From NCBI GenBank assembly GCA_005885555.1, contig VAWN01000021.1:65884-129883 (forward strand): DNA of 64,000 nucleotides, written 5' to 3'. The position numbers and the translations under genes were made by a program. Origin of the DNA: Actinomycetota bacterium (GTDB taxonomy: Bacteria > Actinomycetota > Actinomycetes > Mycobacteriales > Micromonosporaceae). Below are positions 1-64,000 of this stretch, one piece after another; within the stretch, counting starts at the first letter, position 1; the number at the start of each line of letters is the position of its first letter. Below the pieces are notes generated by a model. It was not told the origin of the DNA and did not search any database. It saw only the letters and a program-made list of their open reading frames with translations.

Positions 1-785
1 GGGCCTCCCCGCCGGACGCCTGCTCGATCGGCTGCGGCGTCGCGGTCTGCGGCATGGTCCGGCGCGCGGACGGCATGGTCCGGCTCGGCCCGCACGCCGA
101 CTGGGCCGACGCGCCGCTCGGGTCGGCGCTGGCCGAGGTGCTCAACGTGGACCTGCCGATCATGCTCGGCAACGCCGCCGACCTGGCCGCGCTCGCCGAG
201 CACACCCGCGGCGCCGCGATCGACTCCGACAACGTCGTGTACCTGCACGGCGACGTCGGTATCGGCGGCGGCATCATCGCCGGTGGGCGGCCGGTGGCCG
301 GGCACGGCGGGTACGGCGGCGAGGTCGGCCACATGGTGGTGAACCCGAACGGGCGGCCCTGCCTGTGCGGCTCGCGCGGCTGCTGGGAGACCGAGATCGG
401 CGAGCACGCGCTGCTGCGGGCGGCCAACCGGGACGGTACCGGGCGCGACGGCATCCTCGCCGTCGTCGACGCGGCCGCCCGGGGGGACGCGGTCGCCCAG
501 GCCGCCGTCCGGCAGGTCGGCGACTGGCTCGGGTTCGGCGTGGCGAACCTGGTGAACATCTTCAACCCGGAGACCGTCGTGTTCGGCGGTACCCTGCGCG
601 ACGTGTACCTCGCCTCCGCGGCCCAGGTACGCAGCCGGATCAACCGCAACGGGCTGCCCGCCTGCCGGGAACACGTCCGGCTGCGTACCCCCGAGCTCGG
701 CGACGACGCCCCGCTGCTGGGCGCCGCCGAACTGGCCTTCCAGCGGCTGCTCGCCGACCCGCTGGACGCGGGTACCGCGGCGTGA
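1..785 (+). CDS. ROK family sugar kinase / transcriptional repressor, C-terminal part
   Basis: The reading frame is open from the left edge of the window, so the start and any N-terminal winged helix lie upstream. Visible motifs are the glycine-rich ATP-binding stretch DVGIGGGIIAGG and the ROK zinc signature, a CxCGxxGCxE pattern seen as CLCGSRGCWE just after GHMVVNPNGRP. ROK proteins are either glucokinase-like kinases or sugar-responsive repressors of the NagC/Xyl type; without the N-terminus I cannot tell which. The stop codon overlaps the GTG of the next gene (GTGA), so the two are probably translated from one message. Confidence 0.85.
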   Translation, partial: ASPPDACSIGCGVAVCGMVRRADGMVRLGPHADWADAPLGSALAEVLNVDLPIMLGNAADLAALAEHTRGAAIDSDNVVYLHGDVGIGGGIIAGGRPVAGHGGYGGEVGHMVVNPNGRPCLCGSRGCWETEIGEHALLRAANRDGTGRDGILAVVDAAARGDAVAQAAVRQVGDWLGFGVANLVNIFNPETVVFGGTLRDVYLASAAQVRSRINRNGLPACREHVRLRTPELGDDAPLLGAAELAFQRLLADPLDAGTAA

Positions 786-1939
786 TCGACGAGTTGCGCA
801 CGCCGCCCGGGGAGGCGGCGCTGGTGCTCGCGTCGTCGCTCGGGGCCGCCGATCCGCTCGCCGCGGCGGCGGCGCTGCGCCGGCACGGCGTCCCGGCCGA
901 CCTGGCCGCCGCCGCGCTGACCCAGGCCGAACTGCGGCGCCGGGCGGTCGCCAAGTTCGGCCCGGACGCCGCGCGGATGTTCTTCACGCGGGCGGGGCTG
1001 GAGCAGGCGACGCGGGTACCGGTGGCGGACCGGCGGGCCGCCCGGCTCAGCGCGGCCGGCGTCCGGTCGGTCGCCGACCTCGGTTGCGGTATCGGCGCGG
1101 ACACCCTGGCGTTCGCCCGGGCCGGCATCCGGGTCCTGGCGGTCGAGGCCGACCCGCCGACCGCGTCGGTCGCCGCCGCCAATGCCGCGGTACTGGGGCT
1201 GGCCGGCCTGGTCGAGGTGCGGTGCGCCGACGCCCGCGCGGCCGACCTGTCCGGGGTCGACGCGGTGTTCTGCGATCCGGCACGCCGCCGGGGTACCGGC
1301 CGGGTGTTCGACCCGCGCGCCTGGTCGCCGTCGTGGGACTTCGTCGCGGCGCTGCCCGGCCGGGTACCGGCGACGGTCCTCAAGCTGGCTCCGGGTACCG
1401 ATCACGCGCTGATCCCGGCCGGCGCCGAAGCGGAGTGGGTGTCGGTGGACGGCGACGTGGTGGAGGCGGCGTTCTGGTGCGGCCCGCTGGCCGAGGTACC
1501 CCGGCGGGCTTCCCTGCTGCCGTCGCGCGCGGTGCTGACCGGGTCGGGTGTCGTGGCGGCCCCGGTCGGGCCGGTGCGCCGGTACCTGTTCGATCCGGAC
1601 GGCGCGGTGGTGCGCGCGCACCTCGTGGCGGAGTTCGCGGCGACCGTGGACGGTACCCTCGCCGACCCGCAGATCGCCTACGTGTACAGCGACGCGCCGG
1701 CCGCCACGCCGTTCGCGCGCCGGTACGAGGTGCTGGACGTGCTGCCGTTCTCGGTCAAGCGGCTGCGCGCGGTGCTGCGGGAGCGCGGCACCGGCCGGCT
1801 GACGGTGAAGAAGCGCGGTTCGCCGGTTGACCCCGACCAGTTGCGTACCGCGATGCGCCTGTCCGGAACGGCGGAGGCGACGGTGGTGCTGACCCGGGTC
1901 GCCGGCGCGCCGACCGCACTGCTGGTCGAGCCGGGCTGA
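782..1939 (+). CDS. Class I SAM-dependent methyltransferase with THUMP-like domain
   Basis: This 385-residue protein starts at a GTG that overlaps the upstream TGA. A longer in-frame reading upstream is only a shadow of the ROK gene. The SAM-binding motif I is VADLGCGIGADTLAFARAG, followed by an acidic motif II (VLAVEADP) and a motif IV-like CDPARR. The C-terminal third (LTVKKRGSPVDPDQLR onward) resembles the THUMP-like domain of actinobacterial methyltransferases thought to act on RNA. The substrate is unknown. Its stop codon is the first base triplet of a 15-bp tandem repeat. Confidence 0.85.
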   Translation: MIDELRTPPGEAALVLASSLGAADPLAAAAALRRHGVPADLAAAALTQAELRRRAVAKFGPDAARMFFTRAGLEQATRVPVADRRAARLSAAGVRSVADLGCGIGADTLAFARAGIRVLAVEADPPTASVAAANAAVLGLAGLVEVRCADARAADLSGVDAVFCDPARRRGTGRVFDPRAWSPSWDFVAALPGRVPATVLKLAPGTDHALIPAGAEAEWVSVDGDVVEAAFWCGPLAEVPRRASLLPSRAVLTGSGVVAAPVGPVRRYLFDPDGAVVRAHLVAEFAATVDGTLADPQIAYVYSDAPAATPFARRYEVLDVLPFSVKRLRAVLRERGTGRLTVKKRGSPVDPDQLRTAMRLSGTAEATVVLTRVAGAPTALLVEPG

Positions 1940-1981
1940 TCCGTCGACGCTTGATCCGTCGAGGCCTGATCCGTCGAGGCT
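1937..1981. repeat. 15-bp tandem repeat, three copies, starting at a stop codon
   Basis: The unit TGATCCGTCGAGGCC occurs three times head to tail with two or three mismatches. The first TGA is the stop codon of the methyltransferase gene. Because the unit is five codons long, each copy places another in-frame TGA behind the first. It also overlaps the last bases of the convergent small gene. Confidence 0.9.
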
Positions 1982-2252
1982 ACGGGCGCAGGCCGGTGCG
2001 GGACAGGACGTGGTGGTCGTGGTGCATCTTCCGCCACGCTCCGCAGCCGAATGCCTTGAAGGCGCCGGTGCGCCAGGAGTGGTGCCCGGCGACCTGGTGC
2101 GCGGCCACCGCGGTATCGGCGGCGGCCCCGGCGGGCCGGGCGCACCGTGCAGCGCCCTGGCTCGCGAACGCGTCGGCCCCGATGGCGAGCGTCACGAGTA
2201 CCGTCAAGATCGCGGCCAAGATCGCGATCCAGCGCATCCGCCGGATCCGCAT
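1980..2252 (-). CDS. Small secreted or membrane-anchored hypothetical protein
   Basis: About 90 residues. The N-terminus is basic (RIRRMRW) and runs into a hydrophobic segment (IAILAAILTVLVTLAIG) ending in ADAFASQ, a plausible signal peptide with an AxA-like cleavage site. The mature part is small and rich in His, Gly and Trp, with a HH..HHDHH pattern and two cysteines, so metal binding is possible but unproven. A strong purine-rich site (GGGGAGGG) lies 8-11 nt before a GTG-ATG pair; I chose the ATG. It is convergent with the methyltransferase gene. I do not recognise the family. Confidence 0.5.
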   Translation of the reverse strand: MRIRRMRWIAILAAILTVLVTLAIGADAFASQGAARCARPAGAAADTAVAAHQVAGHHSWRTGAFKAFGCGAWRKMHHDHHVLSRTGLRP

Positions 2253-2341
2253 CACGTCTTTACCCTCCCCGAACATTTCCTTGCGGTTATCACGCTATGC
2301 CCTTCCGGCAATCGCGGTGTCCCCCGGCCGACTCGGAGTTC

Positions 2342-2347
2342 TACCCT
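2342..2347 (+). promoter_or_regulatory. -10 box (TACCCT) of a leaderless ybaK transcript
   Basis: TACCCT fits the actinobacterial TANNNT -10 consensus and ends six bases before the GTG of the YbaK gene. This spacing places the transcription start at or next to the start codon. No Shine-Dalgarno sequence is present. Confidence 0.5.
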
Positions 2348-2353
2348 TTCGGC

Positions 2354-2833
2354 GTGGCTGGCCAGGGAACTCCGGCGACCGCACTGCTCGCCCGGCAGAA
2401 GGTCGCGCACACAGTGCACGAGTACGCGCACGATCCGCGATCCGACTCCTACGGCACGGAAGCCGCGTCAGCCCTCGAAATCAATCCTGACCAGTGCTTC
2501 AAGACGCTCGTGGCAGAGGTCGACGGTACGTTGGCGGTGGCCGTGGTACCGGTCAGCGGCTCGCTCGACCTCAAGGCGCTCGCGGCCGCACTGCGCGGCA
2601 AACGTGCCGCAATGGCCGACCCAAGTCTGGCCGAACGGACGACCGGGTATGTGCGCGGCGGGATCAGCCCGCTCGGCCAGCGCAAGCGGCTGCCCACCGT
2701 GGTGGACGGGTCGGCCGTCGACCTGCCGACGATGTACGTGTCGGCCGGCCGGCGGGGACTGGAGGTCGAACTGGCCCCCGCCGACCTGATCCGGCTCACC
2801 GGCGCGACGGTCGCGCGCATCGCGGCCCACTGA
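2354..2833 (+). CDS. ybaK: YbaK/EbsC-type Cys-tRNA(Pro) deacylase
   Basis: A trans-editing hydrolase that removes cysteine mischarged onto tRNA(Pro) and works free in the cytoplasm. The 159-residue length matches the family. The hallmark segments are all visible: TPATALLxRQKVxHTVHEY at the N-terminus, FKTLVAEVDGTLAVAVVPVSG with the conserved lysine, LAAALRGKRAAMADP, and TGYVRGGISPLGQRKRLPTVVD. The GTG at 2354 is chosen because homologs begin just before TPATALL and a -10 box sits directly upstream. It is convergent with the ABC exporter genes and they share a hairpin. Confidence 0.9.
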   Translation: MAGQGTPATALLARQKVAHTVHEYAHDPRSDSYGTEAASALEINPDQCFKTLVAEVDGTLAVAVVPVSGSLDLKALAAALRGKRAAMADPSLAERTTGYVRGGISPLGQRKRLPTVVDGSAVDLPTMYVSAGRRGLEVELAPADLIRLTGATVARIAAH

Positions 2834-2855
2834 GCCCGCCGCCCCTACTCCTACT

Positions 2856-2932
2856 CGCCGATCTTGGACTTGTGGTGCCCGAAATGCTCGGGTAGGGGCT
2901 ACTTCGTGCCCGACACAACTCCAAGATCGGCG
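2856..2932. terminator. Long imperfect hairpin between convergent genes, GATCTTGGA type
   Basis: Perfect 13-bp arms (CGCCGATCTTGGA and its complement) continue after one mismatch into TTGTG/CACAA. The last codons and stop of the ABC gene lie inside the 3' arm, so the structure can serve as a bidirectional terminator. The arm sequence recurs in a second convergent hairpin at 10435-10484. There is no U tract. Confidence 0.7.
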
Positions 2933-4656
2933 CGGGCGGAGCCGTGCCAGGAGCGCCACAGGTCGGCGTACGCGCCGCCGGCCCCGACCAGCTCCGCGTG
3001 GCTGCCCAGCTCGGTGATCCGGCCGTCCTCGACCACCGCCACCCGGTCGGCGTCGTGCGCCGAGAACAACCGGTGGGCGATCGCGACCACGGTGCGGCCA
3101 CGCAGTACCGCCGCGAGCGACCGCTCCAGGTGCCGGGCGGCGCGCGGGTCGAGGAGCGAGGTCGCCTCGTCGAGTACCAGCGTGTGCGGGTCGGCGAGGA
3201 CCAGCCGGGCGAGCGCCACCTGCTGCGCCTGCGCGGGCGTCAGCGCGCGGGCACCGGTACCCACCGGGGTGTCCAGGTCGACATCGCCGGCCCAGTCGAC
3301 CGCGCGCAGCGCCGCCAGCACCTCGTCCCCGGTCGCGTCCGGGCGGCCGAGCGCGACGTTCTCGCGCAGCGTGCCCACGAAGACGTGGTTCTCCTGGGTG
3401 ACCAGCGCGACGTGCCCGCGCAGCTCGTCCAGCGGCAGGTCGACCAGTGACACGCCGCCGACCGTCACGGTACCGGTACGCGGCGGATGTACCCCGGCGA
3501 GCAGGCGCCCCAGCGTGGACTTCCCCGCCCCGCTCGGCCCCACGACCGCCAGCCGCTCGCCCGGCCGCAGCCGCAGGTCGATGCCGTGCAACACATCGCG
3601 ACCGTCCACATAGGAGTACCGCACGTCGCGCGCCTCGATCCGCTCGTCGGCGGCGGTCGCGCCGGACGCCAGACGGTCGTCGGGTACCTTCGACACGCCC
3701 AGCAGCCGGGCCAGCGACGCGCCGCCGACCTGCAGCTCGTCGAGCCAGGACAGCAGCCGGTCGAGCGGGTCGATGAGCTGCACGACGTACAGCGTCGCGG
3801 CGGTGACCTGGCCGAGCGTCACCCAGCCCGCGACCGCGAACCAGCCGCCGATGAGCAGCGTGGCGACCACCGGTACCACGTAGGACAGCTCGGCGACCGG
3901 CCAGCTGACGGTGCGCAGGAACAGCGTGTACCGCTCGGCCGCGTAGGACCGCGCGATGTCCCGGTCGGTGCGGTGGGCGCGCCGGTCGGCCAGGCGCAGC
4001 GCCTCGACCGTCCGCGCGCCGTCGACGGTCTCCGCGAGGCCGTCGGTGATGTCGGAGTAGGCGGCGTTCTCGCGGAGGTACCCGGCCGGCGCGCGGCGCA
4101 GGTACCACTTCGTGATGGCCACGAGCGCCGGTACCACGAGCAGGCTCGGCAGCATCAGCAGCGGCCCGACGAGCAGGATCGCGCCGACCGCGAAGCACAC
4201 CGTGACCACCGCGATCAGCGTCTCGGGTACCGCGAACCGCACGCTGCTGGACAGCGCGTTGACGTCCCGGCTGGCCCGGGTCAGTAGGTCCCCGCTGCCG
4301 GCCCGCTCCACTGTGGACAGTGGGATGGCGAGCATCCGGCCGATGAAGTCCTCGCGCAGCTCGGCCAGTACCCGCTCGCCCAGCCGCGCCGAGGCGTACG
4401 TGGCGAACCGCATCAGGCCCGCCTGCACGAGCACGAAGCCGCCGATGGCCAGCGCGATCCGGTCGACGCCGGCGCGGGTGGTGCCGTGCGCGACACCGTC
4501 GACGAGACCGCCGAGCAGCCGGGGTACCGCGAGGCCGGCGATCGCGGCGAGACCGTGCAGCGCGAGCGCGCCGAGCAGCGGGCGCGGATGGCGGCACAGC
4601 AGGGTACGCGCGTGCCGCCGTACCTCCGCACCGTCCGCCACCGGAAGCTGGTTCAC
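2899..4656 (-). CDS. ABC exporter half-transporter with active Walker motifs but degenerate signature
   Basis: The 585-residue protein has an N-terminal six-helix exporter domain (about residues 20-310) fused to an ATPase domain. The Walker A is GPSGAGKST, the Walker B is TLVLDEATS with its catalytic Glu, and the switch His is in AIAHRLF. The ABC signature, normally LSGGQ, is replaced by LTPAQAQQ. It starts at GTG after GGGGAGGATAC and overlaps the upstream partner gene by GTGA. The pair forms a heterodimer of the multidrug/lipid exporter class; the cargo cannot be read from the sequence. The gene ends inside a hairpin shared with ybaK. Confidence 0.9.
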   Translation of the reverse strand: MNQLPVADGAEVRRHARTLLCRHPRPLLGALALHGLAAIAGLAVPRLLGGLVDGVAHGTTRAGVDRIALAIGGFVLVQAGLMRFATYASARLGERVLAELREDFIGRMLAIPLSTVERAGSGDLLTRASRDVNALSSSVRFAVPETLIAVVTVCFAVGAILLVGPLLMLPSLLVVPALVAITKWYLRRAPAGYLRENAAYSDITDGLAETVDGARTVEALRLADRRAHRTDRDIARSYAAERYTLFLRTVSWPVAELSYVVPVVATLLIGGWFAVAGWVTLGQVTAATLYVVQLIDPLDRLLSWLDELQVGGASLARLLGVSKVPDDRLASGATAADERIEARDVRYSYVDGRDVLHGIDLRLRPGERLAVVGPSGAGKSTLGRLLAGVHPPRTGTVTVGGVSLVDLPLDELRGHVALVTQENHVFVGTLRENVALGRPDATGDEVLAALRAVDWAGDVDLDTPVGTGARALTPAQAQQVALARLVLADPHTLVLDEATSLLDPRAARHLERSLAAVLRGRTVVAIAHRLFSAHDADRVAVVEDGRITELGSHAELVGAGGAYADLWRSWHGSARADLGVVSGTK

Positions 4657-6350
4657 GTATCCTCCCCTCTGGTTACCGTGGCCGCGTAGCGCGGCTCGTC
4701 GACGAGCAGGTCGCGATGGGTACCGGTGGCCCGCACCAGGCCGCCCTCCACGTAGGCCACCTCGTCGGCCTGGTCGAGGACCAGCGGGCTGGTCGTGACG
4801 ACGAGCGTGGTGCGGCCCTCGCGGGCCGCGCGCAGCCGGCCGGCGATGCGCGCCTCGGTGTGCACGTCGACCGCGCTGGTCGGCTCGACCAGGATCAGCA
4901 CGGGCGGGTCGACCAGCAGCGCACGGGCCAGCCGCAGCCGCTGCTGCTGCCCGCCGGAGAACTCGCGGCCGCGCTCGGCCACCTGGGCGTCCAGGCCCTC
5001 CGGTAGCGCGTCGAGCACGTCGGCGGCGCTGGCCACGTCCAGCGCCGCGCGGATGTCCGCGTCGCCGCGACCGCCCAGCGTCTCCCGCAACGGGCCGGTG
5101 AACAGGCGCGCGTCGTTGTCGGCCACCAGGATCAGCTCACGCACGGTCGCCCGGTCCAGCTCTCGCAGGGGTACCGTGTCCAGCGTCGCCGCGCCGTCGC
5201 GGTACCGGCCCAGCCGGTCTGCCACGGCGACCGCCTCCTCCGGCGTGGCGGCCGCGAGCGCGGTCAACCGTCCACCGTGGACGGTCAGGCCGGACTCCGG
5301 GTCGGTCAGGTCGCCGCGTGGATCGGGCCGGCGGGCGGGGACGGCGGGGTCGGGCAGCTCCGGTACCAGTCCCAGCAGCCGCACCACCCGCCGGGCCGCC
5401 ACGTGCCCGCGGATGATCAGGTCCACGGCCTCGGTGAGCTGGCGCAGCGGCGAGACGAGGAACACCGCGTACCCGTAGAACGCGACCAGCTCCCCCGGCG
5501 TGATCCGGCCGGCGAGCGCGAACTGGGCGCCGAGCCAGGTCACCACGGTCACCACGATGCCGGGGAGGAGGAACTGCGCGGCTTCCAGGTACGAGTCGAC
5601 GCGGGCCACCCGGACACCGGCGGCGCGCAGGGTCTGCGACTCGTCGCGGTACCGGGCCGCGAACGCCGCCTCGCCACCGGCCCCGCGCAGCACGCGCAGC
5701 CCGGCCACGATGTCGGCGGCGCGGGTGGTCAGCGCGGCCTGCCTGTCGCGGTACGCCTGCTGGCGGCGGTGCAGCGGCCGGATCAGCAACGCAACGACGG
5801 CCATCAGCACCGGTACGCCGAGGACCACGACGAGCCCCAGCGGTACCGACGCGCCGAGCAGCAGCACCGCCACCACGACGATCGCCACGACGGAACCGGT
5901 GCCCCGGGCGGTGATGTCGACGGCGTCGCCGATGTGCCTGATGTCGGAGGTGCCGATGCTGACCACCTCGCCGCTGGCGATCCGCTTGGGCAGGGTGGCG
6001 CCGAGCCGGCCGGCCTGCCGGACGGTGAGCTGCATGGTGCGGTATGCGGCGCCGAGCCAGTTGAACATCGCGCACCGGTGCCGGAGGATGCCGGTGGCCG
6101 CCTGGACGCTGCCGAGGGCGAACAGCACGGCCGACCAGACCAGCAGGGCCTTCGTGTCGCGCGCGGCGACGCCGGCGTCGATCGCCTTGCCGATCACCGC
6201 CGGTACGAAAGCCTGGGCGACCATCCACACGATGGCGTACCCGATGCCGAGCAGGATGGTGCGCCGCTGCCGGCCAGCCAGCCACCAGAGGTAACGGCTT
6301 GCCGAGCGGTGATCGGGGACCCCGGGATCGGGTACGGGTAACGCACGCAT
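4653..6350 (-). CDS. ABC exporter half-transporter with degenerate ATP site
   Basis: Partner of the following ABC gene, about 565 residues. It has an exporter membrane domain followed by an ATPase-like domain. Where Walker A should be, the sequence reads HGGRLTALAAATPEEA, with no GxxGxGK[ST]. The Walker B is LILVEPTS, lacking the metal-binding Asp, and the switch His is replaced (VVTTSPL). The signature FSGGQQQRLRLARAL is intact. It would therefore supply the signature to the partner's intact Walker A, giving one working composite site. I chose the ATG at 6350; a GTG at 6386 would add 12 residues. Confidence 0.85.
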   Translation of the reverse strand: MRALPVPDPGVPDHRSASRYLWWLAGRQRRTILLGIGYAIVWMVAQAFVPAVIGKAIDAGVAARDTKALLVWSAVLFALGSVQAATGILRHRCAMFNWLGAAYRTMQLTVRQAGRLGATLPKRIASGEVVSIGTSDIRHIGDAVDITARGTGSVVAIVVVAVLLLGASVPLGLVVVLGVPVLMAVVALLIRPLHRRQQAYRDRQAALTTRAADIVAGLRVLRGAGGEAAFAARYRDESQTLRAAGVRVARVDSYLEAAQFLLPGIVVTVVTWLGAQFALAGRITPGELVAFYGYAVFLVSPLRQLTEAVDLIIRGHVAARRVVRLLGLVPELPDPAVPARRPDPRGDLTDPESGLTVHGGRLTALAAATPEEAVAVADRLGRYRDGAATLDTVPLRELDRATVRELILVADNDARLFTGPLRETLGGRGDADIRAALDVASAADVLDALPEGLDAQVAERGREFSGGQQQRLRLARALLVDPPVLILVEPTSAVDVHTEARIAGRLRAAREGRTTLVVTTSPLVLDQADEVAYVEGGLVRATGTHRDLLVDEPRYAATVTRGEDT

Positions 6351-6405
6351 GGCGCGGCCGAAGTTACGCGGCGCAATCGGCCGCACGCCACCGGTTTTCG
6401 CTCGC

Positions 6406-6411
6406 TACGCT
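6406..6411 (+). promoter_or_regulatory. -10 box (TACGCT) of a leaderless HAD gene transcript
   Basis: TACGCT matches TANNNT and is separated by seven bases from the GTG start of the HAD gene. No ribosome binding site lies between them. No clear -35 is visible. Confidence 0.5.
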
Positions 6412-6418
6412 GTGCGCT

Positions 6419-7081
6419 GTGGTGATCCTGTTCGATCTGTTCAACACGCTGGTACCCGGCGGCGACCCGGAACGCGAGGCGGTCGGCGTGGCGATGGCCG
6501 CCGATCTGGGCGTGGATCCCCACGAGTTCAACCGGCTCTGGTGGGACACCTGGCCGCAACGGTTGAGCGGGGTGCTCGGCGACCTGCCGGCGACGCTGCG
6601 CACGCTGGCCGCGCGGCTCGGCGGGTACCCGGGCGAGGACGGGGTGGCCCGGGCGGCCGCCCGCCGGATGGCGATGACGCAGCGGCTGCTGCGGCCGGAC
6701 GACGGTACCCTCGCCGTGCTGGATGCGCTGCGCGGCAACGGGTACCGGCTGGGTCTGGTCAGCAACTGCACGGTGGAGACGCCGACGGTCTGGACCCGCA
6801 CGGCGCTGGCGGCGCGGCTGGACGCGACGGCGTTCTCCTGCGCGCTCGGGTTCGGCAAGCCGGACCCGCGGATCTACCTGGCGGCGTGCGCCGCGCTGGA
6901 CGCCGACCCGGCCGGGTGCGTCTACGTCGGCGACGGCGCGGACGGCGAGCTGGCCGCCGCGGCCTCGCTGGGCATGCGGACGGTGCAGACCGTGCAGTAC
7001 CGGACGACCGACCCGGCCTGGACGGGCGAGCGGATCGCGGCGCTGGCGGAGCTGCCGGCGCTCAACGGTCGACGGGGGTGA
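6419..7081 (+). CDS. HAD superfamily hydrolase
   Basis: A 220-residue cytoplasmic HAD enzyme. Motif I is LFDLFNTLV, where the second Asp of DxDxT is Asn, as in some dehalogenase-like and phosphonatase-like members. Motif II is LVSNC, motif III is the lysine of GKPDPRIY and motif IV is YVGDGADGE. A helical cap lies between motifs I and II. The substrate is unknown; the missing general-acid Asp argues against a simple phosphatase. It starts with tandem GTG codons directly behind a -10 box. It is divergent from the ABC pair and overlaps the next minus-strand gene tail to tail by 20 bp. Confidence 0.85.
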   Translation: MVILFDLFNTLVPGGDPEREAVGVAMAADLGVDPHEFNRLWWDTWPQRLSGVLGDLPATLRTLAARLGGYPGEDGVARAAARRMAMTQRLLRPDDGTLAVLDALRGNGYRLGLVSNCTVETPTVWTRTALAARLDATAFSCALGFGKPDPRIYLAACAALDADPAGCVYVGDGADGELAAAASLGMRTVQTVQYRTTDPAWTGERIAALAELPALNGRRG

Positions 7082-7316
7082 AGTCCCAGGCGTGGGCGGA
7101 GCGGGCGACCAGTTCCTTCGGCGGGTCGGGTAGCGGCGCCGGGCCGCTGCGCCACCGGGAGATGACCACGATCCGGTGGTCGGTCGAGGTGAGGACCTCG
7201 CTGGACAGGTGCCGGGGATCGGCCTCGATCTCCGGCAGCGCCACGTCGCACACCCAGGCCAGCAGGTCGGTGAAGCGTTCCGGGTAGGCCCGTACCTCCC
7301 ACATCCGCGCGATCAC
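7062..7316 (-). CDS. Small conserved protein, possibly dimeric alpha/beta barrel (ABM-like)
   Basis: An 84-residue protein opening with MIARMWEVRAYPER and containing a beta-strand-like HRIVVISRWRSG segment. The size and this pattern recall the antibiotic-biosynthesis-monooxygenase fold, but no catalytic residue can be assigned and the resemblance is weak. Its GTG overlaps the stop of the broken MarR gene (GTGA), so it was part of the tsaD-marR transcript. Its 3' end overlaps the HAD gene. Confidence 0.6.
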   Translation of the reverse strand: MIARMWEVRAYPERFTDLLAWVCDVALPEIEADPRHLSSEVLTSTDHRIVVISRWRSGPAPLPDPPKELVARSAHAWDFTPVDR

Positions 7317-7575
7317 GGCGCGAGCGTATCGCTCACCTTCGCCAGCAGCAGCCGCAGGTCGTCGCGCTGGCCGTCGTCGAGGCCGGCGGCGACCTCCTCG
7401 TCGACCCGGCGGGCCGCCGCGGCGCAGGCGGCGAGCAACTGGAGTCGATCACGACGAGCAGGGCGACGTGGCGCGGCTTCACGCCGTACCCGGCGACCGC
7501 CTGGCTGAACCGGTCGGCGACGCGGCCGCCGAGGGTACCGAGCCGGTAGGCCAGCGTGTCGGTGACACCGGTCAT
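7313..7575 (-). pseudogene. MarR-family regulator with internal deletion and frameshift
   Basis: The N-terminal helices of a MarR protein are clear in one frame (MTGVTDTLAYRLGTLGGRVADRFSQA and then GVKPRHVALLVVIDS). The C-terminal dimerisation helices are clear in another (QLLAACAAAARRVDEEVAAGLDDGQRDDLRLLLAKV). The winged-helix DNA-binding region that should lie between them, some 50 residues, is absent, and the frame changes at about 7440. Both ends keep operon-style contacts: the ATG is 3 bp after tsaD and the old stop overlaps the next GTG. I read this as a recent deletion that destroyed the regulator. A sequencing error alone cannot explain the missing domain. Confidence 0.8.
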
Positions 7576-7578
7576 GCG

Positions 7579-8622
7579 TCATACATTAACTGTCGTCAAT
7601 GGCATTGCGGAGTCCGCCGGGAGGTCCAGGCGACTGGGTGCCACACCGGCGGCGACCAGCCGGGCACCCAGCGCGGCGACCATCGCGCCGTTGTCGGTGC
7701 ACAGCTTCGGCCGGGGTACCCGGACGGTGATGCCGTACCTGCCCGCGCGCTCGGTCGCCAGCGCGCGCAGTCGCGAGTTCGCCGCCACACCGCCGCCGAT
7801 GACGAGCGTGTCGACACCCCGGGCGCGGCAGGCGTCGAGCGCCTTGGCGGTCAGCACGTCGCAGACAGCTTCCTGGAACGCGGCCGCGACGTCGCCGACG
7901 GGTACCGGTTCGCCGGCCCGTTGCCGCGCCTCGACCCAGCGCGCCACGGCCGTCTTCAGGCCGGAGAACGAGAAGTCGAACCGGTGCGCCGCAAGGTCCT
8001 TGGCCGCCGTGAGGCCGCGCGGGAACGCGATCGCGTCCGGATCGCCCTCCCGGGCCGCCCGGTCGATCGGCGGCCCGCCCGGGAACGGCAGCCCCAGCAA
8101 CCGGGCCACCTTGTCGAACGCCTCACCGGCGGCGTCGTCGATCGTCGAGCCGAGGGGTACCACGTCCCGCGACAGGTCGTCGACGAGCAGCAGGGACGAG
8201 TGGCCGCCGGAGACCAGCAGCGCCACCGCGGGTTCGGGCAGCGGCCCGTGTTCCAGGGTGTCCACCGCGACGTGCGCGGCGAGGTGGTTCACGCCGTAGA
8301 CCGGCTTGTCCGCCGCCAGGGCGTACCCCTTCGCGGCCGCCACGCCGACCAGCAGCGCGCCGGCCAGACCCGGACCGGCGGTGACCGCGATGGCGTCCAC
8401 ATCGGACAGTGCCACGCCGGCGTCGGACAGCGCGCGGTGCATCGTGGGTACCATCGCCTCCAGGTGCGCCCGGCTGGCCACCTCCGGTACCACGCCGCCG
8501 AAGCGCGCGTGTTCGTCCACACTGGACGCCACCGCGTCGGCCAGCAGGGTGTACCCGCGCACGATGCCGATACCGGTCTCGTCGCAGGAGGTCTCGATCC
8601 CGAGTACCAGCGGCTCAACCAT
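7579..8622 (-). CDS. tsaD: tRNA threonylcarbamoyltransferase TsaD
   Basis: Transfers threonylcarbamoyl from its AMP ester to A37 of ANN-decoding tRNAs (t6A), with TsaB and TsaE as partners. The 347-residue ASKHA-fold protein shows [11 protein letters not shown] at the N-terminus and the metal-binding HxxxH pattern in [12 protein letters not shown] near residue 112. It also has [10 protein letters not shown], the [10 protein letters not shown] segment and a C-terminal [12 protein letters not shown]. It overlaps rimI by 8 bp in the order tsaB-rimI-tsaD. Confidence 0.97.
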
Positions 8623-9055
8623 CGCGCCTCATCACCACCGCGTCCGTGTTGCTCGGTTGGTAGTACCCGCGGCGCACCCCGACCGGCGCGAACCCGTACC
8701 GGTCGTAGAGCCGCTGCGCCTTCGCGTTGTCGACGGCCACCTCCAGCAGCACCGGCCGGGCGCCGCGCCGGTCCGCCTCGACGAGCAGCGCCTCCAGCAA
8801 CGACCGGCCGATGCCGCGGTGCTGGCGGTCGCCGCGTACCGCGATGTTCTGGATCCACGCCTCCGCACCGGTGACGCTCAGCCCGGCGTACCCGACGACG
8901 CTGCCGCCGTCGAGCGCGACGAGGTAGTAGTGGCCGTTGGCCAGCTCGTTCCAGAACATCGCGGCCGACCAGCGCTCGTCGCCGAAGAGCTCGGCCTCGA
9001 TGGGTACCAGGTCGGCAATGTGCCACCAGCGCATCCGCTCGACGGAGACGCTCAC
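8615..9055 (-). CDS. rimI: Ribosomal protein S18 alanine N-acetyltransferase RimI
   Basis: A GNAT-fold N-acetyltransferase of 146 residues, located between tsaB and tsaD as in many bacteria. The acetyl-CoA pyrophosphate loop [11 protein letters not shown] is visible, followed by the family's [19 protein letters not shown] motif. By family knowledge it acetylates the N-terminal alanine of S18, though actinobacterial RimI can have a wider range. It overlaps both neighbours by a few bases. Confidence 0.93.
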
Positions 9056-9720
9056 CGGGTGACCGCCTTGGGGGCACCGGGTTCGACGGCGTCGGGGCGG
9101 CGCAGGTACAGCGGTACCAACTGTTCCGACGGCGCCTTCTCGCGGACCCGCGGCGCGGCGAGCGCGGCGAGTCCCGCGGCCGGCGGATAGCGGGGCATGT
9201 CGCGGACCGGCACACCGAGCACGTCGGCGTACCGCAGCGCCCCGTCCCCGACGGCCGCCTCAACGTCCAGCGTCAGCTCCGCCGGGCGGTCCACGGCCGG
9301 CCCGGCGAGCCGCTTTCCGTCCTCGTAGACCGCCCAGTAGATCTCGCGGCGGCGGGCGTCGGTGGCGACCAGTACCCGACCGGTGGCGGCTACCCGACCG
9401 GTGGCGGCCCAGCCGAGCGCGTCGAGCGTGCCGACGCCGTACGCCGGGATGTCCAGCGTGTCGGCCAGCGCGGCGGCCGTCACCAGCCCCACGCGCAGGC
9501 CGGTGAACGGGCCGGGACCGAGCCCGGCCACCACCGCGGCCAGGTCGGGCGGGGTGGCGCCGGCCTCGTGCAGTACCGCGTCGATCGACGGGGCGAGCAG
9601 CTCGCCGTGTGCCCGCGCGTCCACGGTGACCCGCTCGGCGAGCACCTCCACCGTGTCGGTGACGGAGGCGACGGCCGCGGTGATCGCCGGCGTCGCCGTG
9701 TCGAGGACGAGGACAAGCAC
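9052..9720 (-). CDS. tsaB: t6A biosynthesis protein TsaB
   Basis: A non-catalytic ASKHA-fold partner of TsaD. Landmarks are LVLDTATPAITAAV at the N-terminus, HGELLAPSID, and the TsaB/TsaD-type VVAGLGPGPFTGLRVGL. The GTG at 9720 is chosen because a TAGGGT -10 box ends exactly seven bases upstream; the reading 12 codons longer has no support. The length is about 222 residues. It opens the tsaB-rimI-tsaD unit. Confidence 0.95.
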   Translation of the reverse strand: MLVLVLDTATPAITAAVASVTDTVEVLAERVTVDARAHGELLAPSIDAVLHEAGATPPDLAAVVAGLGPGPFTGLRVGLVTAAALADTLDIPAYGVGTLDALGWAATGRVAATGRVLVATDARRREIYWAVYEDGKRLAGPAVDRPAELTLDVEAAVGDGALRYADVLGVPVRDMPRYPPAAGLAALAAPRVREKAPSEQLVPLYLRRPDAVEPGAPKAVTR

Positions 9721-9727
9721 GGTATGT

Positions 9728-9733
9728 ACCCTA
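9728..9733 (-). promoter_or_regulatory. -10 box (TAGGGT) of the leaderless tsaB-rimI-tsaD transcript
   Basis: TAGGGT on the minus strand is followed by seven bases and then the tsaB GTG. There is no ribosome binding site, so translation probably starts at the 5' end of the message. Confidence 0.55.
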
Positions 9734-9758
9734 ACCGCGGCCGGACCGCCCGCCACGT

Positions 9759-9879
9759 GGGGTCGCGGCGCGCTGCCGGGGTCGCGGGACGCGGTGCCGG
9801 GGTCGCGCGGTGCGGTGCCGGGGTCGCGGGACGCGGGCCGGAGTCGTGCGGCGCTGCTGGGGTCGCGCGGTGCGGTGCT
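9759..9879. repeat. Degenerate 19-21 bp tandem repeat upstream of a secreted-protein gene
   Basis: About six copies of a unit resembling GGGGTCGCGGGACGCGGTGCC run head to tail between the divergent tsaB and the secreted-protein gene at 9899. The period is 19-21 bp, close to two helical turns. Units 2, 3 and 6 are nearly identical and the others have drifted. It ends just upstream of the -10 box of the right-hand gene. Confidence 0.85.
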
Positions 9880-9886
9880 GACCCGC

Positions 9887-9892
9887 TACGGT
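9887..9892 (+). promoter_or_regulatory. -10 box (TACGGT) of a leaderless transcript
   Basis: TACGGT is followed by six bases and the GTG at 9899. It lies immediately downstream of the tandem repeat, which would occupy the -35 and upstream-element region. Confidence 0.5.
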
Positions 9893-9898
9893 CGCCCG

Positions 9899-10387
9899 GT
9901 GCTGAAGCGGGTGCTGCTGGTCGTCGCCGTGGCCGCCCTCGCGTTCGCCGCCTATTCGCTGGTGCGCGGGGTGGCGGCCGGGGACACGGTGCGCACGGGG
10001 AGCGGGTACAGCTATGCGGTACCGCAGGGGTGGCACCACCGGCTGCCCTGCGACCGCAAGCCGTTCACCGGTGGCGGGTACACCGACGACGGGTGCGCCC
10101 GGCCGGACCCGTCGAACGAGGCCGGGGCATACCTGGTGTCCTCGCCGGTGGCCGCCGACCGGTCCGCGAATGACGTCGCCGACGCGTTGAGCGCCCAGGT
10201 GACCGGGTACCGGCCGTGTACCGGCGAGGGCGGCTGCCTGCGCAGCGTCGCCAACCCGGGGCAGCGGGCCGAGGTACGGGTGCGGGTGGACCGGGGACGG
10301 GCGGTGGCGATGCTGTGCCTGCGCAGCGACAGGTCCGACGTGGCCCGTGGCTGCGACGTGGTGTGGAACCACATCAGCATCGGCTGA
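9899..10387 (+). CDS. Secreted/membrane-anchored hypothetical protein
   Basis: A 162-residue protein with an N-terminal hydrophobic segment (VLLVVAVAALAFAAYSLV) behind a basic KR. This is a signal anchor or an uncleaved signal; there is no lipobox. The outside part starts with GSGYSYAVPQGWHH and contains six cysteines, which suggests disulfides. The pattern resembles small actinobacterial surface proteins of unknown role. The start is fixed by the -10 box. It is convergent with tsaE and separated from it by a hairpin. Confidence 0.7.
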   Translation: MLKRVLLVVAVAALAFAAYSLVRGVAAGDTVRTGSGYSYAVPQGWHHRLPCDRKPFTGGGYTDDGCARPDPSNEAGAYLVSSPVAADRSANDVADALSAQVTGYRPCTGEGGCLRSVANPGQRAEVRVRVDRGRAVAMLCLRSDRSDVARGCDVVWNHISIG

Positions 10388-10420
10388 CCGGGCGCCGACC
10401 CGGGCGCCGACCCGGGCCGG
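10385..10420. repeat. 12-bp tandem repeat, three copies, starting at a stop codon
   Basis: The units TGACCGGGCGCC, GACCCGGGCGCC and GACCCGGGCCGG follow each other. The first TGA is the stop of the secreted-protein gene. This is the second gene in the window with a short tandem array beginning at its stop. Confidence 0.8.
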
Positions 10421-10434
10421 CCCCGGGCGGCTCC

Positions 10435-10484
10435 GGATCTTGGACGTTTGTGCCCCCTGCAGGGGGTGCTCGCGTCCAAGATCC
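10435..10484. terminator. Nested hairpin between convergent genes, GATCTTGGA type
   Basis: Perfect 12-bp arms (GGATCTTGGACG and complement) enclose a second perfect palindrome, CCCCCTGCAGGGGG. It sits between the convergent secreted-protein gene and tsaE and can stop transcription from both sides. The outer arm matches the hairpin at 2856-2932. Confidence 0.75.
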
Positions 10485-10496
10485 AGGAGAAAGCGG

Positions 10497-10949
10497 TCAG
10501 CGCGCGGCGAGCGACGCCAGGCGGGCCGACCAGTCGCCGTGGTGCGGCACCAGCGTGACCTCGCGGGTCTCGTCGTCGTCGCCGCGCTCGATGCGTACCT
10601 CGAGGTAGGCGTCGGCCAGCTGTTCCACCTTGCCGCCGCCCCATTCCACGACGGTCACCGAGTCGTCGACCGACGCGTCCAGGTCCAGGTCGTCGACCTC
10701 GCCGGGGGTACCCAGCCGGTACGCGTCGACGTGCACGAACGGCACCCGCCCGCCGCGGTGTACCCGGGCGATGACGAACGTCGGCGAGGTGACCTCACCG
10801 GGTACGTCGAGTCCGGCGCCGATGCCCTGTGCCAGCGCGGTCTTCCCGGCGCCGAGCGGCCCGCTCAGCAGCACCAGGTCACCCGGTCGCAGGACACGAC
10901 CCAGCGCCCGGCCGAAGTCCCGGGTGTCCTCGACCGTAGGCAGTCTCAT
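10497..10949 (-). CDS. tsaE: t6A biosynthesis ATPase TsaE
   Basis: A P-loop ATPase that drives turnover of the TsaB-TsaD complex. The 150-residue protein has Walker A SGPLGAGKTALAQG, the switch region VTSPTFVIARVH, the HVDAYRLG motif and VEWGGGKVEQL. The ATG at 10949 is preferred because family members start at this point. The longer upstream reading is an intercistronic repeat ORF whose TGA overlaps this ATG. Confidence 0.95.
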   Translation of the reverse strand: MRLPTVEDTRDFGRALGRVLRPGDLVLLSGPLGAGKTALAQGIGAGLDVPGEVTSPTFVIARVHRGGRVPFVHVDAYRLGTPGEVDDLDLDASVDDSVTVVEWGGGKVEQLADAYLEVRIERGDDDETREVTLVPHHGDWSARLASLAAR

Positions 10950-11050
10950 ACCAGTGCCTTCTGGTTCGCTCCGCGCGGCGCTTCGGTGCGCCACCTTCCC
11001 TCCTCGCTGCGCTCGTCAGTCCAGGTGCCGCCGCGCCCCACTGCGCTCAC
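10946..11050 (-). repeat. Intercistronic repeat ORF (linker copy A), 34 codons, before tsaE
   Basis: A GTG overlapping the stop of the uracil-DNA glycosylase gene (GTGA) opens a 34-codon frame. Its TGA overlaps the tsaE ATG (ATGA). The peptide begins VSAVGRGGTWTDERSEEGR. A second copy with the same architecture and clear amino-acid similarity lies between rplM and rpsI (23713-23814). The shared core base string GAGCGCAGCGAGG recurs in the copies at 25721 and 60664. Whether the peptide is made or matters is unknown. Confidence 0.75.
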
Positions 11051-11613
11051 ACCAGCTCCCTCGCGGCGAAGGCGAGGTCGTCGCGCAGGGCCGCCATCGG
11101 CGCACCGGCCGGCCCGAAGCGGATCGCCGCGCTCGGATGGTAGGTGGCGATGACCTTGTAGTCGCCGATGCGGTGCACGATCCCCCGCGCCTCCGCCAGC
11201 GTGGTACGCCGGCCCAGGAACCAGGCGACCGCGGTCAGCCCGAGCGCGACGATCAGCCGCGGCTGCAGCAGGGCGAGCTGGCGCTGCAGGTAAGGCCGGC
11301 ACTGCGCGACCTCGGCCGGTGTCGGCCGGCGGTTGTTCGGCGGCCGGCACTTGATGACGTTGAGCACGCCGACCTCGGCCCGCGACATGCCGGCGTCGGC
11401 GAGCAGCTGGTCCAGCAACTGCCCGGCCTTGCCGACGAACGGCCGGCCGGCGGCGTCCTCCTGGGCGCCGGGCGCTTCGCCGACGAAGACCAGCCGGGCC
11501 GGTACCGCCGGCGCCGGATCGCCGACCACCACCTTCTGCCGGGTGGCGGCGAGCTCCTCGCAGGCATGGCAGGTCGAGATCTCCCGCACGAGCGCGGGCC
11601 ACTGCGACGGCAT
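11047..11613 (-). CDS. Family 4-type uracil-DNA glycosylase with iron-sulfur cluster
   Basis: Excises uracil from DNA as the first step of base excision repair. The 188-residue protein has the family 4/5 motif GEAPGAQEDAAGRPFVGKAGQLL, the TYHPSAAIR motif near the C-terminus, and four cysteines placed for a 4Fe-4S cluster (CHAC; NVIKCRPP; AQCRPYL). Whether it is UdgA-like or the uracil-trapping UdgX class cannot be settled; the UdgX-specific KRRIH loop is not seen. It starts at the ATG that overlaps the upstream stop (TGATG). Confidence 0.9.
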   Translation of the reverse strand: MPSQWPALVREISTCHACEELAATRQKVVVGDPAPAVPARLVFVGEAPGAQEDAAGRPFVGKAGQLLDQLLADAGMSRAEVGVLNVIKCRPPNNRRPTPAEVAQCRPYLQRQLALLQPRLIVALGLTAVAWFLGRRTTLAEARGIVHRIGDYKVIATYHPSAAIRFGPAGAPMAALRDDLAFAARELV

Positions 11614-12710
11614 CAGTAGATCTGCTCCAGGAACTCCAGCAGCGCGGCGTTGACGATGTCCGGTCGTTCGAGCAGGGCCACGTGTCCGGCGCCCGGTACC
11701 GCGACGAAGCTCGCATCGGGAAGTATGCGGCAGATCTCGGCGGAGTGGTCCGGCGGGGTTACCTTGTCGTCCTCGCCGCAGACGACCAGCACCTTGGTGC
11801 GCTTGAGCGCCTCCAGCGCCGGGTACCGCGCGTGCGTGTAGATGGTGCGCAGGTACCGCGCCACGACCACGGTGTCGGTCCGCGAGTTCATCCGCTCGAC
11901 GTAGCTGACCAGCGCCCGGTCCGGCTCCTCCGACCCGAACCCGTACCGCCGGGTGATCAGCCAGCCCAGGTCGGTGGATGCCCGCCGGATGTTGTCGACC
12001 ATGTTCGACGTGAGCTTGCCGCCGCCGATGACGACCGGCATCAGCGGCTTGGCGATGCGGGCCACGTAGTCGGGCATGCCGAAGGCGACCTCGTCGAGCT
12101 TGCCGGCCGAGGTGGACACGAGCACGACGCCCTTGACGCGGTCGCCGAACAGGTCGGGAAACTGCTCGGCGAGCGCCATGATGGTCATCCCGCCCATCGA
12201 GTGTCCGATGAGGACGAGCGGCCCGTCGGGAGCGCACTCGTCGATGACCCGTACCAGCCCGTCGGCGAGGTCGTCGAGGGTGTACTCGCCGTCGGCCAGC
12301 TTGCCGGACCGGCCGTGCCCGGGCTGGTCGTAGAACACCATGCGGTGCTCGCCCAGCCGGGTCAGCTCGGCACGCTGGAAGTAGAACGTGCCCATGTCCA
12401 GGCAGAAGCCGTGGATGAAGATCAGGGTCGGGTCGACGTCGTCGAGTGGTCCGAGGTCCAGCTCGTTCCCGTCCACCGGATCGACAATCTCCACGTGCAG
12501 GTCCACGCCGAAATCCGTGGGTACCGCGACCGCCTCGTCGCACGGCAACGGCCGGAACCACTCCCCGGCCTGCGTGTCGTCGGCTTCCGGGGCACGCCGG
12601 CGGCGCAGCAGGAGACGTTCTGCCGTGACTCCTACTGCCACCCCGGTTGCGGCCACACCGACCAGAGCCCCGATGAGCCCGGCCCGCTTCAGCCGCTCGC
12701 GCCTAGCCAC
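11613..12710 (-). CDS. Alpha/beta hydrolase, membrane-anchored
   Basis: 365 residues with an N-terminal hydrophobic helix (AGLIGALVGVAATGVAVGV) after a basic stretch, so it is likely tethered to the membrane. The hydrolase core has the oxyanion HGFCLDMG, the nucleophile elbow GHSMGG, a late Asp in CGEDDKVTPP and the catalytic His in VPGAGHVALLE. The substrate is unknown. It overlaps alr by 8 bp, an arrangement common in actinobacteria, and sits in an alr-hydrolase-glycosylase-tsaE transcript. Confidence 0.88.
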   Translation of the reverse strand: MARRERLKRAGLIGALVGVAATGVAVGVTAERLLLRRRRAPEADDTQAGEWFRPLPCDEAVAVPTDFGVDLHVEIVDPVDGNELDLGPLDDVDPTLIFIHGFCLDMGTFYFQRAELTRLGEHRMVFYDQPGHGRSGKLADGEYTLDDLADGLVRVIDECAPDGPLVLIGHSMGGMTIMALAEQFPDLFGDRVKGVVLVSTSAGKLDEVAFGMPDYVARIAKPLMPVVIGGGKLTSNMVDNIRRASTDLGWLITRRYGFGSEEPDRALVSYVERMNSRTDTVVVARYLRTIYTHARYPALEALKRTKVLVVCGEDDKVTPPDHSAEICRILPDASFVAVPGAGHVALLERPDIVNAALLEFLEQIY

Positions 12711-13815
12711 CGGCGTACACCCGCGGCACCCGTACCGTGCTCATCCGGGTGACGATCTCGTAGTTGATGGTGCCGACCGCGGCCGCCCAGTCGTCGGCGG
12801 TCGGCTCGCCCTCGTCGCCGGGCCCGAAGAGCACCGCGACGTCGCCGGCCGCCACCGGGTCGTCGCCGCAGTCGAGCACGATCTGGTCCATGCACACCCG
12901 GCCGGCGATCGTGCGCCGCCGGCCGGCGAGCCACACCGGGCCGCTGTTGGAGGCGTGCCGCGGCACCCCGTCGCCGTACCCGAGCGGCACGACCGCGAGC
13001 GTCGTCTGCGCCCCGGTGGTGTACGTGTGCCCGTAGGACACGCCCTCCCCGGCCGCGACCCGCTTGGCCAGCAGCACCCGGGCGCGCACCGTCATCGCCG
13101 GCCGCAACCCGAAGCGCTGCCCCGCGACCGGCGACAGCCCGTAGGTCGCGATCCCCGGCCGTACCAGGTCGAAGTGGCTGTCCGGCCGGGTCAGCGTGGC
13201 GGCCGAGTTGGCCAGGTGCCGGTACCGCGGACTGAGCCCGAACCGCGCCGCGGTCGCGAGGCCCTCGCGGAAGGCCGCAAGCTGGCGGTCGATGGACGGG
13301 TCGCCCGGCTCGTCCGCGCGGGCGAAGTGGCTCCACGCCCCGACGACCTCGACCCAGCCGTCGGCCTGCGCCTTCGCCGCGGCCTCGACCAGCGCCAGCC
13401 AGTCGGCCGGTTTCGCGCCGCCGCGGTTGAGGCCCGTGTCGATCTTCAGGTGTACCCGCGCCGGCCGGCCCGCGACGCGCGCCGCCTCGACCAGTTCGGC
13501 GAGCAGTCCGGTGCCCGACGCGGACAGGTCCACGCCCGCCTCGACGCCGCGGTGCAGCGGCAGGCCGGGTACCAGCAGCCAGGCCAGGACCGGCGCGGTG
13601 ATGCCGGCCGCGCGCAGCGCCAGCGCCTCGTCCAGGGTGCAGGCGCCCAGCCAGGTGGCGCCGGCGTCGAGCGCGGCGCGGGCGACCGGGACCATGCCGT
13701 GGCCGTAGCCGTCGGCCTTGACGACCGCCATCACCTCGGCGGTGGTACCCGCGCGCAGCAGCCCCACGTTGTGTCGGATCGCGTCGAGGTCGACGCGGAT
13801 CTCGGCCTGCCACAT
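12703..13815 (-). CDS. alr: Alanine racemase
   Basis: A PLP enzyme that makes D-alanine for peptidoglycan. The 370-residue protein shows the PLP lysine motif VMAVVKADGYGHG near residue 35, the phosphate-binding region around RPGIATYGLSP, and the second-subunit catalytic Tyr in GVSYGHTYTT with VCMDQIVLD after it. The ATG at 13815 sits seven bases after a TAGCAT -10 box that overlaps the nnrD stop. The gene therefore heads its own leaderless transcript. Confidence 0.96.
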   Translation of the reverse strand: MWQAEIRVDLDAIRHNVGLLRAGTTAEVMAVVKADGYGHGMVPVARAALDAGATWLGACTLDEALALRAAGITAPVLAWLLVPGLPLHRGVEAGVDLSASGTGLLAELVEAARVAGRPARVHLKIDTGLNRGGAKPADWLALVEAAAKAQADGWVEVVGAWSHFARADEPGDPSIDRQLAAFREGLATAARFGLSPRYRHLANSAATLTRPDSHFDLVRPGIATYGLSPVAGQRFGLRPAMTVRARVLLAKRVAAGEGVSYGHTYTTGAQTTLAVVPLGYGDGVPRHASNSGPVWLAGRRRTIAGRVCMDQIVLDCGDDPVAAGDVAVLFGPGDEGEPTADDWAAAVGTINYEIVTRMSTVRVPRVYAGG

Positions 13816-13822
13816 GGCGTCA

Positions 13823-13828
13823 ATGCTA
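13823..13828 (-). promoter_or_regulatory. -10 box (TAGCAT) of the leaderless alr transcript
   Basis: The TAG of this hexamer is also the stop codon of the upstream nnrED gene. Seven bases separate it from the alr ATG, and no Shine-Dalgarno sequence is present. Confidence 0.5.
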
Positions 13829-15244
13829 CCGGCGGGTTAAGTCGGAAACCGCTGCTCGTAAAGCATCCGCCACATCACTGGCCGTGACCGGGCCGTCCTC
13901 CGCCGCCCGCCGGCCGGCCAGCCCGTGCGCGAACGCGGCCGCGACCGCCGCCTCGACCGGCGGCACGGACCCGGCCAGCAGCGCCCCCAGCACTCCGGAC
14001 AGCACGTCGCCGGAACCGCCGGTGGCCAGGGTCGCGGTCCCGGTCGGGTTCACCCAGGCGGTACCGTCCGGCGCCGCGACCACGGTCCGGTCGCCCTTCA
14101 GCAGTACCGTGGCGTTCAGCTTGGCGGCCAGGCCGAGCGCGGACCCGACCCGGTCCGGGCCGGGCGGCTCCCCGGCGAGCCGGGCGAACTCGCGATCGTG
14201 CGGGGTCACCACGACGGGTGCCCGCCGGGCCCGCAGCACGTCGGCCATCGCGCCGTCCACCAGCAGGGTGAGCGCGTCGGCGTCCAGGCACACCGGTACC
14301 GGGGCGGCCAGCACGGTGCGCAGTTCCGCCGCGGCGTGCTCGTCGGTACCCAGCCCCGACCCGCACACCCACGCCTGCACCCGCCCGGCCTCCGCGACCC
14401 GCCCGGTGACGATGACCGACGGGTGGCGCAGCTTCACGTACTCCGCCGCCGCCCCGGCGTAGCGCACCATCCCCGTCGGTCCGGCGCAGGCACCGGCGAC
14501 GGAGAGGACGGCGGCACCCGGGTACGTCGCCGATCCGGTGGCGACGCCGACCACGCCGCGGGTGTACTTGTCGGACTCCCGGCCGGGCCGCGGCCACCAG
14601 GAACGGATGTCATCGCGGGTGGCCACGCGCAACGCCGGCGGTACCCGCGGCGCGAGCCCGATGTCGACCTGCTCGACCAGGCCCGCGTGCGCCGCGCCGG
14701 CACCGACGAGCAGTCCGGGCTTGAGGCAGCCGAAGGTGACGGTGACGTCGGCGTCCACCGCCGCACCGGGTACCGCGCCGGTGTCCGCGTCGACGCCGGA
14801 CGGTACGTCGACGGCGACGACGGTCGCGTCCCCGAGGCCCTCGACGACCGCGGCCGCTTCCGGTCGCAGGCCGCCCTTGCCGCCGATCCCCACGATGCCG
14901 TCCAGTACGACGTCCACTGTGGACGGTGGTTCGTCGGTCGTCCGGCCACCGGCGGCACGCAGCGCGGCGAGGCCGGCGCGGTGCGCCCGTTCGGGACTGA
15001 GCAGCAGCGCGCTGACCCGGGCGCCCCGGCGGGCCAGCCGGGCACCGGCGAACAGCGCGTCGCCGCCGTTGTCACCGCTGCCGACCAGCAGCAGGATCCG
15101 GGCACCGTAGACGCCGCCGAGCAGCTGCGCGGTGCGGCGGGCGAGTCCGGCGGCGGCGCGCTGCATGAGGGTACCCTCGGGCAGCCGCGCCATCAGGTCC
15201 TGCTCGGCGACCCGGACGTCAGCGACCCGCCACGCGCCTTTCAC
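13826..15244 (-). CDS. nnr: Bifunctional NAD(P)H-hydrate epimerase / ADP-dependent dehydratase
   Basis: Repairs damaged NADH and NADPH hydrates. The N-terminal half (about residues 1-205) is the YjeF_N epimerase domain, with [18 protein letters not shown] and the DGIVGIGG motif. The C-terminal half is the ribokinase-like dehydratase, with PHDREFARL, the [10 protein letters not shown] strand and [19 protein letters not shown]. The GTG overlaps the acpS stop (GTGA). The length of 472 residues is typical of the fused form. Confidence 0.93.
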
Positions 15245-15651
15245 CCCTGCTCCCCGCGCGCTTCGACGCGCTCGTTCTCGGCCAGCCGTTCGGCGACCAC
15301 CATCGCCGAGGCGATCCCGCCGTCGTGCGACAGCGACAGGTGCCACCGGTTGATCTCGCGTTCGGCGGCGGCCGCGGCGACGGTACCGGCGACGGTCAGC
15401 CACGGCCGGCCGTCCGGGTCGGCGACGATCTCGCAGTCGTGCCAGTGCAGCCCGGACGGTGCGCCGAGCGCCTTGGCGACCGCCTCCTTGGCCGCGAACC
15501 GGGCCGCCAGCGACTCCGGCGAGCGCGGGTTGCCCGACGGCGTGGTGCGTTCCGCGTCGGTGAACAACCGGTCGCCCAGCAGCGGGGTACGGCCGAGGGC
15601 GCGGGCGAACCGCTCGACCAGTACGACGTCGATGCCGACTGCCACGATCAC
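15241..15651 (-). CDS. acpS: Holo-[acyl-carrier-protein] synthase
   Basis: Transfers 4'-phosphopantetheine from CoA to acyl carrier protein. The 136-residue protein has the magnesium-binding [14 protein letters not shown] motif at its N-terminus and [13 protein letters not shown] in the middle; the end of the fold is [15 protein letters not shown]. The C-terminal tail is a short charged extension. The GTG at 15651 is fixed by a TAGGGT -10 box seven bases upstream. It is co-transcribed with nnr. Confidence 0.93.
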
Positions 15652-15658
15652 GCCCAAC

Positions 15659-15664
15659 ACCCTA
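15659..15664 (-). promoter_or_regulatory. -10 box (TAGGGT) of the leaderless acpS-nnr transcript
   Basis: The same hexamer as at tsaB, followed by seven bases and GTG. A large inverted repeat lies immediately upstream (15671-15722). Confidence 0.55.
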
Positions 15665-15670
15665 TCGGCA

Positions 15671-15722
15671 ACCCCTGTGGACGGCGCGGGTGTCCCGCCG
15701 GGCCGCGGTTGTCCACAGGGGG
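15671..15722. promoter_or_regulatory. 11-bp inverted repeat with DnaA-box-like arms between divergent genes
   Basis: CCCCTGTGGAC at 15672-15682 and GTCCACAGGGG at 15711-15721 are perfect complements about 28 bp apart. The right arm is preceded by TT, giving TTGTCCACA, which equals the actinobacterial DnaA box consensus. The repeat lies over the likely -35 region of acpS and upstream of the type VII-style gene, so it could be an operator for either. Confidence 0.55.
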
Positions 15723-15758
15723 TACCGGGCGGTGGCCGGGTCGGCTTGGCTGGTCGGC

Positions 15759-16025
15759 ATGGAGGTATCCCCGAGCCTGTTGCGCCGCACCGGTGGCGCT
15801 CTCTTCGACATGGCCGACCAGGTGCGCAGTGCGCTGGGCGGCGACCGTACGGGTCCCGGTGACTGCGCCTGGGCCACCGATGCCGAGCTGCCTGCCCAGG
15901 TGGGCGCCTGGGACGGGTACCTGGCGGAGCTGGCCGGCCGGCTCGACGACGCGGGCGACCGGTTGCGCCGGGCGGCCGACGGGTACACCGGCGCCGACCG
16001 CGACGCGTGGCGCCGGTTGTCGTGA
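15759..16025 (+). CDS. Small type VII secretion (EspC/WXG100-like) candidate
   Basis: An 88-residue helical protein of the size and composition of ESX-associated small proteins. It has two predicted amphipathic helices with heptad-like [20 protein letters not shown] and [29 protein letters not shown]. There is no canonical WxG, though DCAWATD falls near the turn. The C-terminus [12 protein letters not shown] resembles EspC-type tails. It is followed 90 bp later by a DUF1023 hydrolase, a common pairing in actinobacteria. The start is the first ATG compatible with the fold; no clear ribosome binding site is seen. Confidence 0.6.
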
Positions 16026-16116
16026 CGACCGACGCGCGACGCAGGGCCGGCCCGGCTCGCCCGCCGTCGGACTGCCGGGCGGCGGCCATGCTGACCGCCG
16101 CATCCGGGTGGCGGCC

Positions 16117-17478
16117 GTGCTGACGGTCGAGGCGCTGCGGCGGGCCGACCCGGCCCGGCTCGCTCAGGCCGGCCTGGCGTGGCGACGGCTCGCCGAGGTA
16201 CTGGCGAGCGAGACCGCCGAGCTCGACCGGCGACTCGTGGCGCTGCGGGCCGGCTGGACCGGCGATGCGGCGCAGGCGGCGACCGGCCTGCTCGGCAGCC
16301 TGTGCGCCGAACTCGACGCGGCCGGTCCGGCCCTCGTCGGCATCGAGCGTGCGGTGACTGCGCACGCTGCCGTGGTGGCCCGGGCGCAGCGGCTCGCCGA
16401 CACCGACGCGCTGGCCCTGGCCGACGAGAGCGACGTGGCGACCGCTGCCCGGCTGCGCCTGCTGCGGCCCGCCGCCGCTCCGCCGTCAGGCAGCGATCCG
16501 GTGTGCGTCGCCGACTGGTGGCGTCGCCTGTCGCCGGCCGAACGGGAGGCGCTCATCACCGGCCGGCCGGACCTGATCGGCAACCTCGACGGGGTACCCG
16601 CCGACGCCCGCGACCTCGCCAACCGCGCCCGGCTCGACCGGCTGCTCGCCGATCCGGACACCCGGCACCGCCCGGCCCTGGCCGCCATCCGCTCGCACCT
16701 GGGCAGCGGCTACCTGCTCGCGCTGGACACCGGAGGGCGCGGCCGGGCCGTCGTCGCGTTCGGAAATCCCGACCTCGCCGACAACGTGGTCACCTACGTA
16801 CCCGGACTGGGCAGCGGGCTCGACGGCGCGGCCGCCGATGTCGAGCGGGCCGGGCACCTGTCCGGTGCGGCCGGCCGGGCGGCACCGGGCCGGCGGACGT
16901 CGGTGATCGCGTGGCTCGGGTACGACGCGCCGGCCTCGCTTCCGGAGGCGGCGCACCTCGACGACGCCAGGCGGGCGGCACCGGCGCTGCACCGGTTCCA
17001 GGCCGGCCTGCGCGCGACCCATCCCGGGCCGGCCGCGCACACCACCGTGGTCGGCCTGAGCTACGGATCGACGGTCGTCGGCGTGACCGGACACGGCCCG
17101 GGGCTGCTGGCCGACGACGTGATCCTGGTCGGCAGCCCGGGGGTGGGTGTCGCGCACGCCGCCGACCTCGGTCTCGACCCGGCACACGTGTGGGCCAGCA
17201 CGGCGAGGCACGACGTCATCAACGCGGCCGCGAGCCCGCGCGACGCGTGGCGGCCCGACCTCAACCCGTTGCTGCGGCCGGTGTTCGGCGAGCACACCGA
17301 CCGGTTGTGGTTCGGACCGAGTCCGGCCGGCCACGCCTTCGGCGCGCACGTGTTCACCAGCGCGCCGGGCAGCCCGATCAACCCGGTACAGGCGCACGTC
17401 GGATACTTCGACGCCGGCAACCCGGCCCTGGCCGACATGGCCGACATCGCGGTCGGCGACTACGCGGACGTGCGATGA
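16117..17478 (+). CDS. DUF1023 alpha/beta hydrolase with N-terminal helical (WXG-like) domain
   Basis: About 453 residues. The first 110 are an all-helical region ([24 protein letters not shown] and on) with a W-T-G turn in [13 protein letters not shown], like WXG100 domains. The rest is the DUF1023 hydrolase fold, with the nucleophile elbow GLSYGST, the strand [11 protein letters not shown] and a late His in [11 protein letters not shown]. The family includes proteins tied to type VII secretion; export is an inference from the N-terminal domain and the neighbour. The start is GTG 16117 or the in-frame GTG 16108. The 3' end overlaps lysE by 19 bp. Confidence 0.8.
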
Positions 17479-18095
17479 ACACCTTCCACGGCAAGGCGGA
17501 CACCGAAGCCGATGAACACCAGACCGGCGAACTGGTCGAGCCGCCGTCGCACGGCCGGCCGGGACAGCACGCGGGCGGCCCGGCCGACCAGGAAGACGAG
17601 CCCCGCAAACCAGACCATGCCCTCGACGTTGTGCACCATCGCCAGGGCGGTGCTGGCGAGCAGCGGCGCGACGCCGTGCGGGAGAAACTGCGGCAGCGCC
17701 GACAGGTAGAACGCGCCGACCTTCGGGTTCAGCAGGTTGGTGAGCCCGACGCGGTACGCCTCGCCGGCCCGCACCGGCGCCGGGCCGGCATCCTCCACAG
17801 TGGACGGTCGCCGGTGCCGCCACAGCGCCCGTACCCCGAGATAGCACAGGTACCCCGCACCCGCCCAGCGCAGCACGTCATACCCGACCCGCGACGCGGT
17901 CAGCAGCACGGTGATGCCGAGCGCGCTGGCCAGCGCCCAGCACAGGCAGCCCGACATGATGCCGGCGGCCGCCGCGGAGGCCGGGCGGCGACCGCTGATC
18001 GCCGCGGTACGCACCACGAGCATCGTGTCCAGCCCAGGGATCACCGTCACGATCGCGGCGAAGACGGCGAACGCGAGGAGGGCGTGCAGCATCAC
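17460..18095 (-). CDS. LysE/RhtB family amino-acid exporter
   Basis: A 211-residue membrane protein with about six hydrophobic segments. The N-terminus carries the family motif VTVIPGLDTMLVVRTAAISGRR, and TNLLNPKVGAFYLSALPQF is the second family signature. The cargo may be an amino acid such as threonine, homoserine or leucine and cannot be assigned. The start overlaps the glmS stop (TGATG), so it belongs to the glmS transcript. Confidence 0.88.
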   Translation of the reverse strand: MMLHALLAFAVFAAIVTVIPGLDTMLVVRTAAISGRRPASAAAAGIMSGCLCWALASALGITVLLTASRVGYDVLRWAGAGYLCYLGVRALWRHRRPSTVEDAGPAPVRAGEAYRVGLTNLLNPKVGAFYLSALPQFLPHGVAPLLASTALAMVHNVEGMVWFAGLVFLVGRAARVLSRPAVRRRLDQFAGLVFIGFGVRLAVEGVHRTSA

Positions 18096-19990
18096 TCGAC
18101 GGTAACGCTCTTGGCCAGGTTCCTCGGCTGGTCGACGTCGTGGCCACGGGCGGTCGCCACCTCGGCCGCGAACACCTGCAGGGGTACCGTCGTGACCAGC
18201 GGAGCCAGCAGGGTCGGCGTCTTCGGAACGGCGATCAGATGATCGGCATACGGCAGCACCGCCCGGTCGCCCTCCTCGGCGATCACGATGGTCCGGGCGC
18301 CGCGGGCGCGCACCTCCTGGATGTTCGACACGATCTTGTCGTGCAGCACCCCGCGACCGGCCGGCGAGGGCACCACACAGATCACCGGGGTACCGTCCTC
18401 GATCAGCGCGATCGGCCCGTGCTTGAGCTCACCGGCGGCGAACCCTTCGGCGTGCATGTAGGCCAGCTCCTTGAGCTTGAGCGCACCCTCCAGCGCCACC
18501 GGGTACCCGACGTGCCGGCCGATGAACAGCACCGTCGACACCCCGGCCAGTTCCCGGGCCAGGTCGCGGACCGGCGCCATGGTGTCCAGCAGCCGGGTCA
18601 GCCGGGCCGGCATGTTCTGCAACTGGTCCACCACCGAGGCCACCTCGTCGGCGTACATGACGCCACGCACCTGGGCGAGGTGCAGCCCGACCAGGTAGCA
18701 GGCGACGAGCTGGGTGAGGAACGCCTTCGTCGAGGCGACCGCGATCTCCGGACCGCCGTGGGTGTAGAGCACGGCGTCGGACTCGCGCGGGATGGTCGCC
18801 CCGTTGGTGTTGCAGATCGCCAGCACCCGGGCCTTCTGCTCCTTCGCGTGGCGCAGCGCCATCAGGGTGTCCATGGTCTCGCCGGACTGCGAGATGGCCA
18901 CGACGAGCGTGGAGCGGTCGAGCACCGGGTCGCGGTACCGGAACTCGCTGGCCAGCTCCACCTCGCACGGGATCCGCGTCCAGTGCTCGATGGCGTACTT
19001 GGTCACCAGGCCGGCGTGGTATGCGGTACCGCAGGCGACGATGAAGACCTTGTCGATGTCGCGCAGGTCCTGGTCGGTCAGCCGCACCTCGTCGAGCATG
19101 ATGTCGCCGGTCTCGGTGAGCCGGCCGAGCAGGGTATCGGCGACCGCGCGGGGCTGCTCGGCGATCTCCTTGAGCATGAAGTAGTCGTAGCCGCCCTTTT
19201 CCGCGGCGGAGGCGTCCCAGTCGATGTGGAAGTCGCGCCCGGTTGCCGGCTGGCCGGCGAAGTCGGTGATCGACACGGCGTCGGCGGTGATCAGCACCAC
19301 CTGGTCCTGGCCCAGTTCGATCGCCTCGCGGGTGTGTTCGATGAAGGCGGAGACGTCGCTGGCCAGGAAGTTGCCGCCGGAGCCGCGGCCGACCACGAGC
19401 GGCGAGTTGCGGCGCGCGCCGACCACCGCGCCGGGCGTCCGCGCGTCGACGGCGAGCAGCGTGAACGCCCCGGCCAGCCGCCGGCACACCCGCCGCATGG
19501 CCTCGGCGAGGTTACCCGTGGCCGCGCCGTCGGCCCCGTCGGCCCCGGCCGCGCCGTCCAGCGACGCCAGCTCGGCGGCCAGCAGGTGCGCGACGCACTC
19601 GGTGTCGGTGTCGCTGCTGAACACCACGCCGGTCGCTTCGACCTCGGCGCGCAGTTTGGCGAAATTTTCGATGATGCCGTTGTGGATCACGGCGACCCGG
19701 CCGTCGGCGGACACGTGCGGGTGGGCGTTGCGGTCGGTGGGTCCGCCATGGGTGGCCCACCGGGTATGCCCGATACCGGTCGTACCGTCCCCGATGCCGG
19801 GACGCGCCGACTCCGCCAGAACCTTTTCCAGGTTGGCCAGCTTCCCGGCCCGTTTTTCCGTGCTCAGCGCACCGCCGGCCACCACGGCGACGCCCGCCGA
19901 GTCATATCCCCGGTATTCCAGCCGGCGCAGCCCGTCCAACACGATCCCCAGCGCCGGCCGACCTCCGGCGTACCCCACTATCCCGCACAT
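18092..19990 (-). CDS. glmS: Glutamine-fructose-6-phosphate aminotransferase (isomerizing)
   Basis: The first step of UDP-GlcNAc synthesis. The N-terminal glutaminase begins MCGIVGYAGG, with Cys2 as nucleophile once Met is removed, and has GHTRWATHGGPTDRNAHPH. Two SIS domains follow (TLVVAISQSGETMDTL; FIGRHVGYPVALEGALKLKE), and the end is the conserved KSVTVE. A low-complexity insert (DGAAGADGADGAATG) near residue 150 is unusual. A good promoter with a leaderless start precedes it. glmM, the next enzyme, is encoded nearby. Confidence 0.97.
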   Translation of the reverse strand: MCGIVGYAGGRPALGIVLDGLRRLEYRGYDSAGVAVVAGGALSTEKRAGKLANLEKVLAESARPGIGDGTTGIGHTRWATHGGPTDRNAHPHVSADGRVAVIHNGIIENFAKLRAEVEATGVVFSSDTDTECVAHLLAAELASLDGAAGADGADGAATGNLAEAMRRVCRRLAGAFTLLAVDARTPGAVVGARRNSPLVVGRGSGGNFLASDVSAFIEHTREAIELGQDQVVLITADAVSITDFAGQPATGRDFHIDWDASAAEKGGYDYFMLKEIAEQPRAVADTLLGRLTETGDIMLDEVRLTDQDLRDIDKVFIVACGTAYHAGLVTKYAIEHWTRIPCEVELASEFRYRDPVLDRSTLVVAISQSGETMDTLMALRHAKEQKARVLAICNTNGATIPRESDAVLYTHGGPEIAVASTKAFLTQLVACYLVGLHLAQVRGVMYADEVASVVDQLQNMPARLTRLLDTMAPVRDLARELAGVSTVLFIGRHVGYPVALEGALKLKELAYMHAEGFAAGELKHGPIALIEDGTPVICVVPSPAGRGVLHDKIVSNIQEVRARGARTIVIAEEGDRAVLPYADHLIAVPKTPTLLAPLVTTVPLQVFAAEVATARGHDVDQPRNLAKSVTVE

Positions 19991-19997
19991 GGTGCGT

Positions 19998-20025
19998 ACC
20001 GTATCCGACTTTCGCGCGCCGGCAA
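19998..20025 (-). promoter_or_regulatory. glmS promoter: TTGCCG - 16 bp - TACGGT, leaderless
   Basis: A -35 (TTGCCG) and -10 (TACGGT) with a 16-bp spacer lie so that seven bases separate the -10 box from the glmS ATG. This is the best-formed leaderless promoter in the window. No glmS ribozyme or leader is possible here. Confidence 0.65.
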
Positions 20026-20098
20026 TGCGCGTAGTCGGCTATATTGCGCAACCGATCTGCTCGAAACTACCGACAATCAGATTCGGTTACTGGACGGC

Positions 20099-20123
20099 GA
20101 TGGCACGATCGAGTTGTGCCATC
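20099..20123. promoter_or_regulatory. Perfect 8-bp inverted repeat over the cyclase start codon
   Basis: GATGGCAC and GTGCCATC are perfect complements with a 9-bp spacer. The right arm contains the GTG start codon. As RNA, the hairpin would bury the start; as DNA, it could be a repressor operator. Confidence 0.6.
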
Positions 20124-21720
20124 GTTGTCAGATCCACGGTTGCCGGTGCCGGTCACCGTGCACGGGCCGCTCAAGGCGTTCTCGCTGCGGGTACACGAGC
20201 TGTCGCAGAGTGGGCGCTGCCACGAAGCGTTGGCTGCGGCGGACGCATACACCGCCATCGCGTGCGCGGTCGGCGACGAGAAGACGGTCACCTACCTGTA
20301 CCAGGGCCGGATGTACGCCTACGAGGGACTCGGCCAGTTCGCCGAGGCGATCGCGGCCGGCGAGGAGCTACTGCGCCGGCACCGGGCCGCCGGCAACCGG
20401 CTGCACGAGGCGAAGACCCTGTCCGACCTCGCCGCGCTGTACCTGGTGACCGGCCGGGCCGCGGAGGCGATGACCTGCCTCGCCAAGGCCGAACCGCTGC
20501 TCGACCGGGTACCGCTGCACGACGCCACCTTCGCCTCGGCACTCGGCTCGTACGCGGCCGCGGTACACACAGCCGAGCTGTACGAGGCGGCGCGCGCCGC
20601 GTACGAACGCCTCGCCGACATCTGGGCCACCCGCGCGCGGCCCGACTTCACCACCGGCGACGAGCTGGCCTACATGGTCATGCTGCTGGCCTGGGGCCTG
20701 CGCCTGGACCAGATCGGCAACACCGCCGAGGCCGAACGGCGGCTGCGCCGCAGCGCCGCCATCGCCGAGCGGTGGATCGACAGCTACACCGACCGCGGCG
20801 CCGCCGACCAGGTGATGGACCTGGTCGCCAACCGGGCGCTCGCGCTGGCCAAGCTGGGCGACATCGCGCAGGCACGCAAGCTCGCCGAGGACGTGGTCGT
20901 CCGGCTGCGGCAGATCCAGGACGTGCACGGCGCGCGCACGGCACACGTCGCGCTCGGTCTGGTCCACCGGGCCGAGGGCGACCTCGTCGCCGCCCGGCGG
21001 GAGTTCCTGGCCGCGGAGCAGCTGCTGGCCATCGGCACCCGGCCGGAGGACCGGCTGATCATCCGGTTCGAGCTGGCCGCGCTGGCCGCCGAAGCCAGCG
21101 GTACCCAGGAGGCACGCGACCTGTTCGAGACGGTACAGGAGCAGGCGCGCCAGCTCTGGCTGCTACGGCTGCAGCGGGTGACCATGCTCCGCCAGGCACG
21201 GCAGCGGGAGGAACTGGAGACCGAACGGGCCCGTACCGAACTGGCCCTCATCCGCGACCCGCTGACCGGCCTGGGCAACCGCCGGCACTTCGATCAGCTC
21301 ATGGCCAGCATCGACGCCGGTACCCTGCCATCGCCGGTCGCCCTGCTGCTGCTCGACGTCGACCGGTTCAAGGTGATCAACGATACCTACTCGCACAGCG
21401 TCGGCGACCAGGTATTGCGCACGATCGCGAGCGTGCTGCTGGAGCAGTGCCGCGCCGAGGACCTACCGGTGCGGTACGCCGGCGACGAGTTCACCATCTT
21501 CGTGCACGCCGACCTCACCGGGGCGATCCGGATCGCCGACCGGATCCGCTTGGCGATACGCCGGACCGACTTCGAGCGGATCGCCGCCGGGCTACCGGTC
21601 AGCGTCAGCATCGGCGTCGCCCGGCTCCGCCCTGGAATGACCTCCGACGATCTGTTCCGCGCCGCCGACCACAAGCTCCACGAGGCCAAGCGCCGCGGCC
21701 GCGACCGCATCGCCGTCTGA
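20116..21720 (+). CDS. TPR-repeat diguanylate cyclase (GGDEF)
   Basis: About 534 residues. The first 370 are TPR-like helical repeats (AEAIAAGEELLRRHRAAGNRLHEAKTL and similar), with no membrane segment, so it is a cytoplasmic sensor. A short coiled coil (RQREELETERARTELALIRD) leads to the cyclase. DPLTGLGNRRHFD marks its start, YAGDEF is the active-site GGDEF variant, and RAED five residues earlier is the c-di-GMP inhibitory I-site. It should make c-di-GMP with product inhibition. GTG 20116 is preferred; an in-frame TTG at 20044 is possible. The stop lies in a 16-bp duplication. Confidence 0.85.
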   Translation: MPSLSDPRLPVPVTVHGPLKAFSLRVHELSQSGRCHEALAAADAYTAIACAVGDEKTVTYLYQGRMYAYEGLGQFAEAIAAGEELLRRHRAAGNRLHEAKTLSDLAALYLVTGRAAEAMTCLAKAEPLLDRVPLHDATFASALGSYAAAVHTAELYEAARAAYERLADIWATRARPDFTTGDELAYMVMLLAWGLRLDQIGNTAEAERRLRRSAAIAERWIDSYTDRGAADQVMDLVANRALALAKLGDIAQARKLAEDVVVRLRQIQDVHGARTAHVALGLVHRAEGDLVAARREFLAAEQLLAIGTRPEDRLIIRFELAALAAEASGTQEARDLFETVQEQARQLWLLRLQRVTMLRQARQREELETERARTELALIRDPLTGLGNRRHFDQLMASIDAGTLPSPVALLLLDVDRFKVINDTYSHSVGDQVLRTIASVLLEQCRAEDLPVRYAGDEFTIFVHADLTGAIRIADRIRLAIRRTDFERIAAGLPVSVSIGVARLRPGMTSDDLFRAADHKLHEAKRRGRDRIAV

Positions 21721-21736
21721 CCGCATCGCCGTCTGA
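21705..21736. repeat. 16-bp tandem duplication containing a stop codon
   Basis: CCGCATCGCCGTCTGA occurs twice in direct succession. The first TGA ends the diguanylate cyclase gene. A further 14-15 bp duplication (GGTGGCCCGGTGCGG) follows some 35 bp later. Confidence 0.9.
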
Positions 21737-21805
21737 CCGCGCGGCGCAGCGGCCCGGCGCCGGTGGCCCGGTGCGGGTGGCCCGGTGCGGGACCAGCGGC
21801 GCGCG

Positions 21806-23149
21806 TCAGTCGGCCGGGCTGGCGGCGTGTACCAGGGCCGCGACCCGCTCGGCGACCTGCCGCGCGCCGTCCTCGCTGGGTGCCTCCACCATGACCCGGA
21901 CAAGCTGCTCGGTACCGGACGGGCGCAGCAGGATCCGCCCGGTCTCCCCCAGCTCGGCGGCGGCCGCCTCGGTCGCCGCCACCACGGCCGGATCGACGGC
22001 GGCCCGGCGCCGGTCGGCGACCGGCACGTTGACCAGTACCTGCGGCAGCTTGGTGACCACCGACGCGAGCTCGGCGAGCGACCGCCCGGTGGCCGCCACC
22101 TGGGAGAGCAGCGACAGCCCGGTCAGGATGCCGTCGCCGGTGGTGGCGTGCGACGGCATCACCACGTGCCCGCTCTGCTCGCCGCCCAGCGCGTACCCGC
22201 CGGCCCGCAGCGCCTCCAGCACGTACCGGTCGCCGACCCGGGTCTCGACCAGCCGGATGCCGGCCTCCCGCATGGCCAGCTTCAGCCCGAGGTTGCTCAT
22301 CACGGTCGCCACGAGCGTGTCGTGGACGAGCGTGCCGGCCGCGCGCATGGCCAGCGCGAGGATCGCCATGATGTGATCGCCGTCGATCTCCTCGCCGGCA
22401 GAGGTGATCGCGAGGCAGCGGTCGGCGTCGCCGTCGTGGGCGAGCCCGACGTGCGCCCGGTGCTCCATCACGGCAGCCTTGAGCGAGGCCAGGTGGGTCG
22501 AGCCGCAGCCATCGTTGATGTTGAGCCCGTCCGGCGCCGCGTGGATCGCGATCACGTCCGCGCCGGCGGCACGGTAGGCGGCGGGGGCCACCTCGGCGGC
22601 GGCGCCGTTGGCGCAGTCGACCACCACGCGCAGCCCGTCCAGCCGGTGCGGCGTCGCCTCGACCAGGTGCTTGACGTAGTGCTCGGAACCGTCGAGGAGA
22701 TCGTGCACCCGGCCCACCTGCGGGCCGGTCGGCCGGTTCCATCCGGCACCCAGCGCCGACTCGATCCGCTCCTCGGTCTCGTCGGGCAGCTTGTGCCCGC
22801 CCGCGGCGAAGAGCTTGATGCCGTTGTCCGGCATGGGGTTGTGCGACGCCGAGATCATCACGCCGAGGTCGGCCTGTACCTCGCCCACCAGGTACGCCAC
22901 CCCGGGGGTGGGCAGCACGCCCAGCCGGATCACCGTGGCGCCGGCGCTGGCCAGGCCGGCCACCACGGCGGCTTCCAGCATCTCGCCGCTGGCGCGCGGG
23001 TCGCGGCCGACGACCGCGACCGGTGCCCGCCCGAGATCCTGCTCGGCGAGCGTGTGCGCGGCCGCGACCGCGACCGACATGGCAAGTTCCGGGGTCAGGT
23101 CGGCATTCGCCCGGCCGCGTACGCCGTCGGTACCGAAGAGTCCACCCAC
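21806..23149 (-). CDS. glmM: Phosphoglucosamine mutase
   Basis: Converts glucosamine-6-phosphate to glucosamine-1-phosphate for UDP-GlcNAc. The roughly 447-residue protein begins [12 protein letters not shown], carries the phosphoserine motif [15 protein letters not shown] and the metal-binding DGDADR, and ends with the phosphate-binding [12 protein letters not shown]. The GTG at 23149 is chosen since GGAGG lies six bases upstream. A TTG two codons earlier is too close to it. A terminator-like hairpin separates it from rpsI. Confidence 0.96.
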
Positions 23150-23172
23150 ACACAACCTCCGAGAAGAAGAAT

Positions 23173-23209
23173 CCGGGCACGCTAGCCTCGGGGGAGGCAG
23201 CGTGCCCGG
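23173..23209 (-). terminator. Intrinsic terminator after rpsI
   Basis: An 11-bp perfect outer stem (CCGGGCACGCT and complement) encloses an inner GCCTC/GAGGC stem with a G-rich loop. On the minus strand it is followed by a pyrimidine-rich tract (ATTCTTCTTCTC). It lies between rpsI and the glmM ribosome binding site, so it either ends the rplM-rpsI unit or attenuates glmM. Confidence 0.75.
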
Positions 23210-23233
23210 CCGAGGTTCAGGCGGACAAGAAGG

Positions 23234-23716
23234 TCAGCGCTTCGAGTACTGGGGAGCCTTGCGCGCCTTCTTCAGACCATACTTCTTGCTCTCCGTCACG
23301 CGGGCGTCCCGGGTCAGGAATCCGGCCTTCTTCAGGGCCGGCCGCAGATCCGGGTCCAACTCGCACAGCGCGCGGGCGATCGCCAGCCGCAATGCCCCCG
23401 CCTGGCCGGTGGTGCCGCCGCCGCGCAGGTTGGCGAAGACGTCCACGGCCTCGGTCTTGTCGGAGATCACCAGCGGCTCACGGACCAGCTGCTGGTGCAC
23501 CTTGCTGGGGAAGTAGCTTTCCATCGAGCGACGGTTGAGCGTGAAGTTGCCGGTACCCGGTACCAGCCGGACCCGGACGATGGCCTCCTTGCGCCGGCCG
23601 ACGGTCTGGATCGGGCGGTCACCCCGCGGGGTGCGCGCGACCGGTGCCGGTGCGACGGCCTCCGCCAGGGCGGTCGGGCTGGGGGTGCTGATATCGGTCA
23701 CTACTTCCTCGCTCAT
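23234..23716 (-). CDS. rpsI: 30S ribosomal protein S9
   Basis: 160 residues; the universal S9 core begins at [15 protein letters not shown] and ends with the conserved [11 protein letters not shown] tail that reaches the P-site tRNA. The N-terminal 35 residues are an Ala/Pro/Thr-rich extension found in actinobacteria. The ATG overlaps the stop of an intercistronic repeat ORF. It is co-transcribed with rplM. Confidence 0.98.
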
Positions 23717-23814
23717 CGGCTCACCCGGTTCGCTTCGCGGGGCGCTCTGGTGCGCCGCCTTCCCTCGTCGCGGCGCTCCTCAGTCCAGACGGCGCCGCGC
23801 CCCACTCTGTTCAC
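23713..23814 (-). repeat. Intercistronic repeat ORF (linker copy B), 33 codons, between rplM and rpsI
   Basis: A GTG overlapping the rplM TGA opens a 33-codon frame closed by a TGA that overlaps the rpsI ATG. The peptide begins [19 protein letters not shown] and aligns over its whole length with copy A at 10946-11050. Conserved positions include VGRG, WT.ER, EGR, RT, APR and AN. In most bacteria rplM and rpsI are separated by only a few bases, so the ~98 bp are extra. Confidence 0.78.
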
Positions 23815-24254
23815 TGAGCAACCTGCTTGATCTCGAACGGCTTCGGCTGCTGGGCCGCGTGCGGGTGCTCGCCACCGGCGTACACCTTCAGCTTCTTGAT
23901 CAGCTGCCGGCCGAGCCGGTTGTGCGGGAGCATACCCTTGACGGCCAGCTCGATCGCCCGCTCCGGACGCTTGGTGAGCAGCTCGTCGTAGCCGACCCGC
24001 TTGAGCCCGCCCGGGTACCCGGAGTGCCGGTAGGCGACCTTGGTCTGCCGCTTGTTACCGGTGAGCGCGACCTTGCTCGCGTTGACCACGATGACGAAGT
24101 CACCGGTGTCGACGTGCGGCGCGAAGACCGGCTTGTGCTTGCCGCGCAGCAGCGTGGCGGCGTGGGTCGCAAGGCGCCCCAGCACGACGTCGGTGGCATC
24201 GATGACGAGCCACTGACGCTCGATCTCACCCGGTTTCGGGCTGTACGTACCCAC
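23811..24254 (-). CDS. rplM: 50S ribosomal protein L13
   Basis: 147 residues, the usual L13 length, from GTG 24254 ([20 protein letters not shown]). Core motifs are [31 protein letters not shown] and the [11 protein letters not shown] segment. A longer in-frame reading upstream is untranslated leader. A well-formed promoter lies about 80 bp upstream. Confidence 0.97.
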
Positions 24255-24331
24255 AGGTCTACCTTGTCTCGTCGTCGGTTGGGAGCGCGACGGAGCGGGC
24301 GTGCGCCTCTGCTGTCGCACAACAGCGGTCA

Positions 24332-24361
24332 ACGATACCCGCTCCGCGCCGGCAGGGTCAA
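24332..24361 (-). promoter_or_regulatory. rplM-rpsI promoter: TTGACC - 18 bp - TATCGT
   Basis: A near-consensus -35 (TTGACC) and a -10 (TATCGT) with an 18-bp spacer. The leader of about 70 nt to the rplM GTG has room for regulation, but I see no known L13 autoregulatory motif. Confidence 0.6.
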
Positions 24362-24386
24362 AACGGGCCCGGCGGGCTCCCCGACG

Positions 24387-25724
24387 CTACACGCCGGACA
24401 GGCGGCGCGGCGAGGGACGCAGGTACACCGCCCAGGTCAGCACGAAGCAGACCGCGTAGAAGAACAGGAAGCCGAGGTACGCCGCGTCGCCGGTGTGGTA
24501 GGTGAGGAAGGACTGTCGGAAGGCGACGTTGACCAGTACCCCGCCGAACGCGCCGACCGCGCCGGCGATGCCGATCAGCGCACCGGCCAGCCGCCGGGCC
24601 TCCACCTCGCCGCCGACCTTCGCCGTGAAGATCGCCGGGATCATCTTGTACGTCGAGCCGTTGCCGACCCCGGAGAACACGAACAGCGCGATGAACCCGA
24701 CCAGGAACAGCGGCAGCGAGTGCCGCAGCGAGGCGGCGAGCACGGTACCCGCGGCGGCCGCCATCGCGACGAAGTTCCAGAACGTGACCAGCGCGCCGCC
24801 GAAGCGGTCGGCCAGCCAGCCGCCCACGGGCCGGATCAGCGAGCCGAGCAGCGGACCGAGGAACGTCAGGTACGCCGCGTCGATCGCGGTCCGGAACTCC
24901 GGCTTGAACTGCACCTGCAGCACCTGCCCGAAGGCGAAGCCGAAACCGATGAACGAGCCGAAGGTACCGATGTAAAGGACCGACATGATCCAGGTGTGGC
25001 GGTCCTTCGCGGCGTCGCGCATCGCCCGCCGGTCGTTGCGCGCCTGGGCGAGGTTGTCCATGAACAGCGCGGCGGACAGCGCGGCCAGCACGATCACCGG
25101 CAGGTACACCGCGGCGACCAGGCGCGGGTGGCCGGCGCCGGTGGCCGCCAGGACGGCGAGCCCGACCAGTTGGACGGCCGCGACCCCGATGTTGCCGCCG
25201 CCGGCGTTGAGGCCCAGCGCCCAGCCCTTGTGCCGCTGCGGGTAGAACGCGTTGATGTTCGCCATCGACGAGGCGAAGTTGCCGCCGCCGAGGCCGGTGA
25301 CGGCGGCGAGGACCATCAGCGTGGTGTACGACACGCCGGGCCGGATGAGGATCGCCGCCGGGATCGACGGCAGGAGCAGCAGGGCGGCGCTGATGACCGT
25401 CCAGTTGCGGCCGCCGAAGGTGGCCACCGCGAGGGTGTACGGCAGCCGCAGTACCGAGCCGACCAGTGCCGGTACCGCGGTCAGCAGGAACTTTCCGGCC
25501 GCGTCGACATGGTAGGCCGGCCCGAGGAACAGCACCAGCACCGACCACATCGTCCACACCGAGAAGCCGATGTGCTCGCAGAGGATGGAGAAGATCAGGT
25601 TGCGGCGGGCCACCCGGGCGCCGCCCGCGGCCCAGAAGGCGGGATCCTCCGGCCGCCAGTCGTCGATCCAGCGGCCGGCCCGGGCCGGCGCGGCCGGGCG
25701 TAACGTCTCTAGCACAGTGCTCAT
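24387..25724 (-). CDS. narK: NarK-type nitrate/nitrite MFS transporter
   Basis: A 445-residue, 12-helix membrane protein of the nitrate/nitrite porter family. The nitrate signature occurs twice in its usual form: GLGGGNFASSMANINAFYPQRHKGWALGLNAGGGN in the first half, and the GIAGAVGAFGGVLVN region in the second. GGWLADRFGG marks the central MFS loop. It is divergent from the nitrate reductase genes and supplies their substrate. The ATG overlaps the stop of a repeat ORF. Confidence 0.93.
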   Translation of the reverse strand: MSTVLETLRPAAPARAGRWIDDWRPEDPAFWAAGGARVARRNLIFSILCEHIGFSVWTMWSVLVLFLGPAYHVDAAGKFLLTAVPALVGSVLRLPYTLAVATFGGRNWTVISAALLLLPSIPAAILIRPGVSYTTLMVLAAVTGLGGGNFASSMANINAFYPQRHKGWALGLNAGGGNIGVAAVQLVGLAVLAATGAGHPRLVAAVYLPVIVLAALSAALFMDNLAQARNDRRAMRDAAKDRHTWIMSVLYIGTFGSFIGFGFAFGQVLQVQFKPEFRTAIDAAYLTFLGPLLGSLIRPVGGWLADRFGGALVTFWNFVAMAAAAGTVLAASLRHSLPLFLVGFIALFVFSGVGNGSTYKMIPAIFTAKVGGEVEARRLAGALIGIAGAVGAFGGVLVNVAFRQSFLTYHTGDAAYLGFLFFYAVCFVLTWAVYLRPSPRRLSGV

Positions 25725-25804
25725 ACCGGCTCCTCGCTGCGCTCCGGGCCGGCATGAGCCTCGACGACGCTGTTTTCATGATTCGCTCGCTGACGCTCAC
25801 TCAT
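25721..25804 (-). repeat. Intercistronic-type repeat ORF (linker copy D), 27 codons, before narK
   Basis: A 27-codon frame beginning MSERQRANHENSVVEAHAGP ends in a TGA that overlaps the narK ATG. It has the same length and the same ends as copy C at 28000-28083. Unlike the other copies it has no gene directly in front, so it is the first ORF of the narK message. The string GAGCGCAGCGAGGAG ends six bases before the narK ATG and contains the likely Shine-Dalgarno sequence. Confidence 0.75.
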
Positions 25805-25916
25805 GGCGAGCACCGTAGGAAGCACCGGTTTCCCGGCCGTTGACCCGGTGATTCGGCGCGGCAACGGTTGCCCGGTCGGGTGGCACCTGCCGGTGTGATC
25901 GGCTCTTAGCAGGCCG

Positions 25917-25943
25917 GAAACACAGGGGACGCCGCCGCGAAAC
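25917..25943. promoter_or_regulatory. Candidate GlnR site: two GAAAC boxes 22 bp apart
   Basis: GAAAC at 25917-25921 and at 25939-25943 are exactly 22 bp apart, the spacing of b-sites in the actinobacterial GlnR consensus (GTNAC-N6-GAAAC repeated). The matching a-sites are poor (TTAGC and GACGC). The location between the divergent nitrate transporter and nitrate reductase genes is where GlnR is expected. Confidence 0.4.
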
Positions 25944-25966
25944 GGCCCGCCGGCACGCTTCGGGGC

Positions 25967-28003
25967 ATGGCCCAGGTCGCGACCCATTGCCCGTACTGCG
26001 CCCTGCAGTGTGGCATGACGCTGCGGCAGGCCGCGGGCGGCCGGGTGGACGTGGGTACCCGCGACTTCCCGACCAACCGCGGCGGCCTGTGCCAGAAGGG
26101 CTGGACGGCGGCGGAGCTGCTGGACCACCCGGACCGGTTGCGCACGCCGCTGCTACACGGCGAGCCGGTCGCCTGGCCGGTCGCGCTGGACTTCGTGACG
26201 GGCCGGATCCGCGAGCTGCAGGCGGCGCACGGCCGCGACGCGGTCGCCGTCTTCGGGGGCGGTGGGCTGACCAACGAGAAGGCGTACGCGCTGGGCAAGT
26301 TCGCGCGGGCCGTCCTCGGTACCCGTTACGTCGACTACAACGGGCGCTTCTGCATGTCGTCGGCGGCGGCGGCCGGGATCCGCGCGTTCGGGATCGACCG
26401 GGGGCTGCCGTTCCCGCTGGCCGACCTGGGCCGGGCGGACACCCTGCTGCTGGTCGGCGCGAACGTGGCGGAGACCATGCCGCCGCTGGGCCGGTACCTC
26501 ACCGAGCAGACGGAGCACGGGACGCTGATCGTCATCGATCCACGGCGTACCGAGACCGCACGCCGGGCCACGCTGCACCTGCAACCCACGCCCGGTACCG
26601 ACCTGGCGATCGCGCTCGGACTGTTGCACATCGCGGTCGCCGAAGGGTACGTCGACCGGCCCTACGTCGCCGCCCGTACCACGGGTTGGGACGAGGTCGC
26701 GAAGGCCGCCGCCGCCTGGTGGCCGGCCAGAGTCGAGCGGCTGAGCGGGGTACCGGCCGAGGACCTGTACGCGGCGGTCCACGCCTTGGGACGGGCCGAG
26801 CGCGCGATCATCGTCACCGGCCGGGGTGCGGAGCAGCACGCGAAGGGTACCGACACGGTGTCGGCGTTCATCAACCTCGCCCTCGCGCTCGGGCTGCCCG
26901 GCCGGCCCGGCTCCGGGTACGGCTGCCTGACCGGCCAGGGCAACGGGCAGGGCGGGCGGGAGCACGGGCAGAAGGCGGACCAGCTGCCCGGGTACCGCCG
27001 CATCGACGACCCGGCCGCGCGTGCCCACCTGATGGCGCTGTGGGGTGTCCCCGACCTCCCCGGCGCCGGTGTGTCGGCGGTCGAGCTGATCGACCGGCTG
27101 GGTACCGCCGACGGGCCGAAAGCCTTGCTGGTCTTCGGTGCCAACCCGGTCGTGTCCGCGCCGCGCGCGTCGCGGGTGGCGCGGCGGCTGCGGGCGCTGG
27201 ACCTGCTCGTGGTCGCCGACTTCTTCCGGTCGGAGACCGCGGCACTGGCCGACGTGGTGCTGCCCACCGCGCAGTGGGCCGAGGAGGACGGCACGATGAC
27301 CAACCTGGAGGGCCGGGTGCTGCGGCGCCGGGCCCTGCGCGAGCCACCGCCGGGGGTGGCGACGGACCTGGCGGTGCTGGCGGGCCTTTCGGCCCGGCTC
27401 GGGTACGGCGGGCGGTTCGACGCGGAGCCCCGCGCCGTGTTCGAGGAGCTGCGGCGGGCCTCGGCGGGGGCACCGGCCGACTACGCGGGCGTCACGTGGG
27501 AGCGCATCGACGCGCAGGACGGCGTGTTCTGGCCGTGCCCCGGGGAGGACCATCCGGGCTCGCCGCGGCTCTTCAGCGACTCGTTCCCGACGCCGGACGG
27601 GCGGGCCCGGTTCGTACCCGTCGACCACCGCCCGCCGGTCGAGGAACCCGGCCCCGGTTTCCCGCTGTACCTGACCACCGGCCGGGTGCTGGCGCAGTAC
27701 CAGTCCGGCACGCAGACCCGCCGCGTCGCATCCCTGGCGGCCACCGCTCCCGCGCCGTTCGTGGAGCTGCATCCGGACGTGGCCGCGCTACTGTCCATTG
27801 TGGACGGAGAACCGGTCCGCGTGGTCAGTCGCCGCGGCGCGGCGGTACTGGCCGCCCGGGTCGTGGACACCATCCGGCCGGACACGCTGTTCGCCCCGTT
27901 CCACTGGCCGGGCATCAACGCGCTGACCAACGACGCGCTCGATCCGACGTCGCGGATGCCCGAGTTCAAGGTCTGCGCCGCCCGCGTGGAGAAGCTGACA
28001 TGA
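25967..28003 (+). CDS. nasC: Assimilatory nitrate reductase catalytic subunit (molybdopterin oxidoreductase)
   Basis: Reduces nitrate to nitrite in the cytoplasm using Mo-bis-MGD and one 4Fe-4S cluster (symbol as in Bacillus). The N-terminal cluster ligands are CPYCALQCG and GGLCQKG. The Mo-domain motifs include YNGRFCMSSAAAAG, with a Cys likely to ligate Mo, then LLVGANVAE, GCLTGQGNGQGGREHGQKADQLPG and ADVVLPTAQWAEEDGTMTNLEGR. The C-terminal molybdopterin domain ends with the LYLTTGRVLAQYQSGTQTRR region. There is no Tat signal. Its stop overlaps the start of a repeat ORF. Confidence 0.93.
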   Translation: MAQVATHCPYCALQCGMTLRQAAGGRVDVGTRDFPTNRGGLCQKGWTAAELLDHPDRLRTPLLHGEPVAWPVALDFVTGRIRELQAAHGRDAVAVFGGGGLTNEKAYALGKFARAVLGTRYVDYNGRFCMSSAAAAGIRAFGIDRGLPFPLADLGRADTLLLVGANVAETMPPLGRYLTEQTEHGTLIVIDPRRTETARRATLHLQPTPGTDLAIALGLLHIAVAEGYVDRPYVAARTTGWDEVAKAAAAWWPARVERLSGVPAEDLYAAVHALGRAERAIIVTGRGAEQHAKGTDTVSAFINLALALGLPGRPGSGYGCLTGQGNGQGGREHGQKADQLPGYRRIDDPAARAHLMALWGVPDLPGAGVSAVELIDRLGTADGPKALLVFGANPVVSAPRASRVARRLRALDLLVVADFFRSETAALADVVLPTAQWAEEDGTMTNLEGRVLRRRALREPPPGVATDLAVLAGLSARLGYGGRFDAEPRAVFEELRRASAGAPADYAGVTWERIDAQDGVFWPCPGEDHPGSPRLFSDSFPTPDGRARFVPVDHRPPVEEPGPGFPLYLTTGRVLAQYQSGTQTRRVASLAATAPAPFVELHPDVAALLSIVDGEPVRVVSRRGAAVLAARVVDTIRPDTLFAPFHWPGINALTNDALDPTSRMPEFKVCAARVEKLT

Positions 28004-28083
28004 GCGAGCGTCAGCGAGCGAATCAGAGTTGCCGTGCGGTGGAGCCTCATGCCGGACCGCAGCGCAGCGAGGATCCGGCATGA
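28000..28083 (+). repeat. Intercistronic repeat ORF (linker copy C), 27 codons, between nitrate reductase genes
   Basis: The nitrate reductase stop overlaps an ATG (ATGA) opening a 27-codon frame that begins MSERQRANQSCRAVEPHAGP. Its TGA overlaps the ATG of the next gene. The second half holds a perfect inverted repeat, TCATGCCGGA and TCCGGCATGA, whose right arm contains the downstream start codon, while the likely ribosome binding site (GAGGA) is in the loop. It aligns along its length with copy D at 25721-25804. Confidence 0.78.
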
Positions 28084-29486
28084 GCGTTCTCGTTGTCGGG
28101 TATGGGATGGCGGGCGCTCGGCTGGCCGCCGAACTGCACGCGCGCGACCGGTACCTGCCGGTCACCGCGATCGGCGCCGAACCGCACCGGGCGTACAACC
28201 GGATCCTGCTGTCCGGGGTACTGGCCGGGAAGCTGGCCGAACCCGAGGTGACGCTGGCCGAGCCGGCCGGGCGGGGCGTGGCGCTGCGGCTCGGCGTCAC
28301 GGTCACCGCGATCGACCGGGCGGCCCGGACACTGTCCACATCGGACGGTGACCGCATCCCTTACGAGCACCTGGTACTGGCGACCGGCAGCCATGCGGTA
28401 CTGCCGCCGATCGACGGGCTCGCCGAGCCGCTGCCCGACCGGGTCGCGGTGTTCCGTACCCTCGACGACTGCCGCCGCATCCTCGCCACCGCCGACAAGT
28501 CCGCCTCCGCGCTGGTGCTCGGCGGCGGGCTGCTCGGGCTGGAAGCCGCGCGGGGACTGGCGTTGCGCGGGTTGCGCGTCGACGTGGTACACGCGGTGGG
28601 GCACCTGATGGAACGGCAACTCGACCCGGCCGCGAGCGCCGTGCTCGTCGGCACGCTCGCCGGGCTCGGCGTCACCGTGCACCTCGGCGCGGCCACGACC
28701 CGGGTGTCGTGCGACTCCGGCGGGGTCACCGCGGCGCTGGCCGACGGCCGCCAACTCGCCGCCGACCTCGCCGTGGTCGCCTGCGGTACCCGGCCGGAGA
28801 CCGCGCTCGCCCGCACCGCCGGACTCACCGTCGAGCGCGGCATCGTGGTCGACGACCGGCTGCGCACCAGCGATCCGGCCATCTTCGCGATCGGTGACTG
28901 CGCGCAGCACGCGGGCGTGGTCGGCGGGCTGGTCGCGCCCGCCTGGGAACAGGCGCGGGTGGTGGCCGACGTGGTCACCGGTACCGCCAGCCGTTACCGG
29001 CCACCGGCCCCGGTCACCCGGCTCAAGGCGACCGGCATCGACCTCGCCGCGCTGGGCGCCTCCACCGACCACGACGGCGAACTGCTCACCTTCGCCGATC
29101 CCAGCCGGGGTACCTATGCCAAGCTGCTGGTCCGCGACAACCGGCTGGCGGGCGCCATCATGCTCGGCGACAACCCCGCCGTGGGTACCGTCATCCAGCT
29201 TTTCGACCGGGGTACGCCGGTACCCGAGGACCGGCGCGCGCTGCTGCTCGGCCGCACCGGCGCCGCGGCCCCGGCCGCCGACTCGCCCGCGCTGATGCCC
29301 GATGCCGCAACGGTCTGCCAGTGCAACGCGGTCACTAAGCGCGCGCTGCTGGCCGCGTGGCGCGGCGGCGCGCGCTCGGCCCCGGAGGTGGTCGCCGCGA
29401 CCCGGGCCACCACCGGGTGCGGGTCGTGCGCCGACGCGGTACACGGGCTCGTCGAATGGCTGTCCAACCAGGAGGATCCGGCATGA
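28080..29486 (+). CDS. nasB: FAD-dependent electron-transfer subunit of nitrate reductase with BFD-type Fe-S domain
   Basis: 468 residues, NasB-like. An N-terminal pyridine-nucleotide disulfide oxidoreductase fold has the FAD motif VLVVGYGMAGARLAAEL and a second dinucleotide motif ALVLGGGLLGLEAARGL. FAIGDCAQH is the late FAD motif. The C-terminus holds a BFD-like 2Fe-2S domain with CQCNAVTK and TTGCGSC. By family knowledge it passes electrons from NAD(P)H to the catalytic subunit. It overlaps nirB by ATGA; its last codons (EDPA) are identical to the end of repeat copy C. Confidence 0.88.
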   Translation: MSVLVVGYGMAGARLAAELHARDRYLPVTAIGAEPHRAYNRILLSGVLAGKLAEPEVTLAEPAGRGVALRLGVTVTAIDRAARTLSTSDGDRIPYEHLVLATGSHAVLPPIDGLAEPLPDRVAVFRTLDDCRRILATADKSASALVLGGGLLGLEAARGLALRGLRVDVVHAVGHLMERQLDPAASAVLVGTLAGLGVTVHLGAATTRVSCDSGGVTAALADGRQLAADLAVVACGTRPETALARTAGLTVERGIVVDDRLRTSDPAIFAIGDCAQHAGVVGGLVAPAWEQARVVADVVTGTASRYRPPAPVTRLKATGIDLAALGASTDHDGELLTFADPSRGTYAKLLVRDNRLAGAIMLGDNPAVGTVIQLFDRGTPVPEDRRALLLGRTGAAAPAADSPALMPDAATVCQCNAVTKRALLAAWRGGARSAPEVVAATRATTGCGSCADAVHGLVEWLSNQEDPA

Positions 29487-31888
29487 GGCTCGTCGTGGTC
29501 GGGAACGGGATGGTCGGGCACCGGCTGGTGTCCGCGCTGCGCGACCGGGATCCGGGCGGTACCTGGGAGATCACGGTACTGGCCGAGGAGACCCGGCCGG
29601 CGTACGACCGGGTACGGCTGTCCGCGTGGTTCGACGGGGAACCGCTGGACCTGCCGGCGGTACCGGGGGTGGAGGTGCACCTCGGCGAACCGGCGACCGC
29701 GCTGGATCCGGCCGGCCGCAAGGTGTTCACCCGCGACGGCGCCTACGGGTACGACGAGCTGGTCCTCGCCACCGGCTCGTACCCGTTCGTGCCGCCGGTA
29801 CCGGGAACGGACCTGCCCGGCTGCTTCGTGTACCGCACCGTCGACGACCTGGAGGCGCTGCGCGCCTATGCGGAGGGAAGGTCCACCGGTGTGGTCGTCG
29901 GCGGCGGGCTGCTCGGGCTGGAGGCCGCCAACGCGTTGCGTACCCTGGGCCTCGCCACCCATGTCGTGGAGTTCGCGCCGCGGCTGATGCCGATGCAGGT
30001 CGACGAGGCGGGCGGGGCGATGCTGCGCCGGCACATCGAGGACCTCGGCCTCACCGTCCACACTGGACGGTCGGCGGCCCGGATCACCGAGGGGCAGGTG
30101 GTGTTCGCCGACGGCGGCATCGTGCGTACCGACCTCGTGGTGTTCGCCGCCGGTGTGCGGCCCCGCGACGACCTGGCCCGCGCGGCCGGCCTCGCGATCG
30201 GCGCGCGCGGCGGGATCGTGGTCGACGAGACGTGCCGCACCTCGGCCGCGCACGTCCACGCGATCGGCGAGTGCGCCGAACTCGGCGGGCGGGTCTACGG
30301 CCTGGTGGCGCCCGGGTACGCGATGGCGGAGGTGGTCGCCGACCGGCTGCTCGGCGGTACCGCCACGTTCCCCGGCGCGGACACCTCGACCAAGCTGAAG
30401 CTGCTCGGCGTGGACGTCGCCTCGTTCGGCGAGACCACCGGCCCGCTGGACGTGACGTTCACCGACCCGGCCACCCGGGTCTACGCGAAGCTCGTGCTCT
30501 CCGACGACGCGAAGACGTTGCTGGGCGGGGTACTGGTCGGCGACGCGAGCGCCTATCCGACCCTGCGCGCGTGCCTCGGCGGCCCGCTGCCCGCGCCGCC
30601 GCTGTCGCTCCTCGCGCCGGCGGGCGCCGACGCGCGAAGGCCGCTGCCCGGCGCCGCGCAGGTCTGCTCCTGCAACGCGGTCACCAAGGACACGATCCTC
30701 GCCGCGATCGGGTCGGGCGCCGCGGATGTGGCGGCCGTGAAAACCTGCACCCGCGCCGGTACCACCTGCGGTTCGTGCGTACCGCTGCTCAAGGGGTTGC
30801 TGGCCGAGGCCGGCGTGGCCCAGTCCCGGGCGCTGTGCGAGCACTTCGACCACAGCCGGCAGGAGCTGTTCGACATCATCCGGGTACGCGGCATCCGGAC
30901 CTTCTCCGAACTCGTCGCGCGGCACGGGCGCGGGCGCGGCTGCGACATCTGCAAGCCGGTGGTGGCCTCGATCCTGGCCTCGCTCGGCACCGGGTACATC
31001 CTCGACGGCGAGCAGGCCGCGTTGCAGGACACCAACGACCACTTCCTGGCCAACATCCAACGCGACGGCACCTACTCGGTGGTGCCCCGGATCCCCGGCG
31101 GCGAGATCACCCCGGACAAGCTCATCGTCATCGGCGAGGTGGCCCGCGACTTCGGGCTGTACACGAAGATCACCGGCGGGCAGCGGATCGACCTGTTCGG
31201 CGCGCGCGTCGAGCAGCTGCCGAAGATCTGGCGCCGGCTCGTCGACGCCGGCTTCGAGTCCGGCCACGCCTACGGCAAGGCGCTGCGTACCGTGAAGTCC
31301 TGCGTCGGTTCCACCTGGTGCCGGTACGGCGTGCAGGACTCGGTCGGCCTCGCGATCGAGCTGGAACTGCGGTACCGCGGCCTGCGCGCGCCACACAAGG
31401 TCAAGGCCGCGGTCTCCGGTTGCGCCCGGGAGTGCGCCGAGGCGCGCGGCAAGGACTTCGGCGTCATCGCGACGGAGCACGGCTGGAATCTCTACGTCGG
31501 CGGCAACGGCGGCTTCCGGCCCCGGCACGCCGACCTGTTCCTCTCCGACGTACCGACCGACGTGCTCGTCCGCACGATCGACCGGTTCCTCATGTACTAC
31601 ATCCGCACCGCAGACCGGCTGCAGCGCACCGCAGCCTGGTTGGAGTGCCTCGACGGCGGGCTGGACCACCTCCGCCACGTCATCGTCGACGACGCGCTGG
31701 GCCTGTGCGCCGAGCTGGACGCCGCCATGGCCGCACACGTGGAGTCCTATGTGGACGAATGGCGGTCCACAGTGGACGATGCCGACCGGCTGGAGAGGTT
31801 CGTCTCGTTCGTCAACGCGCCGGACGCTCCCGATCCGTCGATCAGCTTCGGCGTCGAGCGCGGCCAGCGGGTACCGGTGGCGCGATGA
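29483..31888 (+). CDS. nirB: Nitrite reductase large subunit
   Basis: Reduces nitrite to ammonium with NAD(P)H. The 801-residue protein has an N-terminal FAD/NAD module (LVVVGNGMVGHRLVSAL; GVVVGGGLLGLEAANALR), then a BFD-like 2Fe-2S domain (CSCNAVTKDT with CTRAGTTCGSC), then the sirohaem nitrite reductase half. The 4Fe-4S/sirohaem ligands are SCVGSTWC and GCARECAE near residues 611 and 653. A strong AGGAGG lies seven bases before the ATG. nirD follows with an ATGA overlap. Confidence 0.97.
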   Translation: MRLVVVGNGMVGHRLVSALRDRDPGGTWEITVLAEETRPAYDRVRLSAWFDGEPLDLPAVPGVEVHLGEPATALDPAGRKVFTRDGAYGYDELVLATGSYPFVPPVPGTDLPGCFVYRTVDDLEALRAYAEGRSTGVVVGGGLLGLEAANALRTLGLATHVVEFAPRLMPMQVDEAGGAMLRRHIEDLGLTVHTGRSAARITEGQVVFADGGIVRTDLVVFAAGVRPRDDLARAAGLAIGARGGIVVDETCRTSAAHVHAIGECAELGGRVYGLVAPGYAMAEVVADRLLGGTATFPGADTSTKLKLLGVDVASFGETTGPLDVTFTDPATRVYAKLVLSDDAKTLLGGVLVGDASAYPTLRACLGGPLPAPPLSLLAPAGADARRPLPGAAQVCSCNAVTKDTILAAIGSGAADVAAVKTCTRAGTTCGSCVPLLKGLLAEAGVAQSRALCEHFDHSRQELFDIIRVRGIRTFSELVARHGRGRGCDICKPVVASILASLGTGYILDGEQAALQDTNDHFLANIQRDGTYSVVPRIPGGEITPDKLIVIGEVARDFGLYTKITGGQRIDLFGARVEQLPKIWRRLVDAGFESGHAYGKALRTVKSCVGSTWCRYGVQDSVGLAIELELRYRGLRAPHKVKAAVSGCARECAEARGKDFGVIATEHGWNLYVGGNGGFRPRHADLFLSDVPTDVLVRTIDRFLMYYIRTADRLQRTAAWLECLDGGLDHLRHVIVDDALGLCAELDAAMAAHVESYVDEWRSTVDDADRLERFVSFVNAPDAPDPSISFGVERGQRVPVAR

Positions 31889-32214
31889 ACTGGATCCTCG
31901 TCTGCCCGTACCGGCGCCTGCAACCCGAGCGCGGGGTCGCCGCACTCGTCGAGGACGAACCGGTGGCGGTGTTCCGGCTGCACGACGGTACGCTGCGCGC
32001 GATCGGCAACGTCGACCCGTTCACCGGCGCGAGCGTGCTGTCCCGCGGCATCGTGGGTACCCGTGGCGACGCGCCGACCGTCGCCTCCCCGCTGCACAAG
32101 CAGGTCTACGACCTGGGTACCGGGGTCTGCCTGGACGCGCCGGAGGTACGGGTACCGACGTACCCGGTCCGGGTGCGCAACGGTCTGGTCGAGGTCGGGT
32201 GGGCACCATGCTGA
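31885..32214 (+). CDS. nirD: Nitrite reductase small subunit
   Basis: A 109-residue Rieske-fold protein that lacks the cluster-binding Cys and His residues, as NirD proteins do. Motifs are LVEDEPVAVFRLHDGTLRAIGNVDPF and VASPLHKQVYDLGTG. It overlaps nirB at the front and the HemD-like gene at the back. Confidence 0.93.
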   Translation: MNWILVCPYRRLQPERGVAALVEDEPVAVFRLHDGTLRAIGNVDPFTGASVLSRGIVGTRGDAPTVASPLHKQVYDLGTGVCLDAPEVRVPTYPVRVRNGLVEVGWAPC

Positions 32215-33305
32215 GGGAGACCGAGCCGCTGTGCGGCTTCACCATCGCGGTCACCGCCGACCGGCGCCGCGACGAGCTGGCCGCGCTGCTCGAACGCCGT
32301 GGCGCCCGGGTGGTGCTCGCCCCCGCCCTGCGCATCGTGCCGCTCGCCGACGACGGCGAACTGCGCGCCGCCACCACCGCGCTCGTCGAGCACCCGCCCG
32401 ACATCGTCGTCGCCTGTACCGGCATCGGCCTGCGCGGCTGGCTGGAGGCGGCCGAGGGCTGGGGCCTGTCCGAGCCGCTCAAGGCGGTGGTCGCCGGCGC
32501 GTACCTGATCGCCCGCGGCCCCAAGGCACGCGGCGCGCTGCGCGCCGCCGGGCTCGTCGACGCGTGGTCGCCGGACTCCGAGTCCTGTGACGAGGTACTG
32601 GCACACCTGCTGGACCGGGGCGTGGACGGCAAGCGGATCGCGGTGCAGCTGCACGGCGAGCCGCAGCCGGAGTTCTGCGGGGCGCTGGCCGCCGCCGGCG
32701 CCGACGTGGTGGAGGTGTCGGTGTACCGCTGGCGCCCGCCGGCCGACCCGACGCCGCTGCGCCGGGTGGTCGACCTCGCGCTCGGCCGGCTGATCGACGC
32801 CGTCACCTTCACCTCGGCACCGGCCGTGGGCGCCCTGCTGCGGATGGCCGGCCCGGACACCGGGGCGCTGCTGGACGCGCTGCGCACCGACGTGCTCGCC
32901 GCGTGCGTCGGCCCGGTGACCGCGGCACCGCTGCACCGCCGCGGCATCCCGGTCATGCAGCCGAGCCGGGCCCGGCTCGGCGCGCTCGTCCGGGCGCTCG
33001 TCGAGGAGCTGCCCAAGCGGGCGCCGACGCTGCGGGTGGCCGGTCAGGAGGTGACGCTGCGCGGGCACGCCGCGCTCGTCGACGGTTCGCTGCGCCCGAT
33101 GGCGCCGGCTCCGATGGCGGTGCTGCGGGCGCTGGCCGCCGCACCCGGCCGGGTACTGTCCCGCGCCGCGCTGCTGACCGCGCTGCCCCGGGGCGCCGAC
33201 GAGCACGCGGTGGAGATGGCCGTGGCGCGGCTGCGGGCCGCGCTCGGCGGGTCGGCGTTCGTGCAGACGGTCGTCAAGCGGGGGTACCGCCTCCGCGTGG
33301 ATTAA
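32208..33305 (+). CDS. HemD-like uroporphyrinogen-III synthase fused to a winged-helix domain
   Basis: 365 residues. The first 265 or so form a uroporphyrinogen-III synthase fold (CGFTIAVTADRRRDELAALLERRGA; DAVTFTSAPAVGALL). The last 90 form an OmpR/PhoB-type DNA-binding domain (PMAVLRALAAAPGRVLSRAALLTALPRGADEHAVEMAVARLRAALG, ending VVKRGYRLRVD). Similar fusions near nirBD in mycobacteria and streptomycetes are annotated as regulators. It could make the sirohaem precursor for NirB, regulate the nitrate genes, or both. It overlaps nirD by 7 bp. Confidence 0.85.
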   Translation: MLRETEPLCGFTIAVTADRRRDELAALLERRGARVVLAPALRIVPLADDGELRAATTALVEHPPDIVVACTGIGLRGWLEAAEGWGLSEPLKAVVAGAYLIARGPKARGALRAAGLVDAWSPDSESCDEVLAHLLDRGVDGKRIAVQLHGEPQPEFCGALAAAGADVVEVSVYRWRPPADPTPLRRVVDLALGRLIDAVTFTSAPAVGALLRMAGPDTGALLDALRTDVLAACVGPVTAAPLHRRGIPVMQPSRARLGALVRALVEELPKRAPTLRVAGQEVTLRGHAALVDGSLRPMAPAPMAVLRALAAAPGRVLSRAALLTALPRGADEHAVEMAVARLRAALGGSAFVQTVVKRGYRLRVD

Positions 33306-33907
33306 CGTGCTCTGGCCAGCTCCAGCCGCAGCTCGGAGATGGCGTGCTCGACGACGCCGATGAGTACCCGCTTGGCAGACTCGCGCCGCCGCGCGTCGCA
33401 CAGCATCAGCGGCACCTGCGGCGGGATGGACAGCGCCTCCCGTACCTCGTCCTCGGCATACCGCGGCGCACCGTCGAAGCAGTTCACCCCGACCACGTAC
33501 GGCAGCGCCCGGCTCTCGAAGAAGTCGATCGGCGCGAAGCTGTCGGTGACCCGGCGGGTGTCGACGAGTACCACCGCGCCGAGCGCACCCCGGATCAGCT
33601 CGTCCCACATGAACCAGAAGCGGGTCTGCCCCGGCGTGCCGAACACGTACAGGATCAGGTCCTCGCCCATGGTGATGCGACCGAAGTCCATGGCGACGGT
33701 CGTGGTCGCCTTTCCGGGTACCTTCGTCGGATCGTCGATGCCGACGCCCGCCGCGGTCATGACCGCCTCGGTGGTCAGCGGGGTGATCTCGGAGACCGCC
33801 CCGACGAGCGTGGTCTTGCCCACGCCGAACCCGCCCGCGACAACGATCTTCGCGGACCTGATCGTGGCCGGCGCCCCACGCATGCCGCTAAAGCTTGCGG
33901 AGTCCAC
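33302..33907 (-). CDS. Conservon GTPase (CvnD-like)
   Basis: A 201-residue small G-protein-like ATP/GTP-binding protein, the fourth member of actinobacterial conservons. The P-loop is VVAGGFGVGKTTLVGAVSEI, the switch II region is FGTPGQTRFWFMWDEL, and the base-recognition motif is the atypical GVNCFDGAP. By family knowledge these GTPases act with the roadblock protein and DUF742 beneath a sensor kinase. The start is GTG 33907, or ATG 33883 eight codons later. It overlaps the HemD-like gene tail to tail by 4 bp. Confidence 0.9.
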   Translation of the reverse strand: MDSASFSGMRGAPATIRSAKIVVAGGFGVGKTTLVGAVSEITPLTTEAVMTAAGVGIDDPTKVPGKATTTVAMDFGRITMGEDLILYVFGTPGQTRFWFMWDELIRGALGAVVLVDTRRVTDSFAPIDFFESRALPYVVGVNCFDGAPRYAEDEVREALSIPPQVPLMLCDARRRESAKRVLIGVVEHAISELRLELARAR

Positions 33908-34250
33908 TCAACACCCTTTCCAGCAGTTCCATGCGGTCGTCACCGCGCGCCTCCCCCGGGTTGTGCAGTGCCAGGAGGCCGTCGGCCACCATGTCGGCGA
34001 TCAGCACCCGGGACACCCCCAGCGGAAGCCGGGTGTACGCGGCGATCTCAGCGAGCGACTGTGCCCGCCCTTCGCACAACGACGCGATCACCTGTTTGTC
34101 CCGGCCGGCGAACCGGGCCTCCTGCTTTCCCCGCGGGGTGGTCACCAGTACCGCCTCGATCGCGATGTCGCGCTGCGGCTCGGTGCGTCCCCGGGTGACG
34201 GCGTACGGACGGACCAGCGCCCCACGTGGATCCGCACCGGCCTGCTCCAC
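33888..34250 (-). CDS. DUF742 conservon protein (CvnC-like)
   Basis: A 120-residue protein of the DUF742 family, with VRPYAVTRGRTEP at the N-terminus and a winged-helix-like middle (SLAEIAAYTRLPLGVSRVLIADMVADGLL). The end, ERVLSGLRKL, is the usual family tail. It overlaps the GTPase gene by 20 bp. Confidence 0.9.
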   Translation of the reverse strand: MEQAGADPRGALVRPYAVTRGRTEPQRDIAIEAVLVTTPRGKQEARFAGRDKQVIASLCEGRAQSLAEIAAYTRLPLGVSRVLIADMVADGLLALHNPGEARGDDRMELLERVLSGLRKL

Positions 34251-34286
34251 GACGTCCTCCCCCTCCCCTGGGCCGCACCCGCCGGC

Positions 34287-34700
34287 CTATCCGGCCTGCG
34301 GCACGCTCTGCCGGGCGTTCGGCGTCAGGGCCTGGCCGACCCGTTCGACGAGTAACGCCATCTCGTAGCCGACCTGCCCCACGTCGCAGGTACGGCTGGC
34401 CAGCACCGCCAGGCACGAACCGTCGCTGATGGACATCAGGAACAGGTACCCGCCGTCCATCTCGATGATGGTCTGCAGGACGCTGCCGCCGTTGAAGTAC
34501 CGCGACGTGCCCTGGGTGAGGCTGACCACACCGGCCGCGATCGCGGCGAGCTGGTCGGCCCGGTCCTCGGGCAGCGCGCGGGACGCCGCCAGCAACAAGC
34601 CGTCCGCGGACACCGCCACCACGTGGGCGATGCCGCCGATCTGATCGGCGAAGTTGTTGAGCAGCCATCCCATGTCGCGCATCGCGCCGGGTCTGGTCAT
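34287..34700 (-). CDS. Roadblock/LC7 conservon protein (CvnB-like)
   Basis: 137 residues with the roadblock/LC7 fold: LLNNFADQIGGIAHVVAVSADGLLLAAS, then LAAIAAGVVSLTQG and the strand GYLFLMSISDGSCLAVLAS. In conservons this protein acts with the GTPase as a possible activator. The ATG overlaps the TGA of the kinase gene. Confidence 0.92.
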   Translation of the reverse strand: MTRPGAMRDMGWLLNNFADQIGGIAHVVAVSADGLLLAASRALPEDRADQLAAIAAGVVSLTQGTSRYFNGGSVLQTIIEMDGGYLFLMSISDGSCLAVLASRTCDVGQVGYEMALLVERVGQALTPNARQSVPQAG

Positions 34701-37630
34701 CAATGGCTCTCCTCGGTGTCCGGCTGCGGTTGGAGGGACGTTCCCTCACCGCTCGTACGGCCCCGCTGTACCCCGCGGTGGTAGGCGGACAGCAGCCCGC
34801 GTACCTCGTCGGGGTCGCGCTTGTTGCGGGCCGCCGTCGTGCGCGCGTCCACCGCACCCGGTACGAGCTGGGCGGCGGGGACCCGCTTCGGGAGTCCCGA
34901 TCGAGTGGTGCCGGCGGTGGGTGGCTGCGCGGCCGCCTGCGCGGCCCGCCACCCCTCGTCCGCGGAGCTGCTCCAGCCGTCGGCGTCCGGCCGTGCCGCC
35001 GGCTCCGGTCGGGCCGCCGGCTCGGGCCGTGCCGCCGGCTCGGGCCGTGCCGTCGGCTCAGGTCGCGCCACCGGCTCAGGTCGGGCCGCCGGCTCCCGCT
35101 TCGGCAGGCTGCCGCGCGACCCTGCCGGCGGTTCCGGAGGTATCTGTGGCCGTGCGGCCGGTGGCGGCACGTACGGCTGGTCGTCGGCGGGTACGTACGG
35201 CCGGGCCGCGGCAGGTGCCAACGGCGATGGCGGTGCCGCGGGCGGCGGCGGTGCCGCGCCCTGTGGTGGTGCCGCGGCAGGTGGTGGTCCGCTGGTACCG
35301 CGCGGCGGGCTGGCCGCCGGGGCCGCCGGTGGCGGCCACTGGTTGGTGGGCCGGGCCTGCGGGTCCTCGGTGTTCAACCAGGCCGCCTCCATCGACCGGA
35401 AGATCGGCGGCATCTCGCCGCTGTCGGCCGCGGGGTGCCGCGGGTACCCGAGCGGGTCCTCCGGCCGGTCCACGGTGATGACCCCGGTCGAGGCGCCGGA
35501 CGGAACGAGCCCGGGAAGCTGCGGCATCGGGAAGCCGCCGGTACCGGCGCGGGCCATCGCCTGCTCGACCGAGAGCGACGTGCGCGGCCGGCTGACGACC
35601 GGCTCCCGGCCGCGCAGCCGGGGCAGCACCAGGATCCCGGTGGGCAGCGTGACGTTGGTGACGGTGCCGCCCTCGGGGTTGGCGCGCAGCTCCACCTTGA
35701 TCCGGTACCGGCTGGCGAGGCGCGAGACCACGGCCAGACCCATCATCCGGAAGGAGGCCACGTTGACGGTGGGCGGTTCGGCAAGCCGCTCGTTGAGCGT
35801 GTTCAGCTGTTCGGGTGACATGCCCAAGCCGCGGTCCTCGATCTGGATGAGCACGTAGTCGCCGATGCGCCGGCCGTCGGCGACCACGGTGCTGTCCGGC
35901 GGGGAGAACCGGGTGGCGTTGTCGAACAGCTCGGCCACCAGCCGTACCACGTCGTTGACCGCGTGCGAGATGACCGAGACGTCGAGGTCCACCACCCCGA
36001 ACTCGATCCGGTTGTACAGCTCCACCTCGGACTGCGCCGCCCGCAGCACGTCGGCCAGCAGCGCGTTCTCCCGCCGCGGGGTACTGGAGTCCGCGCCGGC
36101 CAGCACGAGCAGGTTCTCGTCGTTGCGGCGCATCCGGGTGGCCAGGTGATCGAGCTGGAACAGCTGGGCGAGGCGCTTGGGGTCCTCCTCGGTGCGCTCG
36201 ATCGAGTCCAGCTCGCCGATCATGCGGTCGACCAGCGCCTGCGAGCGGCGGGCCAGGTTGAGGAACATCGACGAGACGCTGGTACGCAGCGCCGCCTGCT
36301 CGGCCGCCACCCGTACCGCCTCCCGGTGCACCGCGTTGAACGCCTGTGCCACCTGGCCGATCTCGTCGCGGCTGTCGATGCGTACCGGATCCTGCAGCTG
36401 TGCCGCGATCGTGTCGGGATTCGAATCGCCGACGTCGCGCAGGTCGCGCAACCGGGCCACGGCGTTGGGCAGTTCCCTGCCGACCACGGCGATCGCGCCC
36501 TCGCGCAGCCGGGACAGCGACCGGGACAGCGCCCGCGCCAGCGCGAAGGCCACCGCGATGGCCAGTGCGATGGCGAGCAGCACCAGGATCGACTCGACGA
36601 CCACCTCGCGGACCACGGAACTCTGCAGATCCTTGGCGTCGGTGGTCAGCTTGGCGTCGAGCTGCTGTTCGGCCCAGCGCATCAGGTCGACCACGGCACC
36701 GAGCGCGCTGGCCAGGTCGCGGGAGTTGACGGCCGGCGCCCCGTTCTGCCCGACCGACCGGCCCATCTGCTGGCCCACCTGGTCGGCCAGCTGCACCGCG
36801 TCACCGGTGATCGTCTGCCGGACCAGCTCCTCCTGCTCCGGTGTCGCGCTCATGTCGAACGCGCGCAGTGCGGCCTGCTGGCCGGTCAGCGTGGCCACGA
36901 ACGAGCTGTACTGCTGCTGGTCGAGGTGCCCCGACTTGAGGGCCGCGTACCCGATCGCCTGCTCGTCGGAGTTCGCCGCCTTGGCCTGGGCGAAGGCGGC
37001 CATCGCCCGGATCGAGTCGGACAGGTGGGTGTCCGGCGTGACCTGCACGATCTCGCTGTGGTACCCGACCATGTCGTCGATGATCACGCCGTACCGCACC
37101 ACGACCTCGCTGATCGAGATGCCCTGGCCGCTGGTCACCTGACCGCGCAGCGTGTCCAGAGTGGACAGTTGCGTGTCGATGCGGTCCAGCCGGTCCTTGA
37201 GTGCCGCGGGGATCCGGCTCACCCGGCCCCGGTGGGCCGAGTACGAGCCGGTGGCCGCCTTGGTGACCTTGACCTGGTTGGCGAAGTCCGCGCCGGCGTT
37301 GGGCTCGCCCGCGAGGGCCTGCGCGGCGAGGATGCGCTCGCGTTGCAGTTGGTGCGTGGCGTCGGCGACGTCCAACGACAGCGAGGTGAGCGCGGCCGCC
37401 AGTTGCGCGGCGAGTGCGCGCTTTCCGCTGTCGATCAGCCGCAGCCCGGTCAGGCTCGCGATCGCCAGAATCGGAATCACCAGGATGAGGCCGAGTTTGG
37501 CGCGGATCCGGGCGTCCCGAAGCGCAAATCGTCGCCGGGCGGGCGCGGCCGCCGATTTTCCGCGTGGCGGTAATCCGCTACGCCGCGCGCCCCCGCGTGC
37601 CGGCATGGTGGCGCTCGTCCGCGTGCTCAC
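34700..37630 (-). CDS. Conservon sensor histidine kinase (CvnA-like) with nitrate-sensor-type domain
   Basis: 976 residues. An N-terminal helix (LGLILVIPILAIASLTGLRL) and a second near residue 350 (ILVLLAIALAIAVAFALARAL) bracket a 290-residue outside domain of the nitrate/nitrite-sensing helical type. HAMP and dimer helices follow, then a histidine-kinase-like ATPase with LVAELFDNATRFSPP (N-box) and IEDRGLGMSPEQL. The last 300 residues are Pro/Ala-rich and disordered, with an ARPEP repeat. The ligand is unknown; the neighbouring nitrate locus is suggestive only. Confidence 0.9.
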   Translation of the reverse strand: MSTRTSATMPARGGARRSGLPPRGKSAAAPARRRFALRDARIRAKLGLILVIPILAIASLTGLRLIDSGKRALAAQLAAALTSLSLDVADATHQLQRERILAAQALAGEPNAGADFANQVKVTKAATGSYSAHRGRVSRIPAALKDRLDRIDTQLSTLDTLRGQVTSGQGISISEVVVRYGVIIDDMVGYHSEIVQVTPDTHLSDSIRAMAAFAQAKAANSDEQAIGYAALKSGHLDQQQYSSFVATLTGQQAALRAFDMSATPEQEELVRQTITGDAVQLADQVGQQMGRSVGQNGAPAVNSRDLASALGAVVDLMRWAEQQLDAKLTTDAKDLQSSVVREVVVESILVLLAIALAIAVAFALARALSRSLSRLREGAIAVVGRELPNAVARLRDLRDVGDSNPDTIAAQLQDPVRIDSRDEIGQVAQAFNAVHREAVRVAAEQAALRTSVSSMFLNLARRSQALVDRMIGELDSIERTEEDPKRLAQLFQLDHLATRMRRNDENLLVLAGADSSTPRRENALLADVLRAAQSEVELYNRIEFGVVDLDVSVISHAVNDVVRLVAELFDNATRFSPPDSTVVADGRRIGDYVLIQIEDRGLGMSPEQLNTLNERLAEPPTVNVASFRMMGLAVVSRLASRYRIKVELRANPEGGTVTNVTLPTGILVLPRLRGREPVVSRPRTSLSVEQAMARAGTGGFPMPQLPGLVPSGASTGVITVDRPEDPLGYPRHPAADSGEMPPIFRSMEAAWLNTEDPQARPTNQWPPPAAPAASPPRGTSGPPPAAAPPQGAAPPPPAAPPSPLAPAAARPYVPADDQPYVPPPAARPQIPPEPPAGSRGSLPKREPAARPEPVARPEPTARPEPAARPEPAARPEPAARPDADGWSSSADEGWRAAQAAAQPPTAGTTRSGLPKRVPAAQLVPGAVDARTTAARNKRDPDEVRGLLSAYHRGVQRGRTSGEGTSLQPQPDTEESH
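34990..35095 (-). repeat. 15-bp coding repeat (Ala-Arg-Pro-Glu-Pro) in the kinase tail
   Basis: Six to seven tandem copies of a 15-bp unit encode ARPEP variants (VARPEP, TARPEP, AARPEP) in the disordered C-terminal tail of the conservon kinase. The copies differ mostly at silent or Ala/Val/Thr positions. Copy number probably varies between strains. Confidence 0.85.
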
Positions 37631-38056
37631 GTCGACAACCTTTCGTCGAAACTGCGCCGGCGCGCTCTGTTCGTCGGTTAACCGCTTCCCGTCGCGACGC
37701 CGCCCTACGCGGCCTCACGCCACGCGGCACGGCCGCGATTTCATCACGTCCGAGGCCGTTAACGGAAGTCTCACGCTGGTAGGAATCAAGGGCAGGATAG
37801 CCAAGTGTCCGACGTCAGCTTCCCACCCGGTACCCACAATAGGGCTTTGACCAGCGCGAATATATCGAGGGCTTGATCCGGAGTGCGGCGGTGTTAACAG
37901 AGACTTTACCGGGATACGTTAGGTGGCTATATGTAAAGGTATGAATGCGATAGGTGAGAGCGTCCCGGTACGCGCGGGGACGTGCCAGCCAGCTTGACCC
38001 GCGGACGGCGGATTGGCAAGGTGGGATCGCCATCGAGCCCCCGGAAGGGATTGACC
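37631..38056. other. Intergenic region between divergent conservon and binding-protein genes
   Basis: This 426-bp stretch is distinctly richer in A and T than its surroundings between about 37,740 and 37,950. It holds the plus-strand promoter at 37905-37933, a perfect palindrome CCGTTAACGG at 37757-37766, and on the minus side GAAAGG about nine bases before the kinase GTG. I find no convincing small gene or known riboswitch in it. Confidence 0.6.
37905..37933 (+). promoter_or_regulatory. Binding-protein gene promoter: TTTACC - 17 bp - TATATG
   Basis: TTTACC and TATATG with a 17-bp spacer give a good vegetative-type promoter. Transcription would start about 115 nt before the GTG at 38057. Confidence 0.55.
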
Positions 38057-39223
38057 GTGAGGCTTGCCCGCGTCGCGGTTCTCGCGGCCGCTGCCGTACT
38101 GCCGCTGAACCTGACGGCCTGCTCCAAGCCAGCCCCGGCCACCGACACGAGCCCGATCGTGATCGGCGCGGACCTCGAACTGTCCGGCGTCGACGCGGCG
38201 GTCGGCAACACCTACGCGCGGGCGCTGCAGCTGCGCATCGACGAGCTCAACGCGCTCGGTGGCGTCAACGGCCGGCGCATCGTGCTGGAGCAGAAGGACA
38301 ACCGCAGCGACGCGAGCGTCTCGGTCGCCGACGTCAACGCCTTCGGTGCCGAACCGGGCATCGCCGGCCTCATCATCGGCGCCTGCGCGACGTGTGCGGC
38401 CGACGTGTCGAAGACCCTCGACGACCGGATGCTGCCGACCCTGACGCTGGCTCCGGCCGGCGGCCTGGTGCGGCCGGTCACCGACCACCCGTACCTGTTC
38501 AAGCTCGGCCCCGACGCCGACGACAGCGCCAGCGTGCTGGCCGGGCTGCTGCAGGAGGCGAGCATCCACACCGCGGCGCTGCTGAGCACCGACGACGTCA
38601 ACGGCGCCGACGCGATCGCGGCGATCAGCACCCAGGCGCCCCGGGCCCACGTGAACCTGGTGAGCAAGCAGACCTTCAAGGCCACCGACACCGACCTGGC
38701 GCAGCCGGTACACGCGGCGCTGGCGAAGAACCCGGGCGCGCTGGTGGTGTCCACGTTCGCGGCGCAGGCGGCGCTGGTCGCGCAGACCGCGCACGAGGAC
38801 GGGTACACCGGGCGGCTGTTCTTCGACGCGACCGCGGCCGGAGACCTGTTCCTCGCCGGTAGCGCGGCGCAGGCGACCGAGGGCGCCATCATGGTGGCAC
38901 CGCAGACGCTCGTCATCGACGACGTGGTCGCCACGACCCCGGCGAAGACCGCGCGCAAGCGCTGGTTCGACGACTACACGTCCCGGTTCGGCGGCTTCTC
39001 CGGGTACTCGACGTACGCCGCCGACGCGGTACAGGTGCTCGTCGACGCGGTGCGTACCGCCGGCGGGCCGGACCACCGCAAGATGCGCGACATCATGGAG
39101 GACACCGCCTTCGACGGGCTGTCCGGTCAGGTCCGGTTCACCCCGGACAACCACTCGGGGATGATGTCGCAGGCGTTGACGTCGGTGGTCGCGCGGTCCG
39201 GCCGGTGGCGCCTGTTCGGCTGA
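38057..39223 (+). CDS. Lipoprotein substrate-binding protein, branched-chain amino-acid type
   Basis: 388 residues. The signal peptide (VRLARVAVLAAAAVLPL) ends in a lipobox LTAC, so the mature protein is a membrane-tethered lipoprotein. The fold is the type I periplasmic binding protein of the LivK class (PIVIGADLELSGVDAAVGNTYARALQLRIDELNALGGVNGRRI). No transporter genes of that class are adjacent. It is divergent from the conservon, so it may present a ligand to the sensor kinase rather than to a permease. GGAAGGG lies seven bases before the GTG. Confidence 0.88.
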   Translation: MRLARVAVLAAAAVLPLNLTACSKPAPATDTSPIVIGADLELSGVDAAVGNTYARALQLRIDELNALGGVNGRRIVLEQKDNRSDASVSVADVNAFGAEPGIAGLIIGACATCAADVSKTLDDRMLPTLTLAPAGGLVRPVTDHPYLFKLGPDADDSASVLAGLLQEASIHTAALLSTDDVNGADAIAAISTQAPRAHVNLVSKQTFKATDTDLAQPVHAALAKNPGALVVSTFAAQAALVAQTAHEDGYTGRLFFDATAAGDLFLAGSAAQATEGAIMVAPQTLVIDDVVATTPAKTARKRWFDDYTSRFGGFSGYSTYAADAVQVLVDAVRTAGGPDHRKMRDIMEDTAFDGLSGQVRFTPDNHSGMMSQALTSVVARSGRWRLFG

Positions 39224-39230
39224 CCGTCGG

Positions 39231-40004
39231 TCACCCCGAGGTGGCCCGGGCCCAGGGCAGCAGCCGGCGCTCGACGGCCACGAGCAGGTAGTAGAGCACG
39301 ATGCTGAGCGCCGCCAGCAGGACCAGCGCGGCGACGGCCGGTGCGGTGGCGCCCTGGCCGCTGTAGGACTGGACAGCATACATCAGCCCCTCGGTCGCGC
39401 CGCTCAGCTCCGCGACGGTGGCACCGATGACGGCCAGGGTCAGCGCCACCTTGAGACCGATGAAGATGTGCGGCAGGGCGGCCGGTACCCGTACCTTCAG
39501 GAACGTCTGCCGGCGCGACGCGGACAGCGACCGGGCCAGCTCCGCAAGGTCTGCGGGCGTCGTGGTGAACCCGGTCACCGCGGAGACCACGATCGGGAAG
39601 AAGCAGACCAGGAACACCAGTACCACCCGGGACAGCTGGTCCAGCCCGAACCAGACCAGCACCAGCGGCGCCAGCGCCACCTTCGGGATCGCGTTGGCCC
39701 CGACCAGAAGCGGCGAGAACATCCGGTCCACCACCCGTGAACCGACGACCGCCAGCGCGATGGCCAGGCCCACCACGACCGCGAGGGCGTACCCCTCCAG
39801 CGTCTCCACGGTGGACGCCCGCAGGTGACCGAGCAGGTCGCCGGGCGAGTCGATGAACACCTTCGCCACCTGCCACGGTGTCGGCAGGATGAACGGCTGG
39901 ACGTGGAAGGCCAGCACGCCCAGCCACCAGACGGCGATCAGCACCGCGAGCCCGAGGACGGGCAGCAGTACCGCGCCGAGCCGGCCGTCGACAAGGCGCC
40001 GCAT
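39231..40004 (-). CDS. ABC transporter permease, SsuC/TauC/ThiX-like
   Basis: A 257-residue permease with about six helices and the family's coupling EAA-type loop (ELARSLSASRRQTFLKVRVPAALPHIFIGLKVAL). NAIPKVALAPLVLVWFGL is typical of nitrate/sulfonate/taurine/HMP-precursor importers. It works with the binding protein encoded upstream and the ATPase encoded divergently at 41384. A 10-bp hairpin precedes it. Confidence 0.9.
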   Translation of the reverse strand: MRRLVDGRLGAVLLPVLGLAVLIAVWWLGVLAFHVQPFILPTPWQVAKVFIDSPGDLLGHLRASTVETLEGYALAVVVGLAIALAVVGSRVVDRMFSPLLVGANAIPKVALAPLVLVWFGLDQLSRVVLVFLVCFFPIVVSAVTGFTTTPADLAELARSLSASRRQTFLKVRVPAALPHIFIGLKVALTLAVIGATVAELSGATEGLMYAVQSYSGQGATAPAVAALVLLAALSIVLYYLLVAVERRLLPWARATSG

Positions 40005-40027
40005 GCGCGCCTCCTTCCGCGCGGCGT

Positions 40028-40054
40028 GGGTCCGCGGCGTGGTGCCGCGGACCC
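40028..40054 (-). terminator. Intra-operon hairpin between binding protein and permease genes
   Basis: GGGTCCGCGG and CCGCGGACCC form a perfect 10-bp stem with a 7-nt loop. There is no U tract. Hairpins in this place often protect or terminate part of the message so that more binding protein than permease is made. Confidence 0.65.
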
Positions 40055-40065
40055 GCGCCCGACGC

Positions 40066-41088
40066 TCAGCCCTTCGGGGTCAGCCCGAAATCGACGAGGC
40101 GGTCCGGGGTCAGCCCGGCCGGGATCGCGTTCGCGCCCTGCATCAGCGCGATGCTGCGGGCGATCCGCTGCTGGTCCAGCGCGCCGATCGCGGCACCGGA
40201 ACTGCTGGAGTTCACGTACTGCTTCATCAGCTTCAGCTCGCCCGCGGCGACCGTGGCGTCCTGCGTGGGCACGTGGCTGTGCAGGATCTTCCCGGCCTCC
40301 TCGGGGTTGTTGACGGCGTACTGCAACGACTTCATCAACGCGGCGGTGAACTTCTTCACCAGGTCAGGCTTCTGCTGCGCCAGCTTGGTCGAGGTGACCA
40401 GCACGTTGCCGTACACGTCGTTGATGAAGTCGCTGTACGGCAGCACGACCGCCTTCTTCCCGCCGGCCGCCTTCTCGATGGTGGGTACCCCGACCACGAA
40501 CTGCCCGATCGTGTCCACCGTGCCGGAGGCGAGCGTCTGCGGCAGTTGCTGGGCGGCGATGTTGACGAACTTCACCCGGCTCGCGTCGATGCCGGCCAGC
40601 TTCGCGTAGGTGGGGAACATCAGCCCGATCGTCGAGCCGGTCGGGTCGCCGACGGTGTGCCCCTCCAGGTCCTTCGGCGAGCTGATGTTCCGCCCGTCCA
40701 GCGTCATGATGCAGGCGAGGGTCCGCTGGTGGATGGCGGCCACCGCGGTGACACCCTGTACCTGTCCGCCGCCGATCAGGATCATCGCGCCGGTGAAGTC
40801 GACCGGGGCGAAGTCGATGTTGCCGGCGGTCAGCTGCTTGAGGTTGTCGCCGGTACCGGTGCCGGGCTTGACGGTCACGTCGATGCCGGCGTCGCGGAAG
40901 TACCCCTTGTCAATGCCCACGTACACATACGCGTCGCGGCCGAACTGACCGAAGCCTGTGGCATATGTAACTTTTTCGATTGGTGCCGGATTGTTCTTGT
41001 TGGCTGCACCGCTGCCACTGGTACAGCCGGCCGCCACGAGCAGCGCCGTGGCCGCCGCGGCCGCTGTGAACGCGCGGGAAAGCCTCAT
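40066..41088 (-). CDS. NMT1/THI5-like lipoprotein substrate-binding protein
   Basis: 340 residues. The signal peptide (FTAAAAATALLVAAGC) has lipobox VAAGC, and the mature part is NMT1/SsuA-like: KVTYATGFGQFGRDAYVYVGIDKGYFRDAGIDVTV. LTAGNIDFAPVDFTGAMIL and the GYF..AGIDV pattern resemble ThiY and related pyrimidine-precursor or sulfonate binders. A strong GAAGGAAGGG precedes the ATG. The nearby thiamine operon makes an HMP precursor a reasonable guess for the ligand, but there is no TPP riboswitch here. Confidence 0.88.
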   Translation of the reverse strand: MRLSRAFTAAAAATALLVAAGCTSGSGAANKNNPAPIEKVTYATGFGQFGRDAYVYVGIDKGYFRDAGIDVTVKPGTGTGDNLKQLTAGNIDFAPVDFTGAMILIGGGQVQGVTAVAAIHQRTLACIMTLDGRNISSPKDLEGHTVGDPTGSTIGLMFPTYAKLAGIDASRVKFVNIAAQQLPQTLASGTVDTIGQFVVGVPTIEKAAGGKKAVVLPYSDFINDVYGNVLVTSTKLAQQKPDLVKKFTAALMKSLQYAVNNPEEAGKILHSHVPTQDATVAAGELKLMKQYVNSSSSGAAIGALDQQRIARSIALMQGANAIPAGLTPDRLVDFGLTPKG

Positions 41089-41324
41089 GAAACCCTTCCT
41101 TCCATCGACCCACCAAGGGCACCGCTGGCGGGGCCTGTGCCCGCGGAAACGGCGCAACCGAGCGTGACGGCGCACCCGCAGCAGACCAGCGGAGGCGGAG
41201 CAGTGAACGCGCGGCACATGGTAGATGCGTCGGACCGGTCGCACCAGACCGGCCGGAGTCCGGACACAATTACCGAGCCCGATGTATCGCGCCGGAAACA
41301 CAAACCCGATAGCCTGACCGACGG

Positions 41325-41359
41325 CCGGTAAGGTCCCGGCAGACTCCGGTAAGGTCCCG
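41325..41359. promoter_or_regulatory. Two 14-bp direct repeats, 21-bp period, upstream of the ABC ATPase gene
   Basis: CCGGTAAGGTCCCG occurs identically at 41325-41338 and 41346-41359. The period is two helical turns, as for a protein binding the same DNA face twice. Each copy contains TAAGGT, a -10-like hexamer. Confidence 0.6.
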
Positions 41360-41383
41360 ACCGCGAACGGGGTGCCTCCGACG

Positions 41384-42145
41384 ATGATCGCGCTGACCGA
41401 CGTCTCCCAGACGTTCCTCGGTCGCACCGGTGCGGTGGAAGCGTTGCGGGGCATGGATCTGCAGGTCGACAACGGCGAGTTCGTGGCCGTCGTGGGCCGC
41501 TCCGGCTGCGGCAAGTCGACGCTGCTGCGGCTGATCGCCGGGCTGCTCACGCCGACCTCGGGCCGGATCCTGGTGGACGGTACGCCGGTGGTCGGGCCGC
41601 GCCGCGACATCGCCATGATGTTCCAGCGCCCGGCGCTGCTGCCGTGGCGCAGCGTGCTGCACAACGTGATGCTGCCGGTCGAGATATTCGGCTGGCGGCG
41701 GTCCGAGCACCGGCAGACCGCGCTGCGACTGCTGGAGATGGTGGGGCTGACCGGGTTCCAGAAGCGGCTGCCGCACGAGCTGTCCGGCGGGATGCAGCAA
41801 CGCGTCGCGCTGTGCCGCGCGCTCATCCAGCGGCCCCGGCTGCTGCTGATGGACGAGCCGTTCTCCGCCCTGGACGCGCTGACCCGCGAGGAGCTGTCGG
41901 TCGAGCTGCAGCGCATCCACATGGAACTGCGCACCACGATGGTGTTCGTCACCCATTCGATCGACGAGGCGGTGCTGCTCGCCGACCGGGTCGTGGTGAT
42001 GAGCCAGCGGCCGGGTCAGGTCCGTAAGGTGGTCGAGGTGGACATCCCCCGGCCGCGCTCGCTCGGGTACAACGCCCATCTGGAAGAGGTCGCCCGGACC
42101 AGCGCGCACCTGCACGAGCTGCTGATGGAGCCGATCACCGCATGA
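41384..42145 (+). CDS. ABC transporter ATP-binding protein, SsuB/TauB/ThiZ-like
   Basis: About 253 residues with every ATPase motif intact: Walker A GRSGCGKST, Q-loop FQRPALLPWRS, signature LSGGMQQRVALCRAL, Walker B LLLMDEPFSALD and H-loop VTHSIDEAVLLADR. It energises the permease encoded on the other strand. The ATG at 41384 is preferred; GTG 41372 is possible. It overlaps the LLM oxidoreductase gene by ATGA. Confidence 0.92.
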   Translation: MIALTDVSQTFLGRTGAVEALRGMDLQVDNGEFVAVVGRSGCGKSTLLRLIAGLLTPTSGRILVDGTPVVGPRRDIAMMFQRPALLPWRSVLHNVMLPVEIFGWRRSEHRQTALRLLEMVGLTGFQKRLPHELSGGMQQRVALCRALIQRPRLLLMDEPFSALDALTREELSVELQRIHMELRTTMVFVTHSIDEAVLLADRVVVMSQRPGQVRKVVEVDIPRPRSLGYNAHLEEVARTSAHLHELLMEPITA

Positions 42146-43077
42146 GGATCCGGGTCTTCGTCGAGGCCCACCGCGGCGCGACCTACGGCGACCAGCTGCG
42201 GATGGCGCGCTGCGCCGAAGACGGCGGCTTCGACGGCTTCTTCCGGGCCGACCATTACCTGAGCTTCACCGACGCGTACGGCGACCCCGGAGCGCCCGGA
42301 CCCACCGACGCCTGGCTCACCCTGGCGGCGCTGGCCCGGGAGACGTCCCGGATCCGCCTGGGCACGCTGGTCAGCTCGGCCACCTTCCGGCCGCCCGGCC
42401 CGCTGGCCATCGCCGTCGCACAGGTCGACCAGATGAGCGACGGCCGGGTGGAGCTGGGCCTGGGTGCGGGGTGGTACGAGCGGGAGCACCGGGCGTACGG
42501 CATCGGGTTCCCGCCGGTGGGTACCCGGTTCGACCGGCTCGCCGAGCAGCTGGAGATCATCACCGGGCTGTGGGCGACGCGGGACGACGAGCGGTACACG
42601 TTCCACGGCGACCACTACGAGCTGGTCGACGCGCCTGCGCTGCCCAAGCCGGTACAGCGGCCGGGTCCGCCGGTCATCGTCGGCGGCCGGGGACCCAAGC
42701 GCACCCCGGAGCTGGCCGCCCGGTTCGCCGCCGAGTACAACGTGCCGTTCACCACCGTCGCCACCACCGCCCGCCAGTACGAGCTGGTGCGCGACGCCTG
42801 CGCCCGGCTGGGCCGGACCACGCCGCCGACGTTCTCGGCCGGCATGGTTGTCTACTGTGGACGGTCGGCGGCCGAGGTCGAGTACCGCTGCCGGGACCGG
42901 CACCGCAAGAGCGCGCTGCCACCGGAGGACGCGGTGCTCGGAACGCCCGCACAGGTGGTGGACCGGATCGGGGAGTTCGCGGCGGTCGGCGCCGAGGTGA
43001 TCTACCTGCGGCTGGCCATCCATGATCTTGATCACGTGACCCTGCTCGCCTCCGACGTGCTGCCCCAGCTGCCGTAA
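42142..43077 (+). CDS. LLM-class F420/FMN-dependent oxidoreductase
   Basis: 311 residues with the luciferase-like TIM barrel: [56 protein letters not shown] and [20 protein letters not shown]. The family uses F420 or FMN. Translational overlap with the ABC ATPase links it to processing of the imported compound. The substrate is not known. Confidence 0.9.
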
Positions 43078-43108
43078 CCGTGGACTCGCGCCCGGCCCGG
43101 CTGACTCG

Positions 43109-43114
43109 TAGGCT
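43109..43114 (+). promoter_or_regulatory. -10 box (TAGGCT) of a leaderless transcript
   Basis: TAGGCT is followed by seven bases and the ATG at 43122. It supports that ATG over an in-frame GTG at 43080. Confidence 0.5.
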
Positions 43115-43121
43115 GCTCGGC

Positions 43122-44510
43122 ATGGCGGTAGCGGTACGGACCGGCCTGGCGCGGACCTGGGCAAACACGCTGGGCGTGACGGTCGGCGCGGGTGTGCTCG
43201 CCGGCGCCGGCCAGCTCGGCATCGGGTACGGGCTGGGCATCGTGCGCTGGGACCGGGAGTTCCCCACCCCGGGGCCCTGGCACGCCCAGCTGACCTGGGT
43301 CGCCTTCCTGGCCAGCGCGGCGGTCGTCGCGGGCGGGTACGCCGGCTCGTGGGCGGCCCGGCGCAACGGGCTGGAGCGCACGGTCGCGGTACGGGTGGCC
43401 ATCGCGCTGACCGCCGCCGTGGGCGCCCTGGTCCTGATGCCGCTGGTGGCCCGGCCGGCCGGCGCGGCACGCCCCGTCGAGAGCGGCGATCCGCGGCTGG
43501 CCGCGATCCTCACCGTGGTCGCCGGCCTCCTGGTCGGCGTCGTCGCGGCGTTCGCGGCGCTGTCGGTACCGGCAGTGTCCGGCAGCATCGTCACCACCGT
43601 GCTGTGGCTGTGGATCGTCGCGCTCATCTCGGCCGCCTCGACGCTCGGCGGCGGCGCGTCCTGGGCCGACGCGCGCCTGGGGCTGCTGCCCGCCGAGGGC
43701 GTCTGGGTGCCGTTGGTGCTGCTCGTCCCCGCCGTCCTCATTGCGTTTGGCGTGGCCGGAATCGCCCGGTTCGGCGGGAGCCCGCCGTGGGCGGTGGGCG
43801 CCTGCGGGGCCGCGGGTCCCGCCCTGGTCGGGCTGGCCTACCTGATCGCCGGTCCAGGTGGCGGCAGCGACGGTACCGCATACCGCTGCGCCCTCCTCGC
43901 GATCCTGGCCGGGGTGGCGGTGTCGGTGACGGTGGCCGTGGTACGGCGACGGCAGCCGAAACCGGTACCCGCACCGGAGGCGGCCGAGCCGGCACCCGAG
44001 CCCGCCCCGACGCCCGAGCCCGAGCCGGCGCCGTCACCGGAACCGGAACCGGAACCGGAACCGTCGCCGGAGCCCGCACCCGAGCCTGAGCCCGCCCCGC
44101 AGCCCGAGCCGATCCCGGAGCCCGAGCCGATCCCGGAGCCCGAGCCGGCCCCGAAGGCCGACGCCGAGCCGGCCCGCAAAGCCGAGCCGGCCGAGGCTGA
44201 GCCGGCCCCGAACGCCGAGCCGGCCGAGGCTGAGCCGGCCCGCAAAGCCGAGCCGGCACCGGCGGCCAAGGCCGAAGCCGAACCGGCGCCACCCAAGGAG
44301 CGCACCGGCCGCGGCATCAAGGTGCCCGGTCTCGGCCGGCGCAGCCGGCGCCGGGCCGAGGAACCGGCCCCGGCCGCACCGGCCGACGACCACCTCGACT
44401 GGGTCAAGGGGCTGCGCGCCGCCGACACGCCGGCCCGGGTCGGCGGCAATGGAAACCCGCGCCACGCCAAGCCCGCCGACCCGCCCGACACCGGCGACGA
44501 CGACACATAA
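43122..44510 (+). CDS. Membrane protein with long Pro-Glu repeat tail
   Basis: About 462 residues. The first 280 contain some seven hydrophobic helices ([61 protein letters not shown] and others). The rest is a cytoplasmic tail of PEPEPxP repeats, then AEPA(R/P)KAEPAEAE repeats, and a basic patch (GLGRRSRRR) before the acidic end. The tail resembles rigid PE-spacers seen in cell-surface and cytoskeletal proteins. I do not recognise the family. It is convergent with thiC. Confidence 0.7.
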
Positions 44511-44569
44511 CGCGATCTTGCGAAGCCAGCTCCCCGGCGCGCCGTTGTCGCGGTACGGGCCGGCGTCGG

Positions 44570-46129
<1,560 letters not shown>

Positions 46130-46905
46130 CTAGAACCCGAGGTGGTTGAGCGGTCCCTGCCCACCACCCAGCTGCCAACCGGCCGCGGCCTGCAACGCCC
46201 GCGTCACGTACTCCTTCGCCGAAGCCAGCGCGTCCGGCACGCTGTCGCCCAGGGCCAGCCGGGCGGCGATCGCGGCCGCGAACGTGCAACCGGTACCGTG
46301 CGTGTTGCGCGTGGCGACCCGCGGCGCGTGCAGGAACCGTGCGCCGTGCGGCGTCCACATCGCGTCGATCGCCTCGTCCCCGGCCGCGTCGCCACCGGTG
46401 ACCACGACGTACTTCGCGCCCTCGGCGGCCAGTTGCCCGGCGGCGCCGGCCATGTCGGCCGGGCTGGCCACCTGCCACCCGAGCAGCGCCGAGGCCTCGT
46501 CGCGGTTGGGCGTGATGACCGTCGCGTACGGCAGCAGCCGCTTCACCGCGGCGGTCACGCCCAACCGGAAGCCGCTGCTGGAGGAGAGCACCGGATCGAG
46601 CACCAGGTTCGGCAGCGCACCCTCGCGCGCCTTGGCGGCGACCACCGCCGCGATCTCGGCGGTGGCGAGCATGCCGACCTTGACGGCGGCCGGCCGGAAG
46701 TCGGACAGTACCGCGGCGAGTTGGGTACCGACGACGGTCGCCGGTACCGGGAACACGTCGTCCACGCCGCGGGTGTTCTGCGACGTCACCGCGGTGATGA
46801 CCGAACAGCCGTACAACCGGTACGCCGCAAAGGTTTTGAGATCGGCCTGGATCCCGGCGCCCGCGGTCGGGTCGGACCCGGCGATGGTCAGCACGACGCC
46901 CGGTG

Positions 46906-46909
<4 letters not shown>
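46130..46909 (-). CDS. thiD: Hydroxymethylpyrimidine/phosphomethylpyrimidine kinase
   Basis: Phosphorylates HMP and HMP-P to HMP-PP. The 259-residue ribokinase-fold protein begins [19 protein letters not shown] and has [11 protein letters not shown] and the anion-hole [12 protein letters not shown]. The ATG at 46909 overlaps the stop of the upstream ThiE-like gene. Confidence 0.95.
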
Positions 46910-48233
<1,324 letters not shown>

Positions 48234-48440
48234 TCACCCTCCCTGCGTCGCGGTCAGGACCTCGATCCGGTCGCCCTCGGCCAGCCCGGTCCCGGACCAC
48301 GCCGAGCGGGGTACCACCGCGCCGCACCGCGCGACCGCGACACCGCGCGGCTCGGCGACGCCGGTCAGCGCGCGCACCACGTCGGCGACCGTGGCGCCTT
48401 CGGCCATCGTCGCGGGCTTGCCGTTCACGGTGACGTTCAT
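48234..48440 (-). CDS. thiS: Sulfur carrier protein ThiS
   Basis: A 68-residue ubiquitin-like protein ending in the required Gly-Gly (TQGG). It starts MNVTVNGKPATMAEGATVADVV. The C-terminal Gly is thiocarboxylated and passes sulfur to ThiG. It overlaps the thiO stop by 4 bp. Confidence 0.93.
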   Translation of the reverse strand: MNVTVNGKPATMAEGATVADVVRALTGVAEPRGVAVARCGAVVPRSAWSGTGLAEGDRIEVLTATQGG

Positions 48441-49477
48441 CCTGTGCGACCCCCGAACCGGTCCGGACCGAACGGCTTCACCAGATCGGCATCGGGGCCG
48501 CCGGTCACCAGGTCGGCGACCGCGTCAGCGGTGACCGGGGCGAGCAGCACGCCGTTGCGGTAGTGGCCGGTGGCGACGACCAGACCGGGGCGCAGCGCAC
48601 CGATGATCGGTGCGTTGTCGGGGGTACCCGGGCGGAAACCGGCCTGCGTCTCGGTCAGCTCGTACTCGGCGAGGTCGGGTACCAGCTCCACGGCCGACCG
48701 CAGCAGGTCCAGCACGGCACCGGCGGTGACCGCACCGTCGAGCCGTTCCTCGCTCGTCGCGCCGACGACCACCTCGCCGTCCGCCCGGGGTACCAGATAA
48801 ACCGTGCGCCCGTCGAGGTACCCCCGGATGACCGCGCGCAGCGCGACCGGCCCACGCAGCCGGACCAGCTGGCCCTTCACCGGGCGCACCGGCAGCCCGG
48901 CCAGCGCCGCGCTGGCGCACCCGGCGGCGACCACGACGACGTCACCGTCCACAGTGGACAGATCGGTGACCGCCCGGGCCTCGACCCGGACCAGCGACCG
49001 CAGCGCCCGCACCACCAGGCGCGGATCGACCTGGCGGTCGTCGGCGACGAAGGCGCCGCCGCGCAGTCGTGGCACGAGGCGCGGCTCGCGCTCGCGCAGT
49101 TCGCTGGCGCGCAACGGTTGCGGCGTCAGGCCGAGCGACGCCTGCCAGCGCACCAGCCGGTTCAGCTCGGCCAGGTCGTCGTCGGTGCGGGCGACCAGCA
49201 GCGTGCCGTCGGTGCGGTACCCGACGTCGAGCCCGGCCTGTTCGGTCAGCTCGGCGGCGAACGCCGGCCACCGGCGCGCGGACTCCCGCATGAGCGCGAC
49301 GAGTTCGGTCTCCCCGAAGTACGCCTCGCCGACCGGGGCGAGCATGCCGGCCGCGACGTGTGAGGCGCCGCTGCCCGGATCCGGGTCGTACACGGTCACC
49401 GCGCAGCCGCGCGCCGCCAGCCGCCAGGCGACGGACAGCCCGATGACGCCTCCGCCGACGACCGCGACAGTTTTCAC
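48437..49477 (-). CDS. thiO: Glycine oxidase ThiO
   Basis: An FAD oxidase giving the dehydroglycine used by ThiG. The 346-residue protein has the N-terminal FAD motif VAVVGGGVIGLSVAWRLAARG, GMLAPVGEAYFGE, and the C-terminal NAPIIGAL..GLVVATGHYRNGVLLAP typical of the family. The GTG overlaps the thiE stop (GTGA). Confidence 0.95.
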   Translation of the reverse strand: MKTVAVVGGGVIGLSVAWRLAARGCAVTVYDPDPGSGASHVAAGMLAPVGEAYFGETELVALMRESARRWPAFAAELTEQAGLDVGYRTDGTLLVARTDDDLAELNRLVRWQASLGLTPQPLRASELREREPRLVPRLRGGAFVADDRQVDPRLVVRALRSLVRVEARAVTDLSTVDGDVVVVAAGCASAALAGLPVRPVKGQLVRLRGPVALRAVIRGYLDGRTVYLVPRADGEVVVGATSEERLDGAVTAGAVLDLLRSAVELVPDLAEYELTETQAGFRPGTPDNAPIIGALRPGLVVATGHYRNGVLLAPVTADAVADLVTGGPDADLVKPFGPDRFGGRTG

Positions 49478-50109
49478 GCCGGCTCCGCGACGGGCAGGGC
49501 GGCGAGCAGTTCGGCCGCGGCTGCCGCCGGGTCGGGTGCGTCGCTGACCGCGGTCACCACCGCGACGCCGTACGCGCCGGCCGCGAGCAGCTGCGGTACC
49601 CGCGCCGCGGTCACCGCCCCGATCGCGATCACCGGTACCGTGACCGCCGCCGCAACCGACGCGATGCCGGCGGCGCCGAGCGGATCCGGCAGCCCGTCCT
49701 TGGTCCGGGTGGCGAACGCCGGCCCGACGCCGAGGTAGGTCGCGCCCGCCGCGGCGGCGGCCCGCGCGGTGACCGGGTCGCGGGCGGTCGCGCCGAGGAT
49801 CGCGTCCGGCCCGAGCACCCGGCGGGCCGCCGCGACCGGCAGGTCGTCGCCGCCGACGTGGCCGCCGTCGGCGCCGACCGCGAGCGCGATGTGCAGCCGG
49901 TCGTTGATCAGGCAGGTGGCGCCGGCCTCCCGGCACAGCCCGACGATCAGGGTACCGAGGTGGTAGGCGCCGAGGTCGCAGACGTGATCGGGGACCCGTA
50001 CCTGGACCACCGGGACCCCCACCGACAGCGCCGCGCGCACCACGGCGACCGGGTCGCGATCACGCCGCACGTCGGTCACCAGATGCAACCGACCCAGCGG
50101 TGCTGCCAT
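49474..50109 (-). CDS. thiE: Thiamine phosphate synthase
   Basis: 211 residues, first gene after the TPP riboswitch. It has the HMP-PP/metal motif LINDRLHIALAVGADGGHVGGDDLP, the GVGPAFATRTKDGLPDPLG loop and IAIGAV. The usual QxRxKD motif reads QVRVPD, so the pyrophosphate-binding lysine is missing; the second ThiE-like protein has it. The ATG at 50109 follows GGGAGGAG with six bases between. Confidence 0.9.
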   Translation of the reverse strand: MAAPLGRLHLVTDVRRDRDPVAVVRAALSVGVPVVQVRVPDHVCDLGAYHLGTLIVGLCREAGATCLINDRLHIALAVGADGGHVGGDDLPVAAARRVLGPDAILGATARDPVTARAAAAAGATYLGVGPAFATRTKDGLPDPLGAAGIASVAAAVTVPVIAIGAVTAARVPQLLAAGAYGVAVVTAVSDAPDPAAAAAELLAALPVAEPA

Positions 50110-50117
50110 GGGCACTC

Positions 50118-50201
50118 CTCCCTGCGCCGGCATTACCCGGATCAGGTGCGACGGTCGGAGGCGCCAGCCCCCCTCTCAGCCCGGTGGCTCCGGGCTCCCG
50201 T
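50118..50201 (-). ncRNA. TPP riboswitch (THI element)
   Basis: On the minus strand the THI-box landmarks appear in order: GGGAGCCCGGAGCCACCGGGCTGAGAG, with the CUGAGA motif, then GACCGTCGCACCTGATCCGGGTAATGCCGGCGCAGGGAG, with the ACCUGAUC and GGGUAAUGCC-type pyrophosphate arm. The closing GGGAG merges with the thiE Shine-Dalgarno sequence. Ligand binding should therefore block translation initiation rather than form a terminator. Confidence 0.93.
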
Positions 50202-50216
50202 GGATTACGTTCCCGT

Positions 50217-50246
50217 ACCGTATGCGAACTTCGGGCCGCCTGACAA
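50217..50246 (-). promoter_or_regulatory. Thiamine operon promoter: TTGTCA - 18 bp - TACGGT
   Basis: The -35 lies right after the stop of the upstream ABC-F gene and the -10 (TACGGT) ends about 15 bases before the riboswitch. Transcription would start near 50209. Confidence 0.6.
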
Positions 50247-50251
50247 GGCTC

Positions 50252-51901
50252 CTACATCGCGGCCCACACCGGTTCGGGTACCTCGACCACCTCGCCGTCC
50301 TCCTGGAAAATCAGGAACCGGTCGAACGACCGGGTGAACCAGCGGTCGTGGGTGACCGCGATCACGGTACCCTCGAAGCCGGCCAGCCCGTCCTCCAGCG
50401 CCTCGGCCGAGGCGAGGTCGAGGTTGTCGGTCGGCTCGTCGAGCAACAGCAGGGTCGCCCCGCCCAGCTCCAGCAGCAGCACCAGGAACCGCGCCTGCTG
50501 CCCGCCGGACAGCGTGCCGAACCGCTGGTCGCCCTGCCCCGCCAGCTCGTACCGGTTGAGCACCCGCATCGCCGCGTGCCGGTCCATCCCGTCGCGGTGC
50601 TCGTCGCCCCGCCAGAGGATCTCGACCAGCGTACGGTCGACGAGGTCGGGCCGGTCGTGGGTCTGCGAGAAGTGGCCGGGCCGGACCCGGGCACCCAGCC
50701 GCGCCGAACCCGACGCGGCCACCGGCGCCACTTCCGACAACAGCGGCAGCGCCGGATCCGGATCGGTACCGCCCCGGGCCAGCAGCCGCAGGAAGTGCGA
50801 CTTGCCGGTACCGTTCGCGCCCAGCACCGCCACCCGGTCGCCGTACCAGACCTCCAGGTCGAACGGGTACGTCAGGCCGTCGAGCTCCAACTGGTCGAGC
50901 ATGATCGCGCGCTTGCCGGTTCGCCCGCCGGACAGCCGCATCCGGATGTCCTGGTCCTTCGGCGGCAACGGTGGCGGCCCGGTCTCCTCGAACTTGCGCA
51001 GCCGGGTCTGCGCCGCCTGGTACGCCGACGCCATGCCCGAGTTGTACGCGGCCTTCTGCTTGTACCTGAGCACCAGCTGGCGCAGCTTCTCGTGCTCCTC
51101 GTCCCAGCGCCGCCGGTTCTCCTCCATCCGCTCGTGCCGGCCCAGGCGCGCCTCGTGCCAGGACGCGAACCCGCCCGGGTGTACCCACGCCGACCCGCCC
51201 TCGACCGCGACCACCCGGCCGGCGGTCTGGTTGAGCAGTTCCCGGTCGTGCGAGACGTAGAGCACCGACTTGTCCGACTCGTTGAGGCGGGCCTCCAGCC
51301 AGCGCTTCGCGGGCACGTCGAGGAAGTTGTCCGGCTCGTCGAGCAGCAGCACCTGATCGGTACCGCGTAACAGCAGCTCCAGCGCGAACCGCTTCTGCTG
51401 CCCGCCGGACAGTGTGCGTACCGGCCGCTCGCGCACCTTGTCCCAGGGCAGCCCGAGGGCAGCGACGGCCACGGTGTCGAAGAGCACCTCGGCGTCGTAC
51501 CCGCCGACCTCGCCCCAGGCGTGCAGCGCGTCGGCGTACCGCAGCTGCGCCTTCTCGTCCGCCGGCGCCGCGTGCAGCGCGCTCTCGGCCGCGTGCAGGG
51601 CGGCACCGGCCGCGCGTACCGGCGGCGCGACCAGCGACAGAGCCAGGTCGGTGAGCGTCCGCTCGTCGGCGATCATCCCGATGAACTGCCGCATCACGCC
51701 CAGCCCACCGGCCCGCGCGATGACCCCCACGGGTACCGGAAGGTCGCCCGCGATCATGCGCAGCAGCGTGGTCTTACCGGCACCGTTCGGACCGACCATG
51801 GCGATCTTGGCGCCCTCGCCGACCCGGAACGAGACGTCCGCGAACAGCACCCGCCCGTCGGGCAGCGTGTGTGAAACCCCCGCGACGTCGACGTAACCCA
51901 T
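50252..51901 (-). CDS. ABC-F family ATPase
   Basis: 549 residues with two ATPase domains and no membrane segment. Domain 1 has GPNGAGKTT, LSGGQQKRFALELLL and LLLDEPDNFLD; domain 2 has GANGTGKSH, LSGGQQARFLVLLLEL and LLLDEPTDNLD. A charged linker (HERMEENRRRWDEEHEKLRQL) joins them. ABC-F proteins act on the ribosome in translation or antibiotic protection. Which type this is cannot be told from the sequence. Confidence 0.9.
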   Translation of the reverse strand: MGYVDVAGVSHTLPDGRVLFADVSFRVGEGAKIAMVGPNGAGKTTLLRMIAGDLPVPVGVIARAGGLGVMRQFIGMIADERTLTDLALSLVAPPVRAAGAALHAAESALHAAPADEKAQLRYADALHAWGEVGGYDAEVLFDTVAVAALGLPWDKVRERPVRTLSGGQQKRFALELLLRGTDQVLLLDEPDNFLDVPAKRWLEARLNESDKSVLYVSHDRELLNQTAGRVVAVEGGSAWVHPGGFASWHEARLGRHERMEENRRRWDEEHEKLRQLVLRYKQKAAYNSGMASAYQAAQTRLRKFEETGPPPLPPKDQDIRMRLSGGRTGKRAIMLDQLELDGLTYPFDLEVWYGDRVAVLGANGTGKSHFLRLLARGGTDPDPALPLLSEVAPVAASGSARLGARVRPGHFSQTHDRPDLVDRTLVEILWRGDEHRDGMDRHAAMRVLNRYELAGQGDQRFGTLSGGQQARFLVLLLELGGATLLLLDEPTDNLDLASAEALEDGLAGFEGTVIAVTHDRWFTRSFDRFLIFQEDGEVVEVPEPVWAAM

Positions 51902-51923
51902 GAGGATGAATTGTCCGGGCCGG

Positions 51924-52529
51924 TCAGCCCGCCGTCACCCGCAATACGCGGTACCCCTTCTGCGCGGCGTACCGCTCCACCGCCCACCCGGTCGACGCGA
52001 GCCACGCCTGCAACGAGTCCGCGCCCAGGTTGCGGGCGACGACCAGCCACGCGGTACCCCCCGGCGCCAGCCTCGGCAGCCACCGGCCGAGCAGCTCGTG
52101 CACCTCCGCCTTGCCGACCCGGATCGGCGGGTTGCTCCAGATCTCGTCGAAGACCACGTCGTCGGGTACCTCGTCCGGCCGGCCCGGATGGACCCGGCCG
52201 GCGAGACCCAGCCGGCGCGCATTGGTCCGGACCAGCTCAACTGCCCGCGTGTTCACGTCGACGGAGTACACCTGCGCGGTTTCCGACGCGGTGGCCAGCA
52301 CCATGCTGATCGGGCCGTACCCGCAGCCGAGATCGAGGTACACCCCGCCGCGCGGGCCGGGTAGCGGAGCCTTGCGCAGCAGCACCGCGGTACCGGGATC
52401 CAGCCGCTGCCCGGAGAACACCCCACTGGACGCGAGCAGGGCGAACTCCCGGCCGGCTGCCTGGAAGTTGACTGTCCGCTCCTGTTCCGGAGTGCCCGGT
52501 TCGGCAGTGAAGTAGTGCTCACCAGCCAC
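51924..52529 (-). CDS. RsmC/RlmG-like class I methyltransferase
   Basis: 201 residues: GEHYFTAEPGTPEQERTV at the start, FSGQRLDPGTAVLL, SAM motif I VYLDLGCGYGPISMVLA, and the adenine/guanine N-methyltransferase motif SNPPIRVG (NPPF type). By family this is an rRNA guanine-N2 methyltransferase-like enzyme. I chose GTG 52529 since GGGAGG lies ten bases upstream; an in-frame ATG at 52565 would share a CATG with the divergent gene's start. Confidence 0.85.
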   Translation of the reverse strand: MAGEHYFTAEPGTPEQERTVNFQAAGREFALLASSGVFSGQRLDPGTAVLLRKAPLPGPRGGVYLDLGCGYGPISMVLATASETAQVYSVDVNTRAVELVRTNARRLGLAGRVHPGRPDEVPDDVVFDEIWSNPPIRVGKAEVHELLGRWLPRLAPGGTAWLVVARNLGADSLQAWLASTGWAVERYAAQKGYRVLRVTAG

Positions 52530-52550
52530 GGCAGGCGAGCCTCCCTTCGG

Positions 52551-52556
52551 TAACCT
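52551..52556 (+). promoter_or_regulatory. -10 box (TAACCT) of a leaderless transcript
   Basis: TAACCT is followed by seven bases and the ATG at 52564. The box lies within the upstream region of the divergent methyltransferase gene. Confidence 0.5.
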
Positions 52557-52563
52557 GTCGCTC

Positions 52564-53847
52564 ATGACGTACGGCCACGGGCAGCCCCCGAGCGGATGGC
52601 CCCCGCCATCCGAGCCGGGGCCGGGGTCGCGGCCGGCCGGCCGGCGTCGCGCACCGGACGACGGGGACGAACCGACCTCAGAATACGGAAGCGCCCTCGG
52701 AACCAGCCGCACGTTCCAGCCTCCGCCACCGCCGCCGGTCGCGGAGGCACCGTACCGGCCGCGGCGCGCGCAACCCGACCCCGGCTCGCTCGCCGAGCGG
52801 TACGTCACCGGGCGCCCGGCCAGCCCGCCGCCCGCGCCCGGCGGGCTGCCGATGTCCGGCCCGCTGGGGGCGCCCGCAGCGCCCGCGGTGGGCCCGCTGG
52901 GGCCGCGTCCGTCGCCCGCGCCAGGCCCGCCGCCGGCAGCATCCGCGTCGCCGTCCGGCCGCGCCTCGGTACCGCTGAGCCGGCCGTCGCCACACCCGCA
53001 TCCCTACCCCCACCCCGGCGCGGTACCACCGCTGCCGAACCAGTGGGGACCGGACCCGGCGCTGCCACTCGACCTGCCGGACCGCCGCCGCAACCCGAAC
53101 GGCCGCGGCACCTCCGGCCGGCGCGGCCGCCCGGGCGACGCCCCGCGCCCGCCGCTCTGGCTCACCGTCGTCGGCGTGGTCGCCGTCGCGGTGCTCGCCG
53201 GCGTGTGCGCCGCCGGCGGGTACATCATGTTCACCCACCCGGACGCGCCCAGCAGCACCGTCGCCACGCCATCGGCGCAACCGAAACCGCGCGACATCAG
53301 CAGCCGGCAGGCCGACCCGGCGCCGCTGACCGAGGCCGAGGCGTTCCCCGCGGCGACCGTCGGCCCCGGCGGCTACCAGGTGCTCAAGACCCAGGCCGGA
53401 GACTGCGCCGGGGTCGCCGTCGGTGAGCCCGGCAAGGTACTCGGCACCGCCGGCTGCAACCAGGCGGTCCGGGCCACCCTGGTCTCCCCGGACAAGGTCT
53501 ACGTGGTCACCGCCGGGCTGCTCAACCTCGCCTCGGCCACCGCCGCGCAGCAGGCCAACGACGCGCTGACCGCCGCCGTCGGCGCGCAGAAGGGGCGGTT
53601 CACCGGGTTCGACGCCGGTGGGGTCAGCGCCGTCTTCGCCAAGGCCGCGACCCAGCTCGGCTGGGACGTCCGGGGCCACTTCCTGGGGTACGCCGTCGTC
53701 GCCCGCGCCGACGGCCAGCCGCTTGCCGACACCGACCAGGCCGCGCGCCAGGTCATCGACGACCTGGTGGAGAAATACCTCCTCGGTACCGTGATCCAGG
53801 CGCGGGTCTCCCCCAACCCGGCCTCGGCGGCTCCGTCACACAGGTGA
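52564..53847 (+). CDS. Proline-rich single-pass membrane protein
   Basis: 427 residues. The first 195 are a Pro/Gly/Arg-rich, probably disordered cytoplasmic region. One membrane helix follows (PLWLTVVGVVAVAVLAGVCAAGGYIMF). The outer domain of about 200 residues has two cysteines (AGDCAGVAV; GTAGCNQAV) and no recognised fold. This layout is common among actinobacterial envelope proteins of unknown function. The 3' end overlaps truA by 12 bp. Confidence 0.75.
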   Translation: MTYGHGQPPSGWPPPSEPGPGSRPAGRRRAPDDGDEPTSEYGSALGTSRTFQPPPPPPVAEAPYRPRRAQPDPGSLAERYVTGRPASPPPAPGGLPMSGPLGAPAAPAVGPLGPRPSPAPGPPPAASASPSGRASVPLSRPSPHPHPYPHPGAVPPLPNQWGPDPALPLDLPDRRRNPNGRGTSGRRGRPGDAPRPPLWLTVVGVVAVAVLAGVCAAGGYIMFTHPDAPSSTVATPSAQPKPRDISSRQADPAPLTEAEAFPAATVGPGGYQVLKTQAGDCAGVAVGEPGKVLGTAGCNQAVRATLVSPDKVYVVTAGLLNLASATAAQQANDALTAAVGAQKGRFTGFDAGGVSAVFAKAATQLGWDVRGHFLGYAVVARADGQPLADTDQAARQVIDDLVEKYLLGTVIQARVSPNPASAAPSHR

Positions 53848-54681
53848 GCGCCGGTTACGGGTGAGCGCGGCCCGCTCCGCGTACCCGGCCGGGTCCGCCG
53901 GATAACGCACCCCCACCAGGGTCAGCCCGTGCGGCGGCGCGACCACCACCTCGTTGGCCCGCTCGGTGCGCGCGAGCAGGCCGGCCGGCCACGGTACCGG
54001 TCGCCGCCCGTCCCCGACCGCGAGCAGCGCGCCGACCAGGCTGCGCACCATGGCCTGGCAGAAGGCGTCCGCCTCGACGGTCGCGACGAGTACCCCGTCC
54101 GGCGCGCGCCGCCAGTCCAGCCGGGTCAGCGCCCGGATCGTGGTGCTGTGCTCCTTGCGTTTGCAGTAGGCGGCGAAGTCCCGCTCGCCGACCAGCCCGG
54201 CCGCGGCGGCGGACAGCGACGGCAGGTCCAGCGGCCGCGGCCACGCCAGCGTGTACCGCGCCGCCAGCGGGTCGGCACCCCACGGCGCGTCGGTCACCCG
54301 GTACTCGTACCGGCGGCACAGCGCACCGAACCGCGCGTCGAAGGACACCGGTACCTCGACAGCGGCCAGCACCCGCACGTCAGCGGGCAGCAGCCCGGCC
54401 AGCCGGCGTACCACGGTGTCCCGCACCCCCGCCCACGCCGCGGCGCGCACGTCGGCGTGACAGACCTGCCCGGTCGCGTGTACCCCCGCGTCGGTGCGCC
54501 CGGCGACGGTCAGCCCGTCGACCGGCCCGAGGATCCGGGTCAGCTCCTCGGCGAGTACCCCCGCGACGGTGCGCCGGTCGGGTTGCGGCGCCCAGCCGGA
54601 GAAGTCCGTACCGTCGTAGGCCACGTCGAGCCGGACACGAACGAGCCCGCCGTCCCGGCTGGGGATGGCGGGCTCGTTCAC
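53836..54681 (-). CDS. truA: tRNA pseudouridine(38-40) synthase
   Basis: 281 residues with the catalytic aspartate motif GRTDAGVHATGQV near residue 61. RRYEYRVTDAP and FCQAMVRSLVGALLAVGDGR are further family landmarks. It is the last gene of the ribosomal superoperon after rplQ, a common actinobacterial order. It starts at GTG 54681, eight bases after rplQ. Confidence 0.95.
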   Translation of the reverse strand: MNEPAIPSRDGGLVRVRLDVAYDGTDFSGWAPQPDRRTVAGVLAEELTRILGPVDGLTVAGRTDAGVHATGQVCHADVRAAAWAGVRDTVVRRLAGLLPADVRVLAAVEVPVSFDARFGALCRRYEYRVTDAPWGADPLAARYTLAWPRPLDLPSLSAAAAGLVGERDFAAYCKRKEHSTTIRALTRLDWRRAPDGVLVATVEADAFCQAMVRSLVGALLAVGDGRRPVPWPAGLLARTERANEVVVAPPHGLTLVGVRYPADPAGYAERAALTRNRRSPV

Positions 54682-54689
54682 GGTTGCGC

Positions 54690-55268
54690 TCAGGACTCGT
54701 CGTCCTCGGCCGGCTCCTCCGGCCCCTCGACGGCGGCGGTACCCGAGTCGGTGTCCGCGGCCTCCGACTCCACGGCCTCCGGCTCCACGGCCTTGCGCGT
54801 TCGCGCCGGCTTGACGACGACGTCGTCGTCGCCGGCGAGCGCGGCGACCGCCTCGGTCCTCGCGGCCTTGCGGGCACCGGCCTTGGTGGCCTTGGCCGGC
54901 GCGGCCTCGACCAGTTCCTCGACCAGCTCGATGATCGCCATCGGCGCGGCGTCACCCTTGCGGGGACCCTTCTTGACGATCCGCGTGTACCCGCCGTTGC
55001 GGTTGGCGAAGCGCGGCGCGATCTGGTCGAACAGCGTGTACACCACGTCCTTGTCGCGGACCACGGTGAGTACCCGCCGGCGCGAGTGCAGGTCGCCCCG
55101 CTTCGCCTTGGTGATGAGCTGCTCGGCGAGCGGGCGCAGCCGCTTGGCCTTCACCTCGGTGGTGGTGATCCGTCCGTGCCGGAACAGCGACGTGGCGAGG
55201 TTCGCCAGCATCAGCCGTTCGTGCGCGGGGCTGCCGCCGAGGCGGGGGCCCTTGGTGGGCGTGGGCAT
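54690..55268 (-). CDS. rplQ: 50S ribosomal protein L17 with extended C-terminus
   Basis: 192 residues. The L17 core ([34 protein letters not shown]) is complete by about residue 120. The rest is an Ala/Glu-rich acidic tail ([31 protein letters not shown]) found in varied form in actinobacteria. Confidence 0.97.
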
Positions 55269-55300
55269 CGATGCTCCTCGTTATTCTTGCGGCCGCAGCC

Positions 55301-56323
55301 TCAGAGCTGCTCGGTCTCGCGGTAGTCGTCGGTGTCGTAGTCGACCTCGGAGAAGGTGTCCACGACGTGCGCCGGGTCGAAGGTGGGAGCCGAGTCCTTC
55401 AGCCCCAGGCCCATACCGGCCAGCTTCATCTTGACCTCGTCGATGGACTTCTGCCCGAAGTTACGGATGTCGAGCAGGTCGGCCTCGGTGCGGCCGATCA
55501 GCTCGCCAACCGTGTTGATGCCCTCGCGCTTGAGGCAGTTGTACGAGCGGACGGTCAGGTCCAGCTCCTCGATCGGCAGCGCCAGATCGGCGGCGAGCTG
55601 GGCGTCCTGCGGCGACGGGCCGATGTCGATACCCTCGGCGGTCTCGTCCAGCTCCCGGGCCAGCCCGAACAGCTCCACGAGGGTCGAACCGGCCGAGGCC
55701 AGCGCGGTACGCGGGGTGATCGACGGCTTGGTCTCCACGTCGATGATCAGCCGGTCGAAGTCGGTGCGCTGCTCGACACGGGTGGCCTCGACGCGGTACG
55801 TGACCTTGAGTACCGGCGAGTAGATCGAGTCGACCGGGATCCGGCCGATCTCGGCACCGGCCTGCTTGTTCTGCGACGCGGTGACGTACCCGCGACCGCG
55901 CTCGACGGTCAGCTCCATGTCCAGCCGGCCCTTGCCGTTGAGCGTGGCCAGCTTCAGGTCGGGGTTGTGTACCGACACCCCGGCCGGCGGCTGGATGTCG
56001 CCCGCGGTCACGTCGCCGGGGCCCTGCTTGCGCAGGTACATCGAGACCGGCTCGTCGTGCTCGGAGCTGACGCACAGGTCCTTGACGTTCATGACCAGTT
56101 CGACCACGTCTTCCTTGACCCCGGGGATCGTGGTGAACTCGTGCAGCACGCCGTCAATCTTGATGCTGGTGACCGATGCGCCGGGGATGGACGACAGCAG
56201 GGTACGCCGCAGCGAGTTGCCGAGCGTGTACCCGAACCCGGGCTCCAGCGGTTCGATGGTGAACTTGGAACGGGTGTCGCTGATCGGCTCCTCGGAGAGG
56301 GTCGGCCGCTGGGTGATGAGCAC
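55301..56323 (-). CDS. rpoA: RNA polymerase alpha subunit
   Basis: 340 residues. The N-terminal assembly domain shows [28 protein letters not shown]. The C-terminal domain, which contacts UP elements and regulators, has [42 protein letters not shown]. Confidence 0.98.
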
Positions 56324-56441
56324 TTGCTTCCTCCGTTACGTCGCGCGCCCGCCATATGACACGCACGTTTACCTGGACCACGCCCGGCGGCGCGGGCTAC
56401 CGCGCCGCCGGCTCCCGCCGGGCCGCCAAGGCCCGGCGAAC

Positions 56442-57068
56442 TTACTTCGAGTAGAGCTCGACGATGAGCTGCTCCTGGACCTGCGTGTCGATGACCTGCC
56501 GGGCCGGGAGGCTGTGCACAAGGATCTTGAGCTGGCTGGGGATCGCCTCCAGCCAGGCCGGTACCACCTTCGACCCCGCCTCGCCGGCCGCGACGATGAA
56601 CGGCGTCAGCTCGCGGGACTTCTCCCGTACCTCGACGACGTCGTGCTCGGTGACCCGGTACGACGGGATGTCGACCTTCTTGCCGTTGACCAGGAAGTGG
56701 CCGTGCTTGACCAGCTGCCGGCCCATGTCGCGGGACTTGGCGTACCCGGCCCGGTAGACCACGTTGTCCAGCCGGGACTCCAGGATCTGCAGCAGTACCT
56801 CACCGGTCTTGCCCGGCTTGCGTACCGCCTCGTCGTAGTACCGCTGGAACTGCTTCTCCAGCACGCCGTACACCCGGCGGGCCTTCTGCTTCTCGCGCAG
56901 CTGGAGCAGGTACTCGGTCTCCTTCGGCCGGCCGCGGCCGTGCTGACCGGGCGGGAAGGGACGGGACTCGAACGGGCACTTCGGCCCGTCACACTTGCTG
57001 CCCTTGAGGAACAGCTTCATCTTCTCGCGCCGGCAGCGCCGGCAGTCCGCGCCTGTGTAACGCGCCAT
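56442..57068 (-). CDS. rpsD: 30S ribosomal protein S4 (zinc-binding C+ form)
   Basis: 208 residues. The N-terminus has CRRCRREKMKLFLKGSKCDGPKCPFE, the four-cysteine pattern of the zinc-containing form. The S4 RNA-binding domain (LESRLDNVVYRAGYAKSRDMGRQLVKHGHFLVNG) follows. A C+ copy usually means a zinc-sparing C- paralog elsewhere, but none is in this window. Confidence 0.97.
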   Translation of the reverse strand: MARYTGADCRRCRREKMKLFLKGSKCDGPKCPFESRPFPPGQHGRGRPKETEYLLQLREKQKARRVYGVLEKQFQRYYDEAVRKPGKTGEVLLQILESRLDNVVYRAGYAKSRDMGRQLVKHGHFLVNGKKVDIPSYRVTEHDVVEVREKSRELTPFIVAAGEAGSKVVPAWLEAIPSQLKILVHSLPARQVIDTQVQEQLIVELYSK

Positions 57069-57070
57069 CG

Positions 57071-57481
57071 TCAGACCCTCCTACGCTTCGGCGGACGGCA
57101 CCCGTTGTGCGGCTGGGGCGTGACGTCGGCGATCTGGCCGACCTCGAGCCCGACGGCCTGCAGCGAGCGGATGGCGGTCTCCCGGCCGGAGCCCGGACCC
57201 TTCACGAACACGTCGACCTTGCGCATGCCGTGCTCCATCGCCCGGCGCGCGGCGGCTTCGGCGGCCAGCTGCGCGGCGAACGGGGTCGACTTGCGCGACC
57301 CCTTGAAGCCGACCTGCCCCGCCGAGGCCCAGGAGATGACGGCCCCGGTCGGGTCGGTGATCGACACGATCGTGTTGTTGAAGGTGCTCTTGATGTGCGC
57401 CTGTCCGTGCGCGATGTTCTTCCGTTCCTTGCGCCGGACCTTCTTGGCGGCGGCGGCGCCGGTACGTGCCTTGGGCGGCAT
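57071..57481 (-). CDS. rpsK: 30S ribosomal protein S11
   Basis: 136 residues with [28 protein letters not shown] and the C-terminal [18 protein letters not shown]. It sits between rpsM and rpsD with a 2-bp gap to the latter. Confidence 0.98.
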
Positions 57482-57502
57482 AAGCTTCTGCGCTCCTAAT
57501 GC

Positions 57503-57883
57503 TTACTTCTTGCCGGGCTTCTTCTTGTTGGCCACGACCTTCTTCGGACCCTTGCGGGTGCGCGCATTGGTCCGGGTCCGCTGGCCGCGCACGGGAAGCC
57601 CGCGACGGTGCCGGATGCCCTCGTAGCAGCCGATCTCGACCTTGCGGCGGATATCCGCGGCGACCTCGCGGCGCAGGTCGCCCTCGACCTTGTAGTTGGC
57701 TTCGAGGTAGTCACGGAGCTGAACGATTTCGTCGTCGCTCAGGTCCTTGGCGCGCTTTCCGGGATCGACTCCGGTCGCGGCGAGCGTTGCCATGGCGCGG
57801 GTGCGGCCCACGCCGAAGATGTAGGTGAGCGCGACCTCCATCCGCTTTTCGCGGGGGAGGTCGACGCCGACGAGACGAGCCAT
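57503..57883 (-). CDS. rpsM: 30S ribosomal protein S13
   Basis: 126 residues starting [26 protein letters not shown] and ending in the basic tail [23 protein letters not shown]. The [15 protein letters not shown] motif is present. Confidence 0.98.
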
Positions 57884-58035
57884 TGCTGGCGTACTCCTCG
57901 AACTCGCGGAGGTCTATGCCCGTCCGTCCCGCGCTACTCGCGCGGGCCCCAGCCTCCGACCGGGGGTCGGCCGCGATCCACTTGCTGTTCGTCGCGGCTG
58001 GACGAGCCTGTCATTGGTACCGGCAGCGTGCGGGC

Positions 58036-58149
58036 TCAGCCCTGACGCTGCTTGTGGCGCGGGTCAACGCAGATGACCATGACCCGGCCATGCCGGCGGA
58101 TCACCCGGCACTTGTTGCAGATCCGCTTGACGCTCGGCTTGACCTTCAC
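58036..58149 (-). CDS. rpmJ: 50S ribosomal protein L36
   Basis: 37 residues from GTG 58149. It begins [20 protein letters not shown] and ends [11 protein letters not shown], with the zinc ligands C-x2-C, C and H of the C+ form. It lies between infA and rpsM, as in most actinobacteria. About 150 bp without a gene separate it from rpsM. Confidence 0.96.
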
Positions 58150-58176
58150 GGATTACCTTTTCGGATCGCGTCGACG

Positions 58177-58398
58177 TCACTTGTACCGGTAGACAATGCG
58201 ACCACGGGTCAGGTCGTACGGAGAAAGCTCCACGACGACCCGGTCCTCCGGCAGGATACGGATGTAGTGCTGCCGCATCTTGCCGCTGATGTGCGCCAAG
58301 ACCTTATGGCCGTTGGCGAGTTCCACCCGGAACATCGCGTTCGGGAGTGGCTCGATGACCCGGCCCTCAATCTCGATGGCACCGTCTTTTTTGGGCAT
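58177..58398 (-). CDS. infA: Translation initiation factor IF-1
   Basis: 73 residues, OB fold: [28 protein letters not shown] and [20 protein letters not shown]. The ATG follows GCGGAGGAC. A promoter lies about 150 bp upstream, so infA to truA can be transcribed apart from secY-adk-map. Confidence 0.97.
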
Positions 58399-58544
58399 GT
58401 CCTCCGCTACCTGACGTCTACTTCAATGACAGGCTCACAAGGTCCATCGTGGGCGATTGGTCACCCACGCCAGCCGCGGATTCCATCTCGCCCACCGAAG
58501 CGCGGGGCAGGCATGACAGAGAGGACGCTGTGCGCCGAACGGCA

Positions 58545-58573
58545 AGTCTACGCGTACCGATGGGTAACGGCAA
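58545..58573 (-). promoter_or_regulatory. infA operon promoter: TTGCCG - 17 bp - TAGACT
   Basis: A -35 TTGCCG and a -10 TAGACT with a 17-bp spacer lie just downstream of the DUF1707 gene. The leader to infA is about 140 nt and has a strong ribosome binding site. Confidence 0.6.
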
Positions 58574-58582
58574 ACTCGGCGC

Positions 58583-59137
58583 TCAGTGGTACCGGCGGCG
58601 GTCCCAGCGCTCACGCTGCCGTTCCGCGCGCTGGCGCTGCCGCTCCCGGCGCTCCTCCTTGAGCGCCTGCTGCCGCTCCCGCTCCGCGCGGGCGTGCCCG
58701 GCCGGATCGCCGCTGACGACCGCCCCGATCGTGCGGGCCAGCAGGACCGCACCCCAGGGCAGGATCACCCAGAGCGGCCAAACGGAACCGTGGTGCCAGC
58801 CGGTGAGCACCCAGATCACGATGAGGATCAGCGAAGTGCTGACCCAGCCGCCCCAGATCGCCCACAGCCACGGGTGCCCGCGCCGCCGGGTCGCCGGCTC
58901 CGTAGCCACCGGCGGGGGTACCGGCGCCACCTGCGACTGTTGCGGTGGCGTGACCGCCGGCAGGTCGCCCAGTACCTTGTCCAGCTCGCCGTACGTGCGT
59001 GCGGCGTAGGTCTCCTTCAGCCGGTCGTCGTACTCGCCGAGATCGAGCCGGCCCTCGTCCAACGCCTCGCGGAGTCGATCGGCCACGTACTGCCGGTCCG
59101 AGTCGGCCGCGCGCATGTCCTCCCGTCGCTGCGCCAC
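58583..59137 (-). CDS. DUF1707 membrane protein with basic tail
   Basis: About 184 residues. The N-terminal DUF1707 domain (MRAADSDRQYVADRLREALDEGRLDLGEYDDRLKETYAARTYGELDKVLGDLP) is nearly complete. Two helices follow (WLWAIWGGWVSTSLILIVIWVL and VWPLWVILPWGAVLLARTIGAV), and the tail is Arg/Glu-rich coiled coil. Its function is unknown. The start is GTG 59137 or ATG 59116. It lies between map and infA, an unusual guest in this operon. Confidence 0.82.
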   Translation of the reverse strand: MAQRREDMRAADSDRQYVADRLREALDEGRLDLGEYDDRLKETYAARTYGELDKVLGDLPAVTPPQQSQVAPVPPPVATEPATRRRGHPWLWAIWGGWVSTSLILIVIWVLTGWHHGSVWPLWVILPWGAVLLARTIGAVVSGDPAGHARAERERQQALKEERRERQRQRAERQRERWDRRRYH

Positions 59138-59162
59138 GCCACCTCCCCGTCCACCGCTTCCT

Positions 59163-60008
59163 CTACGAGGATGGCACGCCGGCCACACTGGTTACCAGGT
59201 CTCCCAGGCGTTCCCGGCCGCCGTCCTCGGCGGTGGTGACCCAGACCCCGTCGGCGAAGAACGCGATGGTGTGCTCCACGTGTACCGCGACCGACCGGTC
59301 CCGGGTGATCACCGTCCAGCCGTCGGCCAGCTCGGCGGTGTCCGGCGAGCCCAGCGTGAGCATCGGCTCGATGGCCAGCGCCAGGCCGGGTACCAGTCGC
59401 GGGCCCTTGCCCGGCCGGCCGTAGTTGAGCACGTGCGGATCCTGGTGCATCGCGGTACCGATGCCGTGCCCGCCGTACCCGCGCACGATGCCGTACCGAC
59501 CGGCCTGGCGGATCGTCGACTCGATCGCGTACGAGATGTCGGTCAGCCGCCCCCGGCCGGACCGCAGCGACCGCGCGCCGGCGGCGATCCCGGCCCACAT
59601 CGCTTCCTGCGCGACCTCGATCATCCGTTCGATCTTCGGATCGATCTGCCCGACGCCGACGGTGATCGCCGCGTCGCCGTGCCAGCCGTCCACGATGGCA
59701 CCGCAGTCGAGGGAGATCACGTCGCCGTCGCGCAGTATCTGCTGCGGCGCCGGGATCGCGTGCACGATCTGCTCATTTACGCTGGAGCAGATCGAGGCCG
59801 GATAGCCGTGGTACCCCTTGAACGAGGGCACCGCTCCGGCGGCCCGGATGGTCTCCTCGGCGAGCGCGTCGAGCTCGCCGGTGCTGACGCCGGGCGCAAC
59901 GGCCTCGGCGAGCCGGGCGAGGGTGGCGGCGACGACCAGGCCGGCGTCGCGCATCCTGGTCAGCTGCTCGGGGGTCTTGTACTCGATGTCGAGGGTGGTC
60001 GTACGCAC
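59163..60008 (-). CDS. map: Methionine aminopeptidase type I
   Basis: Removes initiator methionine. The 281-residue protein shows the metal ligands in DVISLDCGAIVDGWHGDAAITVGVG (two Asp), GYGGHGIGTAMHQDP (His), a Glu in LAIEPML and a last Glu in VEHTIAFF. The GTG lies just after the adk stop (TAGCGTG); an in-frame GTG nine bases earlier is possible. Confidence 0.95.
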   Translation of the reverse strand: MRTTTLDIEYKTPEQLTRMRDAGLVVAATLARLAEAVAPGVSTGELDALAEETIRAAGAVPSFKGYHGYPASICSSVNEQIVHAIPAPQQILRDGDVISLDCGAIVDGWHGDAAITVGVGQIDPKIERMIEVAQEAMWAGIAAGARSLRSGRGRLTDISYAIESTIRQAGRYGIVRGYGGHGIGTAMHQDPHVLNYGRPGKGPRLVPGLALAIEPMLTLGSPDTAELADGWTVITRDRSVAVHVEHTIAFFADGVWVTTAEDGGRERLGDLVTSVAGVPSS

Positions 60009-60009
60009 G

Positions 60010-60663
60010 CTATCCACCGTACGAGCGCAACGCGTCGATCGCCCGTACCGTCACATCCTCGACGGGACCGGTCGCGTCGATGCCCACCAGTTTGCCCTGG
60101 GCCCCGTAGTAGTCGACCAGCGGCGCGGTCTTGTCCGAGTACTCGCGCAGCCGCTTGGCGATCACCTCGGGCTTGTCGTCGTCGCGCTGGTACAGCTCGC
60201 CACCGCAGCGGTCGCAGAGGTCCGCCCGGCTGGGCGCCTCGAACTCGACGTGCCAGATCTTGCCGCAGCCGCGGCACTGCCGGCGCCCGGACAGCCGCCG
60301 GATCACCTCGTCGTCGTCGACCACCAGCTCCATCACCAGTTCGAGCTGGGTACCGAGGTCGGCCAGCAGCTTGTCCAGCGCGACCGCCTGCGGAACCGTG
60401 CGCGGGAAGCCGTCGAGCAGGAACCCGTCCCCGGCGTCGGGCTCGGCGAGCCGGTCGCGGACCATGTTGATGGTCACCTCGTCCGGTACCAGCTTGCCGT
60501 CGTCCATGTACCGTTTGGCCTCCAGCCCCAGCGGAGTGCCCTGCGAGACGTTGGCGCGGAAGATGTCGCCGGTGGAAATCTTGGGCACGCTCAGGTGTGC
60601 GGCGATGAACTCAGCCTGGGTCCCCTTGCCCGCTCCCGGGGGACCCACCAAGACAAGTCGCAC
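60010..60663 (-). CDS. adk: Adenylate kinase
   Basis: 217 residues with P-loop [20 protein letters not shown] in [12 protein letters not shown], and a zinc-binding LID ([12 protein letters not shown] with CDRCGG). The GTG directly follows the TAG of an intercistronic repeat ORF. Confidence 0.97.
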
Positions 60664-60738
60664 CTACGTCGCCTCGCTGCGCTCGGCGACGCTGGCGCCA
60701 CGCCCTGAGCTCATGGCTCGCTCGCTCCGCTCGCTCAC
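60664..60738 (-). repeat. Intercistronic repeat ORF (linker copy E), 24 codons, between secY and adk
   Basis: A GTG sharing one base with the secY TAG (TAGTG) opens a 24-codon frame (VSERSERAMSSGRGASVAER onward). Its TAG abuts the adk GTG. The 5' end matches copies C and D (TGAGCGAGCG), and the 3' half has GAGCGCAGCGAGG as in copies A and D. An inverted repeat CGTCGCC/GGCGACG ends right at the stop codon. Confidence 0.75.
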
Positions 60739-62066
60739 TATCTGAGGAACCCTTCATAGTTCCGCTGCATCAGCTGGCTCTCGATCTGCTTCACCGTTTC
60801 GAGGCCGACGCCGACGATGATCAGTACGGCGGTGCCACCGAACGGGAAGTTCTGCTTCGTCCCGACCATGTTGATGAACAGGTTGGGTAGGACCGCAACG
60901 ATACCCAGGTACAGCGACCCCGGCAGGGTGATCCGGCTGAGGATGAAGTCGAGGTACTCCGCGGTGGGCTTACCCGGCCGGATGCCGGGGACGAAGCCGC
61001 CGTACTTACGCATGTTGTCGGAGACCTCGGTCGGGTTGAACGTGATCGAGACGTAGAAGTAGGTGAAGAAGATGATCAGGAGGAAGTACAGCGAGATGTA
61101 GACGGAGCTGCTCTGGTTGACGATGTAGTTGTTAATGATCTTGTACGCGGTGTTCGGGTGGTTCTGGTCCATCAACTGCAACGCGAGTTGCGGGATGTAC
61201 AGCAGCGACGACGCGAAGATCACCGGGATGACGCCGGCCTGGTTCACCTTCAACGGGATGTACGTCGAGGTGCCGCCGTACATCCGCCGGCCGACCATGC
61301 GCTTGGCGTACTGCACCGGTACCCGGCGTTGCGCCTGTTCGATGAACACCACTGCGGTGATCACGATGATGCCGATGGCGATGATGAACAGGAAGGTCGG
61401 CCAGCCCTTGCTGGTCTTGACGCTCCAGCCCTCGCTGGGCAGCCGGGCGGCGATCGAGGTGAAGATCAGGACGGACATGCCGTTGCCGACGCCGCGGTCG
61501 GTGATCATCTCACCGAGCCACATGATCACGCCGGTACCGGCGGTCATCGTCATCACCAGCACGGTGACCATGAGCCAGTCGGGGATCTGGGTGTGCGGGA
61601 CGATCGGGTACTGCGCCTGGTCGCACTTGCCGTTGAACAGCTGCCCGGAGCGGGCCAGCGCGACGAACGCCGAAGCCTGCAGGATCGCCAGCCCCAGGGT
61701 CAGGTACCGGGTGTACTGTGTGATCTTGGCCTGGCCGGCCTGGCCCTCCTTGCGCAGCGTCTCCAGCCGCGGGATCACCACCGTGAGCAGCTGCAGGATA
61801 ATGCTCGACGTGATGTACGGCATGATCCCCAGCGCGAACACCGACAGCTGCAGCAACGCCCCGCCGGAGAACAGGTTCAGCAGGGTGAAGACGCCGTTGG
61901 TGTCCGACTGGGTGGCCAGCTTGATACAGGTCTGGACGTTCTTGTAGGAGACACCGGGACTGGGCAGCGTCGCGCCGAGCCGGTAGATGGCCAGCATCGC
62001 GAGCGTGAACAGCAGCTTTTTGCGCAGGTCAGGCGTCTTGAACGCACTGATGAAGGCGGACAGCAC
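60738..62066 (-). CDS. secY: Protein translocase subunit SecY
   Basis: 442 residues, ten membrane helices. The N-terminus AFKTPDLRKKLLFTLAMLAIYRLGATLP, the LFSGGALLQLSVFALGIMPYITSSII segment and the cytoplasmic C5 loop (KYGGFVPGIRPGKPTAEYLDFILSRITLPGSLYLG) are typical. It is the core channel of the Sec translocon in the plasma membrane. It stands about 200 bp after rplO, separated by a strong hairpin. Confidence 0.98.
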   Translation of the reverse strand: MLSAFISAFKTPDLRKKLLFTLAMLAIYRLGATLPSPGVSYKNVQTCIKLATQSDTNGVFTLLNLFSGGALLQLSVFALGIMPYITSSIILQLLTVVIPRLETLRKEGQAGQAKITQYTRYLTLGLAILQASAFVALARSGQLFNGKCDQAQYPIVPHTQIPDWLMVTVLVMTMTAGTGVIMWLGEMITDRGVGNGMSVLIFTSIAARLPSEGWSVKTSKGWPTFLFIIAIGIIVITAVVFIEQAQRRVPVQYAKRMVGRRMYGGTSTYIPLKVNQAGVIPVIFASSLLYIPQLALQLMDQNHPNTAYKIINNYIVNQSSSVYISLYFLLIIFFTYFYVSITFNPTEVSDNMRKYGGFVPGIRPGKPTAEYLDFILSRITLPGSLYLGIVAVLPNLFINMVGTKQNFPFGGTAVLIIVGVGLETVKQIESQLMQRNYEGFLR

Positions 62067-62206
62067 TTTCTTCCTCCTGCGCTGACGCGGCCGCCAGGTT
62101 CGGCGGCATGGATGACCAGACCAGTGTTACCTAGCTGCGAACGGACTCTAACAGCCCGCTCAACCGTTCGGTGCGACGCAGCCGACACATAGCCGGCCGG
62201 CTGATG

Positions 62207-62260
62207 CCGATCGTGGCGCCCGGCAGCCGCTACGTGCAACTGACCGGGCGCCACGATCGG
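62207..62260 (-). terminator. 17-bp perfect hairpin between rplO and secY
   Basis: CCGATCGTGGCGCCCGG and its exact complement are separated by a 20-nt loop. It begins ten bases after the rplO stop. There is no U run. It should end or pause the ribosomal protein message before secY, leaving about 140 bp for a secY promoter; I see only weak candidates there (TAGGTAACAC). Confidence 0.75.
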
Positions 62261-62270
62261 GTCTCGCTTT

Positions 62271-62714
62271 TCAGATCTCAGTGGTACTGCCGCCGGCTGC
62301 GGCGATCTTCTCCTTGGCCGACGCGCTGAACGCCTGCGCCGACACCTGGAGCCGTACCCCGCCCAGCTCGCCGGTTCCGAGTACCTTCACCGGCTGGTTC
62401 TTGCGGACCGCGCCGGCCTCGACCAGCTCGTCCGGACCGATCGTGCCGCCCTGCGGGAACAGTTCGGCCAGCCGCTCCAGGTTGACCACCTGGTAGGTGA
62501 CCTTGAACCGGTTCCGGAAGCCCTTGAGCTTCGGCAGCCGCATGTGGATGGGCATCTGCCCACCCTCGAACGCCGCCGAGATCTGCTTGCGGGCCTTCGA
62601 CCCCTTGGTACCGCGCCCCGCCGTCTTGCCCTTCGAGCCCTCGCCGCGCCCGACCCGGGTCTTGGCGGTCTTGGCACCCGGCGCCGGGCGCAGGTGGTGG
62701 ACCTTGATCGTCAT
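62271..62714 (-). CDS. rplO: 50S ribosomal protein L15
   Basis: 147 residues beginning [38 protein letters not shown], with the C-terminal [28 protein letters not shown]. The ATG shares one base with the rpmD TAA. Confidence 0.98.
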
Positions 62715-62896
62715 TACTCGACCTCCTCGACCTTCACGAGGTGGTTCACCGTGAAGATCATGCCCCGGATCTCGGGGCGGTCCTCCTTCACCACCACGTC
62801 ATTGATCCGCTTGAGGCCCAGCGTGCGCAGCGTCTCCCGCTGGTTGCGCTTGGACCCGATCTCGGACCGGACCTGGGTCACCTTCAACCGTGCCAT
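62714..62896 (-). CDS. rpmD: 50S ribosomal protein L30
   Basis: 60 residues: [37 protein letters not shown] longer upstream reading is a shadow of rpsE. Confidence 0.97.
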
Positions 62897-62901
62897 CACG
62901 C

Positions 62902-63525
62902 TCACGCCCCCACGCCCGCACGCGCGGCCAGCATCGCGCCAGGCGCCACGTCCTCGACCGGCAGGCCCCGCCGCGCGGCGACCGCCTCCGGGGACTCCAG
63001 CATCTTCAGCGCGGCCACCGCGGCATGCACGATGTTGATCGGGTTCGACGAGCCGAGGCTCTTGGAGAGCACGTCGTGGATGCCCGCGCACTCCAGCACG
63101 GCCCGCACCGGGCCGCCGGCGATGACACCGGTACCGGCGGAGGCCGGCTTCAGCAGCACCACGCCGCCGGCGTCCTCGCCCTGTACCGGATGCGGGATCG
63201 ACGCGGCGATCCGCGGCACCTTGAAGAAGTGCTTCTTGGCCTCCTCGACACCCTTGGCGATGGCGGCCGGCACCTCCTTGGCCTTGCCGTACCCGACGCC
63301 GACGGTACCGTCGCCGTCGCCCACCACGACCAGCGCGGTGAAGCTGAACCGGCGGCCGCCCTTGACGACCTTGGCGACGCGGTTGATCGTGACGACCCGT
63401 TCGAGATGCGGCGTCTTCTCGGCCGGCGCGTTGCCCCGGCCGCCCTCGCGACGACCGTCGCGGCGGTTGCCGCCGCCTTCGCCGCCGGATCCGGACCCGC
63501 CGCCCCTACGCTGCTGTCCTGGCAT
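62902..63525 (-). CDS. rpsE: 30S ribosomal protein S5
   Basis: 207 residues. A Gly/Arg-rich N-terminal extension ([28 protein letters not shown]) precedes the S5 core, [44 protein letters not shown] and [36 protein letters not shown] are present. Confidence 0.98.
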
Positions 63526-63540
63526 GAGGTGCGTTCCCTT

Positions 63541-63936
63541 CTAGAACTCGAGTCCGGCTTCGCGGGCGGCATCGGCCAGGGCGGCGATCCGCCCGGCGTA
63601 CCGGTTGCCACCACGGTCGAAGACCACCTTGCTGATTCCGGCGGCCTTGGCCCGCTCCGCCAGCAGCGCGCCCACCTTGCGGGACAGCTCGCTCTTGGCC
63701 CCTTCGGTACCCCGGATCGTGCTGTCCAGCGTGGACGCTGAAACAAGCGTACGACCCTGGCCGTCGTCGACGATCTGCGCGACGATGTGGCGCAGCGAGC
63801 GACTGACCACCAGGCGCGGCCGCTCGGTGGTACCGAAGACGTTCTTGCGGACCCGGAAGTGCCGGCGGGCCTTGCCGACCCGACGCGTGGCCGCGGTGCT
63901 GCCGCCGCCGTGCCGCTTCAACAGTGTCGCGGTCAC
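63541..63936 (-). CDS. rplR: 50S ribosomal protein L18
   Basis: 131 residues with [45 protein letters not shown] and [27 protein letters not shown]. The GTG overlaps the rplF stop. Confidence 0.98.
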
Positions 63937-64000
63937 TTCTTGCCTGCCTTCCCAGCCTTGCGGCGAATCACTTCGCCCTGGTACCGGACGCCCTTGCCCT
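63933..64000 (-). CDS. rplF: 50S ribosomal protein L6, C-terminal end
   Basis: Only the last 21 codons are in the window: [21 protein letters not shown], the standard L6 ending. The rest lies beyond the right edge. Its stop overlaps the rplR GTG. Confidence 0.93.

Follow-up and report, generated by a model that had tools for sequence, protein, structure and literature searches.

How does an ABC exporter work when one of its two halves has no P-loop at all? The question is raised by two tandem genes in the stretch of Micromonosporaceae DNA analysed here (64,000 nucleotides, called the window throughout), which the original prediction had read as an asymmetric exporter pair with one complete ATP site and one site from which every element had been lost. 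The two genes are the following:

4653..6350, minus strand: A half, the upstream half-transporter, with a TMD and an NBD that lacks the P-loop and keeps the signature, as judged from ORF, Pfam and motifs
2899..4656, minus strand: B half, the downstream half-transporter, 585 aa, with a GTG start that overlaps the A stop codon

Two exporter halves with reciprocal motif losses

Both ORFs lie where they had been placed originally, and their reading frames are open. Counted from the ATG at 6350, the A half has 565 aa; its residue numbers are given here in a 577-aa frame, since the ORF tool started at an upstream GTG. The stop codon of A and the GTG start of B overlap as GTGA, and GGGGAGG precedes the B start. 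In Pfam, PF00664 (ABC_membrane) and PF00005 (ABC_tran) score above cut-off in both halves, so that each is a single chain with a TMD followed by an NBD, as in type I (type IV) exporter halves. The ABC_tran match of B begins at profile position 1; that of A begins only at position 40 of 137, past the Walker A part. The motifs of the two NBDs are located as follows:

5211..5267, minus strand: segment replacing Walker A of the A half, LTALAAATPEEAVAVADRL, modelled as a strand, a two-residue turn and a long helix (block pLDDT 91-97)
4947..4961, minus strand: FSGGQ, intact signature of the A half, which would complete the ATP site of the B half
4884..4898, minus strand: LILVE, Walker B remnant of the A half, with Asp changed to Val and Glu kept, followed by the D-loop PTSAVD
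4785..4799, minus strand: VTTSP, switch (H-loop) region of the A half, with the His replaced
3514..3540, minus strand: GPSGAGKST, intact Walker A of the B half, by motif reading
3229..3243, minus strand: LTPAQ, degenerate signature of the B half, by motif reading
3166..3180, minus strand: LVLDE, intact Walker B of the B half, by motif reading
3067..3078, minus strand: AHRL, intact switch of the B half, by motif reading

This reading agrees with what had been predicted for B (Walker A, Walker B and switch His intact, LTPAQ in place of LSGGQ) and for A (P-loop, Walker B Asp and switch His missing, FSGGQ present), and it adds that A also has no A-loop aromatic and no Q-loop Gln. The asymmetry of one complete and one degenerate site stands. 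That every element of the second site is lost goes too far, however, as Walker B of A still has its Glu, at residue 501, and the D-loop PTSAVD is retained.

AlphaFold models of the two halves, each computed as a single chain with neither partner nor ligand, give a view of the altered region. In A (mean pLDDT 87.9), a strand at residues 374-379 leads through a two-residue turn into a helix at 382-392, whereas in B (mean pLDDT 82.5) a strand at 368-372 is joined by a six-residue loop to a helix at 379-386. The difference between the turn and the loop suggests that the phosphate loop is absent from A, a change that goes beyond mutation. When the A model was compared with solved structures using Foldseek, the best matches were chains of MsRv1273c, TM287 and TmrAB, the homodimeric MsbA came at rank 8, and the matches listed had 20-26% identity. 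By sequence, the best solved match was a P-glycoprotein chain (8.9e-52), which also came first by profile.

The motif pattern is conserved among relatives

An alignment had been proposed as the way to see how widespread the loss of the P-loop is, and it gave a uniform answer. In a set made up of the window and 89 family loci, none of the 90 A rows has a P-loop; one is present in 85 of the 87 B rows, and the two exceptions (L036, L057) are partial matches. In one A row of the tree set described below, that of L058, a loose P-loop pattern occurs at position 542 of 600, and given this C-terminal location, far from the place of Walker A, it was taken as chance and not as a true P-loop; it lies outside the residues scored in the wider count that follows.

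A wider count was made by sorting ORFs into classes with HMMs of the TMD only and then scoring the P-loop and SGGQ within the first 140 residues past the TMD. ORFs with a best score <60, or with a second class within 10 bits, were left unclassified; also removed before counting were 4 A-type and 22 B-type ORFs that covered too little of the NBD, along with 2 A-type and 3 B-type duplicates. A P-loop was found in 0/169 A-type rows (window included) and 146/146 B-type rows, and SGGQ in 167/169 and 0/146, respectively, in a count for which the TMD-only tree described below is the stricter control, because the HMM training groups had been named with knowledge of the P-loop and the training rows are also among the sorted rows. 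The P-loop is present in 18/18 rows of Ai, a sister-type class of actinobacterial halves, in 9/9 rows of Bi, the class of their partners, and in 15/16 BmrC-like and 37/38 mixed-outgroup rows. The single mixed-outgroup row without the pattern is L207|2-3631. With the P-loop kept in control classes such as Ai and BmrC-like, the proposal that the A site is degenerate beyond the usual extent is supported.

The remaining motifs follow the same division. In the 169 A-type rows, the Walker A Lys is found in none, the Q-loop Gln and the switch His in one each, the A-loop Tyr in one (56 rows are gapped at this place, where the alignment is weak) and the Walker B Asp in 24; signature Ser, Gly and Gly and the D-loop Asp are present in 168 each. 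The Walker B catalytic position is occupied by Glu in 139/169 rows, including that of the window, and by Asp in 28/169, which is odd for a simply dead site. Among the B-type rows, all 146 have the Tyr of the A-loop, the Lys of Walker A and the Gln of the Q-loop; Walker B has its Asp in 97 and its Glu in 95 of 146, and the switch His is seen in 94, the rest being gaps where the fetched sequence was too short. The B signature is variable, with 33 distinct gap-free pentamers in 87 rows. By these motif readings, the elements with which A would bind ATP at its own site are gone (Walker A, A-loop, switch His, Q-loop Gln and, mostly, Walker B Asp), and those that it would lend to the site of its partner (signature and D-loop) have been retained; the B half is its mirror image.

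The A NBD is under purifying selection, with pooled dN/dS values of 0.260, 0.242 and 0.397 in three sets of relatives, and is in this respect about like the B NBD (0.349, 0.202 and 0.374); these values pool non-independent pairs, and the B NBD was incomplete in 15/16 of the loci used.

Distribution among genomes

A search with the A protein gave a match at E<=1e-60 in 108 of 121 family genomes. At E<=1e-100, the A-half profile matched in 106/121 genomes of the family sample, 110/246 of the class sample and 23/296 of the phylum sample, counts that include partial matches, call carriers by score and not by one-by-one reading, and miss divergent P-loop-less members (as low as 259 bits among the matches read). 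Among the matches read, those past E<=1e-100 were P-loop-less, some P-loop-less halves scored lower, and the best P-loop-intact match was L233 (315 bits, E 5.5e-94).

In a wider scan of 80 named loci, 40 (L091-L129 and L143; 36-68% identity) have a P-loop-less A-type ORF, in genera that include Streptomyces, Micromonospora, Nonomuraea, Terrabacter, Cellulomonas, Kribbella, Amycolatopsis, Actinomyces and Glycomyces; Micromonospora relatives lie at 66-68% identity. The remaining 40 (L130-L142 and L144-L170; 22-35% identity) are remote exporters from many phyla, and all except L130 keep the P-loop in the matching ORF. L130 comes from an Oscillospiraceae MAG; in its matching half the loop is normal apart from a Lys to Gln change, and this half is assigned to a different class. 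The distribution is patchy: in f2, another family of the same order, 0 of 19 listed genomes reach E<=1e-100, and two of these 19 nevertheless hold divergent P-loop-less halves (L235, L236, L252).

The matches of the wider scan and of the class sample led us to reject the idea of an isolated lineage oddity. The P-loop-less pair is a real, widespread variant of a known exporter type. It had been described as an extreme case, which is an understatement for a widespread family that is under purifying selection and is not a single decayed copy. StrV/StrW of Streptomyces might conceivably belong to this family as well.

The two halves are neighbours and are inherited together

In 87 of 90 loci, that of the window included, A immediately precedes B on the same strand, with a median gap of 26 bases between the matched parts. 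In two of the remaining three, a B follows 4.5-4.6 kb further downstream on that strand, and the third is at a contig end. A further 79 A-type loci contain a classed B half in 62 instances and a B-like ORF too short to class in 15; no B half was found at the other two, L097 (at a contig end) and L238. The neighbourhood seen in the window is common to the pair in 10/10 family regions examined and in 0/4 regions of other families. Neighbours in the family regions are a putative rimI (acetyltransferase) in 10/10 and a tsaD-like gene in 9/10, names that are our own reading and not the result of a family search; the neighbours point to no particular substrate.

The evolutionary relationship between the halves was analysed in a tree of 113 halves, including 31 A and 31 B rows, that was built from TMD columns alone, with the NBDs left out. 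The A and the B rows each occupy one side of a branch with support of 100/100. In A (98/99) as in B (100/99), the same 14 loci separate from the remaining 17, and the finer branching of A versus B is not wholly parallel, as L085, L103 and L114 are placed differently. Both halves are thus encoded by neighbouring, coinherited genes, as expected for a heterodimer (87/90 adjacent; same deep split), and by sequence their motif losses are reciprocal, leaving one consensus and one degenerate composite site. Gene order makes it unlikely that A and B fail to pair. The proposal of an asymmetric heterodimer is backed by gene adjacency, by reciprocal motif complementarity, by the parallel deep splits of the halves and by the control classes that keep the P-loop.

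Origin of the P-loop-less half

As the P-loop-less halves form one clade in the TMD-only tree, a single loss of the P-loop suffices to account for them. In the same columns, Ai groups with A (74/93) and Bi with B (64/70); in a full-length tree made by a quick method with a midpoint root, SH-aLRT values were 92 for Ai with A and 98 for Bi with B, and the first branch is very short. The P-loop-intact, asymmetric Ai/Bi pair is likely, with moderate support, to be the sister of the A/B pair. If this grouping holds, the ancestor was already asymmetric. The P-loop was then probably lost in a heterodimer that was asymmetric beforehand, and the Ai/Bi state is a plausible halfway state toward A/B.

The changes needed on the TMD-only tree differ among motifs. 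One change is enough for each of the A-loop, the Walker A Lys and the switch His; four are needed for the Walker B Asp and six for the Walker B Glu. Because it needs four changes, the Walker B Asp was probably lost later and repeatedly.

Comparison with other asymmetric exporters

The Ai/Bi pairs are actinobacterial, group with A and B at moderate support, and are represented in the genome of the window by L201/L206. Ai has Asp in place of the Walker B Glu in 18/18 rows and Glu at the Q-loop place in 16/18, and Bi has SAGQ in place of SGGQ. Unlike A, Ai retains the Walker A Lys, the Walker B Asp and the A-loop Tyr/Phe in 18/18 each, and the switch His in 17/18. TM287/288, TmrAB and BmrCD divide the labour between their halves in the same way as the A/B pair.

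In MsRv1273c/72c, as described in PMC12038006, one half likewise has a good signature and the other has Walker A, Walker B and the switch His, and ATP is clamped at both sites, serving as glue at the degenerate one. The degenerate half of that exporter keeps an ATP-holding Walker A, whereas the A half has no Walker A, A-loop or Q-loop, and 0/169 A-type rows retain a Walker A. The abstract of PMC7544095 names the lack of the catalytic Glu from Walker B of the degenerate half as a hallmark of degenerate-site heterodimers; in the A half, in contrast, this Glu is kept in the window and in 139/169 rows, with Asp in 28.

Pdr5 resembles the A/B pair in that all motifs of one site deviate: in the section of PMC7756269 that deals with it, the Walker A Lys is replaced by Cys, the Walker B Glu by Asn and the His by Tyr, and the signature reads LNVEQ. 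Pdr5 is, however, a single chain of the order NBD-TMD-NBD-TMD with a Walker A substitution, whereas A and B are two TMD-NBD chains and the loop itself is lost. The same source states that ATP remains at the degenerate sites of ABCC1 and ABCC7 through many cycles, a model also applied to TM287/288. It calls the newly acquired function of degenerate sites unclear, with ATP there perhaps a permanent glue, and its argument draws on how conserved the sequences of such sites are. With the loss of the whole loop, the A/B family goes beyond MsRv1273c/72c, ABCC1, ABCC7, TM287/288 and Pdr5. A search of the open-licence literature by titles and abstract openings, which is weak evidence of absence, found no report of an exporter half without a P-loop.

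A one-ATP exporter and its alternatives

We consider it quite probable, from the motifs and gene order described above, that the pair forms a type I (type IV fold) ABC exporter that is an obligate heterodimer and has only one ATP site. In a head-to-tail dimer, Walker A, Walker B and the switch His of B would combine with FSGGQ of A to form one canonical hydrolytic site. The second interface, made up of A without a P-loop and the xxxAQ-like signature of B, would be empty and unable to clamp ATP. The pump would then cycle with one ATP at a single site, and the opposite side of the NBDs would be held or hinged by protein contacts instead of by an occluded ATP that serves as "glue". Two elements may close the empty side, namely the conserved ADRLGRY helix of A and the AQ-type segment of B.

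One alternative is an asymmetric exporter in which ATP still binds, in a non-canonical manner, to the degenerate site, as may hold for Pdr5. Every motif of one Pdr5 site deviates, and PMC7756269 gives for the degenerate site a MgATP affinity comparable to that of the canonical one, in a sentence that ends the Pdr5 section and perhaps sums up several transporters and not Pdr5 alone; it also fits that 167/169 A rows have an acidic residue, Glu or Asp, at the catalytic position of Walker B, and the A site could bind nucleotide by an unforeseen mode. We nonetheless regard this alternative as unlikely. Walker A of Pdr5 has undergone a residue change, whereas the loop of the A half is gone and a two-residue turn with an extended helix is modelled in its stead, and the A half has lost the A-loop and Q-loop as well.

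It is more doubtful still that the A half is a decaying or regulatory relic and that B functions as a homodimer or together with a different half. The genome does encode other exporter halves, among them the P-loop-intact asymmetric pair L201/L206, and an adjacent B is missing in 3/90 loci. A relic is hard to reconcile, however, with purifying selection on the A NBD, with a signature kept in 167/169 rows and with the deepest split that the A and B halves share. The B homodimer was rejected, since with SGGQ in 0/146 B-type rows neither of its sites would have a consensus signature. Least credible, at a negligible probability, is that the P-loop is missing through an error of assembly or sequencing, or because the gene has recently become a pseudogene. 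The genome is a draft of 197 contigs, but none of the 169 TMD-sorted rows, which come from many genomes, has a P-loop, the frames are open and the relatives are under purifying selection. Because the 90 family rows and the 169 wider rows are all without a P-loop, sequencing error and chance are excluded; resequencing, which the original prediction had named as a possible way to restore the P-loop, is ruled out as the explanation by the same 169 rows, and a pseudogene is refuted by the P-loop-less relatives together with purifying selection.

Returning to the obligate heterodimer with a single ATP site, we lean towards a broader interpretation, in which A/B would be a large natural family of one-ATP exporters whose degenerate interface has been rebuilt to close without nucleotide, making the ATP "glue" dispensable there. 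The P-loop would have been lost once in Actinomycetota, after which the rest of the site drifted while the lent parts remained fixed. The family gives an order of decay, with one change each for Walker A, the A-loop and the switch His and four for the Walker B Asp, and the drifting signature of B lies on the far side of the apparently ATP-less site.

The pair is thus a natural test case for the question whether exporters of this kind require ATP at both sites. The family is apparently unable to bind ATP at its degenerate site and yet is widely kept, so that the role of that ATP would be testable in one transporter, and a P-loop-intact relative pair is available for comparison in the same genome.

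Residual Motifs in the Nucleotide-Binding Domains

The upstream half of the exporter pair (A half) has no P-loop, and what remains of its Walker B motif lies at:

4884-4898, (-) strand, Walker B remnant of the A half, with Glu at the catalytic position

Among the 169 halves, the window's included, that sort as A type by transmembrane domain, this position is Glu in 139 and Asp in 28, despite the absent P-loop. In the P-loop-intact sister-type halves from actinobacteria it is Asp in all 18. The acidic residue in the P-loop-less halves perhaps has a structural role.

A separate change was seen in Walker A of an otherwise ordinary BmrC-like half from an Oscillospiraceae MAG (L130, 2938-4722), which reads GSTGSGQST, with Gln replacing Lys.

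Gene Arrangement and the Partner Half

Across 90 loci, comprising the window and 89 from the same family, the A half and its downstream partner (B half) are non-adjacent only in L049 and L051, where 4.5-4.6 kb separates them, and in one contig-end case. In L267 (9574-11520), from a family genome, the B half was matched as two separate pieces, as if interrupted.

In L104 (Streptomyces), L173, L175-L177, L179 and L194, the gene immediately 5′ of the P-loop-less pair encodes another exporter half, whose P-loop is intact and whose signature reads ISAGQ. L104 has two halves of this kind there, making four consecutive exporter halves.

B halves of one subfamily (L120, L121, L124-L128, L143) have also lost the usual D-loop (e.g. 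DEATAEAGSAG), a further motif that would lie on the side of the predicted empty site.
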